Shown: positions 1 through 51,427 of the stretch, one piece after another
Numbering within the stretch: position 1 is the stretch's first letter
How the letters are laid out: every line of letters starts with the position of its first letter
Assembly (NCBI GenBank): GCA_031272245.1
Contig: JAISUE010000054.1
Location: 1-51,427, forward strand
Direction: 5' to 3'
Source of the DNA: Bacteroidales bacterium
Lineage (GTDB): Bacteria > Bacteroidota > Bacteroidia > Bacteroidales > P3
Length of the DNA: 51,427 nucleotides
Notes under the pieces: generated by a model
Seen by the model: the letters and a program-made list of their open reading frames with translations, nothing else
The model's database searches: none
What the model was told of the DNA's origin: nothing
Position numbers and translations under genes: made by a program

Positions 1-108
1 AGTACTTTCACAAATTATCTTCCAAATATGACAGTGAATATTCAAACAGATAATCTGTATGAACTTACGGTTCAATCAAATGAGTCAATAATTATTCCAA
101 ATATTTAA
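1..108 (+). CDS. C-terminal fragment of a CDS cut by the window edge (…STFTNYLPNMTVNIQTDNLYELTVQSNESIIIPNI*)
   Basis: Open frame from base 1 to TAA at 106-108; too short to assign a family. Confidence 0.45.
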   Translation, partial: STFTNYLPNMTVNIQTDNLYELTVQSNESIIIPNI

Positions 109-176
109 GTGAAACATACCAGTATATTGGTGTGAAGAATGCAAAAACATAAAATATGGTTATTATATATAATTTT

Positions 177-1886
177 TTAATTTAATATCAGTTTGGTATC
201 TTTTGGATAGCGGACATTATAAACAAATTTTATTGTTTTGCTTTGTCCCGCCTCTATAGTTAAATCCCAAGTAAGTTTGCCGCTTTTTGTGTCATATTCA
301 GCCAAAGCCGTATCTATCGCCGTTACTTTGATGTCTTTATCTTGCGAAAGTGGAATCTGGTCTTGCAAATTAAGAGATACGGGATATTGATTGCCGTTGC
401 GGACGATTAAAGTAACTTCTACGTTATTTTCCAGCATGGAAGAAAGAATGTTAGTTTTCTCTGGTTTAGTGCGAACGATTTTGCGGTCGGTTGTAACTCT
501 CTTGTCTTGTCCTGTTTCTATGGAAAGAGTGTCATCTGTAAGATTTTGTGTTAAATATCCATTGTTTATATATCTATTATCAAGGTAAATACGGCAAGGA
601 GCGTCCATTAACTCAAGTTCTTCCCACGAAGCAATGCGAGCAGAAAGAAAAACTGTTTTGGAAAGTTTAGGTATGGCAAAATGTTTATAAGTTGCATTTT
701 TGGCTTTTGTTTCCAAAGGAATGGTTTTTTGCCGTTCGCCCGACAAAATAGTGTGCTTCGTACCAACTGTATATTCTTTTCCAAGCATTGTTGTTTCGGT
801 TTGAGTGAGTTGAGTGTAAGCTTGAACGGCGTTAATAGGAGATGCATCGGTTGAAACGGCTTTTTCTGCACTTGAAACAGCATTGTATAAATCCATACTT
901 TCTTCCTCTTTAACTCCTCTTGTCTGTTTCAAAACAATGGGTTGCAGACTGTGAAGATAATAAGGATAGAGTGTTCCGAGATTTTCGCCCGTCAAACTTT
1001 CGGTTGAAAACACCAAAGTTATGTCTTTCCAGTCTTCACCTGTGTTTTGTGTAACTTGAGCCTTGAGAACGAACTTTGCAGGGACTTTTGGGTCAGAAAA
1101 TTTCACGTCATAAATAGGTTGCCACACCACATTACCAACATGATAGTTGTAATAAAGAGTTATTTCCGTCGCTTTCTCGCTGTAAATGTTCATTGTTATG
1201 ATATATTGATTGCGAATCATGACGTTATCCTCTGTTTCATCTTGAATAATCAGGTTTAATTCCGTTTGAATTGCCGTTATTTGTTCCTGACGTTTTGCAA
1301 GAGTGCGGTTTTCCCTTTGAATACTCTCATTCAACTCCGTCATTTTCTGATGAAAATAGGTTATTGCGTCCTTAATTTTGCCAACTGTATCAACAGACTG
1401 CGAATTTGATATAGATTTCATGTTTTTTAATGCTGTTTGCTCGGTTTGCATCACTGCAATGAGGTTCTTTGTTGCTGTCTGTTGGTAATTTATTGCATCA
1501 AGGCTGTCTCTCAATAATTTTATTCGGCGTTTTGTGTCTTGAGAAAACTTGCTTTCATCCGCTTTATTTTGCACATATCGCAGCGAAGGTGTAAAATCCG
1601 TTACCATAACTTGCTCATCTGTTTGAAATTGTAGAGAATTGGCAATCATAAACTCCGAATTACCAACGAGAATTACCTCATTATTTCCCGTTTTGAGCGT
1701 TATCTTTGCCTCTTTTTCAATCAAAGCTTGATGAGGAAAAATTGTAATTTTTTCTATTTTGCCTGTTATTTCTTTTGATACATTGCTTGTTTTTGAATTA
1801 TTTTGCAATTGAGCAAAACTACTGACAGAAACAAATGAAAATATAGCAATGCCTGCCAATATTTTAACTTTAAATTTTGTATTCAT
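177..1886 (-). CDS. MuiA-family (mucoidy inhibitor A, DUF4139/DUF4140) exported protein
   Basis: 569-aa ORF with signal peptide; N-terminal 'VTIFPHQALIEKEAKITLKTGNNEVIL' and C-terminal DUF4139-like beta region ('YHVGNVVWQPIYDVKF', 'NTGEDWKDITLVFST'). Confidence 0.85.
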   Translation of the reverse strand: MNTKFKVKILAGIAIFSFVSVSSFAQLQNNSKTSNVSKEITGKIEKITIFPHQALIEKEAKITLKTGNNEVILVGNSEFMIANSLQFQTDEQVMVTDFTPSLRYVQNKADESKFSQDTKRRIKLLRDSLDAINYQQTATKNLIAVMQTEQTALKNMKSISNSQSVDTVGKIKDAITYFHQKMTELNESIQRENRTLAKRQEQITAIQTELNLIIQDETEDNVMIRNQYIITMNIYSEKATEITLYYNYHVGNVVWQPIYDVKFSDPKVPAKFVLKAQVTQNTGEDWKDITLVFSTESLTGENLGTLYPYYLHSLQPIVLKQTRGVKEEESMDLYNAVSSAEKAVSTDASPINAVQAYTQLTQTETTMLGKEYTVGTKHTILSGERQKTIPLETKAKNATYKHFAIPKLSKTVFLSARIASWEELELMDAPCRIYLDNRYINNGYLTQNLTDDTLSIETGQDKRVTTDRKIVRTKPEKTNILSSMLENNVEVTLIVRNGNQYPVSLNLQDQIPLSQDKDIKVTAIDTALAEYDTKSGKLTWDLTIEAGQSKTIKFVYNVRYPKDTKLILN

Positions 1887-1949
1887 TTATAATTATATAT
1901 TTGATATTAAAAACAAAATTAATATTTTTTCTAATATCATGATAAAAAA

Positions 1950-1979
1950 ACGGGGTGAAACATATAATATTCTCCCCGT
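1950..1979 (-). terminator. Rho-independent terminator reading on the minus strand
   Basis: Minus strand: ACGGGG-AGAATATTATATGTTTCA-CCCCGT followed by TTTTTTATC. Confidence 0.6.
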
Positions 1980-2320
1980 CAAGTAATGGTTTTAATAATA
2001 GTTGTTACTTATATTTAACATATAGGTAATATTTTAAGATTGTTTATGTTTGACTTTTACCCATAAAAAACATAATAAATCGTTACACGTAAAATCATTT
2101 GTTGTTAATTTATTAAATTTCTTTTTTCAATAATTTATTATTATTTAGAAGACTATAAACAATAAACCACTCCAAAGTTGTAAGTAAACTTACTTTTTCT
2201 TCATTGCAATGTGACAAAATGACAGATTAATTTAACAAATTTAATATGTTTTTTGCGACAAATAAAGAAACTTTTGGGTGGTTTGGAATAATGATACACT
2301 GCATAAGCAGTAAAATATAA

Positions 2321-2397
2321 ATCTAAAAAAGAGAGCGAGGCGGATTTTTGACATTATGAAGTTTGTTAATTTAATTATTATAAACAACCCCGCTCTT
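2321..2397 (-). terminator. Possible large-loop terminator/structured RNA element, minus strand
   Basis: Minus strand AGAGCGGGG (2396-2388) pairs with CCTCGCTCT (2340-2332), including one G-U pair, then CTTTTTTAG. The plus-strand version has an A/C mismatch, so pairing favours the minus transcript. Confidence 0.4.
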
Positions 2398-2681
2398 AAA
2401 TATTTTAAGTTTTTTTTCTTAAACTTAAATTTTTATTTTAGTTTTACGTTTTTTCAACGTATGAAACAGAACTTTTGCCATCTGTTTTTTAGTCATCTAT
2501 ATAAATATACTTAAAGATTTGGATACTATACAGGTAATATAGATTTTTAATCAATTAAGTCAAATATTAATTTATTTTTATTTCTGTTATACTTTTTTAT
2601 TTTTTCTTTTATAACTTATTTTACTGTTAATAACTTTAATTTTTATTCTTTTTATGTATACTTTGACTTAACTTTCAAATG

Positions 2682-2711
2682 CAAAAGTACAATAAATTTT
2701 TTATAAACAAT
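2682..2711 (-). promoter_or_regulatory. Bacteroidota-type promoter pointing left into an ORF-poor region
   Basis: Minus strand ATTG-N18-TACTTTTG-C, matching TTTG-N~19-TAnnTTTG. Confidence 0.55.
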
Positions 2712-3222
2712 ACTTTTTCAAAAAAAATTTTCTATTTTCCCTATAATAGACTGTATTTCAAAGAGAAAAAATTATTTTTTTCTCTTATTTCAGTTAAAAA
2801 GAATTACAGAAAATTTGATTTTCTAATTAAAAAATAAGATTATTATGTATGAAAAATTATGACTTTCTATTCTAAAAAGTTTATAAGAACTATGTTTTAA
2901 GTATTTTATTTTTGTCATTTATGTTATTTTCAACAATTATTTGATTTTTATAAAGATTTATCACAATATCATACTGTAAAATCAGCGATTTTTGTCAAAA
3001 AAATCAAAGTTTTATAACGTATATAATAACAATGTGTTATAACTTATTTTAATACTCATTTCAATGTAAATAACAAACATATATTGTTGCAGATATATTC
3101 TTTGTTATTATTTTAGAATAGGTGCAATAAGTAAGTATTTTTAGTATATAGGACGAAAAGTGTTGTTTTTTCTTTTTATTATTTTTGCAAATTCAAAAGA
3201 AATAAAATATATATTCTATATT

Positions 3223-4998
3223 ATGATAGATATTATGCTTCAAAATTCTATAGTTCAAGCCTTAAAAAATCTTTATGGTATTGATATTAACACAAAAAAT
3301 ATAATATTAACACCAACAAAAAAAGAATTTGAAGGTGATTTTACTTTAGTTGTTTTTCCTTTTGTGAAACAGGCTCGAAAAAAACCTGAGGTTTTAGCAA
3401 ATGGAATTGGGGAATATGTTGTAAACGATTGTACATATATTGCTGACTTTAATGTAATAAAAGGTTTTCTTAATTTTTCTATTGATCAGTCTTACTGGCT
3501 TAATTTTATAATAGAAAACTATAGTAATCCAAATTTTGGATATAAGCCGGCAAAAAACGAGAAACCTGTGGTTGTAGAATTCTCTTCTCCAAATACTAAT
3601 AAACCTTTACATCTTGGACATATTCGTAATAATTTACTTGGATGGTCTGTTTCCGAAATACTTAAAGCAAATGGTTATGCGGTGAAAAAAGTAAATTTAG
3701 TTAACGATAGAGGGATTCATATTTGTAAATCAATGATTGCATGGCAGAAATTCGGGCATGGAGAAACTCCACAATCAAGCAATATGAAAGGGGATCATTT
3801 AGTTGGGAAGTATTATGTTGTGTTTGATAAGGAATATAAGGCTGAAATAGAAGCTCTTAAATCAAAAGGAATGAGTGAGGATGAGGCAAAACAAAATGCA
3901 TCTTTAATGCTTCAGGCACAAGAAATGTTAAGAAAATGGGAAGCAAAAGATGAAGAAATTATGTCGTTATGGAAAAAAATGAATGGGTGGGTTTATGAAG
4001 GTTTTGAGGAAACATACAAAAATTTAGGGATAGATTTTGATAAAATATATTATGAAAGCAACACCTATCTTTTAGGTAAGGAACTTGTAAATGAGGGTTT
4101 GAAAAAGGGGGTGTTTTATCGTAGAGAAGATGGTTCCGTTTGGATAGATTTGACAGATGAAGGACTTGATGAAAAACTTCTTTTACGCAAAGACGGAACA
4201 TCGGTTTATATGACTCAAGATTTGGGAACAGCTTGTTTACGACATAAAGATTTTGATTCTGATAGACTTATTTATGTTGTTGGTAACGAACAAAACTATC
4301 ATTTTTCAGTATTAAAGTTAGTTTTACAGAAATTAGGTTTTGAATGGGCAGATAATCTTTATCATTTATCTTATGGAATGGTGGAATTGCCCACAGGAAA
4401 AATGAAATCACGTGAAGGAACTATTGTAGATGCTGACGATTTGATAGCATCTATGATAGAAATAGCAAAAGAACAAACTCAATCTCACGGAAAAACAGAC
4501 GAATTTACAGAAGAGGAGGCGAATAAACTATACAAACAATTAGCACTCGGAGCATTAAAATACTTTATTTTGAAAGTAGATCCTGTTAAAAATATGCTTT
4601 TTAATCCTCAAGAGTCAATAGATTTTAATGGTAATACGGGAACATTCATACAATATACATTTGCACGAATTAATTCTATATTGAAAAAAGCAACAATTAT
4701 CACAGATTGCGAAAAAGAGTTAATAACATTTAATATCAAGGAATTGGCTCTGATAAAAATTTTATATGCTTTTCCATCTGTGATTGAACAAGCCGCAACA
4801 AATTATTCTCCTGCGGTAATTGCAAATTATGCCTATGATTTAGCTAAAGTTTTTAATGCTTTTTACCAAGATACGCCTATATTAAAGGAGAATAATAAAA
4901 TAATGCGACTTATACGACTGCAATTAACAGAGTTTTCAGGAAGAACTATTAAAACAGCAATGCACCTTTTAGGAATAGATGTACCACAAAAGATGTAA
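3223..4998 (+). CDS. argS: Arginyl-tRNA synthetase
   Basis: Class I HIGH-type motif 'VVEFSSPNTNKPLHLGHIRNNLLG', 'VNDRGIHICKSM', C-terminal DALR-type domain. ORF track start 3160 (TTG) looks over-extended; ATG at 3223 or 3235 is more likely. Confidence 0.96.
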   Translation: MIDIMLQNSIVQALKNLYGIDINTKNIILTPTKKEFEGDFTLVVFPFVKQARKKPEVLANGIGEYVVNDCTYIADFNVIKGFLNFSIDQSYWLNFIIENYSNPNFGYKPAKNEKPVVVEFSSPNTNKPLHLGHIRNNLLGWSVSEILKANGYAVKKVNLVNDRGIHICKSMIAWQKFGHGETPQSSNMKGDHLVGKYYVVFDKEYKAEIEALKSKGMSEDEAKQNASLMLQAQEMLRKWEAKDEEIMSLWKKMNGWVYEGFEETYKNLGIDFDKIYYESNTYLLGKELVNEGLKKGVFYRREDGSVWIDLTDEGLDEKLLLRKDGTSVYMTQDLGTACLRHKDFDSDRLIYVVGNEQNYHFSVLKLVLQKLGFEWADNLYHLSYGMVELPTGKMKSREGTIVDADDLIASMIEIAKEQTQSHGKTDEFTEEEANKLYKQLALGALKYFILKVDPVKNMLFNPQESIDFNGNTGTFIQYTFARINSILKKATIITDCEKELITFNIKELALIKILYAFPSVIEQAATNYSPAVIANYAYDLAKVFNAFYQDTPILKENNKIMRLIRLQLTEFSGRTIKTAMHLLGIDVPQKM

Positions 4999-5015
4999 TT
5001 ATAAATAAAAGAAGT

Positions 5016-5459
5016 ATGATTATAAGAATAACAAAAGAATTTACATTTGAAGCTTCGCACGCTTTGGATAATTATGATGGATTGTGCAAAAATATTCACG
5101 GACATTCATATAAACTTTTAGTTACACTCAAAGGAGAACCTGTTTATGATGAAAATTCTCCGAAATTAGGTATGATTATGGACTTTGCTGATTTAAAAAA
5201 AATAGTTAAACAGGAAATACTTGATAGTTTTGATCACGCTATTGTTCTAAAAAATGATAGTCGTTTTATCAATATTAAAGACACAAAAATAGTTTTTGTT
5301 CCATATCAACCTACATGTGAAAATATGTTGAGTGATTTTGTGAAAAGAATTTCTACACGTTTGCCAAAAAACATAATTCTTTCTAACATAAAATTGTATG
5401 AAACAGCTACTTCATGTGCAGAATGGAGATTGGAAGACAATTTTAATGTTGATTATTAA
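5016..5459 (+). CDS. queD: 6-carboxytetrahydropterin synthase (QueD/PTPS family)
   Basis: 'FEASHAL…CKNIHGHSYKLLVTL', 'DFADLKKIVK', 'PTCENMLSDF', 'LYETATSCAEW'. Confidence 0.92.
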   Translation: MIIRITKEFTFEASHALDNYDGLCKNIHGHSYKLLVTLKGEPVYDENSPKLGMIMDFADLKKIVKQEILDSFDHAIVLKNDSRFINIKDTKIVFVPYQPTCENMLSDFVKRISTRLPKNIILSNIKLYETATSCAEWRLEDNFNVDY

Positions 5460-5489
5460 AATAATTATTTTATACTTAAACAAGCATTT

Positions 5490-5819
5490 ATGTTTACGCG
5501 AAAAACAAAATATATAATCATAACAACAACTTATCCAAACAATGAAGCCGGATTAGATTTTTTAGTTAATTCATTGGTAAATGAAAAGCTTGCTGCTTGT
5601 GTACAAGTATTTCCTGTAAAAAGTATCTATACATGGAAAGATAAAAAAGAAGAAACAGAGGAGTTACTTTTAGTTATTAAGACAAAAAAAATTCTATATA
5701 AAAAAATAGAAGAAAAAATTAAAATTATTCATCCTTATGAAATTCCGCAAATAATAACTATTCCTATCAATAAAGGTTATGATGCTTACCTTAAATGGAT
5801 AGAAAAAAACACTCTTTAA
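5490..5819 (+). CDS. cutA: Divalent-cation tolerance protein CutA
   Basis: 'TTTYPNNEAG…LVNEKLAACVQVFPVKSIYTWK', 'IHPYEIPQIITIPI', 'YLKWIEKNT'. Confidence 0.92.
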   Translation: MFTRKTKYIIITTTYPNNEAGLDFLVNSLVNEKLAACVQVFPVKSIYTWKDKKEETEELLLVIKTKKILYKKIEEKIKIIHPYEIPQIITIPINKGYDAYLKWIEKNTL

Positions 5820-5881
5820 AGTGTCAATTAAAATAATGGTTATGCTAACTATAATGGATGTACGAACTAATCCTGCATAAT

Positions 5882-5905
5882 TTTTTATCATATTTTTGAT
5901 AAAAA
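5882..5905. terminator. Hairpin terminator after cutA
   Basis: TTTTTATCA-TATTTT-TGATAAAAA inverted repeat. Confidence 0.5.
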
Positions 5906-6130
5906 CCATTTAAAACTAATCCATTATATTTACATATTAAGGTTAATTAATAAAAAAACAGGGATATTATAATCAAAAACAATAAATTTTCAGAATAAAA
6001 TAAAGATATTTTATTCCAAAGTGAAAATATTTTACAGGCAATTTATGTTTGACTAATGGTTATATACAGATTTTGTTGTTATATAATTAAAGTAATTATC
6101 AACAATGAACAACAGGCAGAGTAAAGGTGT

Positions 6131-7150
6131 CTAAATTATTCCTTCCCTTATTAAATCGTGAAGATGAATAACACCTTTGTAATTATGATTTTCGTCTGTT
6201 ACAAGTAATTGTGTTATGCTGTTTTGCCGCATAAGAGTTAAAGCATTAGCAGCAAATTCTGTCTCCATAATGGTTTTTGGCGTTGTAGTCATAATGTCTT
6301 TGGCTGTTAAAGATGTTAAAGAAATTAAAGAATGTAAGGAATTAGTGTTTATTTTCATATTTTCATTAAAATCTTTAGATAACATTCTCCGTAAATCACC
6401 ATCGGTTACAATACCTAATATTTTGTTATCCGATGAAATAACAGCAGTACATCCTAATCGTTTGGAACTTATTTCAAGAATTGTTTGCGCAAGTAAGGTG
6501 TCTGGTGCGACAAACGGTCGTTCATTATTTGGATATAAATCACTTACTTTCAAATAAAGCCGTTTTCCTAATGAACCTCCGGGATGATATTTGGCAAAAT
6601 CTTTACTTGTAAAACCACGCATAGCCAAAAGAGCCATTGCAATAGCATCACCCATTACTAATTGAGCAGTTGTACTGCTCGTTGGCGCGAGATTATTTGG
6701 GCATGCTTCACGTTCTACATAACAATTCAAAATATAATCAGCTTCTTTCGCTAAAAAACTTTTTGGATTACCTACAAGAGCTATTAAAATATTGCCAGCG
6801 TGTTTAATTAGTGGAGCAAGGACTTTTATTTCCGGCGTATTTCCGCTTTTGGATATACATATTATTATGTCGTTTTGCTGAATCATACCCAAATCTCCAT
6901 GAACAGCATCTGCTGCGTGCATAAAAATAGATGGTGTTCCTGTGGAATTGAGAGTAGAAACAATTTTTGTTGCAATATTTGCACTTTTTCCTATTCCTGT
7001 TATTACGACTCTGCCATTGTTTTCAAAAATAATACGTACAATTTTTGCAAATTCTTCATTGATATAACTTGTAAGATTTTCAATGCTTTGCACTTCTTCG
7101 CGAATAGTTTTTTTTGCAATTTTAATTATTTCTTCGTTTGTATTTACCAT
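6131..7150 (-). CDS. kdsD: KpsF/GutQ-type arabinose-5-phosphate isomerase (SIS + CBS domains)
   Basis: 'GIGKSANIATKIVSTLNSTGTPSIFMHAADAVHGDLGMI', 'CISKSGNTPEI', 'KYHPGGSLGKRL', CBS pair at C-terminus. Confidence 0.93.
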   Translation of the reverse strand: MVNTNEEIIKIAKKTIREEVQSIENLTSYINEEFAKIVRIIFENNGRVVITGIGKSANIATKIVSTLNSTGTPSIFMHAADAVHGDLGMIQQNDIIICISKSGNTPEIKVLAPLIKHAGNILIALVGNPKSFLAKEADYILNCYVEREACPNNLAPTSSTTAQLVMGDAIAMALLAMRGFTSKDFAKYHPGGSLGKRLYLKVSDLYPNNERPFVAPDTLLAQTILEISSKRLGCTAVISSDNKILGIVTDGDLRRMLSKDFNENMKINTNSLHSLISLTSLTAKDIMTTTPKTIMETEFAANALTLMRQNSITQLLVTDENHNYKGVIHLHDLIREGII

Positions 7151-7234
7151 ATTATCAAAATTTTTTATACTTTTGTACTTTGTTTAACTTTAAACACTGA
7201 TAAAAGTAATATAGAAAAACAAAATTTTATTTTG

Positions 7235-7242
7235 CAAAGATA
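7235..7242 (-). promoter_or_regulatory. -7 element (TATCTTTG) upstream of kdsD
   Basis: Minus-strand TATCTTTGC about 85 bp upstream of the start codon. Confidence 0.45.
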
Positions 7243-7260
7243 AACAATATATGTTATAAA

Positions 7261-9501
7261 ATGAGTAAAAGAGAACTTAAAACCGACGGGAAAGATATTT
7301 TTGTTGAATTAAAACGGATTTTTGGTTTTGAAAAATTCAAAGGTAATCAAGAAATAGTTATACGTAGCTTATTGGCTGGAAATGATACCTTTGTTATAAT
7401 GCCAACAGGAGGTGGAAAAAGTCTTTGTTATCAGTTACCTGCTTTGATAAGTGAGGGAACGGCAATAGTAGTTTCTCCATTAATATCTCTTATGAAGAAC
7501 CAAGTTGATGCTATAAGAAATTTTGGTGCTGTTCATGGTGTTGCTCATTTTTTGAATTCGTCTCTTTCAAAACTTGAAATTCAACAAGTGAAAGATGATA
7601 TGCTTGCAGGTGTAACTAAACTGCTTTATGTTGCTCCGGAAAGTTTGGTAAAAGAAGAAAATGCAGAATTTCTTTCTTTTATCAATATAAGTTTTTATGC
7701 TATAGATGAGGCACATTGTATTTCTGAATGGGGACATGATTTTAGACCGGAATATAGAAAATTAAGAGAAATTATAAATGCTATAGAATATCGGCGTGCT
7801 AATCCTTATGTATGCCCTATACTTGCGCTTACGGCAACAGCTACTCCTAAAGTACAGCAAGATATTATAAGGAATCTTCAAATGGAAAATGCTCAAATCT
7901 TTATTTCTTCTTTTAATAGACCTAACCTTTATTATGAAGTACGTCCAAAGCCAAAAGATACAATGGCTGTCAATAAAGAAATTATAAAATTTATAAAAAA
8001 GAATCCTAACAAATCGGGTATAATTTACTGTTTAAGTCGTAAAAAGGTAGAAGAAGTAGCAGAAACTTTGGTGCTGAATGGGATAAAAGCACTTCCATAT
8101 CATGCAGGTCTTGACTCTGTAACCCGTGCAGAAAATCAGGATAAATTTATAATGGAAGAAATAAATGTAATAGTTGCTACTATTGCATTTGGAATGGGTA
8201 TAGATAAACCTGATGTGCGATTTGTTATTCATTATGATATGCCTAAAAGCCTTGAAGGTTACTATCAAGAAACAGGACGAGCAGGGCGAGATGATGGTGA
8301 AGGTAAATGTATTGCATTTTATTCTGAAAAAGATATTGTCAAACTTGAAAAGTTTTTAATTGATAAATCAGTATCTGAACGGGAAGTAGCAATGGAACTT
8401 ATGAATGAAACCATTTCTTATGCAGAAAGTTCTGTATGTAGAAGAGCTAACATATTAAGGTATTTTGGAGAAGAATTTCATGAGGAAAATTGTGGTGCGT
8501 GTGATAATTGTTTAAATCCTAAAACAAAAGTTGAAGCCAGTCAAGATATAAAACTTGTTATTGAAACAATTCTTGCTGTCAAAGAAATGTTTAAGGGTGA
8601 TCATATTGTAAATATCATTATAGGAATAAATAATACTCAGATTAAAAATTGTAAACATCATAAACTTGAGCAGTTTGGAGCAGGAGGAGATAAAAACGTT
8701 AATTGGTGGAAGGCTGTAATTCGTCAATGTATTATTGAGGGTTTTATACATAAAGTTATTGAATCTTACGGAACTTTGAGCGTTATGGAAAGAGGTCGCA
8801 AATATCTTGAACAATCATATCCTATACTCGTACCGGAAGATCATAATTACGAAGAAGAAGAAGATGATGATGATATAACCATTGCTCATCAGGCGAAAGA
8901 TTCAGCAGTTGATAATGTGTTGTTTTCTATACTGAAAGATATTAGAAAAAGTATTGCAACAAAAGAAAATTTGCCTCCTTATGTCATTTTTGAAGATCGT
9001 TCACTTGAAGATATGACTATTCAGTACCCTATCAATGAAGATGAAATGAAAACAATTATAGGTGTTGGCATTGCAAAGGCTCAAAAATATGGTGTACCGT
9101 TTATGAATGCAATAAAACAATACGTTGAAGATAATGAAATTGAACGTCCCGCTGATATGCTTGTTCGTTCTATACCAAATAAATCTACTAATAAGGTGTA
9201 CATCATTAAAAGTATAGATAAAAAACTTCCATTAGACTTGATAGCACAAGGTAAAAATCTTGATTTGAATGAATTACTTACGGAAATAGAAAGCATAGTT
9301 TCTTCTGGCACGAAAATAGATATAAGTTATTACACAGATGAAAACGTTTTACCAGAACATAGGGAGGAAATTTTAGATGTATTAAGAGAGCTTCAAACGG
9401 ATAATATAGAAGAAGTTATGGAAAATCTTAGTGATGATAATTATGAAGAAGAAGAAATTAGATTGATGAGAATAGTTTTTTTAAATAAATACGGATACTA
9501 A
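7261..9501 (+). CDS. recQ: ATP-dependent DNA helicase RecQ
   Basis: 'PTGGGKSLCYQLPA', 'AIDEAHCISEWGHDFRPEYR', 'LALTATATPKV', 'YYQETGRAGRDDGEG', zinc-binding Cys cluster 'CGACDNC', acidic C-terminal extension. Confidence 0.97.
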   Translation: MSKRELKTDGKDIFVELKRIFGFEKFKGNQEIVIRSLLAGNDTFVIMPTGGGKSLCYQLPALISEGTAIVVSPLISLMKNQVDAIRNFGAVHGVAHFLNSSLSKLEIQQVKDDMLAGVTKLLYVAPESLVKEENAEFLSFINISFYAIDEAHCISEWGHDFRPEYRKLREIINAIEYRRANPYVCPILALTATATPKVQQDIIRNLQMENAQIFISSFNRPNLYYEVRPKPKDTMAVNKEIIKFIKKNPNKSGIIYCLSRKKVEEVAETLVLNGIKALPYHAGLDSVTRAENQDKFIMEEINVIVATIAFGMGIDKPDVRFVIHYDMPKSLEGYYQETGRAGRDDGEGKCIAFYSEKDIVKLEKFLIDKSVSEREVAMELMNETISYAESSVCRRANILRYFGEEFHEENCGACDNCLNPKTKVEASQDIKLVIETILAVKEMFKGDHIVNIIIGINNTQIKNCKHHKLEQFGAGGDKNVNWWKAVIRQCIIEGFIHKVIESYGTLSVMERGRKYLEQSYPILVPEDHNYEEEEDDDDITIAHQAKDSAVDNVLFSILKDIRKSIATKENLPPYVIFEDRSLEDMTIQYPINEDEMKTIIGVGIAKAQKYGVPFMNAIKQYVEDNEIERPADMLVRSIPNKSTNKVYIIKSIDKKLPLDLIAQGKNLDLNELLTEIESIVSSGTKIDISYYTDENVLPEHREEILDVLRELQTDNIEEVMENLSDDNYEEEEIRLMRIVFLNKYGY

Positions 9502-9502
9502 T

Positions 9503-9652
9503 ATGTTGTTGAATAAAATAATGTCAAAAAATAAAAATAATTATATTGAACTTTTGGATATATATTCAAAAGTTTTGAGAAAATATGCTGATATGTATAT
9601 CAATAGATTAAATAAAATAATAACAAATAATATAATATTTATTAACCATTAA
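9503..9652 (+). CDS. Possible small ORF (49 aa), MLLNKIMSKNKNNYIELLDIYSKVLRKYADMYINRLNKIITNNIIFINH
   Basis: ATG overlapping the recQ stop region, open to TAA at 9650-9652; absent from the ORF track because of length; no recognised family. Confidence 0.25.
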   Translation: MLLNKIMSKNKNNYIELLDIYSKVLRKYADMYINRLNKIITNNIIFINH

Positions 9653-9663
9653 AACCAAAGATT

Positions 9664-10698
9664 ATGTATTTTCTAAATGATAGTCTAATATCTTTGCAAT
9701 ATGTATTAGACAATGAGTGTAAAAATGCACAAAAAGTAATATTGCTAGATGAAAACACCAAAAAACATTGTTTACCAATTTTATTGGAAAATGTTAATGG
9801 ATTAAAAGATGCACTGATGATTGAAATTGAATCAGGGGAAAAAAATAAAAATGAAAAGAACCTGATAAAAATTATCTCTGCACTTGTTAATGTTTCCGCC
9901 GACAAAGGAACAGTTTTTCTTAGTCTTGGTGGCGGAGTAATAACTGATTTGGGAGGATTGGCAGCTGCGTTATATTATCGTGGTATTCGTCATATTGAAA
10001 TTCCAACTACTTTGCTTGGCATGGTAGATGCTTCAATAGGAGGTAAAAACGGTATAAATTTTGGGGAACTTAAAAATCAAATTGGAACAATTACAAGACC
10101 GTTTTTTACTTGTTTCTATCTACCATTTTTAAGAACTCTTGGAAAACGTCAAATTTCTAACGGCGCTGCCGAAATGATAAAGTTAGCTCTCGTTGCAGAT
10201 AAAGCAATGTGGGATAAAATGAAAACAAAATCGCCTATTGAAATAGGACAGGATGAAGGGTTAATTACGCGGTGTATTGAACTTAAACAAAGAATCTGTG
10301 ACGAGGATTTCAATGATGTAAACAAACGTAGAATTTTGAATTTTGGACATAATTTTGGACATGCTATAGAAGCATTTGCTTTGAAACATTCTTTTGATAT
10401 TCTTCACGGAGAATCAATAGCGAGAGGTATGTATTATGAAACAATTCTCAGTAGAAATATTCTTGGGTTTGATACTAAAGAATATAGTGAAATACTTGCT
10501 TATATTCAGCGTTATTATGCAATTAAACGTACCGTTGATCAATATTTGCAGTTGCTTGATTACCTTCGTCACGATAAAAAAACTTTTGCAGGCGATCAAA
10601 AATTTACTCTTTTACAAGAAATAGGTTATGCAAAAACCAATATTACTGTATCAGAAGGTGAAATTATGAAACTTTTACTAATTTTGCAATCACATTAA
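9664..10698 (+). CDS. aroB: 3-dehydroquinate synthase
   Basis: 'LGGGVITDLGGLAAALYYRGIRHIEIPTTLLGMVDASIGGKNGIN', 'ILNFGHNFGHAIEA…LHGESIARGM', 'HDKKTFAGDQKFTLLQEIG'. Confidence 0.96.
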   Translation: MYFLNDSLISLQYVLDNECKNAQKVILLDENTKKHCLPILLENVNGLKDALMIEIESGEKNKNEKNLIKIISALVNVSADKGTVFLSLGGGVITDLGGLAAALYYRGIRHIEIPTTLLGMVDASIGGKNGINFGELKNQIGTITRPFFTCFYLPFLRTLGKRQISNGAAEMIKLALVADKAMWDKMKTKSPIEIGQDEGLITRCIELKQRICDEDFNDVNKRRILNFGHNFGHAIEAFALKHSFDILHGESIARGMYYETILSRNILGFDTKEYSEILAYIQRYYAIKRTVDQYLQLLDYLRHDKKTFAGDQKFTLLQEIGYAKTNITVSEGEIMKLLLILQSH

Positions 10699-10736
10699 AA
10701 TAATAATAGTTATAAATTAAAAAAACACAGAAAGAA

Positions 10737-11783
10737 ATGAAAAAAATTTTAATTTCATTAGTAGCTATGGCAGTAATGTTTTCTGTCAATGCTCAACAGT
10801 TTTATAATTCAGAATTTGAAGATTGGACTTCTACAACAAAAGCTGAAGATTGGAGTGGCTTGGAAGTACATCTTTCAGATTATGGTATTCCAGCTATTCC
10901 TGGTGTACCTAATGATATTGCAATAGGAACAGAACCTATTAGTAGATCTACTAATATGCATGGGGGACAATATGCACTAAAACTTGCGGCATCTCAATTT
11001 AATTCCAATATTGCTACTTTCATTAATAACCCATTAATATCAACTTACATTCCTGATTCATTACAAGATGTTTTGAATGTGTTGCAACAGCAGCCTATTC
11101 CTGCAGTATTAACTAATGGAAAAATAGATTTTATAGGTTTAGCAGAAGCTATTTTACCAATGCTCTCTACGGGAATAGATCCTACTCTTATTATGAGTCT
11201 TGGAGATTATATTACCGACGGTTTGGAAATATCGCAAAGACCTTCTATAATTACAGGTTTTGCAAAGGCAAATAAATTAGAAAATGCTGATATGCTTGGT
11301 TTTGCTGCTTTAGTTATGAGTGAATATGGTGGAACAAGACACATTATTGGGTTTGGAGTTGCGGATATTTCTGCAGCTGATTATGAACAATTTAATATAA
11401 ATATATCTTATTTACCGGGTTTTGAAGGAGAAACCCCAAGCGAACTTTTGCTTCTTGGCTATGTTTTTGTAGTTGGACATAATGAAACAGACAATACATC
11501 TATGTTAATAGATGATTTGAACATAGTATATCAAACAGGCTTAATTGATAATGCAATGGAAAATGTTAATATTGCTGTTTATCCGAATCCAAATAAAGGA
11601 AAATTTTCTATTGATTGCAAAAATGGGTCAAAAGTTGTAATTACAAATATGCTTGGACAGGAAATTGTAACAATTAACAATTATGTCAATGGAAATATTA
11701 TTAACATTGAACAAAAAGGTATGTATTTTGTGAAAGTTGATAATGGCGTAAAACAAGTTACTAAAAAAGTTATCGTTAAATAA
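10737..11783 (+). CDS. Secreted protein with T9SS type A C-terminal sorting domain
   Basis: Signal peptide 'MKKILISLVAMAVMFSVNAQQ'; C-terminus 'NVNIAVYPNPNKGKFSIDCKNGSKVVITNMLGQEIV…GMYFVKVDNGVKQVTKKVIVK'. Confidence 0.85.
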   Translation: MKKILISLVAMAVMFSVNAQQFYNSEFEDWTSTTKAEDWSGLEVHLSDYGIPAIPGVPNDIAIGTEPISRSTNMHGGQYALKLAASQFNSNIATFINNPLISTYIPDSLQDVLNVLQQQPIPAVLTNGKIDFIGLAEAILPMLSTGIDPTLIMSLGDYITDGLEISQRPSIITGFAKANKLENADMLGFAALVMSEYGGTRHIIGFGVADISAADYEQFNINISYLPGFEGETPSELLLLGYVFVVGHNETDNTSMLIDDLNIVYQTGLIDNAMENVNIAVYPNPNKGKFSIDCKNGSKVVITNMLGQEIVTINNYVNGNIINIEQKGMYFVKVDNGVKQVTKKVIVK

Positions 11784-11792
11784 GTTTTTAAC

Positions 11793-12299
11793 TTGAAACG
11801 ATTATTAGTATTTTTTTTCATAATATTATTAATGTTGGTGTCAGCCTGTGTTGGAGGTTATTCTTTCACAGGCGCATCAGTTTCTGCCGATGTTAAAACT
11901 TTTTCGGTAGAAAATTTTGTTAATCGTGCATCTATTGTACAACCTATTCTTGCAAGCGAGATGACATACGCATTAACAAATAAAATAAAATCTTCTACAA
12001 ATCTTACAGCTGTTGATTATGATGGTGATTTAAGTTTTAAAGGAATTATTTCTGGATATACTGTTACACCAACAGCTATTTCAAGTAATGATCAAGCTAC
12101 ACAAAACAGATTAACCATAACAATAAAAGTAGAATTTATAAATAAAAAAAATCCTAAAGCTAATTTCACACAATCTTTTTCTCGATTCAAAAATTATGAT
12201 AGCCAACTTTCGTTATCAGAAGTAGAAGAAAATTTAATATCAGAGATAAACAGTGAATTGATTGATGATATTTTTAATAAAGCTTTGGTAAATTGGTAA
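11793..12299 (+). CDS. lptE: LptE-like LPS-assembly lipoprotein
   Basis: Lipobox-like 'LLMLVSACVGGYSFTGAS', 'RASIVQPILASEMTYALTNKIKSSTNL', 'GDLSFKGIISGYTVTPTAISSNDQATQNRLTITIKVEF'; TTG start. Confidence 0.75.
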   Translation: MKRLLVFFFIILLMLVSACVGGYSFTGASVSADVKTFSVENFVNRASIVQPILASEMTYALTNKIKSSTNLTAVDYDGDLSFKGIISGYTVTPTAISSNDQATQNRLTITIKVEFINKKNPKANFTQSFSRFKNYDSQLSLSEVEENLISEINSELIDDIFNKALVNW

Positions 12300-12486
12300 T
12301 TATCTAAAATTGCTATTTTGTCTTAATGGTTTTGTAATACAAAAAGAATTTTTTTAAGACACACATTCATAAAAATATTTTCAAAAGATAAAATATTAAA
12401 ACACTGCAAATCCAGAAAAAAGTGCTAAAAATGATTATTTATTTTTTTGTTTTACATGGATTTTCTTTTATTTTGAAAAAAAAATA

Positions 12487-12494
12487 TACTTTTG
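12487..12494 (+). promoter_or_regulatory. -7 element (TACTTTTG) upstream of the ferredoxin gene
   Basis: TACTTTTGCATCC, about 33 bp upstream of the ATG. Confidence 0.5.
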
Positions 12495-12526
12495 CATCCA
12501 TATAAACCCTAAAATAAGTAAAAGTC

Positions 12527-12697
12527 ATGGCTTATAAAATTAGTGAAGATTGTGCTGCGTGCGGCACTTGTATAGATGAATGTCCAGTAGGAGCAATTTC
12601 TGAAGGAGACATTTATAGCATCGACCCATCAAAATGTACTGATTGTGGTACATGTGCCGATGTTTGTCCTGTTGAGGCTATTGCCCCAGAGGCATAA
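12527..12697 (+). CDS. Small 2x[4Fe-4S] ferredoxin, 56 aa (not in supplied ORF track)
   Basis: MAYKISEDCAACGTCIDECPVGAISEGDIYSIDPSKCTDCGTCADVCPVEAIAPEA: two CxxCxxCxxxCP motifs. Confidence 0.95.
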   Translation: MAYKISEDCAACGTCIDECPVGAISEGDIYSIDPSKCTDCGTCADVCPVEAIAPEA

Positions 12698-12759
12698 ATG
12701 AAACATTTGTTAAGGGCGGATAAAAATTCGCCCTTATTTTAAGTAAATAGGAATGGAAA

Positions 12760-13419
12760 ATGAATAATGCAGAGCTTGGATTAGCAATAGTAAAAAAAAA
12801 TAAATTGCTAAAAGATGTATATGAAAATACTCTTGCAGCGTTTAATATTTTTAAATTGTCTGCGGAACAAATTATTTCCGAACTTGCACAAATACATTCA
12901 GATAAGGATTTTCTTTTTAATGAAAAAGGAGAGTTTGAATTTAATATTCGTTTTGGAGCTGATATATTAATTTTTTCTATGCATACAAATGTTTTTGAAT
13001 TTTCTCGTATGCACGAAGTAATGAAATTGCCATATATTAAGGAGGATATAGAGCGTTCGTTTTGTGGCATGATAAATATTTACAATTTTCTCGCAGATTC
13101 ATTTGATTATAATCGGACAAGTGATTTGGGATATTTGATAGGTAGAATGTTTATAAATAAAGACAACCATTATTTTATTGAAGGAAAAAGAGAAATAGGA
13201 TTGTTGTTCAATAATTTTAATACATCCTTAGTTAATAAAGAATCAATAGAAGATATTATTCGTTCTGCAATGGAATACGCTAATAATTTTGATTTGCTTA
13301 CACCTCCTTTTGAAGAAATTAAAGTCATAACACTTGGAGAAATACTTGCTTTGCCAATGTATAAAAAACAGGTAACAGCAAAACGTCTTGGCTTTGAGTT
13401 TCGTAAAGACGAAAATTAG
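12760..13419 (+). CDS. Conserved hypothetical protein (219 aa)
   Basis: Long ORF in gene-dense context with plausible codon usage; family not recognised. Confidence 0.7.
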   Translation: MNNAELGLAIVKKNKLLKDVYENTLAAFNIFKLSAEQIISELAQIHSDKDFLFNEKGEFEFNIRFGADILIFSMHTNVFEFSRMHEVMKLPYIKEDIERSFCGMINIYNFLADSFDYNRTSDLGYLIGRMFINKDNHYFIEGKREIGLLFNNFNTSLVNKESIEDIIRSAMEYANNFDLLTPPFEEIKVITLGEILALPMYKKQVTAKRLGFEFRKDEN

Positions 13420-13456
13420 AAAACAAAAAGTTATTATTTTTGCTTTCAGTTTTAAT

Positions 13457-14896
13457 ATGAAAAAGCTTGATAAATTTATACTCAAATCGTATATAGGTCC
13501 ATTAATCCTAACTTTTTCTATTTCAATGTTTGTATTGCTATTGCAATTTCTTTGGCAAAAAATGGAAAGAATTATTGGCAAAGGATTAGAATTGTCTGTG
13601 TGGGTAAAAATTATTTCCTATGCTTGTGCTACAATAATTCCTATGGCGTTGCCTCTTACAATACTTTTAGCCTCAATTATGACTATGGGAAACTTTGGAG
13701 AACGTTATGAACTTGTGGCAATGAAAGCTTCGGGAGTAAGTCTTTGGCGAGTTTTGAGACCTTTAATATTGCTTTCAGTAGTTTTATCTGTTATTGCTTT
13801 TTGGTTTTCTAACAATATAATTCCTGTAGCAGAGGAAAATTCAAGGGTAATTATGTACGAAGTCAGTTCAAAAAAGCCAACTTTAAACATAAGGGAAAAC
13901 GAATTTTATTCTGATATTGATGGATATGTGATAAGGATAGGCAAAAAAGATAAAAAAGGTGAGAATCTTTCTAATATAATTATTTACGACCACACCAAAG
14001 AAATAGGGAATCTTAATGTTACAATGGCTAATACTGGACAAATGTATAGTGAAGATAATGGAAATACTCTTGTCTTTAATTTGAAAGATGGCTTTACTAT
14101 TGGCGAAAGTGTAGAAGGGGAGAATTATTTTAAGAGACCATTTACCAGATTGTATTTTAAGGAACAGCTTGTACGAATTGATGTGTCAAGTTTTGCTTTT
14201 AAGGAGACCGATAAAGATCGTTATAAGGGACATTATAAAACAATGAATTTAATGGAATTATTAAATCAAATTGGTACGTTGAGAAAACAAAATGCAGATT
14301 TTAATCATTCTTTTCTAAAATCTTTTTCCAATAACTCCATTATAATTCCTGTTCACAAATCTATTAGAGCAGAAAACATTGAAAATAATAAAACTCTATA
14401 CGAAACATATAAAGATCTTCCTTTAGTAAAAAAGCGTCTTGTAAATAACTTTATAAAAAGTTCTATCTCTACGATGCAAAACGATATAAAATCATGTAAT
14501 TTTAAGAATGAAGATGATAAAGCAACAATAGTTTTACATCAAATAGAAGTGCATAGAAAATTTACATTGTCAGCCGCTTGTTTGATATTGTTTTTCATTG
14601 GAGCACCTCTTGGTGCGTTAATTCGTAAAGGTGGATTAGGAATGCCTGTTGTTATTTCAATCATTGCGTTTATTCTTTATTATTTAGTTGGTATGCTTGG
14701 AGAAAAAATAGTTAAAGAGGGTTCAATGGGAGCGGCTATTGGAATGTGGTTAAGTTCGGTTGTATTTCTTGCTCTTGGTATTTTTCTTACAATAAAAGCA
14801 ACCAGAGAATCATCAATGCTTAATGCTGAACAATGGCAAAGTAAATGGCAGTGGTGCGTAGATAAAATAAAAGAATTTTTCACTAAATCTAAATAA
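13457..14896 (+). CDS. LptF/LptG-family (YjgP/YjgQ) LPS export permease
   Basis: 'MKKLDKFILKSYIGPLILTFSISMFVLLLQFLWQKMERIIGKGL', 'PLTILLASIMTMGNFGERYELVAMKASGVSLWR', C-terminal TM block 'GAPLGALIRKGGLGMPVVIS'; ATG at 13457 preferred over track start 13388. Confidence 0.9.
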   Translation: MKKLDKFILKSYIGPLILTFSISMFVLLLQFLWQKMERIIGKGLELSVWVKIISYACATIIPMALPLTILLASIMTMGNFGERYELVAMKASGVSLWRVLRPLILLSVVLSVIAFWFSNNIIPVAEENSRVIMYEVSSKKPTLNIRENEFYSDIDGYVIRIGKKDKKGENLSNIIIYDHTKEIGNLNVTMANTGQMYSEDNGNTLVFNLKDGFTIGESVEGENYFKRPFTRLYFKEQLVRIDVSSFAFKETDKDRYKGHYKTMNLMELLNQIGTLRKQNADFNHSFLKSFSNNSIIIPVHKSIRAENIENNKTLYETYKDLPLVKKRLVNNFIKSSISTMQNDIKSCNFKNEDDKATIVLHQIEVHRKFTLSAACLILFFIGAPLGALIRKGGLGMPVVISIIAFILYYLVGMLGEKIVKEGSMGAAIGMWLSSVVFLALGIFLTIKATRESSMLNAEQWQSKWQWCVDKIKEFFTKSK

Positions 14897-14986
14897 ATTT
14901 TCAAACTTTTTAAAGGCAGAATGCTTGAAAAATAAATTATTTTTATTACTTTTACATTTGTAAAAATAATAAATAAAGGTAATAAT

Positions 14987-15265
14987 ATGAAAAAATTGTT
15001 TTTAATTCTTATTGTAGTATTGTGCTTTTGCGGTTATTCGTGCAGTGATAACGTAAGTTGCTCGTGTATCATTATTTTTGATGAAAATGATTATGGGATT
15101 GTTGCAGAAGATGGACAAATTTACGAAGAAGTCATCACCGATATAGATGAGCAAGATTGCACAAACAACGACAGAAATATGTTTTCCTCACGAATGAACA
15201 GTATTATATCTCAGTTTGACAGCCTGAATGTATGGTATAATTTGAATTGTGAAGTCATAGATTAG
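14987..15265 (+). CDS. Small putative lipoprotein (92 aa)
   Basis: Signal sequence with lipobox-like 'CGYSCSDN'; no family recognised. Confidence 0.6.
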   Translation: MKKLFLILIVVLCFCGYSCSDNVSCSCIIIFDENDYGIVAEDGQIYEEVITDIDEQDCTNNDRNMFSSRMNSIISQFDSLNVWYNLNCEVID

Positions 15266-15273
15266 AAACTTTA

Positions 15274-16380
15274 ATGAGATATTATATTATTGCAGGCGAA
15301 TTATCAGGTGATTTGCATGCTTCATATTTGCTTTCCGAACTTAAAAAGCAAGATAGTGATGCAGTTTTCCGTGGTTTTGGAGGCGAAAAAATGGAAAATG
15401 CTGGATGCTTTATTGTAAAATCGTTGAAAGACCTTGCCTTTATGGGTTTTGTAGAGGTTGTAACACATTTAAAAAAAGTCCTTAATAATATAAAGGAATG
15501 TAAAGAAGACATTAAACGGTTCAATGCGGATGCCGTAATACTTGTTGATTATCCCGGCTTCAATTTGCGTATTGCAAAATTTGTTAAACAATTAAACATT
15601 CCAATATTTTATTATATCTCACCAAGTGTTTGGGCATGGAAAAAAGGAAGAATTAAAACAATGAAGCGACTTTTGACAAAACTTTATGTGATTTTGCCTT
15701 TTGAAAAAGATTTCTTTGCTCAAAATAATATGGAAGTATGTTATTTTGGCAATCCATTAGTTGACGAAATAGCTGATTTTCGTAGGGAGACAACAGTTAA
15801 AATAAATGACGGAAAACCATTAATTGTTTTAATGCCGGGTTCAAGAACTCAGGAAATAAATAAAATGTTGCCTCTTCAAGTGAAGATTGCTGACAAATAT
15901 CCTCAATATCATTTTGCAGTAGCTGCAGTAAATACTCACAACCGCAGTTTTTATGAGAAATTTACAGGCAATCGTCCAATAGATATTCTTTATAATTCTA
16001 CATATTCTCTGTTAAATTCCGCTTATGCAGCGATTGTTTGTTCGGGAACAGCAACATTGGAAACAGCCTTATTTAATGTTCCACAAATAGTTTGCTATAA
16101 GGCTAATATTGTATCTTGGTATATTGGTAGATTAGTTGCTAATGTTAAATATATTTCACTTGTTAATCTTATTTTGAACAGAGAGTGTGTTGTTGAGTTG
16201 TTGCAGGATAAGTGCAATATAAGGCAAATAGATACATATTTTCAAAAAATAGTCTTGGAAGAGAAAGAGAGAATACGTATTCATAATGATTATATTCAAC
16301 TTAATATGCTTCTTGGAAAAGAAGATACTTCAAAAAAAATAGCTAACGATATTTATACATTCTTATCACACAAAAAATGA
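15274..16380 (+). CDS. lpxB: Lipid-A-disaccharide synthase
   Basis: 'YYIIAGELSGDLHASYLLSELKK', 'GFGGEKMENAGC', 'DYPGFNLRIAK', 'YYISPSVWAWKKGRIK', 'LMPGSRTQEI', 'SGTATLETAL'. Confidence 0.96.
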   Translation: MRYYIIAGELSGDLHASYLLSELKKQDSDAVFRGFGGEKMENAGCFIVKSLKDLAFMGFVEVVTHLKKVLNNIKECKEDIKRFNADAVILVDYPGFNLRIAKFVKQLNIPIFYYISPSVWAWKKGRIKTMKRLLTKLYVILPFEKDFFAQNNMEVCYFGNPLVDEIADFRRETTVKINDGKPLIVLMPGSRTQEINKMLPLQVKIADKYPQYHFAVAAVNTHNRSFYEKFTGNRPIDILYNSTYSLLNSAYAAIVCSGTATLETALFNVPQIVCYKANIVSWYIGRLVANVKYISLVNLILNRECVVELLQDKCNIRQIDTYFQKIVLEEKERIRIHNDYIQLNMLLGKEDTSKKIANDIYTFLSHKK

Positions 16381-17588
16381 AAATAAAAACATCAATCGTA
16401 ATTCTGTTTTTATCTTTGTTACCAACAATATTATTGTCTCAAAGAGTGAATATCAGAATTTTTTCCGACAAACAAATTAAAAACGTTCAACTTCTCCCTT
16501 CTTTTGGGAAGTATCTGCTTGTAACTAATGATAAAGATACTTTATTTTTACAGAAGAATTCAAGGCTTGATTTTAAATCCAAAGCAAAAAAAATAGAAGC
16601 ATCTATTAACGATAGCGTGATAGGAATGTTTAATAAAATAAATTTTGTTTCAAGCGGCTTAAAGTGCTTCTTCCAGATAAATACTACCGCAAAAACAGCA
16701 GATAAAAACAATATCACTGAACAGGATTTGGCAGAAGCAGAGAAAAATAAAATAATTCGCCGATATGATGGTGATTTAATTATTTTACCAAATGGTGAAG
16801 AGCTGATGCTTATTAATAATGTGGATGCGGATAGTTATATTGCCGCAGTTGTACAGAGCGAAACATGGGGTGCTACTACAAATGTTGAATTTTTTAAGGT
16901 GCAAGCTTTATGTTGTAGAAATTATCTTTATTCCAATTTGCAGAAGCATGCAAAGAATGGGTACAATCTTTGTGATAATGTACATTGCCAAGTATATTTT
17001 TCCAGAGCCAATAAAGCAGAAGTTATAGATGGAGCTTATGCAACAAAAGGTGAAATTGTTGTTGATAAGGAAGGAAATATTATTGAAACATTGTTTCATT
17101 CTAATTCAGGCGGACAAACTGTGGCTGCAAAAGATGTTTGGGGAAAAGATATTCCTTATCTTGTGTCTGTAATAGATTCATTTTCTCTTTCGAGCAAACA
17201 CTTAAATTGGGAAAAAACAATACGGGAACGTCAATGGTTGGACTATTTTCGTAAAAAAGGTTTGGACGTTCGTGATAGCACAATAAAAGAAGAGTTACTG
17301 CATTTTAATCAAAAGGATGGACGCAAAACAAATATAGCAGGGATACCTCTTGTTGAAGTAAGAAAAGATTTTGATTTGCGAAGTACTTTTTTTGATGTTT
17401 CTCCTTGGGGTACTGATGTTAAACTTTCAGGGAAAGGTTATGGGCATGGAGTAGGATTGAGTCAGGAAGGAGCAATACAGATGAGTGAAAATGGTTACGA
17501 ATACTGGGAGATATTGGAACATTATTTTCCTTCATGTACTGTTATAAAGAAAACAGAAACAGATAAACTTTTTCTGCCAAAAAATTAA
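16377..17588 (+). CDS. SpoIID/LytB domain-containing protein
   Basis: 'NVDADSYIAAVVQSETWGATTNVEFFKVQALCCRNYL', 'THSNSGGQT'-type motif ('FHSNSGGQTVAAKDVWG'), 'GKGYGHGVGLSQEGAIQMSENGYEYWEILEHYFP'; ATGA overlap with lpxB. Confidence 0.9.
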   Translation: MKIKTSIVILFLSLLPTILLSQRVNIRIFSDKQIKNVQLLPSFGKYLLVTNDKDTLFLQKNSRLDFKSKAKKIEASINDSVIGMFNKINFVSSGLKCFFQINTTAKTADKNNITEQDLAEAEKNKIIRRYDGDLIILPNGEELMLINNVDADSYIAAVVQSETWGATTNVEFFKVQALCCRNYLYSNLQKHAKNGYNLCDNVHCQVYFSRANKAEVIDGAYATKGEIVVDKEGNIIETLFHSNSGGQTVAAKDVWGKDIPYLVSVIDSFSLSSKHLNWEKTIRERQWLDYFRKKGLDVRDSTIKEELLHFNQKDGRKTNIAGIPLVEVRKDFDLRSTFFDVSPWGTDVKLSGKGYGHGVGLSQEGAIQMSENGYEYWEILEHYFPSCTVIKKTETDKLFLPKN

Positions 17589-17662
17589 TAATTATATTTG
17601 CGATACATTTGAAACAAATAAAAGCAGTTAATAAAAAACAAAGAAATTTAATTTATTTTATG

Positions 17663-17670
17663 TAATTTTG
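17663..17670 (+). promoter_or_regulatory. -7 element (TAATTTTG) upstream of rnfA
   Basis: TAATTTTGCAATC 22 bp upstream of the ATG. Confidence 0.5.
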
Positions 17671-17692
17671 CAATCTCTAAAAAATTATTGCT

Positions 17693-18271
17693 ATGGAATA
17701 TCTTGCTATTATTGTTTTTACTATTTTTGTAAGCAATGTTATCCTTTCACAGTTTTTGGGCATTTGTCCTTTTCTTGGAGTTTCTACTAAAACAAGTACA
17801 GCTTTGGGAATGGGTGCTGCCGTTATCTTTGTAATGACGCTTGCAACTATTGTTACTTTTTTATTGCAAGAGTTTATTTTATTACCTCTCGGAATAGAAT
17901 TTTTAAGAACAATAGCTTTCATTCTTGTTATTGCTGCTTTGGTTCAAATGGTAGAAATTATTTTGAAAAAAGTAAGTCCTTCGCTTTATCAGGCACTTGG
18001 AGTTTTTTTACCGCTTATTACAACTAATTGTGCCGTATTGGGTATTGCTATTGTTGTAGCTGATAAAGGGCAAGGATTACTTTGGGGGCTTGTTTATACT
18101 ATTGGAATGTCAATAGGTTTTACTGTTGCTATTGTTCTGTTTGCCTCACTTAGAGAACATATTGAGTTGATAGGTGTGCCAAAAGGATTAAAAGGAATGC
18201 CAATCGCACTTATTACTGCCGGTATTCTGGCTATGGCATTTATGGGATTCGCAGGTTTGGTAAAACTTTAA
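17693..18271 (+). CDS. rnfA: Electron transport complex subunit RnfA/RsxA
   Basis: 'YLAIIVFTIFVSNVILSQFLGICPFLGVSTKTSTALGMGAAVIFVMTLATI', 'LPLITTNCAVLGIAIV'. Confidence 0.94.
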   Translation: MEYLAIIVFTIFVSNVILSQFLGICPFLGVSTKTSTALGMGAAVIFVMTLATIVTFLLQEFILLPLGIEFLRTIAFILVIAALVQMVEIILKKVSPSLYQALGVFLPLITTNCAVLGIAIVVADKGQGLLWGLVYTIGMSIGFTVAIVLFASLREHIELIGVPKGLKGMPIALITAGILAMAFMGFAGLVKL

Positions 18272-18277
18272 GCCAAA

Positions 18278-18601
18278 ATGTCAGATTCAAAAGACAATGC
18301 TATGTTTTTAAGACGCTGGAGAAGGAAAAAGTTATTGCAAAACATAAAGGCAGAACTTGAACCTTACGGAGTAAAATCTGCTTATGCTCACACACATTTT
18401 GTTCAGGGAGAAGAGAAACGTCCTAAAAATATCACAATATACGTTGAATTTCACGCCAATAACGACAATACTCTAGCAAATCAGGCAGACAGCATAATGG
18501 ATACGAAGTTTCGTCGAAAGAAAATCAACATTATAGATGTCAAAACGCTGCAACCTGCCATTTGGGACTTTGTTTTCAAGGATTTAACCCGTATTTTATA
18601 A
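18278..18601 (+). CDS. Small hypothetical protein (107 aa), weakly nucleotidyltransferase-like
   Basis: 'KAELEPYGVKSAYAHTHF…KNITIYVEFHANNDNTLANQADSIMDTKFRRKKINIIDVKTL'; similarity impression only. Confidence 0.55.
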   Translation: MSDSKDNAMFLRRWRRKKLLQNIKAELEPYGVKSAYAHTHFVQGEEKRPKNITIYVEFHANNDNTLANQADSIMDTKFRRKKINIIDVKTLQPAIWDFVFKDLTRIL

Positions 18602-18619
18602 CATACAATTCAGTCATTT

Positions 18620-19372
18620 ATGAAACTGTCCGCTGTCATTATAACTTTCAACGAAGAAAAAAACATTGAACGATGCCTGAAATCATTGCAGGGAATAGCA
18701 GATGAAATTCTTGTTATAGACAGTTACTCAACAGATAAAACGGAAGAAATTTGCCGAAAATTTGATGTCAAATTCATACAACATCGTTTTGAAGGTCATA
18801 TTGAGCAGAAAAACTATGCACTTTCCCTTGCTTTAAATGATTATGTCCTTTCTTTGGATGCGGATGAGGCTCTTTCGGAGGAATTATTTCAAAGTATCAA
18901 TGCTATAAAATCTCAAAATACTCCTGCTGATGCTTATTCCTTCAATCGTCTTACTAATTATTGCGGGAAATGGATTAAGCATAGCGGCTGGTATCCCGAT
19001 GTTAAAATTCGTTTATGGCAAAAAAAATCAGGCTGTTGGGGAGGAACAAACCCTCACGATAAAGTTATAATGCAGCCAAATACCGAAATAATTCACTTAA
19101 AGGGAGATTTGTTACATTATTCTTATTATTCTATTAGTGAGCATCTCAAACAAATAGAACGTTTTAGCACTATCGCTGCAGAACAGACAAAAAAGAAAGG
19201 ACATAAAGTATCATTCATTTCCATTATAATAAAGAGTAAATGGAAATTTGTTAGAGATTTTATTTTTAAAAGAGGCTTTTTAGATGGTAAAACAGGTTAT
19301 CAAGTTTGTAAACTATCAGCTTTTGCAACATATTTGAAGTATGTTAAAATTAGGGAATTCAATAAAAAATAA
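18620..19372 (+). CDS. Family 2 glycosyltransferase, LPS-core (WaaE/KdtX-like)
   Basis: 'LSAVIITFNEEKNIERCLKSLQGIADEILVIDSYSTDKT', 'LSLDADEALSEEL', 'WYPDVKIRLWQKKSGCWGGTNPHDKV'. Confidence 0.88.
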   Translation: MKLSAVIITFNEEKNIERCLKSLQGIADEILVIDSYSTDKTEEICRKFDVKFIQHRFEGHIEQKNYALSLALNDYVLSLDADEALSEELFQSINAIKSQNTPADAYSFNRLTNYCGKWIKHSGWYPDVKIRLWQKKSGCWGGTNPHDKVIMQPNTEIIHLKGDLLHYSYYSISEHLKQIERFSTIAAEQTKKKGHKVSFISIIIKSKWKFVRDFIFKRGFLDGKTGYQVCKLSAFATYLKYVKIREFNKK

Positions 19373-20387
19373 TCCGATAATACTTATTTGTCGTACAGAT
19401 GGTTTGGGTGATGTCGTTTTAACTTTGCCTCTTGTTGGAATGATAAAAAAGTTATTACCGGAAAGTAGGATTATTTTTCTTGGAAAAGATTATACTTTTC
19501 CTGTAATTCAGTGTGATTGTGATATAGATCAATTTATTTCATGGGATAATCTTAAGATATTGTCTTATAAATCACAAATAAATTTTTTGAGAGAAAAAAA
19601 TATAGATATTGTTTTGCACGTATTTCCTGTTAAAGAAATTGTGCGACTTACTTATAAAGCAAGAATTCCTTTACGTATTTCAACATCTCACCGTATTTAT
19701 AACTTGTTATATTGTAATAAATTTCAAAGTTTTTCAAGACGAAAATCAAATTTACACGAAGCACAACTTAACATTTTGCTGTTGAAATCTTTGTTTTCTG
19801 ATCTGATTATTCCTGAATTGACAGATATTGTTCAATATATTAATTTTAAGCCTGTAACTTTTGCACCATTAGGTGATATAACAAAAGATAAATTTAATAT
19901 TATTCTGCATCCAAAATCAAAAGGCAATGGAAAAGAATGGGGAGAAGAAAATTTTAATCGTTTGATTTCTATTTTGCAATTGGATAAATTTAGGATTTTT
20001 GTTTGCGGAACACAGCAGGAAGGTGATAATATAAAAGATACAATACTTCAACCCAATATGGATAAAATAATAGATTTGACAGGCAAATTAACACTTTCTC
20101 AATATATTTCTCTTATTTCACAAGTAGATTGTCTTATAGCGTCAGGTACAGGTCCTTTACATATTTCTGGAGTATTGGGTAAGCTAACCATAGGTCTTTT
20201 TCCTCCAATTCGTCCAATGCATCCTGAACGTTGGCAACCTGTTGGTAAAAATGTTAAAATACTTTGTAAAAAGGATAAATGCAATAAATGTCGTAAAAAG
20301 GTAAGTTGTAAATGTATTCAAGATATACAACCGGAAGAAATAAGTCTTATTTTAAAACAACAATTAATTAGTAATAATAAAGTATAA
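19341..20387 (+). CDS. Family 9 glycosyltransferase (heptosyltransferase-like)
   Basis: 'ILICRTDGLGDVVLTLPLVGMIKKLLPESRIIFLGKDYT', 'IILHPKSKGNGKEWGEENFNRLI', 'SGTGPLHISGVLGKLTIGLFPPIRPMHPERW'. Confidence 0.9.
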   Translation: MLKLGNSIKNNPIILICRTDGLGDVVLTLPLVGMIKKLLPESRIIFLGKDYTFPVIQCDCDIDQFISWDNLKILSYKSQINFLREKNIDIVLHVFPVKEIVRLTYKARIPLRISTSHRIYNLLYCNKFQSFSRRKSNLHEAQLNILLLKSLFSDLIIPELTDIVQYINFKPVTFAPLGDITKDKFNIILHPKSKGNGKEWGEENFNRLISILQLDKFRIFVCGTQQEGDNIKDTILQPNMDKIIDLTGKLTLSQYISLISQVDCLIASGTGPLHISGVLGKLTIGLFPPIRPMHPERWQPVGKNVKILCKKDKCNKCRKKVSCKCIQDIQPEEISLILKQQLISNNKV

Positions 20388-20398
20388 CTTATTATTTG

Positions 20399-20929
20399 CT
20401 AATATCGTTTGTCTTCTACTAATCTTTTAGGAACATCTTTCAGTATTAATTTAGCATCTCTTTTATCCATTTCATCGTAAATATTAGTCATTTTACCGTT
20501 AAATGATACAGATATTTTGCTATCATCTTCACTTGTTATTTTAAAATCTCCGCTTTCAGAGTAAAAAAACATATCAAATTCCATCGTATTTGTGTTTTTA
20601 TTTTTGTAATACTCTACTTTGAATGAAGAAATATTACCATCAAGATTTCGGTTCAAATGAATCCAAAGTCTGTTTTTATACAAATCTGCCGTAGAAGAAT
20701 CACTGCAAGCAGTTATATCCATAAAACTTTGTTCTAAACCCTGCCCATAATATGCAAAAAATTCAGGTAAATTATTGTTTACGGTTGCGTTCCATTCAAT
20801 GTTACCCATTTCAAATATAACATTTTGATTAGTAGATTGACTAACAAGTGTTGTTTCCGTATCATTTTCCTTACAGGTAACAAATATTATACATGTAATC
20901 AATGCAAATAATAAAAAATACCTTTTCAT
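20399..20929 (-). CDS. Putative lipoprotein, hypothetical
   Basis: Signal/lipobox 'MKRYFLLFALITCIIFVTCKEND'; ATG at 20929 preferred over track start 21001. Confidence 0.65.
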   Translation of the reverse strand: MKRYFLLFALITCIIFVTCKENDTETTLVSQSTNQNVIFEMGNIEWNATVNNNLPEFFAYYGQGLEQSFMDITACSDSSTADLYKNRLWIHLNRNLDGNISSFKVEYYKNKNTNTMEFDMFFYSESGDFKITSEDDSKISVSFNGKMTNIYDEMDKRDAKLILKDVPKRLVEDKRY

Positions 20930-21425
20930 ATAATAAAAATTTAAATGACAAAAATATATAATTTGTTTAATTTGACAATATTTTTGGTAGAAATAAGACA
21001 ATTTCTTTTAATATATAACAGTAAAATGTTAGCAAATGTAACCTTATCGTGCGACAAAACATTTATTCTAAATAGATTTATAGTGAATGATTTATACTTA
21101 TCATAGATTTACTAAAGTATTTGAAAAGGGAAAATACTTTTTTTAAGAGTTTTAATTACTTTATAATGTATGTGAATTGATATTAATGGGTGAATTTTTA
21201 TTATTTTAATCCTTTTTTATGAAGTTTGAGCAATAAATTTCAAATATCAAACATAATTTATTATTTTTTTCTCCTATTTATTTGGAAATATTATAATTAA
21301 AAATAATGGATAAAAAACAGCAAAAAAGTAGGTAAATAATTAAAATACATATAATTAAAGATTTGAATAAAAAAAATTTTTTCAACTTTTATTCATAATA
21401 ATTTTATTATTCAAAAAAAAAGTAT

Positions 21426-21433
21426 TACTTTTG
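21426..21433 (+). promoter_or_regulatory. -7 element (TACTTTTG) upstream of OmpA-family gene
   Basis: TACTTTTGCAATC, about 50 bp upstream of MKKILVLF…. Confidence 0.5.
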
Positions 21434-21482
21434 CAATCAAAAATTTAGAATAAATAAAATGTCTAATTATAATTTAAGTTTT

Positions 21483-22751
21483 ATGAAAAAAATATTAGTT
21501 TTATTTTGCTTGATAATATTTGCTTGTATTGGTTTAAATGCACAAGAATATCAAACACAATCTCAAGAAAATCTTTATTGGAAAAATTTTAAAACGAATG
21601 GATTTTGGGATAATTGGGAAATTTCTGCAGGTATTGGTGTAGATTTCTTTGTTAGATTAGGAAATAGAGAAGGTATGACTAATCCTAAATTTGGAGATAT
21701 TCCTACGTTCTCTTTTGACATTTCTGTAGGAAAATGGTTTACGCCGGTGGTTGGTGCTCGTTTGCAGTTGCAAGGTCCCTCTGGGCATTCATACAAAAAG
21801 GGTACTACCGAGTTAATGGATTGGAATTATCTATTTATTCATTATGATCAAATGTGGAATTTAACAAACTGGTTTGTAGGTTATAAACCTGACAGAGTAT
21901 ATAATGGTATTTTAACCACAGGTTTTGGTTGGGCACATAGATTTGCAGGAACCGGTGATCCTAACGCTTCTATCGATTATAAGGGAAATAATAATGAATA
22001 TGCTATAGCTTTAGGTTACTTGAACAGATTCCGTGTTACTAATTCTTTATCACTGAATATTGATTTAAAATTTATGCTAACAAAACTTGATTTTGATTCA
22101 ATTGTGCCAGATATTAGAACAGGTTCTGAGAGATTTTCTATGGGTATTTCCGCAATGGCAGGCTTTACATACAAATTCCCTGTAAGCACTTGGGAGATTT
22201 CACCTGTTTGTCCTGACCTTGACCCTTATAATGATAGAATTGCAAGTCTTGAGAGTGATTTAGATAATGCAATGAAAGCACTTGATGAAGCTAACAAGCA
22301 GATAGCTGCTGATCAGGATGCAAAAGATAAATGTGCTAAGGAGTTAGAAGATGCTTTAGCAAAATTAAAAGAATGTCAATCAAGACCTGCTGCTCCTACA
22401 ACTGCAGCTGAAATTCAAAACACAGATGTTTCGTTCACTATATTCTTTGAGAAAGCAGATGTTTTAACAGCTGATGCACAAATTACAATCAGACAGATTG
22501 CGAATATCATTAAGAAGAATGACAAAAACACTTCTTACATGGTAGTTGGTTATGCTGATAAATCAACAGGAACTTATCAAGGAAATATGAATATCAGTAA
22601 AAAACGTGCTGAAAAAGTTCGTGCTGCATTGATAAAAGAAGGAGTTAGAAATACACAAATCAAAGTGGATTGGAGAGGAGATACTGAACAACCTTACAGT
22701 GCAGAATCAGGTATTCTGAATAGAGTTGTAGTTGTTACAATGATAAAGTAA
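21483..22751 (+). CDS. OmpA-family outer membrane protein
   Basis: Signal peptide; beta-barrel N-terminus; coiled-coil linker; C-terminal OmpA domain 'TIRQIANIIKKNDKNTSYMVVGYADKSTGTYQGNMNISKKRAEKVRAALIKEGV'. Confidence 0.9.
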   Translation: MKKILVLFCLIIFACIGLNAQEYQTQSQENLYWKNFKTNGFWDNWEISAGIGVDFFVRLGNREGMTNPKFGDIPTFSFDISVGKWFTPVVGARLQLQGPSGHSYKKGTTELMDWNYLFIHYDQMWNLTNWFVGYKPDRVYNGILTTGFGWAHRFAGTGDPNASIDYKGNNNEYAIALGYLNRFRVTNSLSLNIDLKFMLTKLDFDSIVPDIRTGSERFSMGISAMAGFTYKFPVSTWEISPVCPDLDPYNDRIASLESDLDNAMKALDEANKQIAADQDAKDKCAKELEDALAKLKECQSRPAAPTTAAEIQNTDVSFTIFFEKADVLTADAQITIRQIANIIKKNDKNTSYMVVGYADKSTGTYQGNMNISKKRAEKVRAALIKEGVRNTQIKVDWRGDTEQPYSAESGILNRVVVVTMIK

Positions 22752-22776
22752 GCTTGTTAAAATTATAACACATATA

Positions 22777-22813
22777 AGAGTCTTTTGATAATTATCAAAA
22801 GGCTCTTTTTTTA
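22777..22813 (+). terminator. Rho-independent terminator of OmpA-family gene
   Basis: AGAGTCTTTTGATAATTATCAAAAGGCTCT followed by TTTTTTT. Confidence 0.85.
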
Positions 22814-23148
22814 CTATGCAGATATAAATCTATCATAATTACAATCGGCAATTAAAACCGTCCATTATTTTCAGATAATGAAACTTTTTAACAATTACTC
22901 TATTCTCACGTTTTGATAAGATTGGCTAACAATATACTTTGTTGTATTATTGATTGTATATAATAAATGTTACATGGCTTTATCTTCCGTACATATTTTG
23001 CTTGTAAAATTTTCAGAGTATATTAAAATAAATGGGGTTTAATAAAGATAAATGTTTGCGATTATTACTGTATTTTCATATTTATATTACAATTCATAAT
23101 AATAAGATACTGTAATTATAAATAGAATAATATATAAATGAAATAAAA

Positions 23149-25143
23149 CTATTCTTTTATCAGTTCTTTTAGTTCCTTTATTTCATCTCGATATTTTGCC
23201 GCAATAAGAAAATCAAAATCTTTTATAGCTTGCTGCATAAGTTCTTCTAAAGAACGTATTTCTTTTTTCAGATCTTTTTGGGAAAGAATCAAACGACGTT
23301 TTTGTTTTTCTTCAATATTTACAGACTTTGTTAGAGAAATTTCATTGTGATGCTTATTTAGTGTGTCCTTTATTGGTGAGTGAATTTGTTTTGGAATGAT
23401 ATTGTATTTTTGATTATAAGCTATTTGTGTTGTTCTGTTACGATTGTTTTCGTTGATTGCTCTCTGCATTGACCCTGTGATTTTATCTCCATATAATATA
23501 GCTTTGCTGTGAATATTACGAGCTGCACGTCCTATAGTTTGTATCAGAGCTTTATCTGAACGTAAAAAGCCTTCTTTGTCAGCATCAAGTATTGCAACAA
23601 GTGCAACTTCTGGAATATCTAAACCTTCACGCAAAAGATTTACCCCAATAAGTACATCAAATGCTCCAAGTCGTAATTCTCGTATTATTTCAACACGTTC
23701 CAAAGTCTCAACATCAGAATGAATATATTTGTTTTTTACATCAAGTTTTGTTAGATAATTACTTAACTCTTCTGCCATTCGTTTAGTTAATGTAGTAACA
23801 AGCACACGTTCTTCATTAGCAACAACTTTATGTATTTCTTCTAAAAGATCATCAACCTGATTACTTGCAGGACGTACTTCTATTTCCGGGTCTAATAAAC
23901 CGGTAGGGCGTATTAGTTGCTCAACTACTACACCTTCCGATTCATTGATTTCATAATCAGAAGGTGTAGCACTGACATATATTGTTTGTGGTTGTAATGA
24001 ATGAAATTCATCAAAGCGCAAAGGACGGTTATCTAAAGCCGAAGGCAATCTAAAGCCGTATTCTATTAAATTTACTTTTCTTGAATGATCTCCACCATAC
24101 ATTGCGTGAATTTGAGGAACTGTTACATGACTTTCATCAATAACCATAAGGAAATCATTAGGAAAAAAATCTAACAGACAAAAAGGGCGTTCGCCTTCTT
24201 TTCTTCGGTCAAAGTAGCGAGAATAATTTTCAACTCCGGCACAATAGTTCATTTCTTGTAACATTTCTAAATCATTTGATACTCTATCCTCTATTCTTTT
24301 TGCTTCAAGTTCTCTTCCCTGTTCCCTAAACCATTCAGATCTTTTAAACATATCAATTTGTATTTCTCTTATTGCAGTATTGATAGTTTCCTTATTGGTA
24401 AGAAAATGTCCGGCAGGATAGATAACTATATTATTTTTCTTTTCTAAAGTTTGTCCGTTTTGTGGATTGATAACGGAAAGCGATTCTATCTCATCATCAA
24501 ACATTGATATTCTGTATGCATAATTATCATACGCTGGAAAAACATCAATAGTATCACCCATAACTCTAAACTTTCCTCTGGAAAATTCTATTTGATTTCT
24601 TGAATATAAACTATCAACAAGAGTAAGCATAAATTTGTTTCTCTCCAATTTATCACCTACGTTCAAATATATAGTTCCTTCTCGAAAATCATTAGGGTTT
24701 CCTATTCCATATAAACAAGATACGGAACTAACAACAATCACATCACGCCTACCACTCAACAAAGATGAAGTAGTATTAAGTCTCAATGCATCTAAATCAT
24801 CATTTATTGCAAGGTCTTTTTCTATATAAGTATTAGTTTGCACAATATATGCCTCAGGTTGAAAGTAATCGTAATAAGAAACAAAGTATTCTACTGCATT
24901 ATCTGGAAAAAAATTTTTAAATTCACTGTAAAGTTGAGCTGCAAGTGTTTTATTATGGCTAATAATTAAAGTTGGACGTTTTAATTTTTGAATGGCATTT
25001 GCGATAGTAAATGTTTTGCCGGAGCCTGTTACACCTTGTAAAACTATAGCATTTGCACCATCATTTATTCCTTTAACTAATTGATTTATTGCTTGAGGTT
25101 GGTCTCCTGTTGGAGAAAAATTAGATTTTAATTTGAAGTCCAT
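23149..25143 (-). CDS. uvrB: Excinuclease ABC subunit B
   Basis: 'FSPTGDQPQAINQLVKGINDGANAIVLQGVTGSGKTFTIAN', 'YVSYYDYFQPEAYI', 'LLREGLDIPEVALVAILDADKEGFLRS', C-terminal UVR motif. Confidence 0.98.
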   Translation of the reverse strand: MDFKLKSNFSPTGDQPQAINQLVKGINDGANAIVLQGVTGSGKTFTIANAIQKLKRPTLIISHNKTLAAQLYSEFKNFFPDNAVEYFVSYYDYFQPEAYIVQTNTYIEKDLAINDDLDALRLNTTSSLLSGRRDVIVVSSVSCLYGIGNPNDFREGTIYLNVGDKLERNKFMLTLVDSLYSRNQIEFSRGKFRVMGDTIDVFPAYDNYAYRISMFDDEIESLSVINPQNGQTLEKKNNIVIYPAGHFLTNKETINTAIREIQIDMFKRSEWFREQGRELEAKRIEDRVSNDLEMLQEMNYCAGVENYSRYFDRRKEGERPFCLLDFFPNDFLMVIDESHVTVPQIHAMYGGDHSRKVNLIEYGFRLPSALDNRPLRFDEFHSLQPQTIYVSATPSDYEINESEGVVVEQLIRPTGLLDPEIEVRPASNQVDDLLEEIHKVVANEERVLVTTLTKRMAEELSNYLTKLDVKNKYIHSDVETLERVEIIRELRLGAFDVLIGVNLLREGLDIPEVALVAILDADKEGFLRSDKALIQTIGRAARNIHSKAILYGDKITGSMQRAINENNRNRTTQIAYNQKYNIIPKQIHSPIKDTLNKHHNEISLTKSVNIEEKQKRRLILSQKDLKKEIRSLEELMQQAIKDFDFLIAAKYRDEIKELKELIKE

Positions 25144-25157
25144 ATATGGTTAATATT

Positions 25158-26009
25158 TTAATTTAATGCTTTTGCTTTCCACCCTTGTTCATAATACCAA
25201 ACTTCTTTAAAGCCTGTTGTTTTTAGAAGGTTTAATGTCTCTTCAAACAGTAAATCTATTTCTTCGGTTTTATGACAGTCAGTGGAAATTGTAACAGGAA
25301 TTTCCATATCTTTCATAACTTTAAACCATTTTTGAGAAGGGAAATAATCATAATAACGTTTTTTATAAAGACCTCTTGTGTTTATTTCTATAACAGTTTT
25401 ATTGTTTTTTTTTACACATTCCAACGTTTCATAAACAAGATTTTCATACCATTTATCATTTTCTGAAAAAAAACGTTCTTTATTGTGCATCTTTATTTTG
25501 TCAAAGTGTCCTAAAATATCGGGTTTAGTTTTAACAATCATTTCATTAGTTTGAGCAAAAAAAGTTTTTACTCCTTTATGAACATCACAATGAAATACCG
25601 ATTCAAGTTCTTTATCGTACGTTTCCTGACTACTCCCGTCAATAAACCATATATTATTGTTTATTCCTTTTTCTTTAACCATGTGAACAGAACCTATAAA
25701 GTAATCAAGATTATATTTTTGAGCCTGTCTGTCTATATTTTCCATAATATTGGGGATATAGTCAAACTCCATTGCAGAATATAGATGTATTTTGTCTGCA
25801 TAAATATTTTTCAGTCTGCTACATTCCATCAGGTAATCTTGAACTTTATTTTGAGGTATTGCAAATTTATTTTCAAAAGGTACAGGTGCATGAGAGGAAA
25901 ATCCATAATGCGTTAAACCAAGAGCAATAGCTTTTTTTACCATTTCTTCCAAAGAGTTTTTCCCATCGCAAAAATTACTGTGAGAATGAAAGTTAAATTT
26001 TTGTAACAT
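25158..26009 (-). CDS. PHP-domain histidinol-phosphatase (HisJ-like)
   Basis: 'NFHSHSNFCDGKNSLEEMVKKAIALGLTHYGFSSHAPV', 'GSVHMVKEKG', 'ISTDCHKTEEIDLLFEE'. Confidence 0.85.
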   Translation of the reverse strand: MLQKFNFHSHSNFCDGKNSLEEMVKKAIALGLTHYGFSSHAPVPFENKFAIPQNKVQDYLMECSRLKNIYADKIHLYSAMEFDYIPNIMENIDRQAQKYNLDYFIGSVHMVKEKGINNNIWFIDGSSQETYDKELESVFHCDVHKGVKTFFAQTNEMIVKTKPDILGHFDKIKMHNKERFFSENDKWYENLVYETLECVKKNNKTVIEINTRGLYKKRYYDYFPSQKWFKVMKDMEIPVTISTDCHKTEEIDLLFEETLNLLKTTGFKEVWYYEQGWKAKALN

Positions 26010-26012
26010 GAC

Positions 26013-27260
26013 TTAATCCCTTTCTGTTTGCCTTACAATATAAACTTTATCACCGCGTCTGACAAGTTTTTTTGCAGGTATTGAACACATTTCTCCTTTA
26101 ATTGTGCTTTTAACAGGTCGTAAATCTACACGTATTTCTTCTATTTTATCTTCATAAACACCAGTTGTTTTACCCATTATGTATATGTTATCTCCTATTT
26201 CTAATTTTCCACTTTGCATTTGTATTTCCGCTACATTTATTTTCGCAAAATAATTAGTTATCAAACCAACATATTCTTTTGTAGTTGTAGCTTGTGAACC
26301 ATATTTTTCAGTCCATGCCCCAACTTTTTGCCCTAAATAATATCCATTCCAAAAGCCTCTATTATAAACTTTTGCTAAATCTTCATTCCATTTTTTAAGA
26401 TTTTGTTCGTTCCAACAGCCATCAAAGTAAGCATTAACGGCATCTTTATATGTACGTGTTACTATTTTTACATATTCGGGACTGCGACCTCTTCCCTCTA
26501 TTTTCAAAACTCTTACTCCGGCATCAAGTATTTTGTCCAAAAAATCTATTGTTTTTAAGTCTTTTGGAGACATAATATATTTATTATCTATGGCAAGTTC
26601 TGTTTCCCCGTCAAGATCTGTAACTTTATATGGTCGCCTGCAAAACTGCAAACATTGACCTCTGTTAGCTGATTTATTGGCATTATCTAAAGAAATGTAA
26701 CATTTTCCCGATATAGCCATACATAAAGCTCCATGAACAAAACATTCTATTTCTAAAATTCTGCCACTTGCTCCACGAATATTTTCATTTTTTATCCACG
26801 CAGTAATATCTTTTACCTGTTTTAAGCTTAATTCTCTTGCAGTAACAATTACGTCGGCAAATTGAGAATAAAACTTCACAGCTTCTCTGTTTGTTATATT
26901 ACACTGAGTAGAAAGATGTATTTCAATTCCTTGCTGGCGTGCATAAGAAATAACAGCAAAATCAGATGCAATTATGGCACTAACTCCGCATGTTTTTGCG
27001 GTGTCAATAATTTGTTTCATATACTCTAATTCATCATCATAAATAACGGTATTCATTGTTAAATAAGTTCGTACTTTATGTTTCTGTGCAATTTTAACAA
27101 TCTGTCGTAAATCATCAATAGAAAAATTGTTTGATGAGGCTGAACGCATATTTAAATATCCAATACCAAAATAAATGCTGTCGGTTCCTGCTTCTATTGC
27201 AGCCATAAGAGCTTCATAAGAACCTACAGGAGACATAATTTCTACTTTGTTAGAAGTCAT
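26013..27260 (-). CDS. U32 family peptidase (YegQ/TrhP-like)
   Basis: 'EIMSPVGSYEALMAAIEAGTDSIYFGIG', 'LSTQCNITNREAVKFYSQFADVIVTARELSLKQV', 'IECFVHGALCMAISGKCYISLDNANKSANRGQCLQFCRRPY'. Confidence 0.9.
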   Translation of the reverse strand: MTSNKVEIMSPVGSYEALMAAIEAGTDSIYFGIGYLNMRSASSNNFSIDDLRQIVKIAQKHKVRTYLTMNTVIYDDELEYMKQIIDTAKTCGVSAIIASDFAVISYARQQGIEIHLSTQCNITNREAVKFYSQFADVIVTARELSLKQVKDITAWIKNENIRGASGRILEIECFVHGALCMAISGKCYISLDNANKSANRGQCLQFCRRPYKVTDLDGETELAIDNKYIMSPKDLKTIDFLDKILDAGVRVLKIEGRGRSPEYVKIVTRTYKDAVNAYFDGCWNEQNLKKWNEDLAKVYNRGFWNGYYLGQKVGAWTEKYGSQATTTKEYVGLITNYFAKINVAEIQMQSGKLEIGDNIYIMGKTTGVYEDKIEEIRVDLRPVKSTIKGEMCSIPAKKLVRRGDKVYIVRQTERD

Positions 27261-27319
27261 TTGTTATAATTTTGTTGATACAAGATAATTACGAAAATTA
27301 TCTTCTTATTTAGAGAAAG

Positions 27320-27327
27320 CAAAAATA
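27320..27327 (-). promoter_or_regulatory. -7 element (TATTTTTG) upstream of U32 operon
   Basis: Minus-strand TATTTTTGC about 60 bp upstream of the start codon. Confidence 0.45.
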
Positions 27328-27692
27328 CATAAAAGTTTATAATACATTCTTCAATATTTTATGACAATTAAATTTATGATAATTAAAATGATTTTTCTTT
27401 ATTTAACCTGACATTGTAGAGTAAAAGAAATAATTGTATTTTTTCTTAATTTTATTGATGAAAAATAGTGTTTAAATTATATTTATCTTGATAAAAATTT
27501 GAAAATATATATATCTGAATTATTTATTACAGCAGTCGGTGAAAATAAATGTTTATTAAGACAGTTTAAGTTTTATGTTATATATATTTCAGATGTTACT
27601 GTCTGATTTTTAAAGTATTTTTTATCATACAATATAAAAATATTTGTTACGTTTTCCTTATGTAATTATTTATAAATTAAAAAATTTAATCT

Positions 27693-27863
27693 ATGGAAGA
27701 CGAATACATTTTAGAACAAATTAATGAATGGGAAGACGATATGTTTGACGCATATTGTACAATGGACACTGACATAGAAATGAATGAAAGTTTATCTGTT
27801 AGAATCATTAACAGGCTTATTGAGCTTTCAAGATTTGTAGACTATTATTGTCCGACTGTCTAA
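27693..27863 (+). CDS. Small acidic ORF (56 aa) immediately upstream of DAHP synthase
   Basis: MEDEYILEQINEWEDDMFDAYCTMDTDIEMNESLSVRIINRLIELSRFVDYYCPTV; stop overlaps downstream ATG (TAATG); below ORF-track cutoff. Confidence 0.5.
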   Translation: MEDEYILEQINEWEDDMFDAYCTMDTDIEMNESLSVRIINRLIELSRFVDYYCPTV

Positions 27864-28948
27864 TGCAAATAAATAAATTAGACTCAATTAAAGATAATAA
27901 ACCTTTTATTATTGCAGGACCATGCAGTGCAGAAAGTAGATTTCAAGTAATTGAAACAGCAAAAGAAATTGTAAAAGAAAGTGAAAACATTGTAAAATGG
28001 TTCAGGGCAGGGGTATGGAAACCGCGTACACGACCTTCTGATTTTGAAGGCGCAGGAAAAAAAGCTTTGCAATGGCTTGCAGAAGTTAAACAAATTACAG
28101 GATTATCTGTATGCACCGAAGTAATAAAGCCCAATCATATTGAAAAATGTCTCGAAAGTAGAATGGACGGGCTTTGGATTGGTGCGAGAACAACTGCTAA
28201 TCCTTATTTAGTACAGGAACTTGCAAACACTTTACATACTCTTTCTGCGACAAACATTCCAATTTTTGTAAAAAATCCTCTCAATCCGGACTTGAATCTT
28301 TGGATTGGAGCAATGGAACGGTTTTATAATGCAGGATGTACAAACATTATAGCTGTACATAGAGGTTTCTGTTTGACCGATAACGGTAAGTATCGCAATA
28401 CTCCGCTTTGGCAGATACCCATAGAATTAAAAAGGTTGTTTCCTGATTTATTCTTAATTTGCGATCCAAGTCATATTGCAGGAAAAAATGAATATGTGCA
28501 GGAAATTTCTCAAATGGCAATGAATTTAAGCTTTGACGGTTTGATGATAGAGGTGCATAATTGTCCTGCTTCTGCAAAAACAGACAGCAAACAGCAGTTG
28601 AATCCTTCACAACTAAAAAAACTTTTAACAGAGCTTTATGTTCCGAATGATGGAAAAAAATTATTAGCGACTATAACATCTATTAGAGAGAAAATAGATT
28701 GCATTGACACAGAAATTATTTCCCTTTTGCAACAACGAATGCAATACAGTGAAGAATTGGCAAAAATAAAATGGAAAGAGAACATGAGCCTCTATCAACC
28801 ACAACGTTGGAAAGAGTTGCTGCAAAAAATAATTGAACAGGCAAAACAAAAAGGTTTGTCGGAAGATTTTATCAAATCACTTTTTGAACAAATACATGAG
28901 GAATCAATAAATGTACAGAATAATACTGTAGCAAAGAAACCAAAATAA
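27863..28948 (+). CDS. Bifunctional 3-deoxy-7-phosphoheptulonate synthase / chorismate mutase
   Basis: DAHPS: 'KPFIIAGPCSAESRFQVIETAKEI…FRAGVWKPRTRPSDFEGAG', 'ICDPSHIAGK'; CM: 'ITSIREKIDCIDTEIISLLQQRMQYSEELAKIKW'; ATG at 27863 preferred over track TTG at 27848. Confidence 0.95.
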   Translation: MQINKLDSIKDNKPFIIAGPCSAESRFQVIETAKEIVKESENIVKWFRAGVWKPRTRPSDFEGAGKKALQWLAEVKQITGLSVCTEVIKPNHIEKCLESRMDGLWIGARTTANPYLVQELANTLHTLSATNIPIFVKNPLNPDLNLWIGAMERFYNAGCTNIIAVHRGFCLTDNGKYRNTPLWQIPIELKRLFPDLFLICDPSHIAGKNEYVQEISQMAMNLSFDGLMIEVHNCPASAKTDSKQQLNPSQLKKLLTELYVPNDGKKLLATITSIREKIDCIDTEIISLLQQRMQYSEELAKIKWKENMSLYQPQRWKELLQKIIEQAKQKGLSEDFIKSLFEQIHEESINVQNNTVAKKPK

Positions 28949-28954
28949 CAATAA

Positions 28955-29827
28955 ATGAGAATACAATCCAATAAATTAAAAGATATAATAACTTTTACAA
29001 AAGACGAATTGAAAACCATTTACTCCCCAAATGAATGTCGCTCGTTAGCTTTAATCTTAATTGAATATTATGCACATATTTCTGTTGCGGAGGCTCTTTC
29101 TGCTCCCGAAACAACAATAAATGAAAGCGAACTTTTGGAAATAAATTTTGCAGTTAAAGAATTGAAAAATCACAAACCTGTGCAATATATTTTAGGGCAA
29201 ACAACTTTTTGTGGCATAACCATAAAAGTAAATGAGTCTGTTCTTATTCCGCGTCCGGAAACGGAAGAACTGGTTAATATTATTATTGAAGAGAATAATA
29301 ATTTTAACGGTAAGATTGCCGATTTAGGTTGCGGGAGCGGATGTATAACTCTGGCTTTGGCTCATTTTCTGCCGAATAGCGAAGTTACGGGTTTTGATTT
29401 GTCTGAAAAAGCATTGTCTGTTGCAAAAGAGAATAGTGTTTCTTTGGGAGAAAATAATCATTTACGAGTAAAGTTTTGTAAAAAGGATATTTTGACGCCG
29501 AATTTTACTGATGAAACCTTTGACATTATTGTTAGTAATCCTCCATACGTAAGAGAAAAAGAAAAGACAATGATGAAAAAAAATGTCCTTTGTTTTGAAC
29601 CGCAAGAGGCATTGTTTGTTCCGAACGAAGACCCATTAAAATTTTACAGGGCGATAGCAAAATTTGCAGAGAAAAATCTTAACTCCAAAGGGAAAATCTA
29701 CTTGGAAATCAATGAAAATTTCGCAAAAGACACCTTAAATCTGTTTATTTTTTCTAATTATAAATCAAAGATAATTAAAGACTTATTTGCGAAAGAAAGA
29801 TTTATTTACCTTGAAAAGTTAAACTAA
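28955..29827 (+). CDS. prmC: Release factor glutamine N5-methyltransferase
   Basis: 'YILGQTTFCGITIKVNESVLIPRPETEELV', 'IADLGCGSGCITLALA', 'FDIIVSNPPYV'. Confidence 0.95.
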   Translation: MRIQSNKLKDIITFTKDELKTIYSPNECRSLALILIEYYAHISVAEALSAPETTINESELLEINFAVKELKNHKPVQYILGQTTFCGITIKVNESVLIPRPETEELVNIIIEENNNFNGKIADLGCGSGCITLALAHFLPNSEVTGFDLSEKALSVAKENSVSLGENNHLRVKFCKKDILTPNFTDETFDIIVSNPPYVREKEKTMMKKNVLCFEPQEALFVPNEDPLKFYRAIAKFAEKNLNSKGKIYLEINENFAKDTLNLFIFSNYKSKIIKDLFAKERFIYLEKLN

Positions 29828-29852
29828 ATTTTGCTAAAAAGAAAAAATATTG

Positions 29853-29860
29853 TACTTTTG
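29853..29860 (+). promoter_or_regulatory. -7 element (TACTTTTG) for tRNA-Ser
   Basis: TTGTACTTTTGC directly upstream of the tRNA. Confidence 0.5.
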
Positions 29861-29865
29861 CAGAC

Positions 29866-29950
29866 GGAAAGTTGGCAGAGTGGTCGATTGCGGCAGTCTT
29901 GAAAACTGTTGACTGTAACAGGTCCGGGGGTTCGAATCCCTCACTTTCCG
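29866..29950 (+). tRNA. tRNA-Ser(UGA), 85 nt, CCA not encoded
   Basis: Acceptor GGAAAGT/ACTTTCC + discriminator G; anticodon loop CTTGAAA; class II long variable arm; T-loop GGTTCGAATCC. Confidence 0.93.
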
Positions 29951-29982
29951 CAATCAATTCATTGATTTAGGTTTTTAATTTC

Positions 29983-30023
29983 ATAACGGCTTTCGTTTGT
30001 TTCAAGCGGAGCCGTTATTTTTA
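29983..30023 (+). terminator. Terminator hairpin downstream of tRNA-Ser
   Basis: ATAACGGCT…AGCCGTTAT followed by TTTTA. Confidence 0.65.
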
Positions 30024-30289
30024 TCTCATTGCTCTTCTTTGTTTTAAGGAAAATAAATATTTCAATCCACATTTCATAAATTTTTTATTGCAAATCTGAA
30101 AACAGCAACGCAAATCCCTGATTGTTTTGTTTTTTACAGTTGAAAAAAGATACAATCTCAAAAAAATACGAAGTCTTTTCAATACAACTAATGCCGATTA
30201 AATTTAAATTTTCGGGCGAATATAAAAATATATCAACATTCTTTTATCCGTCCATATTCTATATTAAGACTGTTTTATAATTTTGCTCT

Positions 30290-30430
30290 CCGTAAAAGTG
30301 CGAAAGTCTTATAACGGTGTTTTTAAGTTTCCGCAAAAGTGCGAAAGTCTTATAACGATGTTTTTAGGTTTCCGCAAAAGTGCGAAAGTCTTATAACAGT
30401 GTTTTCAGGTTTCCGCAAAAGAGCGAAAGT
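30290..30430 (+). repeat. Tandem direct repeat, 41-bp unit, about 3.4 copies
   Basis: Units at 30290, 30331, 30372 and partial at 30413; consensus CCGCAAAAGTGCGAAAGTCTTATAACGRTGTTTTTAGGTTT; unit junctions TTTC(C)GC-AAAAGT-GCGAAA can form small hairpins. Confidence 0.93.
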
Positions 30431-30478
30431 TAAAATAATATGAAATTTATATGATTGACAATTAAAAAATATTAGAAA

Positions 30479-31189
30479 ATGATAAAAATCAAAAAATTGC
30501 ATTTACCTCATTTGCGAAATGAAGAATGGTTCGAATTTATGCGAGAAATCAAACAACTAATAACAATGGATACTGTTGTTTGTGAAAGTATGTCTGACGA
30601 AATGGAAACGCTGACAGAACTTTTACACAAGGCAGAACTCGCCCTGCGACAAATGCGGAAAAGCGAAATATCGCAGGAAATTGTCGCTTTAGACCGCAAA
30701 CGCGAAAACATTTACACAGGATTGAAATATCATCTTTTGTCGGCAAAATATCATTTCCAAACTCAAAAACAAAACGCAGGGCAGGTACTTTTAACTGTTC
30801 TTAAAAGTTACGGGAATATATTTAAGCAAACGTATTACGAAGAATCGGGAACAATTCAGCATTTGACGGAAATTTTACAAAATAAATATGGTAACGAGGT
30901 CAGCATTTTGGGCATTGAAGAGTGGATTTCTCAATTACAATCGGTCAATGAAGAATTTTTCACTGCACTGCAAAACAGAAATAAGGAGCAGGGTCAAAAA
31001 ATTAAATTTACGATGGCTGATGTGAGGCTTCAAACAGACATTTGTTACCGTTCAATAACCGAAAAGTTAGAGGCTTTAGCCCTTCTCAACAGTCAAAACG
31101 ACAGTTTTCATGATGTAATTAACAATATAAATGCGGCGGTTAAGAAAAATAAAAATCTGCTTACTCACCGTAATACGAAAAATGAGTGA
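30479..31189 (+). CDS. DUF6261-like protein (Bacteroidota-restricted, function unknown)
   Basis: N-terminal 'MIKIKKLHLPHLRNEEWFEFMREIKQLI' typical of this family as I recall it; largely helical throughout. Confidence 0.7.
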   Translation: MIKIKKLHLPHLRNEEWFEFMREIKQLITMDTVVCESMSDEMETLTELLHKAELALRQMRKSEISQEIVALDRKRENIYTGLKYHLLSAKYHFQTQKQNAGQVLLTVLKSYGNIFKQTYYEESGTIQHLTEILQNKYGNEVSILGIEEWISQLQSVNEEFFTALQNRNKEQGQKIKFTMADVRLQTDICYRSITEKLEALALLNSQNDSFHDVINNINAAVKKNKNLLTHRNTKNE

Positions 31190-31195
31190 AAAACA

Positions 31196-31801
31196 TTAAG
31201 GAATATTCATATATTTATGGCTTTGCAGCGATATGCACCATTGCGGATTTTGTTTTATGTACTCAACAATATTATTCATAACTTTGTCTTTTACGCTCCA
31301 TTCCGGTTGCAAATATAGCAGGCAATCCATACGAACTTTTTTTGCATAATATTCGGCAAAAGCAAAATCGTCTTCATCGCAAATAATTATTTTTAATTCA
31401 TCTGCCAATTTTATATTCTCGTCCAAGGGTTTAATGTTCTTTTTTGCCGACAGACATATCCAGTCCCATTGCCCGCTAAACTTTGACGTTCCTGACGTTT
31501 CAAGGAAAACAGTTATTCCTTTCTCATGCAATCTTTTTGTCAAATAATCCAAATTATAAAGCAGGGGTTCTCCGCCTGTTACGACAGCGTTTTTTGTCGG
31601 CAGGGTCTCAATCCGTCGGATTATATCATCAATTTTTGTCGGTTCAATGTGCGAAATGTTCCACGACTGTTTGGAATCGCAAAAATCACAACCGACATCG
31701 CAACCGCCAATCCGTATGAAATATGCTGCCTTACCCGTGTTATAACCTTCCCCCTGCAATGAATAAAATTCTTCAAGTACGGGTAAAAATTCATTATTCA
31801 T
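31196..31801 (-). CDS. queE: 7-carboxy-7-deazaguanine synthase (radical SAM)
   Basis: 'EFYSLQGEGYNTGKAAYFIRIGGCDVGCDFCDSKQSW', 'VVTGGEPLLYNL', 'LETSGT'. Confidence 0.93.
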   Translation of the reverse strand: MNNEFLPVLEEFYSLQGEGYNTGKAAYFIRIGGCDVGCDFCDSKQSWNISHIEPTKIDDIIRRIETLPTKNAVVTGGEPLLYNLDYLTKRLHEKGITVFLETSGTSKFSGQWDWICLSAKKNIKPLDENIKLADELKIIICDEDDFAFAEYYAKKVRMDCLLYLQPEWSVKDKVMNNIVEYIKQNPQWCISLQSHKYMNIP

Positions 31802-32687
31802 TATTTTGGAACTTTGATTTGTAAGCCTTCATGGTGTTGTATAGCAGGCAAGCGATTGTCATAGGACCTACGCCGCCGGGTACCGGTGTTATTTTACTGC
31901 ACTTTGCTTTTACTTTCTCAAAATCCACATCGCCAATTATATGATAGCCTTTCTCGCTATTGTCCGCTATTCTGTGAATACCTACATCTATAACCACTGC
32001 CCCATCTTTCACCATATCTTCTGTTATAAAGGCAGGCTTTCCGATTGCTACAATTAGAATATCCGCTGTCAGACATATTTCTTTGAGGTTTTCCGTTTTG
32101 GAATGACAAAGAGTTACAGTGCAATTTGCAGAAGCTTCATTACGGGAAAGTAATATTGCAACAGGAGTACCAACAATATTACTCCGACCAACAACAACGC
32201 AATGTTTTCCCTGAGTTTCCACACCGGAACGTTCCAAAAGCAGTTTAATTCCCAAAGGTGTCGCCGGGATAAATGAAGAAAGACCCAGACTCATCCTGCC
32301 AACATTTACAGGATTAAATCCATCGACATCTTTTTTCGGAGATATTGCATTGATGATTGTCTGTTCGTTAATATGTTCAGGCAACGGTAATTGAACGATA
32401 TATCCATCAACTTCGGAATCTGTGTTTAGAAATTCAACCATTTGCAGCAGTTCTTCTTCCGAAGTATTTGCCGGAAGTCTGTAAACAGAAGAGAAGAAGC
32501 CAGTTTCTTTGCTTTGTTTTTCTTTACTTGCCACGTATGAAAGACTTGCTCCATCTTCTCCGACAATAATTGCAGCGAGATGAGGAGCACGTTTTCCACT
32601 GTCTAACATTTCAGAGACTTCATGTGCCAATTCATGTTTAATATCTTTGGCTATCTGTTTTCCGTCTATCAATTCGTATTTATTCAT
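31794..32687 (-). CDS. folD: Bifunctional methylenetetrahydrofolate dehydrogenase/methenyl-THF cyclohydrolase
   Basis: 'LAAIIVGEDGASLSYVASKEKQSKETG', 'VDGYIVQLPLPEHI', 'KDVDGFNPVNVGRM', 'CVVVGRSNIVGTPVAILL', 'TPVPGGVGPMTIACLL'. Confidence 0.97.
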   Translation of the reverse strand: MNKYELIDGKQIAKDIKHELAHEVSEMLDSGKRAPHLAAIIVGEDGASLSYVASKEKQSKETGFFSSVYRLPANTSEEELLQMVEFLNTDSEVDGYIVQLPLPEHINEQTIINAISPKKDVDGFNPVNVGRMSLGLSSFIPATPLGIKLLLERSGVETQGKHCVVVGRSNIVGTPVAILLSRNEASANCTVTLCHSKTENLKEICLTADILIVAIGKPAFITEDMVKDGAVVIDVGIHRIADNSEKGYHIIGDVDFEKVKAKCSKITPVPGGVGPMTIACLLYNTMKAYKSKFQNNE

Positions 32688-32727
32688 AAACTTTTATGTG
32701 TTTAATTTAAGTATGTATTATTAGAAT

Positions 32728-32765
32728 CTTGCAAAGATACTCATTTTTTTTACTATCTTTGCAAG
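32728..32765. promoter_or_regulatory. Head-to-head -7 elements of divergent folD/ackA promoters in a perfect 12-bp inverted repeat
   Basis: CTTGCAAAGATA-N14-TATCTTTGCAAG; each arm contains TATCTTTG in the orientation of folD (-) or ackA (+). Confidence 0.7.
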
Positions 32766-32793
32766 CAAAAAATAATAAATTAAACAATCAAAA

Positions 32794-33996
32794 ATGAACA
32801 TATTAGTTTTGAATTGCGGTTCTTCTTCAATAAAATATCAGTTAATTGATATGCAAGAAGACAAAGCAACTGTTTTAGCAAAAGGTCTTTTAGAAAGAAT
32901 AGGATTAGAAATGGGAGAATTTACCCACAGACCAAAAGGGAAAGACAAATATTATGAACAATTACCAATACAAAATCACAAAGCAGGTATTACTTTGGTA
33001 CTAAAAGCTTTGACCGATGAAAAAATGGGGGTTATTTCTTCATTAAAAGAAATAAATGCTTGTGGTCATCGTGTAGCTCATGGTGGAGAAGTTTTCAGAC
33101 AATCAGTAATCGTAGGTTCGAAGGAAAAAGAACAAATAAAAGATTTGTTTGCTTTAGCTCCATTGCATAATCCTGCAAATTTAGATGGAATAGAAGCTAT
33201 GGAAACATTATTGCCTACTGTTCCGCAGGTTGCAGTTTTTGATACATCTTTTCATCAAACAATGCCAGCGCTGGCTTATCTTTATGCTATTCCTTATGAA
33301 TATTATTTGAATGATAAAATTCGTAGATATGGTTTTCATGGAACTTCTCACAGATTTGTAGCTCCAAAAGCGGCACAAATGGTAGGAATGGATATTAATA
33401 ACAGTAAAATTATAAGTTGTCATCTTGGATCCGGTGCTTCTGTTTGTGCGGTAAAGAATGGAAAAAGTGTTGATACTTCAATGGGATTTACTCCTGTGGA
33501 AGGTTTGATAATGGGTTCTCGCTGCGGAGATTTAGATTTAGGTGTCCTCCTTTATATTGCAGAAAAAGAAAACATGACAACAAAAGATATGAATAACTTT
33601 ATAAATAAGAAATGTGGACTAGGTTCTATTACAGGAGGTGTTGTTGATATGCGTGATATTATTGCAGGAAAACTGGAAGGAAAAGAAAGAGAAACTTATG
33701 CTTTTGATATGTTTGCATATCGTGTTAAAAAATATATTGGTGCTTATGCTGCTGCAATGGGTGGAGTAGATATTATTCTTTTCACTGGCGGAATAGGAGA
33801 GAATGCTTCGTTACAGCGTGAAGCAATATGTGATGGTATGGAATTTCTTGGTGCAGAAATTGACAAAACATTAAACGAGCAATATACGGGAAAAGACGGA
33901 ATAATTTCAAAATCATCTTCTAAAGTTAAAATTTTGTCAGTAACAACAGACGAAGAATTAGTGATAGCAACAGATACATTTAATTTAATAAGATAA
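32794..33996 (+). CDS. ackA: Acetate kinase
   Basis: 'ILVLNCGSSSIKYQLI', 'GHRVAHGGE', 'FDTSFHQTMP', 'RRYGFHGTSHRFV', 'CHLGSGASVCAVKNGKSVDTSMGFTPVEGLIMGSRCGDLD'. Confidence 0.98.
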   Translation: MNILVLNCGSSSIKYQLIDMQEDKATVLAKGLLERIGLEMGEFTHRPKGKDKYYEQLPIQNHKAGITLVLKALTDEKMGVISSLKEINACGHRVAHGGEVFRQSVIVGSKEKEQIKDLFALAPLHNPANLDGIEAMETLLPTVPQVAVFDTSFHQTMPALAYLYAIPYEYYLNDKIRRYGFHGTSHRFVAPKAAQMVGMDINNSKIISCHLGSGASVCAVKNGKSVDTSMGFTPVEGLIMGSRCGDLDLGVLLYIAEKENMTTKDMNNFINKKCGLGSITGGVVDMRDIIAGKLEGKERETYAFDMFAYRVKKYIGAYAAAMGGVDIILFTGGIGENASLQREAICDGMEFLGAEIDKTLNEQYTGKDGIISKSSSKVKILSVTTDEELVIATDTFNLIR

Positions 33997-34018
33997 AATT
34001 TTCATATTATTATTAAGG

Positions 34019-34057
34019 CTTAATAGTTAAAGTGTTTTTGACTATTAAGTTAATTTT
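34019..34057 (+). terminator. Putative terminator after ackA
   Basis: CTTAATAGT…ACTATTAAG then TTAATTTTATT. Confidence 0.45.
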
Positions 34058-34101
34058 ATTACTTTTGTTGTGTTAAAAAATTAAAACAAAATAATTGAAA
34101 T

Positions 34102-34800
34102 ATGGAACAACCAAATCCTAATCTTATTTATTGGATTATATTTATTGGAGCTGCTGTTTTGAGCTGGATAATTAGCGGCTCATTAAAAAGTAAATTTAAA
34201 GAATACTCAAAAATTCCTACAAATGGAGGGTTGACAGGTAGAGATGTAGCAGAAAGAATGTTGCATGATAATGATATTTACGATGTTCAGGTAGTAAGTA
34301 TTGAAGGTTCATTGACCGATCATTACAATCCTCAAACTAAAATAGTTAATCTTTCCAAAGATGTTTATTTTGGAAACAGTGTTGCTGCTGCTGCTGTTGC
34401 CGCACACGAATGCGGACACGCTGTTCAACACACCCATGCTTATTCATGGCTAATGATGCGTTCAAAATTAGTACCTGTGGTTTCTTTTGCTTCGCATTGG
34501 GTTATGTGGGTATTGTTGGCAGGAATGTTATTGATAAAGGCGTTTCCGTCTCTTATGCTTTTTGGAATAATACTCTTCGCTTTAACCACTCTTTTCTCTT
34601 TTATTACGTTACCGGTTGAAATAAATGCTTCTCAAAGAGCTTTGGCTTGGTTAAATTCTCACGATATTACCACAAGAGAAACTCATACTAAAGCACAACA
34701 TGCTTTACGATTAGCAGCTTATACTTATGTTATTGCGGCACTTTCTTCACTTGCTACTTTGATGTATTATATTATGATTTATATGGGACGTAGAGAATAG
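34102..34800 (+). CDS. YugP-like zinc metallopeptidase
   Basis: HExxH-type 'AAHECGHAVQH'; 'NGGLTGRDVAERMLHDNDIYDVQV', 'GSLTDHYNPQTKIVNLSKDVY'. Confidence 0.9.
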   Translation: MEQPNPNLIYWIIFIGAAVLSWIISGSLKSKFKEYSKIPTNGGLTGRDVAERMLHDNDIYDVQVVSIEGSLTDHYNPQTKIVNLSKDVYFGNSVAAAAVAAHECGHAVQHTHAYSWLMMRSKLVPVVSFASHWVMWVLLAGMLLIKAFPSLMLFGIILFALTTLFSFITLPVEINASQRALAWLNSHDITTRETHTKAQHALRLAAYTYVIAALSSLATLMYYIMIYMGRRE

Positions 34801-34825
34801 ATAATTTTCAAGTTATACAATTACA

Positions 34826-35677
34826 ATGTCAATAAGACAATTTCTCAAAACAAAACTTTTCTGGAAGCATTTTTTTATAATTATAGGAGTATTTCTACTC
34901 TTACTTATCATTATCTTTCAATTGTTGAAAGTTTATACCAGACATGGAAAAGAATATGAATTGCCAAATATTGTAGATTTTTCTATTGGTGAAATTAAAA
35001 CTATGCCTGAATTGGATTTGTTTGATATTGTAGTTATAGACAGTATATTTACGGAAGGAAAGCCTGAAGGAATCATACTTAAACAAGATCCTGTTGCAGG
35101 AACTAAAGTAAAAAAAGGACGTAAAATCTATGTCATTGTAACTTCACATACAGGAGAAATTATAGCAATGCCTAATTGTACAGATCAAAGTGTTAAAATG
35201 GCTGTACAGCAAATTGTTGCTGCAGGCTTACGAATAGGTTCTTTAATATTTAAATCAGGTGATATTTCTAATATAGTTGTAGGACAAAAATATGAAGGAA
35301 AACCGATAAATCCAAATGCAAAAATAAAACGTGGATCTTTTATTGATCTCGTTGTAGAAATAAGTGAAGATAATACCACTACAAATATGCCAAAAATTCT
35401 CGGAATGACAGAGAGTGAAGCCGAACAAGCTTTATGGTCTGCTTCCTTAAACATTGGAACAAAAACTTATGATGGTAAAAAAGATTCTGAACATTCAAGA
35501 GTTGTAGCTTTTGATCCGCCATATCGTTCATTTACGATAGGCTCTGCTGTGTCATTAATTTTTGCAAATGATACTAAAGCAAACTATAAATCTAAATTAG
35601 ATGACTTTCATATACAGGAAAATACGAAAGAAACAAATACAAATACCGATGAAGATTTATCTGACGAATATTTTTAA
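34826..35677 (+). CDS. Membrane-anchored PASTA-domain protein
   Basis: N-terminal TM; PASTA repeats 'GKPEGIILKQDPVAGTKVKKGRKIYVIVT' and 'ILGMTESEAEQALWSASLNIG'. Confidence 0.85.
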   Translation: MSIRQFLKTKLFWKHFFIIIGVFLLLLIIIFQLLKVYTRHGKEYELPNIVDFSIGEIKTMPELDLFDIVVIDSIFTEGKPEGIILKQDPVAGTKVKKGRKIYVIVTSHTGEIIAMPNCTDQSVKMAVQQIVAAGLRIGSLIFKSGDISNIVVGQKYEGKPINPNAKIKRGSFIDLVVEISEDNTTTNMPKILGMTESEAEQALWSASLNIGTKTYDGKKDSEHSRVVAFDPPYRSFTIGSAVSLIFANDTKANYKSKLDDFHIQENTKETNTNTDEDLSDEYF

Positions 35678-35710
35678 CTACAATAAATGTCTAAAGTAAT
35701 TTTCAAATTA

Positions 35711-35742
35711 TTTTTATCATTCAACAACATGAATGATAAAAA
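35711..35742. terminator. Strong hairpin terminator after PASTA gene
   Basis: TTTTTATCATTC-AACAACAT-GAATGATAAAAA, perfect 12-bp stem. Confidence 0.6.
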
Positions 35743-35876
35743 TAGCATTATATGTTTTTATTTTCTAATTTTTTTACACTAAAATTATGATATTTTAATT
35801 ACAGAATAGTAAAAAATAGCAGTAATATCACATAAGACAAAAATTATTATTTTTGTTCTCTAAAATATGTAAAAAT

Positions 35877-36917
35877 ATGGAATTTACAGCTCAACAAATA
35901 GCCCAAATGCTTAATGGGGTAGTAGAAGGTAACGAACAAACTAAAGTTTGCAAATTATGCAAAATAGAAGAAGGTGAAAAAGGTGGTTTATCTTTTTTAG
36001 CAAATCCAAAATATAATCATTATTTATATGAAACACAAGCATCAATTGTTATAATAAACAGATTTTTAGAATTGGAAAAACCTGTTAAAGCTACATTGAT
36101 AAGAGTAGATGATGCTTACTCTTGTTTTGCAAAGTTATTGGAATTTTATAATCAATACAGACTTAATCGCAATGGTATTTCTTCTCTTTCTTTCGTTGAT
36201 AAAACAGCTGTCATTACAGATGATAATGATATATATATAGGTGAGTTTGTTGTTATTTCTGCAAATGCAAAAATTGGAAAGGGTACAAAAATTTATCCGC
36301 AAGTTTATATTGGTGATAATGTTCAGATAGGAGATAATGTTATATTAAATGCAGGCGTTAAAATATATCACGATTGCGTCATTGGAAATAATTGTATTCT
36401 ACATTGTGGATCTGTAATAGGAGCTGATGGTTTTGGTTTTGCACCTTTACAGGATGGTAGCTTAAAGAAAATAGAACAAATAGGCAATGTAGTTATTGAA
36501 GATAATGTAGAAATAGGAGCAAATACAACAATAGATCGTTCTACGATGGGTTCAACAAAAATTCTTAAGGGAGCAAAAATTGATAATTTGTGTCAAATAG
36601 GACATAATTGTATTGTTGGTTCTTCCACTGCGATGTCAGCACAAGTAGGAGTAGCAGGTTCATGTAAAATTGGCAATAACTGTTTTATTGGAGGACAAGC
36701 TGGATTTGCAGGACATTTATCTGTAGGAGATGGAAGTAAAATAGGAGCTCAATCGGGTGTTATTTCTGATTTGCAACCTGCTTCTACAGTTGTAGGTGCG
36801 CCATCATTAGATGCAAAAAAATATATGAAGAGTTATTTTCTATTTAGCAGATTACCTGACTTAAATAGAAAAATAGCAGAACTTGAACAAAAAATAGCAG
36901 AACTTGAACAAAAATAA
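35877..36917 (+). CDS. lpxD: UDP-3-O-(3-hydroxyacyl)glucosamine N-acyltransferase
   Basis: Left-handed beta-helix hexapeptides; 'GADGFGFAP…KIEQIGNVVIEDNVEIGANTTIDRSTMGSTKI'; ATG at 35877 preferred over 35853. Confidence 0.95.
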   Translation: MEFTAQQIAQMLNGVVEGNEQTKVCKLCKIEEGEKGGLSFLANPKYNHYLYETQASIVIINRFLELEKPVKATLIRVDDAYSCFAKLLEFYNQYRLNRNGISSLSFVDKTAVITDDNDIYIGEFVVISANAKIGKGTKIYPQVYIGDNVQIGDNVILNAGVKIYHDCVIGNNCILHCGSVIGADGFGFAPLQDGSLKKIEQIGNVVIEDNVEIGANTTIDRSTMGSTKILKGAKIDNLCQIGHNCIVGSSTAMSAQVGVAGSCKIGNNCFIGGQAGFAGHLSVGDGSKIGAQSGVISDLQPASTVVGAPSLDAKKYMKSYFLFSRLPDLNRKIAELEQKIAELEQK

Positions 36918-39225
36918 TAAATATATAATATGTATACTGCTATTTATTCTTTCCTTAAATGTTTTTTCACAGGAAAGAGAACGCATAGGACTTGTTCTTA
37001 GTGGCGGAGGTGCAAGAGGCTTGGCTCATTTAGGAGTATTAAAAGCGTTGGAAGAAAATAATATTCCAATAGATTATATATGCGGGACTTCAATAGGAGC
37101 AATCGTTGGTGGTCTTTATGCTTCGGGTTATACTCTTGACGAGATAGAAAAGATATTTTTCAGTGATGAATTTCGTTTGGCTACAATGGGAAAAATGGAA
37201 GATGAATATCTATATTTTTATTTTCAGGAAAATCAAATGCCTATAGCTCTCTTCACATCTTTTGATACCAAAGAAAAATTTAAATGGCGTATGCCTTTAA
37301 GTATAGTCAGTCCAACTATTATTGATTATGCTTTTATGGAGTTTTTTTATGCTTCTTCTATTGCCGCTAACAATAATTTTGACTCACTTATGTTGCCTTT
37401 TTTTTGTGTTGCATCTGATATTACAAATCATAAAGCCAAAACTTTTCACAAAGGAGATTTGAGTCATTGCATAAGAGCATCTATGACTTTCCCTGTTGTT
37501 TTTTCCCCTGTTATGATTGATTCAATAATGTTTTATGATGGTGGAATGTATAATAATTTTCCTGCAAAAGAGATGCGGGAAAATTATAATCCGGATATAA
37601 TAATAGGAGTAACAATTACCGATCATTTGCCAAAACCAAAAGAAGGGGATTTAATATCTATTATGCAAAATGTGTGGATGACTAATCCTGATTTTAATTT
37701 GCATGGGAAAGGGGTCTTGATAGAACCGGATGTTATAAACATGTCTGTTATGAATTTCACAGATGAAGCTATGCGGAATGCTTATTATAAAGGTTATGAA
37801 GCAGGATTACAAAAAATAAAAGAAATAAGAAATCTCACAAAAGACAGTCTTACTACTGAAGAACTTGCAAATAAACGCAATCAATTTTGTAAAAAAAGAG
37901 ATAACGTTAAAATAAATAAAGTACAAATAAATGGGGTTAATAATAAGCAAAATCTATATCTTACTGCAATGATGAAAAAAAATAACTCTCAAATAGACCT
38001 TGAAAAATTTAAAATTTTCTATTTCAACCTTTCCTCTGACAGAAATATCAAAACTATTCATTCTTCTATTACTCATAATGATTCTATTAACATTCTAAAT
38101 TTAAACCTTACTACAAAACAAGCCTTGACAGCAAAAGCAGGAGGCTATCTTTCCTCCAATCCAAGTAATTATTTATTTGTGGGTTTAGATTATAATATGT
38201 TAAGCCATACATCTTTATTATTTAAAACTAATGCTTTTATTGGACGATTTTATTCTTCTTTTATGTTTGGCACAAGAATAGATTTACCTGTACGTAGTAA
38301 ACTATTTTCAGAAATTGAATATAATATAAACAAATGGAATTTTTATAAACTAAAAGACTTCTTTTTTCAATATTCTCCAACTAATTATTTGGAACAGGAA
38401 GAGAGTAACGTACAATTAAGATTAGGATTGCCCGTTTCATTAAAGGCAAAAGTTATGGCAAATGTAGGTTATGGTAAAACAACTGACGGATATTACAAAA
38501 ATGAATATATTACACTTGGAGAAAAAAAAGATTTCACCATTTTTCATAACCTTGATGTAGGTATAACTTATCATTATTACAGTCTTGACGATATACAATT
38601 TCCAACTGTTGGAAATTATAACAAAGTCAAAATACAATATATTTATGGCAATGAACATTATTTTCCGTCTTTAACTTCCGATGTTGTAACAACTATATTC
38701 AAACAGCAACGTGAATGGGTTCAATTTTTTATGAAACATAAATCATTTTTCCCAATGGGTAAATATTATTCTTTAGGTATTTATCTTGATTTCTTTTATT
38801 CGTTTCAACAACCTTTTATCAATGTAACATCATCTCTTTTACAGACAGGCAATTTTACTCCAACAAGTGAAACACTTTGTGCTTTTTATCCAGAATACAG
38901 GGCTAATCAATATATAGCTATTGGTACAGAAAATGTTTTAAAACTTGATTATTTGCTAAATACAGGTCTTTCATTACGATTTTCGGGTTATGCTTTTTTG
39001 CCAATAAGCAGCCTGAAAGAACTGCCAAACGAACAGCCTCTTTATGAAAAAGCGTTAGATAAGATTTATTTAATAGCTAATGCTTCGTTGGTTATCAAAA
39101 CTCCTTTTGGACCATTGAGTGTTGTGGCTTCGTTTCATCAAAGAAATGATAAAGACATTAGTCCTTTTATTTTCTCAGTCAATTTTGGATACTTATTATT
39201 TAATAAAACAAACATAGAACGATAA
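36904..39225 (+). CDS. Patatin-like phospholipase with C-terminal outer-membrane barrel region
   Basis: 'IGLVLSGGGARGLAHLGVLKALEENNIPIDYICGTSIGAIVGGLYASGY' (GGGxRG, GTSxG), 'FYDGGMYNNFPA' (DGG); beta-rich C-terminus; TTG start overlapping lpxD. Confidence 0.88.
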   Translation: MNKNNKYIICILLFILSLNVFSQERERIGLVLSGGGARGLAHLGVLKALEENNIPIDYICGTSIGAIVGGLYASGYTLDEIEKIFFSDEFRLATMGKMEDEYLYFYFQENQMPIALFTSFDTKEKFKWRMPLSIVSPTIIDYAFMEFFYASSIAANNNFDSLMLPFFCVASDITNHKAKTFHKGDLSHCIRASMTFPVVFSPVMIDSIMFYDGGMYNNFPAKEMRENYNPDIIIGVTITDHLPKPKEGDLISIMQNVWMTNPDFNLHGKGVLIEPDVINMSVMNFTDEAMRNAYYKGYEAGLQKIKEIRNLTKDSLTTEELANKRNQFCKKRDNVKINKVQINGVNNKQNLYLTAMMKKNNSQIDLEKFKIFYFNLSSDRNIKTIHSSITHNDSINILNLNLTTKQALTAKAGGYLSSNPSNYLFVGLDYNMLSHTSLLFKTNAFIGRFYSSFMFGTRIDLPVRSKLFSEIEYNINKWNFYKLKDFFFQYSPTNYLEQEESNVQLRLGLPVSLKAKVMANVGYGKTTDGYYKNEYITLGEKKDFTIFHNLDVGITYHYYSLDDIQFPTVGNYNKVKIQYIYGNEHYFPSLTSDVVTTIFKQQREWVQFFMKHKSFFPMGKYYSLGIYLDFFYSFQQPFINVTSSLLQTGNFTPTSETLCAFYPEYRANQYIAIGTENVLKLDYLLNTGLSLRFSGYAFLPISSLKELPNEQPLYEKALDKIYLIANASLVIKTPFGPLSVVASFHQRNDKDISPFIFSVNFGYLLFNKTNIER

Positions 39226-39367
39226 ACTAATTTTAACATAATAAATTGTCATCTTTTGTTTTCTTATTTAAAATTTGTATGATAATCCACTTTTTATTTT
39301 GTTTTTGTTGTTAGAAGATGTTGAAACTCTTATTACTCTTATTCTGTCTTTTACACTAAATTTTCTG

Positions 39368-39375
39368 TATTTTTG
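39368..39375 (+). promoter_or_regulatory. -7 element (TATTTTTG) upstream of 1496-aa gene
   Basis: TATTTTTGCAG 39 bp upstream of the ATG. Confidence 0.45.
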
Positions 39376-39413
39376 CAGATTAAATAATAAAAATGGCGTA
39401 ATTCTTAAACGAT

Positions 39414-42400
39414 ATGAAAATAAATGTTTTTAAATTTTACTTTTATGTAATGATTATTTTGGCGAGTGTTAATACACAAGCTCAGCGTTTTGCAGGTTTT
39501 TCAGGCTCTACGGAGAATTTTATAAGCGAATTGGAAGAACTTTATTCCTCTGACGCAAATATGAAAAAAGATGAACAGAAAATTTGGCAGCAGCTTCTAA
39601 AACAATATGACAGTGTTTGGTCTAATTCCAATTCTATTGTACAACGAGATATAGCCTTGTTATCCAAAATAATGTATGAAAGAAACGTAAGAGCAAGAAG
39701 TGGTTTTTTAGAATTTATAAAATGTCAAATAGCATTTGCTCATTCAAATCAAAGTTTGGATAGTTATAATCAGTGGTTAAAGGGTTTTCAAAAGTACATT
39801 TCAAATAAATCCATCACTATAAAAAGTTTCAATTCTGCTGTTTTAAGTACTCTAAATTTGCTAAATAACAATGCCCTTTATTTTTCCAAAACAATCAAAT
39901 GGGAAACAAGCGAAAAAGAAATTACATTTCGCAGTGATGATGCAAGAGGAGTGATAATCATGTTTAGAAACAACATAAATATCACCTATTCTTCTTCAAA
40001 AGAAAGTAATACTATTCATAACACTACAGGTACATTTTTTATAATGGAAAATATTTTTGAAGGCAAAAACGGGAATGTTACATGGGAAAAGGCTGGGTTA
40101 AAATCAAGTGATGTATTTGTTGAATTACAAAATTATACTATTGATTTGACTAAATCCGGTTTTACCGCAGACAGCGTCAGTTTCACAAATAAAGAATATT
40201 TTACTCATAAACTTTTTGGACGTTTTGAAGATATTTGTGGAGATAAAGCAGGAAATGCTACTTATCCAAGATTTTATTCTTATAAACATGAAGAAATAAT
40301 TAAGAATGTGTTTCCTAATGTGAATTATGTTGGCGGTTTTACACAGCAAGGTGGCAAATTTTTGGGAACGGGCAGCAATGTTGAACCTGCTCAATTAGTA
40401 TTTTTTAAAGAAGGAAAGAAGTTTGCAGTAGCAAAAGCTCTTGTTCATCCATTTAGTCAAAATGGAATTATAACAACAGATTGTCAAATAACTTTTTACA
40501 TCAATAATGATTCTGTTTATCATCCGGGAACAAAAATGTCTTATAATAAAAGTACAAATGAATTGTTTTGTACAGATAATAAAGAGGGTATTTCTGCATC
40601 TCCATGGATTTCTTCTTATCATCAAGTAGATATTTATGCAGAAGGGGTTTTCATAAATCTTAATGATTATAAAATGGAATTTGCACCGGCAAAAGGTTTG
40701 GCAAAGAATAGTTATGCAGTTATAGAAAGTAACAACTATTATTCAGCGGCAAAATGGACAGATGTGCAAAAAATAGATGAGGTAAGTCCGCTTTATCGCG
40801 TTAAGCAATTCACAGAAAAAGTAAATGACAGAACATTTACTGTTGATGAATTTTCTCATTTTTTGCGTTTAGACCCTGTGCAAGCAGAGATAATGTTGAT
40901 AAATCTTGCGTTGAATGGTTTTATAATTTATGAAAATTATCATAAAACAGCTATTGTAAAACAGAAACTATATGATTTTGTTGCTGCAAATGAAAAGAAA
41001 ATAGATTCGGATGCAATAAAAATTACTTCACGAACAAATAATGAATCAAATGCAATGTTGAACATTTTGGATATGACTCTTTGGGTTCATGGGGTAGAAA
41101 GTTTTTCTTTGAGTGATACGCATAATATAGTTGTTACTCCTTATAATGGAGATATAATAATAACAAAAAACAGAAATATTGATTTTAATGGAAGGGTTAT
41201 TGCTGGACGTTTTGTTATGGCAGGTAATGGTTGTAAATTCTCTTATGATAACTTTGCATTAAATCTGCCGACAATAGATTCTATGAAATTTTATGTGCCG
41301 CTGTTTGAAGACAGTACAAAGTTTATTGCAATACAAACTCCTTTGCAAAAATTAAAATGTGAATTACTTATAGATGCTCCGGATAATAAAAGCAGTTTGA
41401 AAAAATTAAGAGATTATCCTATTTTATCTTCTTTGGAGCCATCTTATGTTTATTATGATAATCCAAAAATACAGAAAGGTGTATATAATAGAGAAAATTT
41501 CTATTACAAATTAGATCCATTCAAAATAAAAAATTTGTTTACTTTTAAAACAGACAGTATAAAATTCACAGGTTTTCTTGTTTCTGCAGGCATTTTTGAA
41601 GATATTCACGAACCTTTACGCATAATGAGAGATTATTCTTTAGGTTTTATTACTCAAACTTCACAAACAGGAACTCCTGCTTATGGTGGTAAAGGTCAAT
41701 ATTATGAAAGTTTGGATTTAAGTATGAATGGATTGCTTGGCACAGGTAAGTTAGATTATATTTCTTCACGTTCAACTTCAAAAAAGTTTATATTTCATCC
41801 GGATAGTGCAATGTTTGTAACAGAAAAATTCATTGTAGCAAAAAATGTTTCTTTTCCAAATGTAAGTGTAACAAAAACTGATGCAAAATGGCAGCCAAAA
41901 CAAGACTTTATGGTTGTTAAACAATCTGCAGAAGAGTTTTATATGTTTGATGGAGAAGCATTACATAAAGGATCTTTGACAGTAAAACCTGAAGGATTGT
42001 TTGGAAATGGGACAACAACATCAGGACAAATGCTTGTAACGTCAAATAATACCTATTTTAAAACAATATCTTACAGTTCAGATACCGCTAAATTAGTTAT
42101 TAAGGCTTTTGATTTGGGAACGGATGCTTTTATTGCTGATAATGTAAAAGCTAATGTTGATTTTAAAACAAAAAAAGGATCATTTATTTCCAATGATGGT
42201 TTAGCCACACAGGAATTCCCTTATCTGCAATATGAATGTGAAATTGACAGATTTGACTGGGATTTGGATAAAAAACTTCTTTCTGTTCTCAACTCTCTTT
42301 CAACATCCGCAGGAAATATGGCATCAAACGATATGAGAGCAACTATTTTAAGTGACCAGCCTGGTGCAACTTTTACTTCAATACACCCTTCTCAAAAGGG

Positions 42401-43904
42401 ATTAACATTTAATGCAGTGAAAGCAACCTTGGATTTATCGGCATCTAAACTTGTAGCAACAGATGTTTTTCTCATAAAATCTGCAGATGCTGCGATTCGT
42501 CCAAATAATTATACTGTAATTATTAGACCGGGCGCACAAATGGATACAATAGAACAAGCGGAAATACTTGCAAATGTTGAAACTCAATATCATTTGTTCT
42601 ACAATTCACGTGTGCATATCGCTTCGGCAGCACTTTATTCTGCAAATGGCTATATTGATTATGTTGATGAAGAAGGTAAAAGGCATCCTGTATTTATGGC
42701 AAAAGTAAATCCTGCGTCAGGTATAACAAAAGCTGAAGGTTCAATAAGTAAGGAAAAGCCTTTGAATTTAAGTTCCGCATTTAAATTTTATGGAACAATG
42801 AGTGTAACAGCCGAAGACAGTAATTACTTTTTTGACGGAGGAGTGCAATTAACTCACCAGTGCAGTAATAACGGGTGGTTAAAATTCAAAGCCCATTTCA
42901 ATCCTGATGCTATTTATATTCCAATACCTGAAGCTCCTATTGACGTAAATGGAGACAGACTGACTGCGTCTATTCTTTTTGATAAAGCTAATTTAACACC
43001 TAAAATTGCATTTATTGCATCAGACAAAGAGGCAGATAATGTGATATTGAAAGCTCAGGGCTTTTTAACTTATGATAAAGTTTCTAACGATTATCGTATT
43101 GCCACACAGGATAAACTTGAAGATTTTGACAGTGAAGGAGATTTTCTTGCATTAAATAAACGTACCTGTGCGGCAAAAGGTAAGGGAGAAATCGGTTTGG
43201 GATTTGATAACAGTGGGATTGTAAAAATGCAAAATTATGGCACAATTACAGTTAAAAATAGTCAGGATGGTATGCCGTCAGCCGATATTAGAACTTCAAT
43301 CGGGTTAAAATTTCCATTTTCGCAACAGGCGTTAGACTTCATGGGTGTAGAACTTTATGAGGATATGAATCTCTCACCTGTTGAACTTGAAACCTCACTC
43401 TACAGGGAACAGATTATTCATCAATTTGGTTATGTAAAAGGTACGGAATTATACGAAGATATGCTCATCACAGGTGAATGGAAAACAATTCCTAAGGGAA
43501 TGGATTACAATCTTTATTTTAGTGATGTAAGGTTAAAATGGGATCCTGTTTATCGTTCTTATATATCACAGGGAGATGTTGAACTTGCTATTGTTGGAAA
43601 ATATCAAATCAACAAGAAAATTCGTGCAAGAATACAGCTTACAAAGGGAACTCATGGCTGTGAACTGAAAATATATTTGGAAGCAAATACGGACCATTGG
43701 TATTTTATTTCTTATAATGGGTCTATAATGAGTGTTCTTTCGTCTTACGATGATTTTAATACAATTATCAACGAAACTCCGCGAGGTGATAAGGAGTTTA
43801 CAAGTGGCAATAAACGGTTTCAATACAGAACTGCAAGTGCTATTGAGAAAAGGAATTTTATTCGCAAAATGGAGTTAGGAGAAGATTCTGAAAAAGAGGA
43901 ATAA
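39414..43904 (+). CDS. Very large exported protein (1496 aa), function unknown
   Basis: N-terminal signal 'MKINVFKFYFYVMIILASVNTQAQ'; single continuous ORF, apparently beta-rich. Confidence 0.85.
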   Translation: MKINVFKFYFYVMIILASVNTQAQRFAGFSGSTENFISELEELYSSDANMKKDEQKIWQQLLKQYDSVWSNSNSIVQRDIALLSKIMYERNVRARSGFLEFIKCQIAFAHSNQSLDSYNQWLKGFQKYISNKSITIKSFNSAVLSTLNLLNNNALYFSKTIKWETSEKEITFRSDDARGVIIMFRNNINITYSSSKESNTIHNTTGTFFIMENIFEGKNGNVTWEKAGLKSSDVFVELQNYTIDLTKSGFTADSVSFTNKEYFTHKLFGRFEDICGDKAGNATYPRFYSYKHEEIIKNVFPNVNYVGGFTQQGGKFLGTGSNVEPAQLVFFKEGKKFAVAKALVHPFSQNGIITTDCQITFYINNDSVYHPGTKMSYNKSTNELFCTDNKEGISASPWISSYHQVDIYAEGVFINLNDYKMEFAPAKGLAKNSYAVIESNNYYSAAKWTDVQKIDEVSPLYRVKQFTEKVNDRTFTVDEFSHFLRLDPVQAEIMLINLALNGFIIYENYHKTAIVKQKLYDFVAANEKKIDSDAIKITSRTNNESNAMLNILDMTLWVHGVESFSLSDTHNIVVTPYNGDIIITKNRNIDFNGRVIAGRFVMAGNGCKFSYDNFALNLPTIDSMKFYVPLFEDSTKFIAIQTPLQKLKCELLIDAPDNKSSLKKLRDYPILSSLEPSYVYYDNPKIQKGVYNRENFYYKLDPFKIKNLFTFKTDSIKFTGFLVSAGIFEDIHEPLRIMRDYSLGFITQTSQTGTPAYGGKGQYYESLDLSMNGLLGTGKLDYISSRSTSKKFIFHPDSAMFVTEKFIVAKNVSFPNVSVTKTDAKWQPKQDFMVVKQSAEEFYMFDGEALHKGSLTVKPEGLFGNGTTTSGQMLVTSNNTYFKTISYSSDTAKLVIKAFDLGTDAFIADNVKANVDFKTKKGSFISNDGLATQEFPYLQYECEIDRFDWDLDKKLLSVLNSLSTSAGNMASNDMRATILSDQPGATFTSIHPSQKGLTFNAVKATLDLSASKLVATDVFLIKSADAAIRPNNYTVIIRPGAQMDTIEQAEILANVETQYHLFYNSRVHIASAALYSANGYIDYVDEEGKRHPVFMAKVNPASGITKAEGSISKEKPLNLSSAFKFYGTMSVTAEDSNYFFDGGVQLTHQCSNNGWLKFKAHFNPDAIYIPIPEAPIDVNGDRLTASILFDKANLTPKIAFIASDKEADNVILKAQGFLTYDKVSNDYRIATQDKLEDFDSEGDFLALNKRTCAAKGKGEIGLGFDNSGIVKMQNYGTITVKNSQDGMPSADIRTSIGLKFPFSQQALDFMGVELYEDMNLSPVELETSLYREQIIHQFGYVKGTELYEDMLITGEWKTIPKGMDYNLYFSDVRLKWDPVYRSYISQGDVELAIVGKYQINKKIRARIQLTKGTHGCELKIYLEANTDHWYFISYNGSIMSVLSSYDDFNTIINETPRGDKEFTSGNKRFQYRTASAIEKRNFIRKMELGEDSEKEE

Positions 43905-43960
43905 ATTTTAAATTTGACGTGATGGACAAAATACTATAATTGTTCATTGATACAATCAAA

Positions 43961-43997
43961 AAGCCCGACAGATTAAATTTCTATCGGGCTTGTTTTT
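43961..43997. terminator. Convergent-gene terminator
   Basis: AAGCCCGA…TCGGGCTT followed by GTTTTT (A-rich on the other side). Confidence 0.75.
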
Positions 43998-44017
43998 AAT
44001 TTTAGTTTGCGTTAAGA

Positions 44018-46183
44018 TTATTCCACTACAACTTTCTTCGTTATTGTGCCTTTGTCTGTCTGCACTCTTACGAAGTAATTGCCTTTTGCAAAAGCAGAAA
44101 CATCTATCGTTGTTTCTTTGCCTTGATAAACTACTTTGCCGAGCAAATCAACAACTTCTATGCTGTTTATCTTCTCGCCGCAAGTAATGTTTATTTCCTT
44201 ATGGGCTGGGTTTGGATAAATTGAAAGGTTTGCTGTTTCAATATTATTCAAAGCAACAGCATTTGGATTGTTGGTCGCTATATTGGAACGGATTGAAGTT
44301 AAGGACTTGCTTATGGTGCAAGGATTGTCAAGCATTATTTCCACTACATAATAAACATAGCCATTGGTTGGAGCAGAGAAATCACTGTAAGAAGTGTTGC
44401 TGCTCGGTATTGTATTTATCAACTCCATTGTATCCATACTTGTACCGCGATAGATATTGTATGTTTGATAAGACATTCCTTCGTAAGCATCCCAAATCAA
44501 ATTCCAACTGTTATTTTGACCTGCATTTATGGTAAGGTGCATCGTTTTGTGAGGCTCACTCAACACGGACTCATTGCCGCAGGTGTCAATAGCCGAAACC
44601 TTATACCTGTATGAGCGTATTTTTGCATTGCTCGCCGTATCTACCCAATGATTAAGGCTGTCATAAGGGATGGTTGCCGCAACATCGTATTGCCCGTTAA
44701 CATTGCCTTCCTTGTAAATGACATAAGAAACAACGTTACTAATGTTATCATTGGAATTGGTATCGCCTGTATAGTCATCCCGTTTCCATACTACTTCATT
44801 GTGATTGTTTTCATCCACGGACACCATACACAATTCCTGTGCAGGCGGGTCTATCATAGAAAGCGTTAGCCGCACTACGCTATCACAACCATTAACATTT
44901 TGCAGGGTAGCCTCATAAATACCTTCATTCACTAACGGATTGGTAAAGTTATCATCCGTATAACTTGCATTTCTGCAGATTGTTTTGGAATAGTTGGTAA
45001 CAGGTACTTGCGGATAAAATGACAGATGCAGGCAGATTACGCTGTCGCAACCGTCGGCATTAGTCAAATAAGCATAATACGTTCCGGGATTATGCAAAGG
45101 TGTAGTGAAATTAGCATCCGTATAAGTATCGGTCGGACGATTACATATTGACGCATTGTAAGAAGTAGTATCTACATTGCCATTTGAAATGAAGTTGGTA
45201 AAATTACTCCAGTATGGAGCAGAGTGATAAGCCGTGTATGTTCCGCAAGGGATAATAACAGGAATGTTTGTCGATACTTGATAAAATGTATTTGAAGAAA
45301 TAGTTGGTGGAGTTGTTGCATTGGAAACAATAGTATCTATTCCGCTGCAACCAAAAAAAGCACCACCGCCTATTGACGTAACCGAATTACCAATAGTTAC
45401 CGAAGTTAAACCGCTACAACCACAAAAAGTCTCAATCCCTATTGACGTAACGGAATTTGGAATTGTTACCGAAGTTAAGCCGCTGCAACCATAAAAAGCA
45501 GCAGTATCTATTGACGTAACAGAATTACCAATAGTTACCGATGTTAAACCGCTGCAACCCCAAAAAGCACTAGTTCCTATTGACATAACAGAATGACCAA
45601 TAGTTAATGATGTTAATCCGCTGCAATTAGAAAAAGCAGCAATTCCTATTGACGTAACAGAATTAGGAATGTTTAATGTTCCTGTTAAGCCACTGCAATC
45701 CCTAAAAGCAGATTCCCCTATTGACGTAACGGAATTACCAATAGTTGCCGATGTTAAGATGCTGCAATCCCTAAAAGCAGATTGTCCTATTGACGTAACG
45801 GAATTAGGAATAGTTACCGAGGTTAAGCCGCTGCAAGAATAAAAAGCAGATTGTCCTATTGACGTAACGGAATTAGGAATAGTTACTGATGTTAATCCGC
45901 TGCAAATAAAAAAAGCATAATTTCCTATTGACGTAACATAATAGGTTAAATTATTTGTCCCGCCTATTATGGAATCTAAAATTGTGTAACTTCCTGTGGG
46001 ATTAGTTGTAAAAGCATCAGTATTATAGTTACCACTACCAAGTTGTACCTCATTAGGCGAAAGACTTGTAATTTTGTAGGTAACTCCACTAACAGAAAAT
46101 GTGTTTCCGACACTTTGTCCGATTGCATTAAAGGTTGCAAATATTGCGATTGCAAGAACCGCTACCATCATAATTTTTCTCAT
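44018..46183 (-). CDS. BspA-like leucine-rich-repeat surface protein with T9SS sorting domain
   Basis: Signal 'MRKIMMVAVLAIAIFATFNAIGQ'; eight LRRs 'GLTSVTIPNSVTSIGxxAFxxCS'; C-terminal 'LSIYPNPAHKEINITCGEKINSIEVVDLLGKVVYQGK…GNYFVRVQTDKGTITKKVVVE'. The track's 50-aa N-terminal extension (to 46333) looks spurious. Confidence 0.92.
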   Translation of the reverse strand: MRKIMMVAVLAIAIFATFNAIGQSVGNTFSVSGVTYKITSLSPNEVQLGSGNYNTDAFTTNPTGSYTILDSIIGGTNNLTYYVTSIGNYAFFICSGLTSVTIPNSVTSIGQSAFYSCSGLTSVTIPNSVTSIGQSAFRDCSILTSATIGNSVTSIGESAFRDCSGLTGTLNIPNSVTSIGIAAFSNCSGLTSLTIGHSVMSIGTSAFWGCSGLTSVTIGNSVTSIDTAAFYGCSGLTSVTIPNSVTSIGIETFCGCSGLTSVTIGNSVTSIGGGAFFGCSGIDTIVSNATTPPTISSNTFYQVSTNIPVIIPCGTYTAYHSAPYWSNFTNFISNGNVDTTSYNASICNRPTDTYTDANFTTPLHNPGTYYAYLTNADGCDSVICLHLSFYPQVPVTNYSKTICRNASYTDDNFTNPLVNEGIYEATLQNVNGCDSVVRLTLSMIDPPAQELCMVSVDENNHNEVVWKRDDYTGDTNSNDNISNVVSYVIYKEGNVNGQYDVAATIPYDSLNHWVDTASNAKIRSYRYKVSAIDTCGNESVLSEPHKTMHLTINAGQNNSWNLIWDAYEGMSYQTYNIYRGTSMDTMELINTIPSSNTSYSDFSAPTNGYVYYVVEIMLDNPCTISKSLTSIRSNIATNNPNAVALNNIETANLSIYPNPAHKEINITCGEKINSIEVVDLLGKVVYQGKETTIDVSAFAKGNYFVRVQTDKGTITKKVVVE
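45344..45898 (-). repeat. Intragenic tandem repeat, about 69-bp unit, 8 copies (LRR units)
   Basis: Eight consecutive 23/24-aa units; recurring plus-strand 'TTGACGTAACGGAATTA..AATAGTTACCGATGTTAA.CCGCTGCAA'. Confidence 0.92.
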
Positions 46184-46386
46184 TTTTAATTGAATTTTTA
46201 AATTGTTTCTCCTACTCTGTGGCACTTCGGTTTTCCCGTTATTTTTCCTTGGTCTCTTCTCCATGGTTTGTGTTGCAATCTGTGCAGTCCGGTTGTCTCC
46301 GGTATTTCTTCTAAAAAAATCTTGATTTGCCATGTTTTATATTTTTTTATAATTCGTTAATGATAAATACAACTTAAAACTATTTG

Positions 46387-46394
46387 CAAAGATA
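46387..46394 (-). promoter_or_regulatory. -7 element (TATCTTTG) upstream of LRR gene
   Basis: Minus-strand TATCTTTGC. Confidence 0.4.
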
Positions 46395-46431
46395 CACAAT
46401 TTTTTGAATTAAAAATTAAAAAATAATTTTT

Positions 46432-46712
46432 TGTCTGAACTTTGATTTTCGTATGATTGATGTGATTTCTATCACACGTTCGCCTCTTGCCCCACCATCC
46501 CTAGCCTGTTAATCGTATTATATTATGTATATATGTATGTAGAGACGTGGCGTGCCACGTCTCCATTATAAAATATTGATAATAAAATATTTATATTTCA
46601 AAAAAGACGTGGCACGCCACGTCTCTACATGAAAAATTGAGTGAAAATATAGAGACGTTGCACGCAACGTCTTTACAATCATAAAAATCTTATGAAAATC
46701 ATGGTTCAGACA
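46432..46712. repeat. MITE-like element, 281 bp, with terminal inverted repeats TGTCTGAAC…GTTCAGACA
   Basis: Left end TGTCTGAACTTTGATTTTC; right end GAAAATCATGGTTCAGACA; no ORF inside. Confidence 0.7.
46542..46672. repeat. Three GAGACGTGGC-type palindromes (46542-46563, 46605-46624, 46653-46672)
   Basis: GAGACGTGGC-GT-GCCACGTCTC; AGACGTGGC-AC-GCCACGTCT; AGACGTTGC-AC-GCAACGTCT. The third carries compensatory changes that keep the stem. Confidence 0.85.
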
Positions 46713-46793
46713 TTTTTTTATCGGAGAAAAAACAATAATTTTTATAAATTACAGTTAATAATAAGTACGTAAAACTATAAAATACGCAAAAAA

Positions 46794-47501
46794 ATGAGTA
46801 ATAAATTATACATAGTAATGCCTGCCTATAATGAGCAGGAAAATATAGAAGATGTTGTATCTCAATGGCATCCGATTGTTGAACAAATAGGGCAAGAAAG
46901 TCGGTTGGTTATTTTTGACGACGGCAGTAAAGACCAAACTTTTGCCAAAATGCAAGAATTAGAACAAAAATATCCGTTTTTTAAAGCGGAGACAAAAAGC
47001 AATTCAGGGCATGGCTCAACTTGTTTATACGCCTATCGTTACGCTATTGAAAAGGGGGCAGATTACATTTTTCAAACAGACTCGGACGGACAAACCATCC
47101 CCAATGAATTTTGGACACTGTGGAATGAAAAAATAAATTATGACTACCTGATTGGCTATCGCAGCCATAGACAAGACGGTTTTTCTCGCATTATTGTAAC
47201 AAAAGTACTCAAATGGATAGTCCGCTGTATTTTCGGCGTAAAAGTGAAAGACGCTAACACTCCTTTTCGTTTGATGAAAAGAGAACATCTCGCTGAATAT
47301 CTGAAAGTTATACCGAAAGATTTTTTTCTTTCCAATGTAATTATTTCTACCATTGCCGTCAAAAGGAAAGAAAATATTTTTTGGACACCTGTTACTTTCA
47401 AACCGCGACAAAAAGGAACTAATTCTATCAATATCAAGAGAATAATAAAAATCGGTTGGAAAGCCATTGGTGATTTTAAACAAATTCGGAAACAAATTTA
47501 G
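46794..47501 (+). CDS. Family 2 glycosyltransferase (DPM1/ArnC-like)
   Basis: 'LYIVMPAYNEQENIEDVVSQW', 'LVIFDDGSKDQT', 'IFQTDSDGQTIPNEFW'. Confidence 0.88.
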   Translation: MSNKLYIVMPAYNEQENIEDVVSQWHPIVEQIGQESRLVIFDDGSKDQTFAKMQELEQKYPFFKAETKSNSGHGSTCLYAYRYAIEKGADYIFQTDSDGQTIPNEFWTLWNEKINYDYLIGYRSHRQDGFSRIIVTKVLKWIVRCIFGVKVKDANTPFRLMKREHLAEYLKVIPKDFFLSNVIISTIAVKRKENIFWTPVTFKPRQKGTNSINIKRIIKIGWKAIGDFKQIRKQI

Positions 47502-47563
47502 TATATTGTTGATATTCTGTTTGTTACATATTTTTTGCATAAATGTATTTTTAATTTTCTGAT

Positions 47564-48625
47564 TTGAGCATGGAAGAGCATAAAAAATACATCAAAAGAG
47601 CCTTAGAATTGGCACAAAAAGGTGGCGGTTTTGTGGCACCTAATCCGAAAGTGGGCGCCGTCATTGTGTCGCAGGGAAAAATTATTGGGGAAGGTTACCA
47701 TGCAAAATATGGTCAAAAGCATGCAGAAGTGGCTGCAATTGAGGCAGTTATAGATAAAACTCAACTCAAAAACAGCACTTTGTACGTTACCCTCGAACCT
47801 TGCTCTCATCATGGACAAACACCGCCTTGTGCAGATTTGATCATCGAATCTCAAATTCCCAAAGTAGTGGCGGCACTTTCGGATAGCAATCCAAAAGTGA
47901 ATGGAGAGGGATTTAAAAAGTTACAAAATGCTGGAATAGAAGTAATTACAGGCATTCTGGCGAATGAGGCAAGGTCTATCAATCAACGTTTTTTCACCTT
48001 TTGGGAGCAAGAACGACCTTACATTATTCTCAAATGGGCGCAAACAATAGACGGATTTATGGACATCAATTTGCCCCATACAGCCCTGCGACAAAATTAT
48101 TGGATTAGCAATGAAGAAATGAAAATTCGTGTGCATCAATGGCGGGCGGAAGAGAGTGCTATTATGGTGGGAATGAATACTTTACAAAATGATAACCCTG
48201 CTTTAACTGCTCGATACGGCAACCTCAAAAATCCTATCCGAATTACGATAGATACAAAAAATACACTTTCAAATATGTCTTTGCAAAAGTACCGTTTTTT
48301 TGACAATAACCAAACTGCCATAGTGTTTCATTTTGGCGAAGAAAAGCAAGTAAAAAACACTTATTTTTACACTTTAAATCAACAGGAAAATATTGTTAAT
48401 CAAGTAGTTAATAAATTATATCAACTTAAAATTACCTCCCTTTTGGTAGAAGGAGGTAATGCTGTTTTGAAACTTTTTTTGGAGACTGATTTGTGGGATG
48501 AAATGCGTGTAATTGAGGGCAATAAATGCTTTGGGAGTGGTTTAAAAGCCCCCGATTTAAGACCTTATAAGGCATCAATAGAAACGGTTGGAGATAATAA
48601 ATTATTGATTTTCAAGAATATATGA
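47564..48625 (+). CDS. ribD: Bifunctional riboflavin biosynthesis deaminase/reductase
   Basis: 'AEVAAIEAV', 'LYVTLEPCSHHGQTPPCADLII', 'ILKWAQTIDGF', 'LLVEGGNAVLKLFL'; ATG at 47570 is the likelier start. Confidence 0.94.
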   Translation: MSMEEHKKYIKRALELAQKGGGFVAPNPKVGAVIVSQGKIIGEGYHAKYGQKHAEVAAIEAVIDKTQLKNSTLYVTLEPCSHHGQTPPCADLIIESQIPKVVAALSDSNPKVNGEGFKKLQNAGIEVITGILANEARSINQRFFTFWEQERPYIILKWAQTIDGFMDINLPHTALRQNYWISNEEMKIRVHQWRAEESAIMVGMNTLQNDNPALTARYGNLKNPIRITIDTKNTLSNMSLQKYRFFDNNQTAIVFHFGEEKQVKNTYFYTLNQQENIVNQVVNKLYQLKITSLLVEGGNAVLKLFLETDLWDEMRVIEGNKCFGSGLKAPDLRPYKASIETVGDNKLLIFKNI

Positions 48626-49254
48626 AACAAAAAAGCAAATTTTACGTAGTTTGGCAAGGACATCAAAGCGGTATTTTTAAAAGTTGGGCAGATTGTGAGC
48701 GACAAATCAAAGGTTTTACTAATGCCAAATACAAATCTTTCCCTACATTATCGCAGGCACAGCAGGCATTTGAAGAGGGTGCAGAGGCTCATTTGGGCAA
48801 AAAAGAGTCCCCGATGCAACCCATTTTCGACACATTGTACGGAAAACCGATCATCCCCAGCATAGCAGTAGATGGTGCTTTTAGCAGTTCTACTAAAAAG
48901 GCTGAATATCAGGGAGTTAATACGCAAACAGGAGTAGTAATTTTCAGATGCGGACCTTTTATGGAAGGTACCAATAATGTGATGGAATTTTTAGCCATTG
49001 TGCATGCGTTAGCATTGTGTAAGCAACATTGTTGGAACAAATTACCTATTTATTCGGACAGCGTTAATGCCATGTTGTGGATTAAAGCAAAAAAAGCACG
49101 CACAAATTTAGTGCCAACATCTCAAAATAAAGTAATTTTTGACCTCATCCAAAGAGCCGAAAAATGGCTTAAAACCACTCCTTACAACAACCCTATTCTA
49201 AAATGGGAAACCAAAGCATGGGGCGAAATTCCCGCCGATTTTGGCAGAAAATAA
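48622..49254 (+). CDS. rnhA: Ribonuclease H with N-terminal viroplasmin-type (hybrid-binding) domain
   Basis: 'FYVVWQGHQSGIFKSWADCERQIKGFTNAKYKSFPTLSQAQQAFEEG' plus RNase H core 'NNVMEFLAIVHALAL', 'IYSDSVNAMLWI'. Confidence 0.9.
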   Translation: MKQKSKFYVVWQGHQSGIFKSWADCERQIKGFTNAKYKSFPTLSQAQQAFEEGAEAHLGKKESPMQPIFDTLYGKPIIPSIAVDGAFSSSTKKAEYQGVNTQTGVVIFRCGPFMEGTNNVMEFLAIVHALALCKQHCWNKLPIYSDSVNAMLWIKAKKARTNLVPTSQNKVIFDLIQRAEKWLKTTPYNNPILKWETKAWGEIPADFGRK

Positions 49255-49330
49255 AAAAATGTAGAAACAGCAGCCTGCCGTTTTTTTCAGAGTGGAGAGT
49301 GTAGAGATTTTTTTTGCATTTTTGCCCCCT

Positions 49331-49479
49331 TGTCTGAACTTTGATTTTGAATGATTTGCGTGATTTTTGTAATTATTTAAAATCTTGTTAATCTTATAAA
49401 TCTTGCAAAAATCAGTGGTTCAGACAATTTTATAATCCTGCTACTCTTATAAATCTTATGAAAATCAGTGGTTCAGACA
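49331..49479. repeat. Second TGTCTGAAC/GTTCAGACA element plus an extra right-end copy
   Basis: TGTCTGAACTTTGATTTT (49331) … AAAATCAGTGGTTCAGACA (to 49426), then another TCTTATAAATCTTATGAAAATCAGTGGTTCAGACA (to 49479). Confidence 0.7.
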
Positions 49480-49580
49480 AAAACACTTAAAAAAAATTTT
49501 CTCCTTGCCAATCAACAAAATATAAAAATAATTGCAACTTTTTTTTCGCAAAATTAATTTTTTGTATCAAAAAAAAAGTG

Positions 49581-49588
49581 TACCTTTG
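49581..49588 (+). promoter_or_regulatory. Candidate upstream -7 element (TACCTTTG) for AbiE locus
   Basis: TTTG-N16-TACCTTTG. Confidence 0.4.
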
Positions 49589-49659
49589 TAAAACATACAA
49601 AAAAAGTATAATCAGATCTTTAGTAGAAAAAAGATAGGACAGTAAAATTTGTACAGTTT

Positions 49660-49676
49660 CTCGAATATTTTTCGAG
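49660..49676. promoter_or_regulatory. Candidate operator: CTCGAA-TATTT-TTCGAG just upstream of AbiE -7 element
   Basis: Perfect 6-bp inverted repeat near the expected -33 region of the promoter at 49695. Confidence 0.4.
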
Positions 49677-49694
49677 TATATACAAAAAAATTAC

Positions 49695-49702
49695 TATATT
49701 TG
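49695..49702 (+). promoter_or_regulatory. -7 element (TATATTTG) for AbiE locus
   Basis: TATATTTGCAGCC 26 bp upstream of the ATG. Confidence 0.55.
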
Positions 49703-49727
49703 CAGCCGAAATTAAAACGAAAAGAAT

Positions 49728-50360
49728 ATGCTTGATTTAGAGAGGTTTGGTAACATACCCTTTACCTACGCGGCTTTGGAAGAGATGCTGCACGGCTATC
49801 AGTCGCCCTACGACAAGGCGGCGGCGATGGTACGGTGTGGCGACATCGTCCGTTTGAGGAAGGGCTTGTATGTGGTTTCTCCAAAAATCAGCCGCAGGGA
49901 AATCTCGCGCGAACTTGTGGCGAACCATCTGTACCATCCGTCTTATGTTTCGCTCGAATCGGCGCTTGCGTATTACGGCTTGATACCCGAAAGGGTTTAC
50001 ACTGTGCGCTCGGTCTGTATGAAGTTGCGCAAGCAGTACGACACGCCGCTTGGACATTTTGAGTATATCAAAGTTCCTGAAAACTACTACCCGCTTGGCG
50101 TCCGTCAGGAAATTGTAAACAACGAGTACGCTTTTCTGATTGCCACGCCCGAAAAGGCGCTGTGCGACCTGATTCTTGCCACGCCCCGCCTAAGGCTGCA
50201 ATCCGTCCGTGCCATGCAAACCTATCTCGAAGAAGATTTGCGGCTCGATTTCTCGGCAGTAGAGCGGTGGGATACGGAAATTGTGCGGCAGTGCGCGGAG
50301 GCGGGAAAGAAGAAGGTGGAATTGGGGTTGTTGTTGAAATTAATAAATCAATATAATTAA
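49728..50360 (+). CDS. AbiEi-family antitoxin / transcriptional regulator (type IV TA)
   Basis: 'FTYAALEEMLHGYQSPYDKAAAMVRCGDIVRLRKGLYVVSP', 'ISRELVANHLYHPSYVSLESALAYYGLIPERVYTVRSV', 'IATPEKALCDLI'. Confidence 0.88.
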   Translation: MLDLERFGNIPFTYAALEEMLHGYQSPYDKAAAMVRCGDIVRLRKGLYVVSPKISRREISRELVANHLYHPSYVSLESALAYYGLIPERVYTVRSVCMKLRKQYDTPLGHFEYIKVPENYYPLGVRQEIVNNEYAFLIATPEKALCDLILATPRLRLQSVRAMQTYLEEDLRLDFSAVERWDTEIVRQCAEAGKKKVELGLLLKLINQYN

Positions 50361-50367
50361 AAATAAT

Positions 50368-51216
50368 ATGCAAAATAATAATTCAATAGAAAATAACATT
50401 AAAGAAACTGTATTTGCTTCATATCCAAGTAATAAAAAACAAACATATCACTTTGTTGAACAAAAACAAACTTTAAGGTTTAGAAAAAGATTATGGAACA
50501 AAATGAATGAACATAGACCTCGTACTGCACTGATTTTGTATATTTGTGGCATTATTATATTTTCTTATTTATATTATAGAACATATAATTCGAACAACAA
50601 TTCATTTGTTTTTGCAAAAGATATTTATCAAACAAAATTAGAAGATAAAAAACAACAAGACAGCATTAAAATTTATACATTGGAAAAAATTTCTATGCTA
50701 TATGATTCCATTGACTACAAAATTTCTGAAAACAAAATCACATTTGAAATGCCAGATTTGTTTTTTGCACGAACACAAGGTTACAAAGTGTTTAGATATC
50801 GCAATGACATTGGTCAATTTATTGATTTTGAAATTCATAATATTGCACCTCCACACAATATAGCATTTTGTGATAGTCCAAATGTTCTAAACCGTGATGT
50901 AGAATATAAAATTTTCTCATATCCATATGATTCTTCGGTAGTAATTAAAAATATGATAGCCATTGATAAAAAAAAGATAGATGCAGAAATTGATTCCTTA
51001 AATAGTAAACAAATGAACAATATAGTGGAATGGCACTATTTTGATTTCTTGTATTTTAGTATTATAACGCAAACGACCATTGGCTATGGAGATATTTTGC
51101 CCAATACAACTTATATAAGATTTTTGGTAAGTATTCAAGCATTATTGGGTATTTTTTGTACAGTTTTTTTTGTTATCGGGGCATTTGAAAAATGGAAGAA
51201 TAAGGACATTAAATAA
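50368..51216 (+). CDS. Two-TM potassium-channel-like protein with large TM1-to-pore domain
   Basis: TM1 'RTALILYICGIIIFSYLYY'; pore/filter 'FLYFSIITQTTIGYGDILP'; TM2 'FLVSIQALLGIFCTVFFVIGAF'. Confidence 0.88.
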   Translation: MQNNNSIENNIKETVFASYPSNKKQTYHFVEQKQTLRFRKRLWNKMNEHRPRTALILYICGIIIFSYLYYRTYNSNNNSFVFAKDIYQTKLEDKKQQDSIKIYTLEKISMLYDSIDYKISENKITFEMPDLFFARTQGYKVFRYRNDIGQFIDFEIHNIAPPHNIAFCDSPNVLNRDVEYKIFSYPYDSSVVIKNMIAIDKKKIDAEIDSLNSKQMNNIVEWHYFDFLYFSIITQTTIGYGDILPNTTYIRFLVSIQALLGIFCTVFFVIGAFEKWKNKDIK

Positions 51217-51242
51217 ATCATTCAAAATCAAATTTCAACATT

Positions 51243-51427
51243 ATGCTCAATCAAATTTTCCAAAATATGTTCTCCCGCTATTCAATGCGAACAAAAGACG
51301 AGCGCACAAATGCCACTCACGAGGTAATGCAGCAAATCGCGCTTGCAGGCTTGTACAAGGCGGGCTTTTTCGACCGTGCGGCGTTTTACGGCGGTACTTG
51401 CCTGCGCATTTTTCACGGTATGCAGCG
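51243..51427 (+). CDS. AbiEii-type nucleotidyltransferase toxin, truncated by window end
   Basis: MLNQIFQNMFSRYSMRTKDERTNATHEVMQQIALAGLYKAGFFDRAAFYGGTCLRIFHGMQ…; 'FYGGTCLRI' NTase GG(T/S) motif. Confidence 0.82.
   Translation, partial: MLNQIFQNMFSRYSMRTKDERTNATHEVMQQIALAGLYKAGFFDRAAFYGGTCLRIFHGMQ

Follow-up and report, generated by a model that had tools for sequence, protein, structure and literature searches.

Organisation of the abiE locus

The window, i.e., the whole stretch of 51,427 nucleotides analysed here, comprises one entire contig (G000:C55), at the end of which three genes follow one another on the forward strand. The first of these, abiEi (49728-50360), encodes a complete AbiEi-family antitoxin/regulator of 210 amino acids (PADLOC AbiEi, E=4.4e-73). 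It is followed, after a spacer of 7 bp (AAATAAT; 50361-50367), by a gene for a two-transmembrane (two-TM) K+ channel subunit of 282 amino acids (50368-51216; Pfam Ion_trans_2, E=1.2e-15) and, after a further spacer of 26 bp (51217-51242), by the 5' part of abiEii (51243-51427; PADLOC AbiEii, E=6e-23), which is broken off at the contig end. The open reading frames, strands and spacers were verified, and the antitoxin-channel-toxin order on one strand is as given in a preliminary description of the window. Neither the remainder of abiEii nor a duplicate of the contig end turned up in other contigs of the assembly, in a family search or in a DNA search of the same genome.

The window AbiEi shares 40-65% identity with AbiEi proteins of many Bacteroidales; it scores under the Pfam and NCBIfam cut-offs and gives a full-length PADLOC match. 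Distant AbiEi relatives are present on plasmids, while none were found among phages or viral contigs. Type IV toxin-antitoxin (TA) systems are those in which toxicity is neutralised without contact between toxin and antitoxin, and AbiEii nucleotidyltransferase (NTase) toxins are defined by motifs I-IV; the motif I region (FYGGT) lies within the 61 codons of abiEii that could be read. With regard to the two gene families, their order and their strand, the locus corresponds to the AbiE type IV TA system (PMC3985639), whose regulator AbiEi binds inverted repeats in its own promoter (PMC3985639). A candidate for such an operator lies upstream of abiEi in the window, in the form of the imperfect inverted repeat TTTGTA..CTCGAA...TTCGAG..TACAAA (49648-49686), as read from the sequence. 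Two Bacteroidota-type -7 boxes (TAnnTTTG) are found 5' of abiEi, including TATATTTG (49695-49702, forward strand), 25 bp 5' of the abiEi start. A box of this type is missing from the 168 bp that precede the channel gene, which speaks against the private channel promoter considered in the preliminary description. No promoter belonging to the inserted gene itself can be recognised in the window; its transcription therefore probably starts at the abiE promoter under AbiEi control, and co-transcription of the channel is likely judging from the sequence. An exact 12-mer, TTTGTACAGTTT, occurs both in the candidate operator (49648-49659) and at the 3' end of the channel gene (51155-51166), 76 bp before abiEii. 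The latter copy could constitute a second AbiEi site; this reading is weak, because three matches with at most one mismatch are present in the window, compared with 0.98 expected.

The channel assignment likewise withstood closer inspection. Hydropathy places TM1 at residues ~51-72 and TM2 at ~249-272, and the selectivity filter TIGYGD is located at residues 237-242 (51076-51093). Matches in the PDB are restricted to K+ channel pores, the nearest bacterial one being Lmo2059. The window channel has the pore helix, the TIGYGD filter and TM2 in common with prokaryotic two-TM K+ channels (Ion_trans_2; Lmo2059), from which it differs in an unusually long TM1-to-pore loop (~145 amino acids) and in a short C-terminal tail without a cytoplasmic regulatory or ligand domain. 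Whole-channel homologues were not found in genome contigs, viral contigs, phages or plasmids, and in same-family and class-wide genome searches the matches cover the pore/TM2 region only. The channel gave no match to a defence model, and an AF2 model calculated without an alignment was unusable (pLDDT 43).

A recurrent cargo site between abiEi and abiEii

The abiE operon of Streptococcus agalactiae is bicistronic, with an overlap of 4 nt (Dy et al. 2014, PMC3985639). That AbiEi and AbiEii genes are normally adjacent or overlapping, as previously stated for this locus, is borne out by the distinct loci compiled here, in which 85 of 90 cargo-free pairs overlap and the other five are separated by spacers of 3-32 bp. 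Among 29 same-family loci, both genes were on the stretch read in 25, all of which overlap (by 4-28 nt), and in 32 more loci from later searches (some of them repeats) no cargo and 30 overlaps were found; here, one locus (L212) shows a gap resulting from a stop inside abiEi and another (L226) an ambiguous arrangement. Because cargo-free pairs nearly always overlap, the 882 nt that part abiEi from abiEii in the window, including the channel gene, are a departure from the known bicistronic operon. Something has therefore been inserted at this junction without displacing the end of either abiE gene, in line with the earlier proposal that a channel gene had entered a TA operon. One cargo-free member of the cargo-bearing clade (L062, 5637-5668) carries a 32-bp spacer of almost pure A+T, which is possibly an emptied slot.

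Using the window AbiEi as a query against one genome per species, 57 loci were obtained, and other genes were found at this junction in the nearest of them; from this and other searches, 113 distinct AbiEi loci were compiled, of which 15, including the window, contain cargo. These 15 loci harbour 14 unrelated gene types at the abiEi/abiEii junction, one or two genes at a time and on the operon strand. Besides the K+ channel of the window, the cargoes comprise two related secreted proteins, next to an abiEii of which only the first codons are left (L063); a HipA-like protein together with a HIRAN protein, matching PADLOC PDC-M03A/B (L067); a PD-(D/E)XK GxxExxY protein (L068); a CFI-box protein of 487 amino acids (L069); a DUF6602 protein similar to NucC (L071); a WG-repeat protein (L072); HNH-like proteins (L075 and, as a weak match, L073); a member of the UDG superfamily (L077); a membrane protein of 87 amino acids (L085); an Mrr-like nuclease with a 267-amino-acid protein (L188); a DUF6994 protein (L189, and at 40% identity also L154/L191); and AbiH (L190). 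L068, in which abiEii is wholly missing, was assigned to the slot because its flanks match those of L071 and L072. In L069, L073 and L191, cargo ORFs extend into abiEi or abiEii. In one genome (G222), two abiE copies carry different cargo, namely AbiH and DUF6994; two or three abiE loci per genome, with cargo different or absent, are seen in G222 (L189, L190) and in G217 (L186-L188).

Among the 113 loci, no second genome with the antitoxin-channel-toxin order was found. The three-part defence or toxin module envisaged in the preliminary description, with ion flux as an extra effector, is hence not supported as a specific system, given also the 13 other unrelated cargo types in relatives and the restriction of the relatives of the channel to the pore; it is possible that, more loosely, accessory effectors are interchangeable within the slot and share their regulation by AbiEi.

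abiEii is broken or missing in six of the 13 cargo loci that could be judged (L063, L067, L068, L072, L073, L077); a working toxin is, therefore, not needed by the cargo. In four of these (L067, L072, L073, L077), abiEii is disrupted after ~23-37 codons, and next to it lies an IS200/REP-type transposase ORF, or what is left of one. A further locus (L192 ~1754-4480, genome G441) contains an IS66-like element with three ORFs between abiEi and an abiEii remnant. Around the insert of the window, nothing convincing in the way of a target-site duplication was found in the AT-rich DNA. A transposon origin of all cargo was considered and rejected as a general explanation, with inverted repeats surrounding the cargo only in L068, L077 and L085. 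Those in L077 (5620-6370; GCACGCAGATGACACAGATT / AATCTGTGTCATCTGCGTGC) and L068 (1465-1925) belong to another family than those in L085.

In a maximum-likelihood tree of AbiEi, cargo is confined to one half (15 of 54 rows, against none of 59 in the other; Fisher p=5e-6), although support for the branch that divides them is weak (69/91) and the position of the window within its half is ambiguous. Six changes of the label "cargo" are needed on this tree; since nearly all cargoes are mutually unrelated, there must have been at least as many acquisitions as cargo types. Pairs of close relatives indicate how cargo is probably exchanged. L071 and L072 are collinear, with ~98% identity, along the left flank and over ~500 bp from the start of abiEi, after which identity drops abruptly to 64-82% in the final ~140 bp of this gene. 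Their cargoes are unrelated, and in the right flank, a serine-acetyltransferase-like gene, identity returns to 96%; L068 carries a third cargo at the same chromosomal site with the same flanks. The abiEi genes of L067 and L073 are 93% identical, and in both loci a similar IS200-like insertion interrupts abiEii at the same position, and yet the cargoes differ, so that the cargo changed after loss of the toxin. Different cargoes are also found in L075 and L077 (abiEi 91% identical), and a cargo-free locus (L084) and a cargo locus (L071) have abiEi and abiEii in ~90% identity. The simplest inference from these sequence comparisons is that homologous recombination in the conserved flanking abiE genes swaps the cargo.

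The three genes of the window differ in their base composition. With GC3 values of 0.63 for abiEi and 0.59 for abiEii, compared with 0.20 for the channel and 0.23 ± 0.07 elsewhere in the window, the TA genes are indeed GC-richer than the channel, as had been noted by eye. The additional observation that the channel resembles its host is a coincidence, because cargo is equally AT-rich in GC-richer hosts: GC3 of the cargo is 0.17-0.31 in all 15 loci, with flanks ranging from 0.36 to 0.63, and it is lower than that of abiEi in 15 of 15 loci and than that of flanking genes in all 12 testable ones. The contrast thus reflects a common pool of AT-rich cargo and not a host gene placed in a foreign operon.

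Origin and retention of the channel gene

On this basis, we consider it probable (approximately 70%) that the abiEi/abiEii junction in one Bacteroidota AbiE lineage is an exchangeable slot for accessory genes, with the channel as one of its cargoes. The junction would take up foreign genes that are AT-rich and of widely differing kinds, and these would be transcribed from the AbiEi-controlled abiE promoter, as suggested by position, strand and spacing in the window; abiEi and abiEii would serve as arms for cargo replacement via homologous recombination, to which the identity breakpoint and the unlike cargoes point. The channel would then most likely be an accessory effector whose expression rises together with that of the toxin once AbiEi repression is relieved, e.g., upon phage infection, and which would alter or collapse the membrane potential. 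The more far-reaching proposal, according to which AbiE is a dedicated cargo platform, providing recombination arms and an autoregulated shared promoter, from which gut Bacteroidota swap single effectors (nucleases, AbiH, PDC-M03, a K+ channel) into and out of an operon under TA control, with the channel acting as a membrane-targeting anti-phage effector, is put forward only tentatively.

Several other readings have been weighed against the exchangeable slot. The channel might be an obligate third component of AbiE, either because AbiEi controls or blocks both the channel and AbiEii, or because nucleotidyl transfer by AbiEii gates the channel. The common strand, the tight spacing and the lack of a separate promoter box agree with this, as does the occurrence of NTase-plus-channel pairs elsewhere (Hailong); yet, among the loci compiled, the channel is found in the slot of this genome only and offers no cytoplasmic ligand domain, and, given 13 other cargo types and 90 cargo-free pairs, AbiE does not need a channel, which makes this reading very improbable. 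That a host channel gene entered, as a single event, a TA operon acquired by horizontal transfer, which is the first option of the preliminary description in its simplest form, would explain why GC3 of the channel equals that of the host whereas abiEi and abiEii are GC-richer. We regard it as unlikely, considering that the same contrast is seen in 15 of 15 cargo loci, including hosts with a flank GC3 of 0.5-0.6, that a paralogous channel donor was not found in the genome, and that the junction has been used repeatedly. The position of the locus at a contig end of a draft genome might raise the suspicion of an assembly artefact, in which unrelated sequence was joined; this is scarcely credible, with the gene ends intact on both sides and an operon-like geometry, and misassembly is rejected because the same architecture recurs in many independent assemblies.

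More weight is to be given to the view that the channel is a passenger, i.e., a selfish or neutral AT-rich gene with a function unrelated to phage, which is kept since loss of the flanks would remove the antitoxin. The functions of the cargoes are heterogeneous, some apparently lying outside defence, and AbiE can stabilise mobile DNA (PMC3985639). Several cargoes are, however, known or candidate defence genes, and addiction alone does not explain retention, since cargo is kept or swapped next to a broken abiEii (L067/L073, L072). A passenger is, all in all, a possible but not a favoured explanation.

Cargo function and relation to known systems

PADLOC models match the cargo in four of the 15 loci (PDC-M03, NucC/PD-DExK-like, AbiH and type IV REase-like), and nuclease or DNA-processing domains (Pfam or NCBIfam) are contained in four further ones. 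As controls, 34 genes located just downstream of cargo-free abiE were used; these are mostly housekeeping genes, with at least three matching PADLOC models. By PADLOC alone, enrichment of defence genes is not significant (4/15 cargo loci versus at least 3/34 neighbours, p=0.18); upon addition of the nuclease domain calls, p=0.001 is obtained for a grouping that is post hoc and was less fully applied to the controls. The WG-repeat protein, the secreted proteins, the CFI-box protein, DUF6994 and the 87-amino-acid membrane protein are cargoes without a link to defence. Defence is, thus, the leading but unproven theme of the cargo, and the channel is plausibly, not demonstrably, a defence effector.

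In Hailong, an NTase (HalB) and a membrane channel (HalA) are encoded together, as is the case in the window. By description, the abiE locus differs from Hailong in that AbiEii belongs to a TA pair, as a toxin with a separate antitoxin, and in that the cargo is interchangeable. Integron gene cassettes are promoterless single-gene cargo in a fixed slot and in this respect resemble the abiE junction; in contrast to integrons, an integrase and an attC site are not seen at the slot, and the pattern is that expected of homologous recombination between flanking genes. A further likeness is to "guilt-by-embedding" (Payne et al. 2024, as presented in PMC12255303 and PMC12988326), the established finding that defence genes may sit within the operons of other defence systems, as DarTG2 does between hsdS and hsdR. 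According to these papers, accessory and often defence genes lie inside another defence operon, as at the abiE junction, and the PDC-M03A/B match of the L067 cargo, belonging to the PDC candidate series, adds to the likeness. Compared with the cases presented there, the host is here a two-gene TA system, with the cargo at the antitoxin/toxin junction. A literature search returned no report of AbiE hosting embedded genes; with Payne et al. 2024 known via citing papers, priority is uncertain.

If the exchangeable slot is true, it explains the presence of a K+ channel inside a TA operon and provides a concrete case in which such an operon serves other genes as a platform for their expression and exchange. 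The abiEi/abiEii junction would then show where to look for unknown accessory and defence genes, any gene lying there being a candidate, with DUF6994, the CFI-box protein, the K+ channel and the 87-amino-acid membrane protein as the unannotated ones.

Two further features of the window may be mentioned. The reverse strand encodes, at 44018-46333, a large secreted protein of the BspA-like type, with leucine-rich repeats and, at its C-terminus, a sorting-like domain. Upstream of abiEi, at 49330-49480, lies a repeat element (TTGTCTGAAC ... GGTTCAGACAA), and similar repeat ends (TTGTCTGAACTATGATT / AATCATAGTTCAGACAA) bound the 87-amino-acid cargo in L085, which suggests that a mobile repeat of this type may help to bring in cargo.
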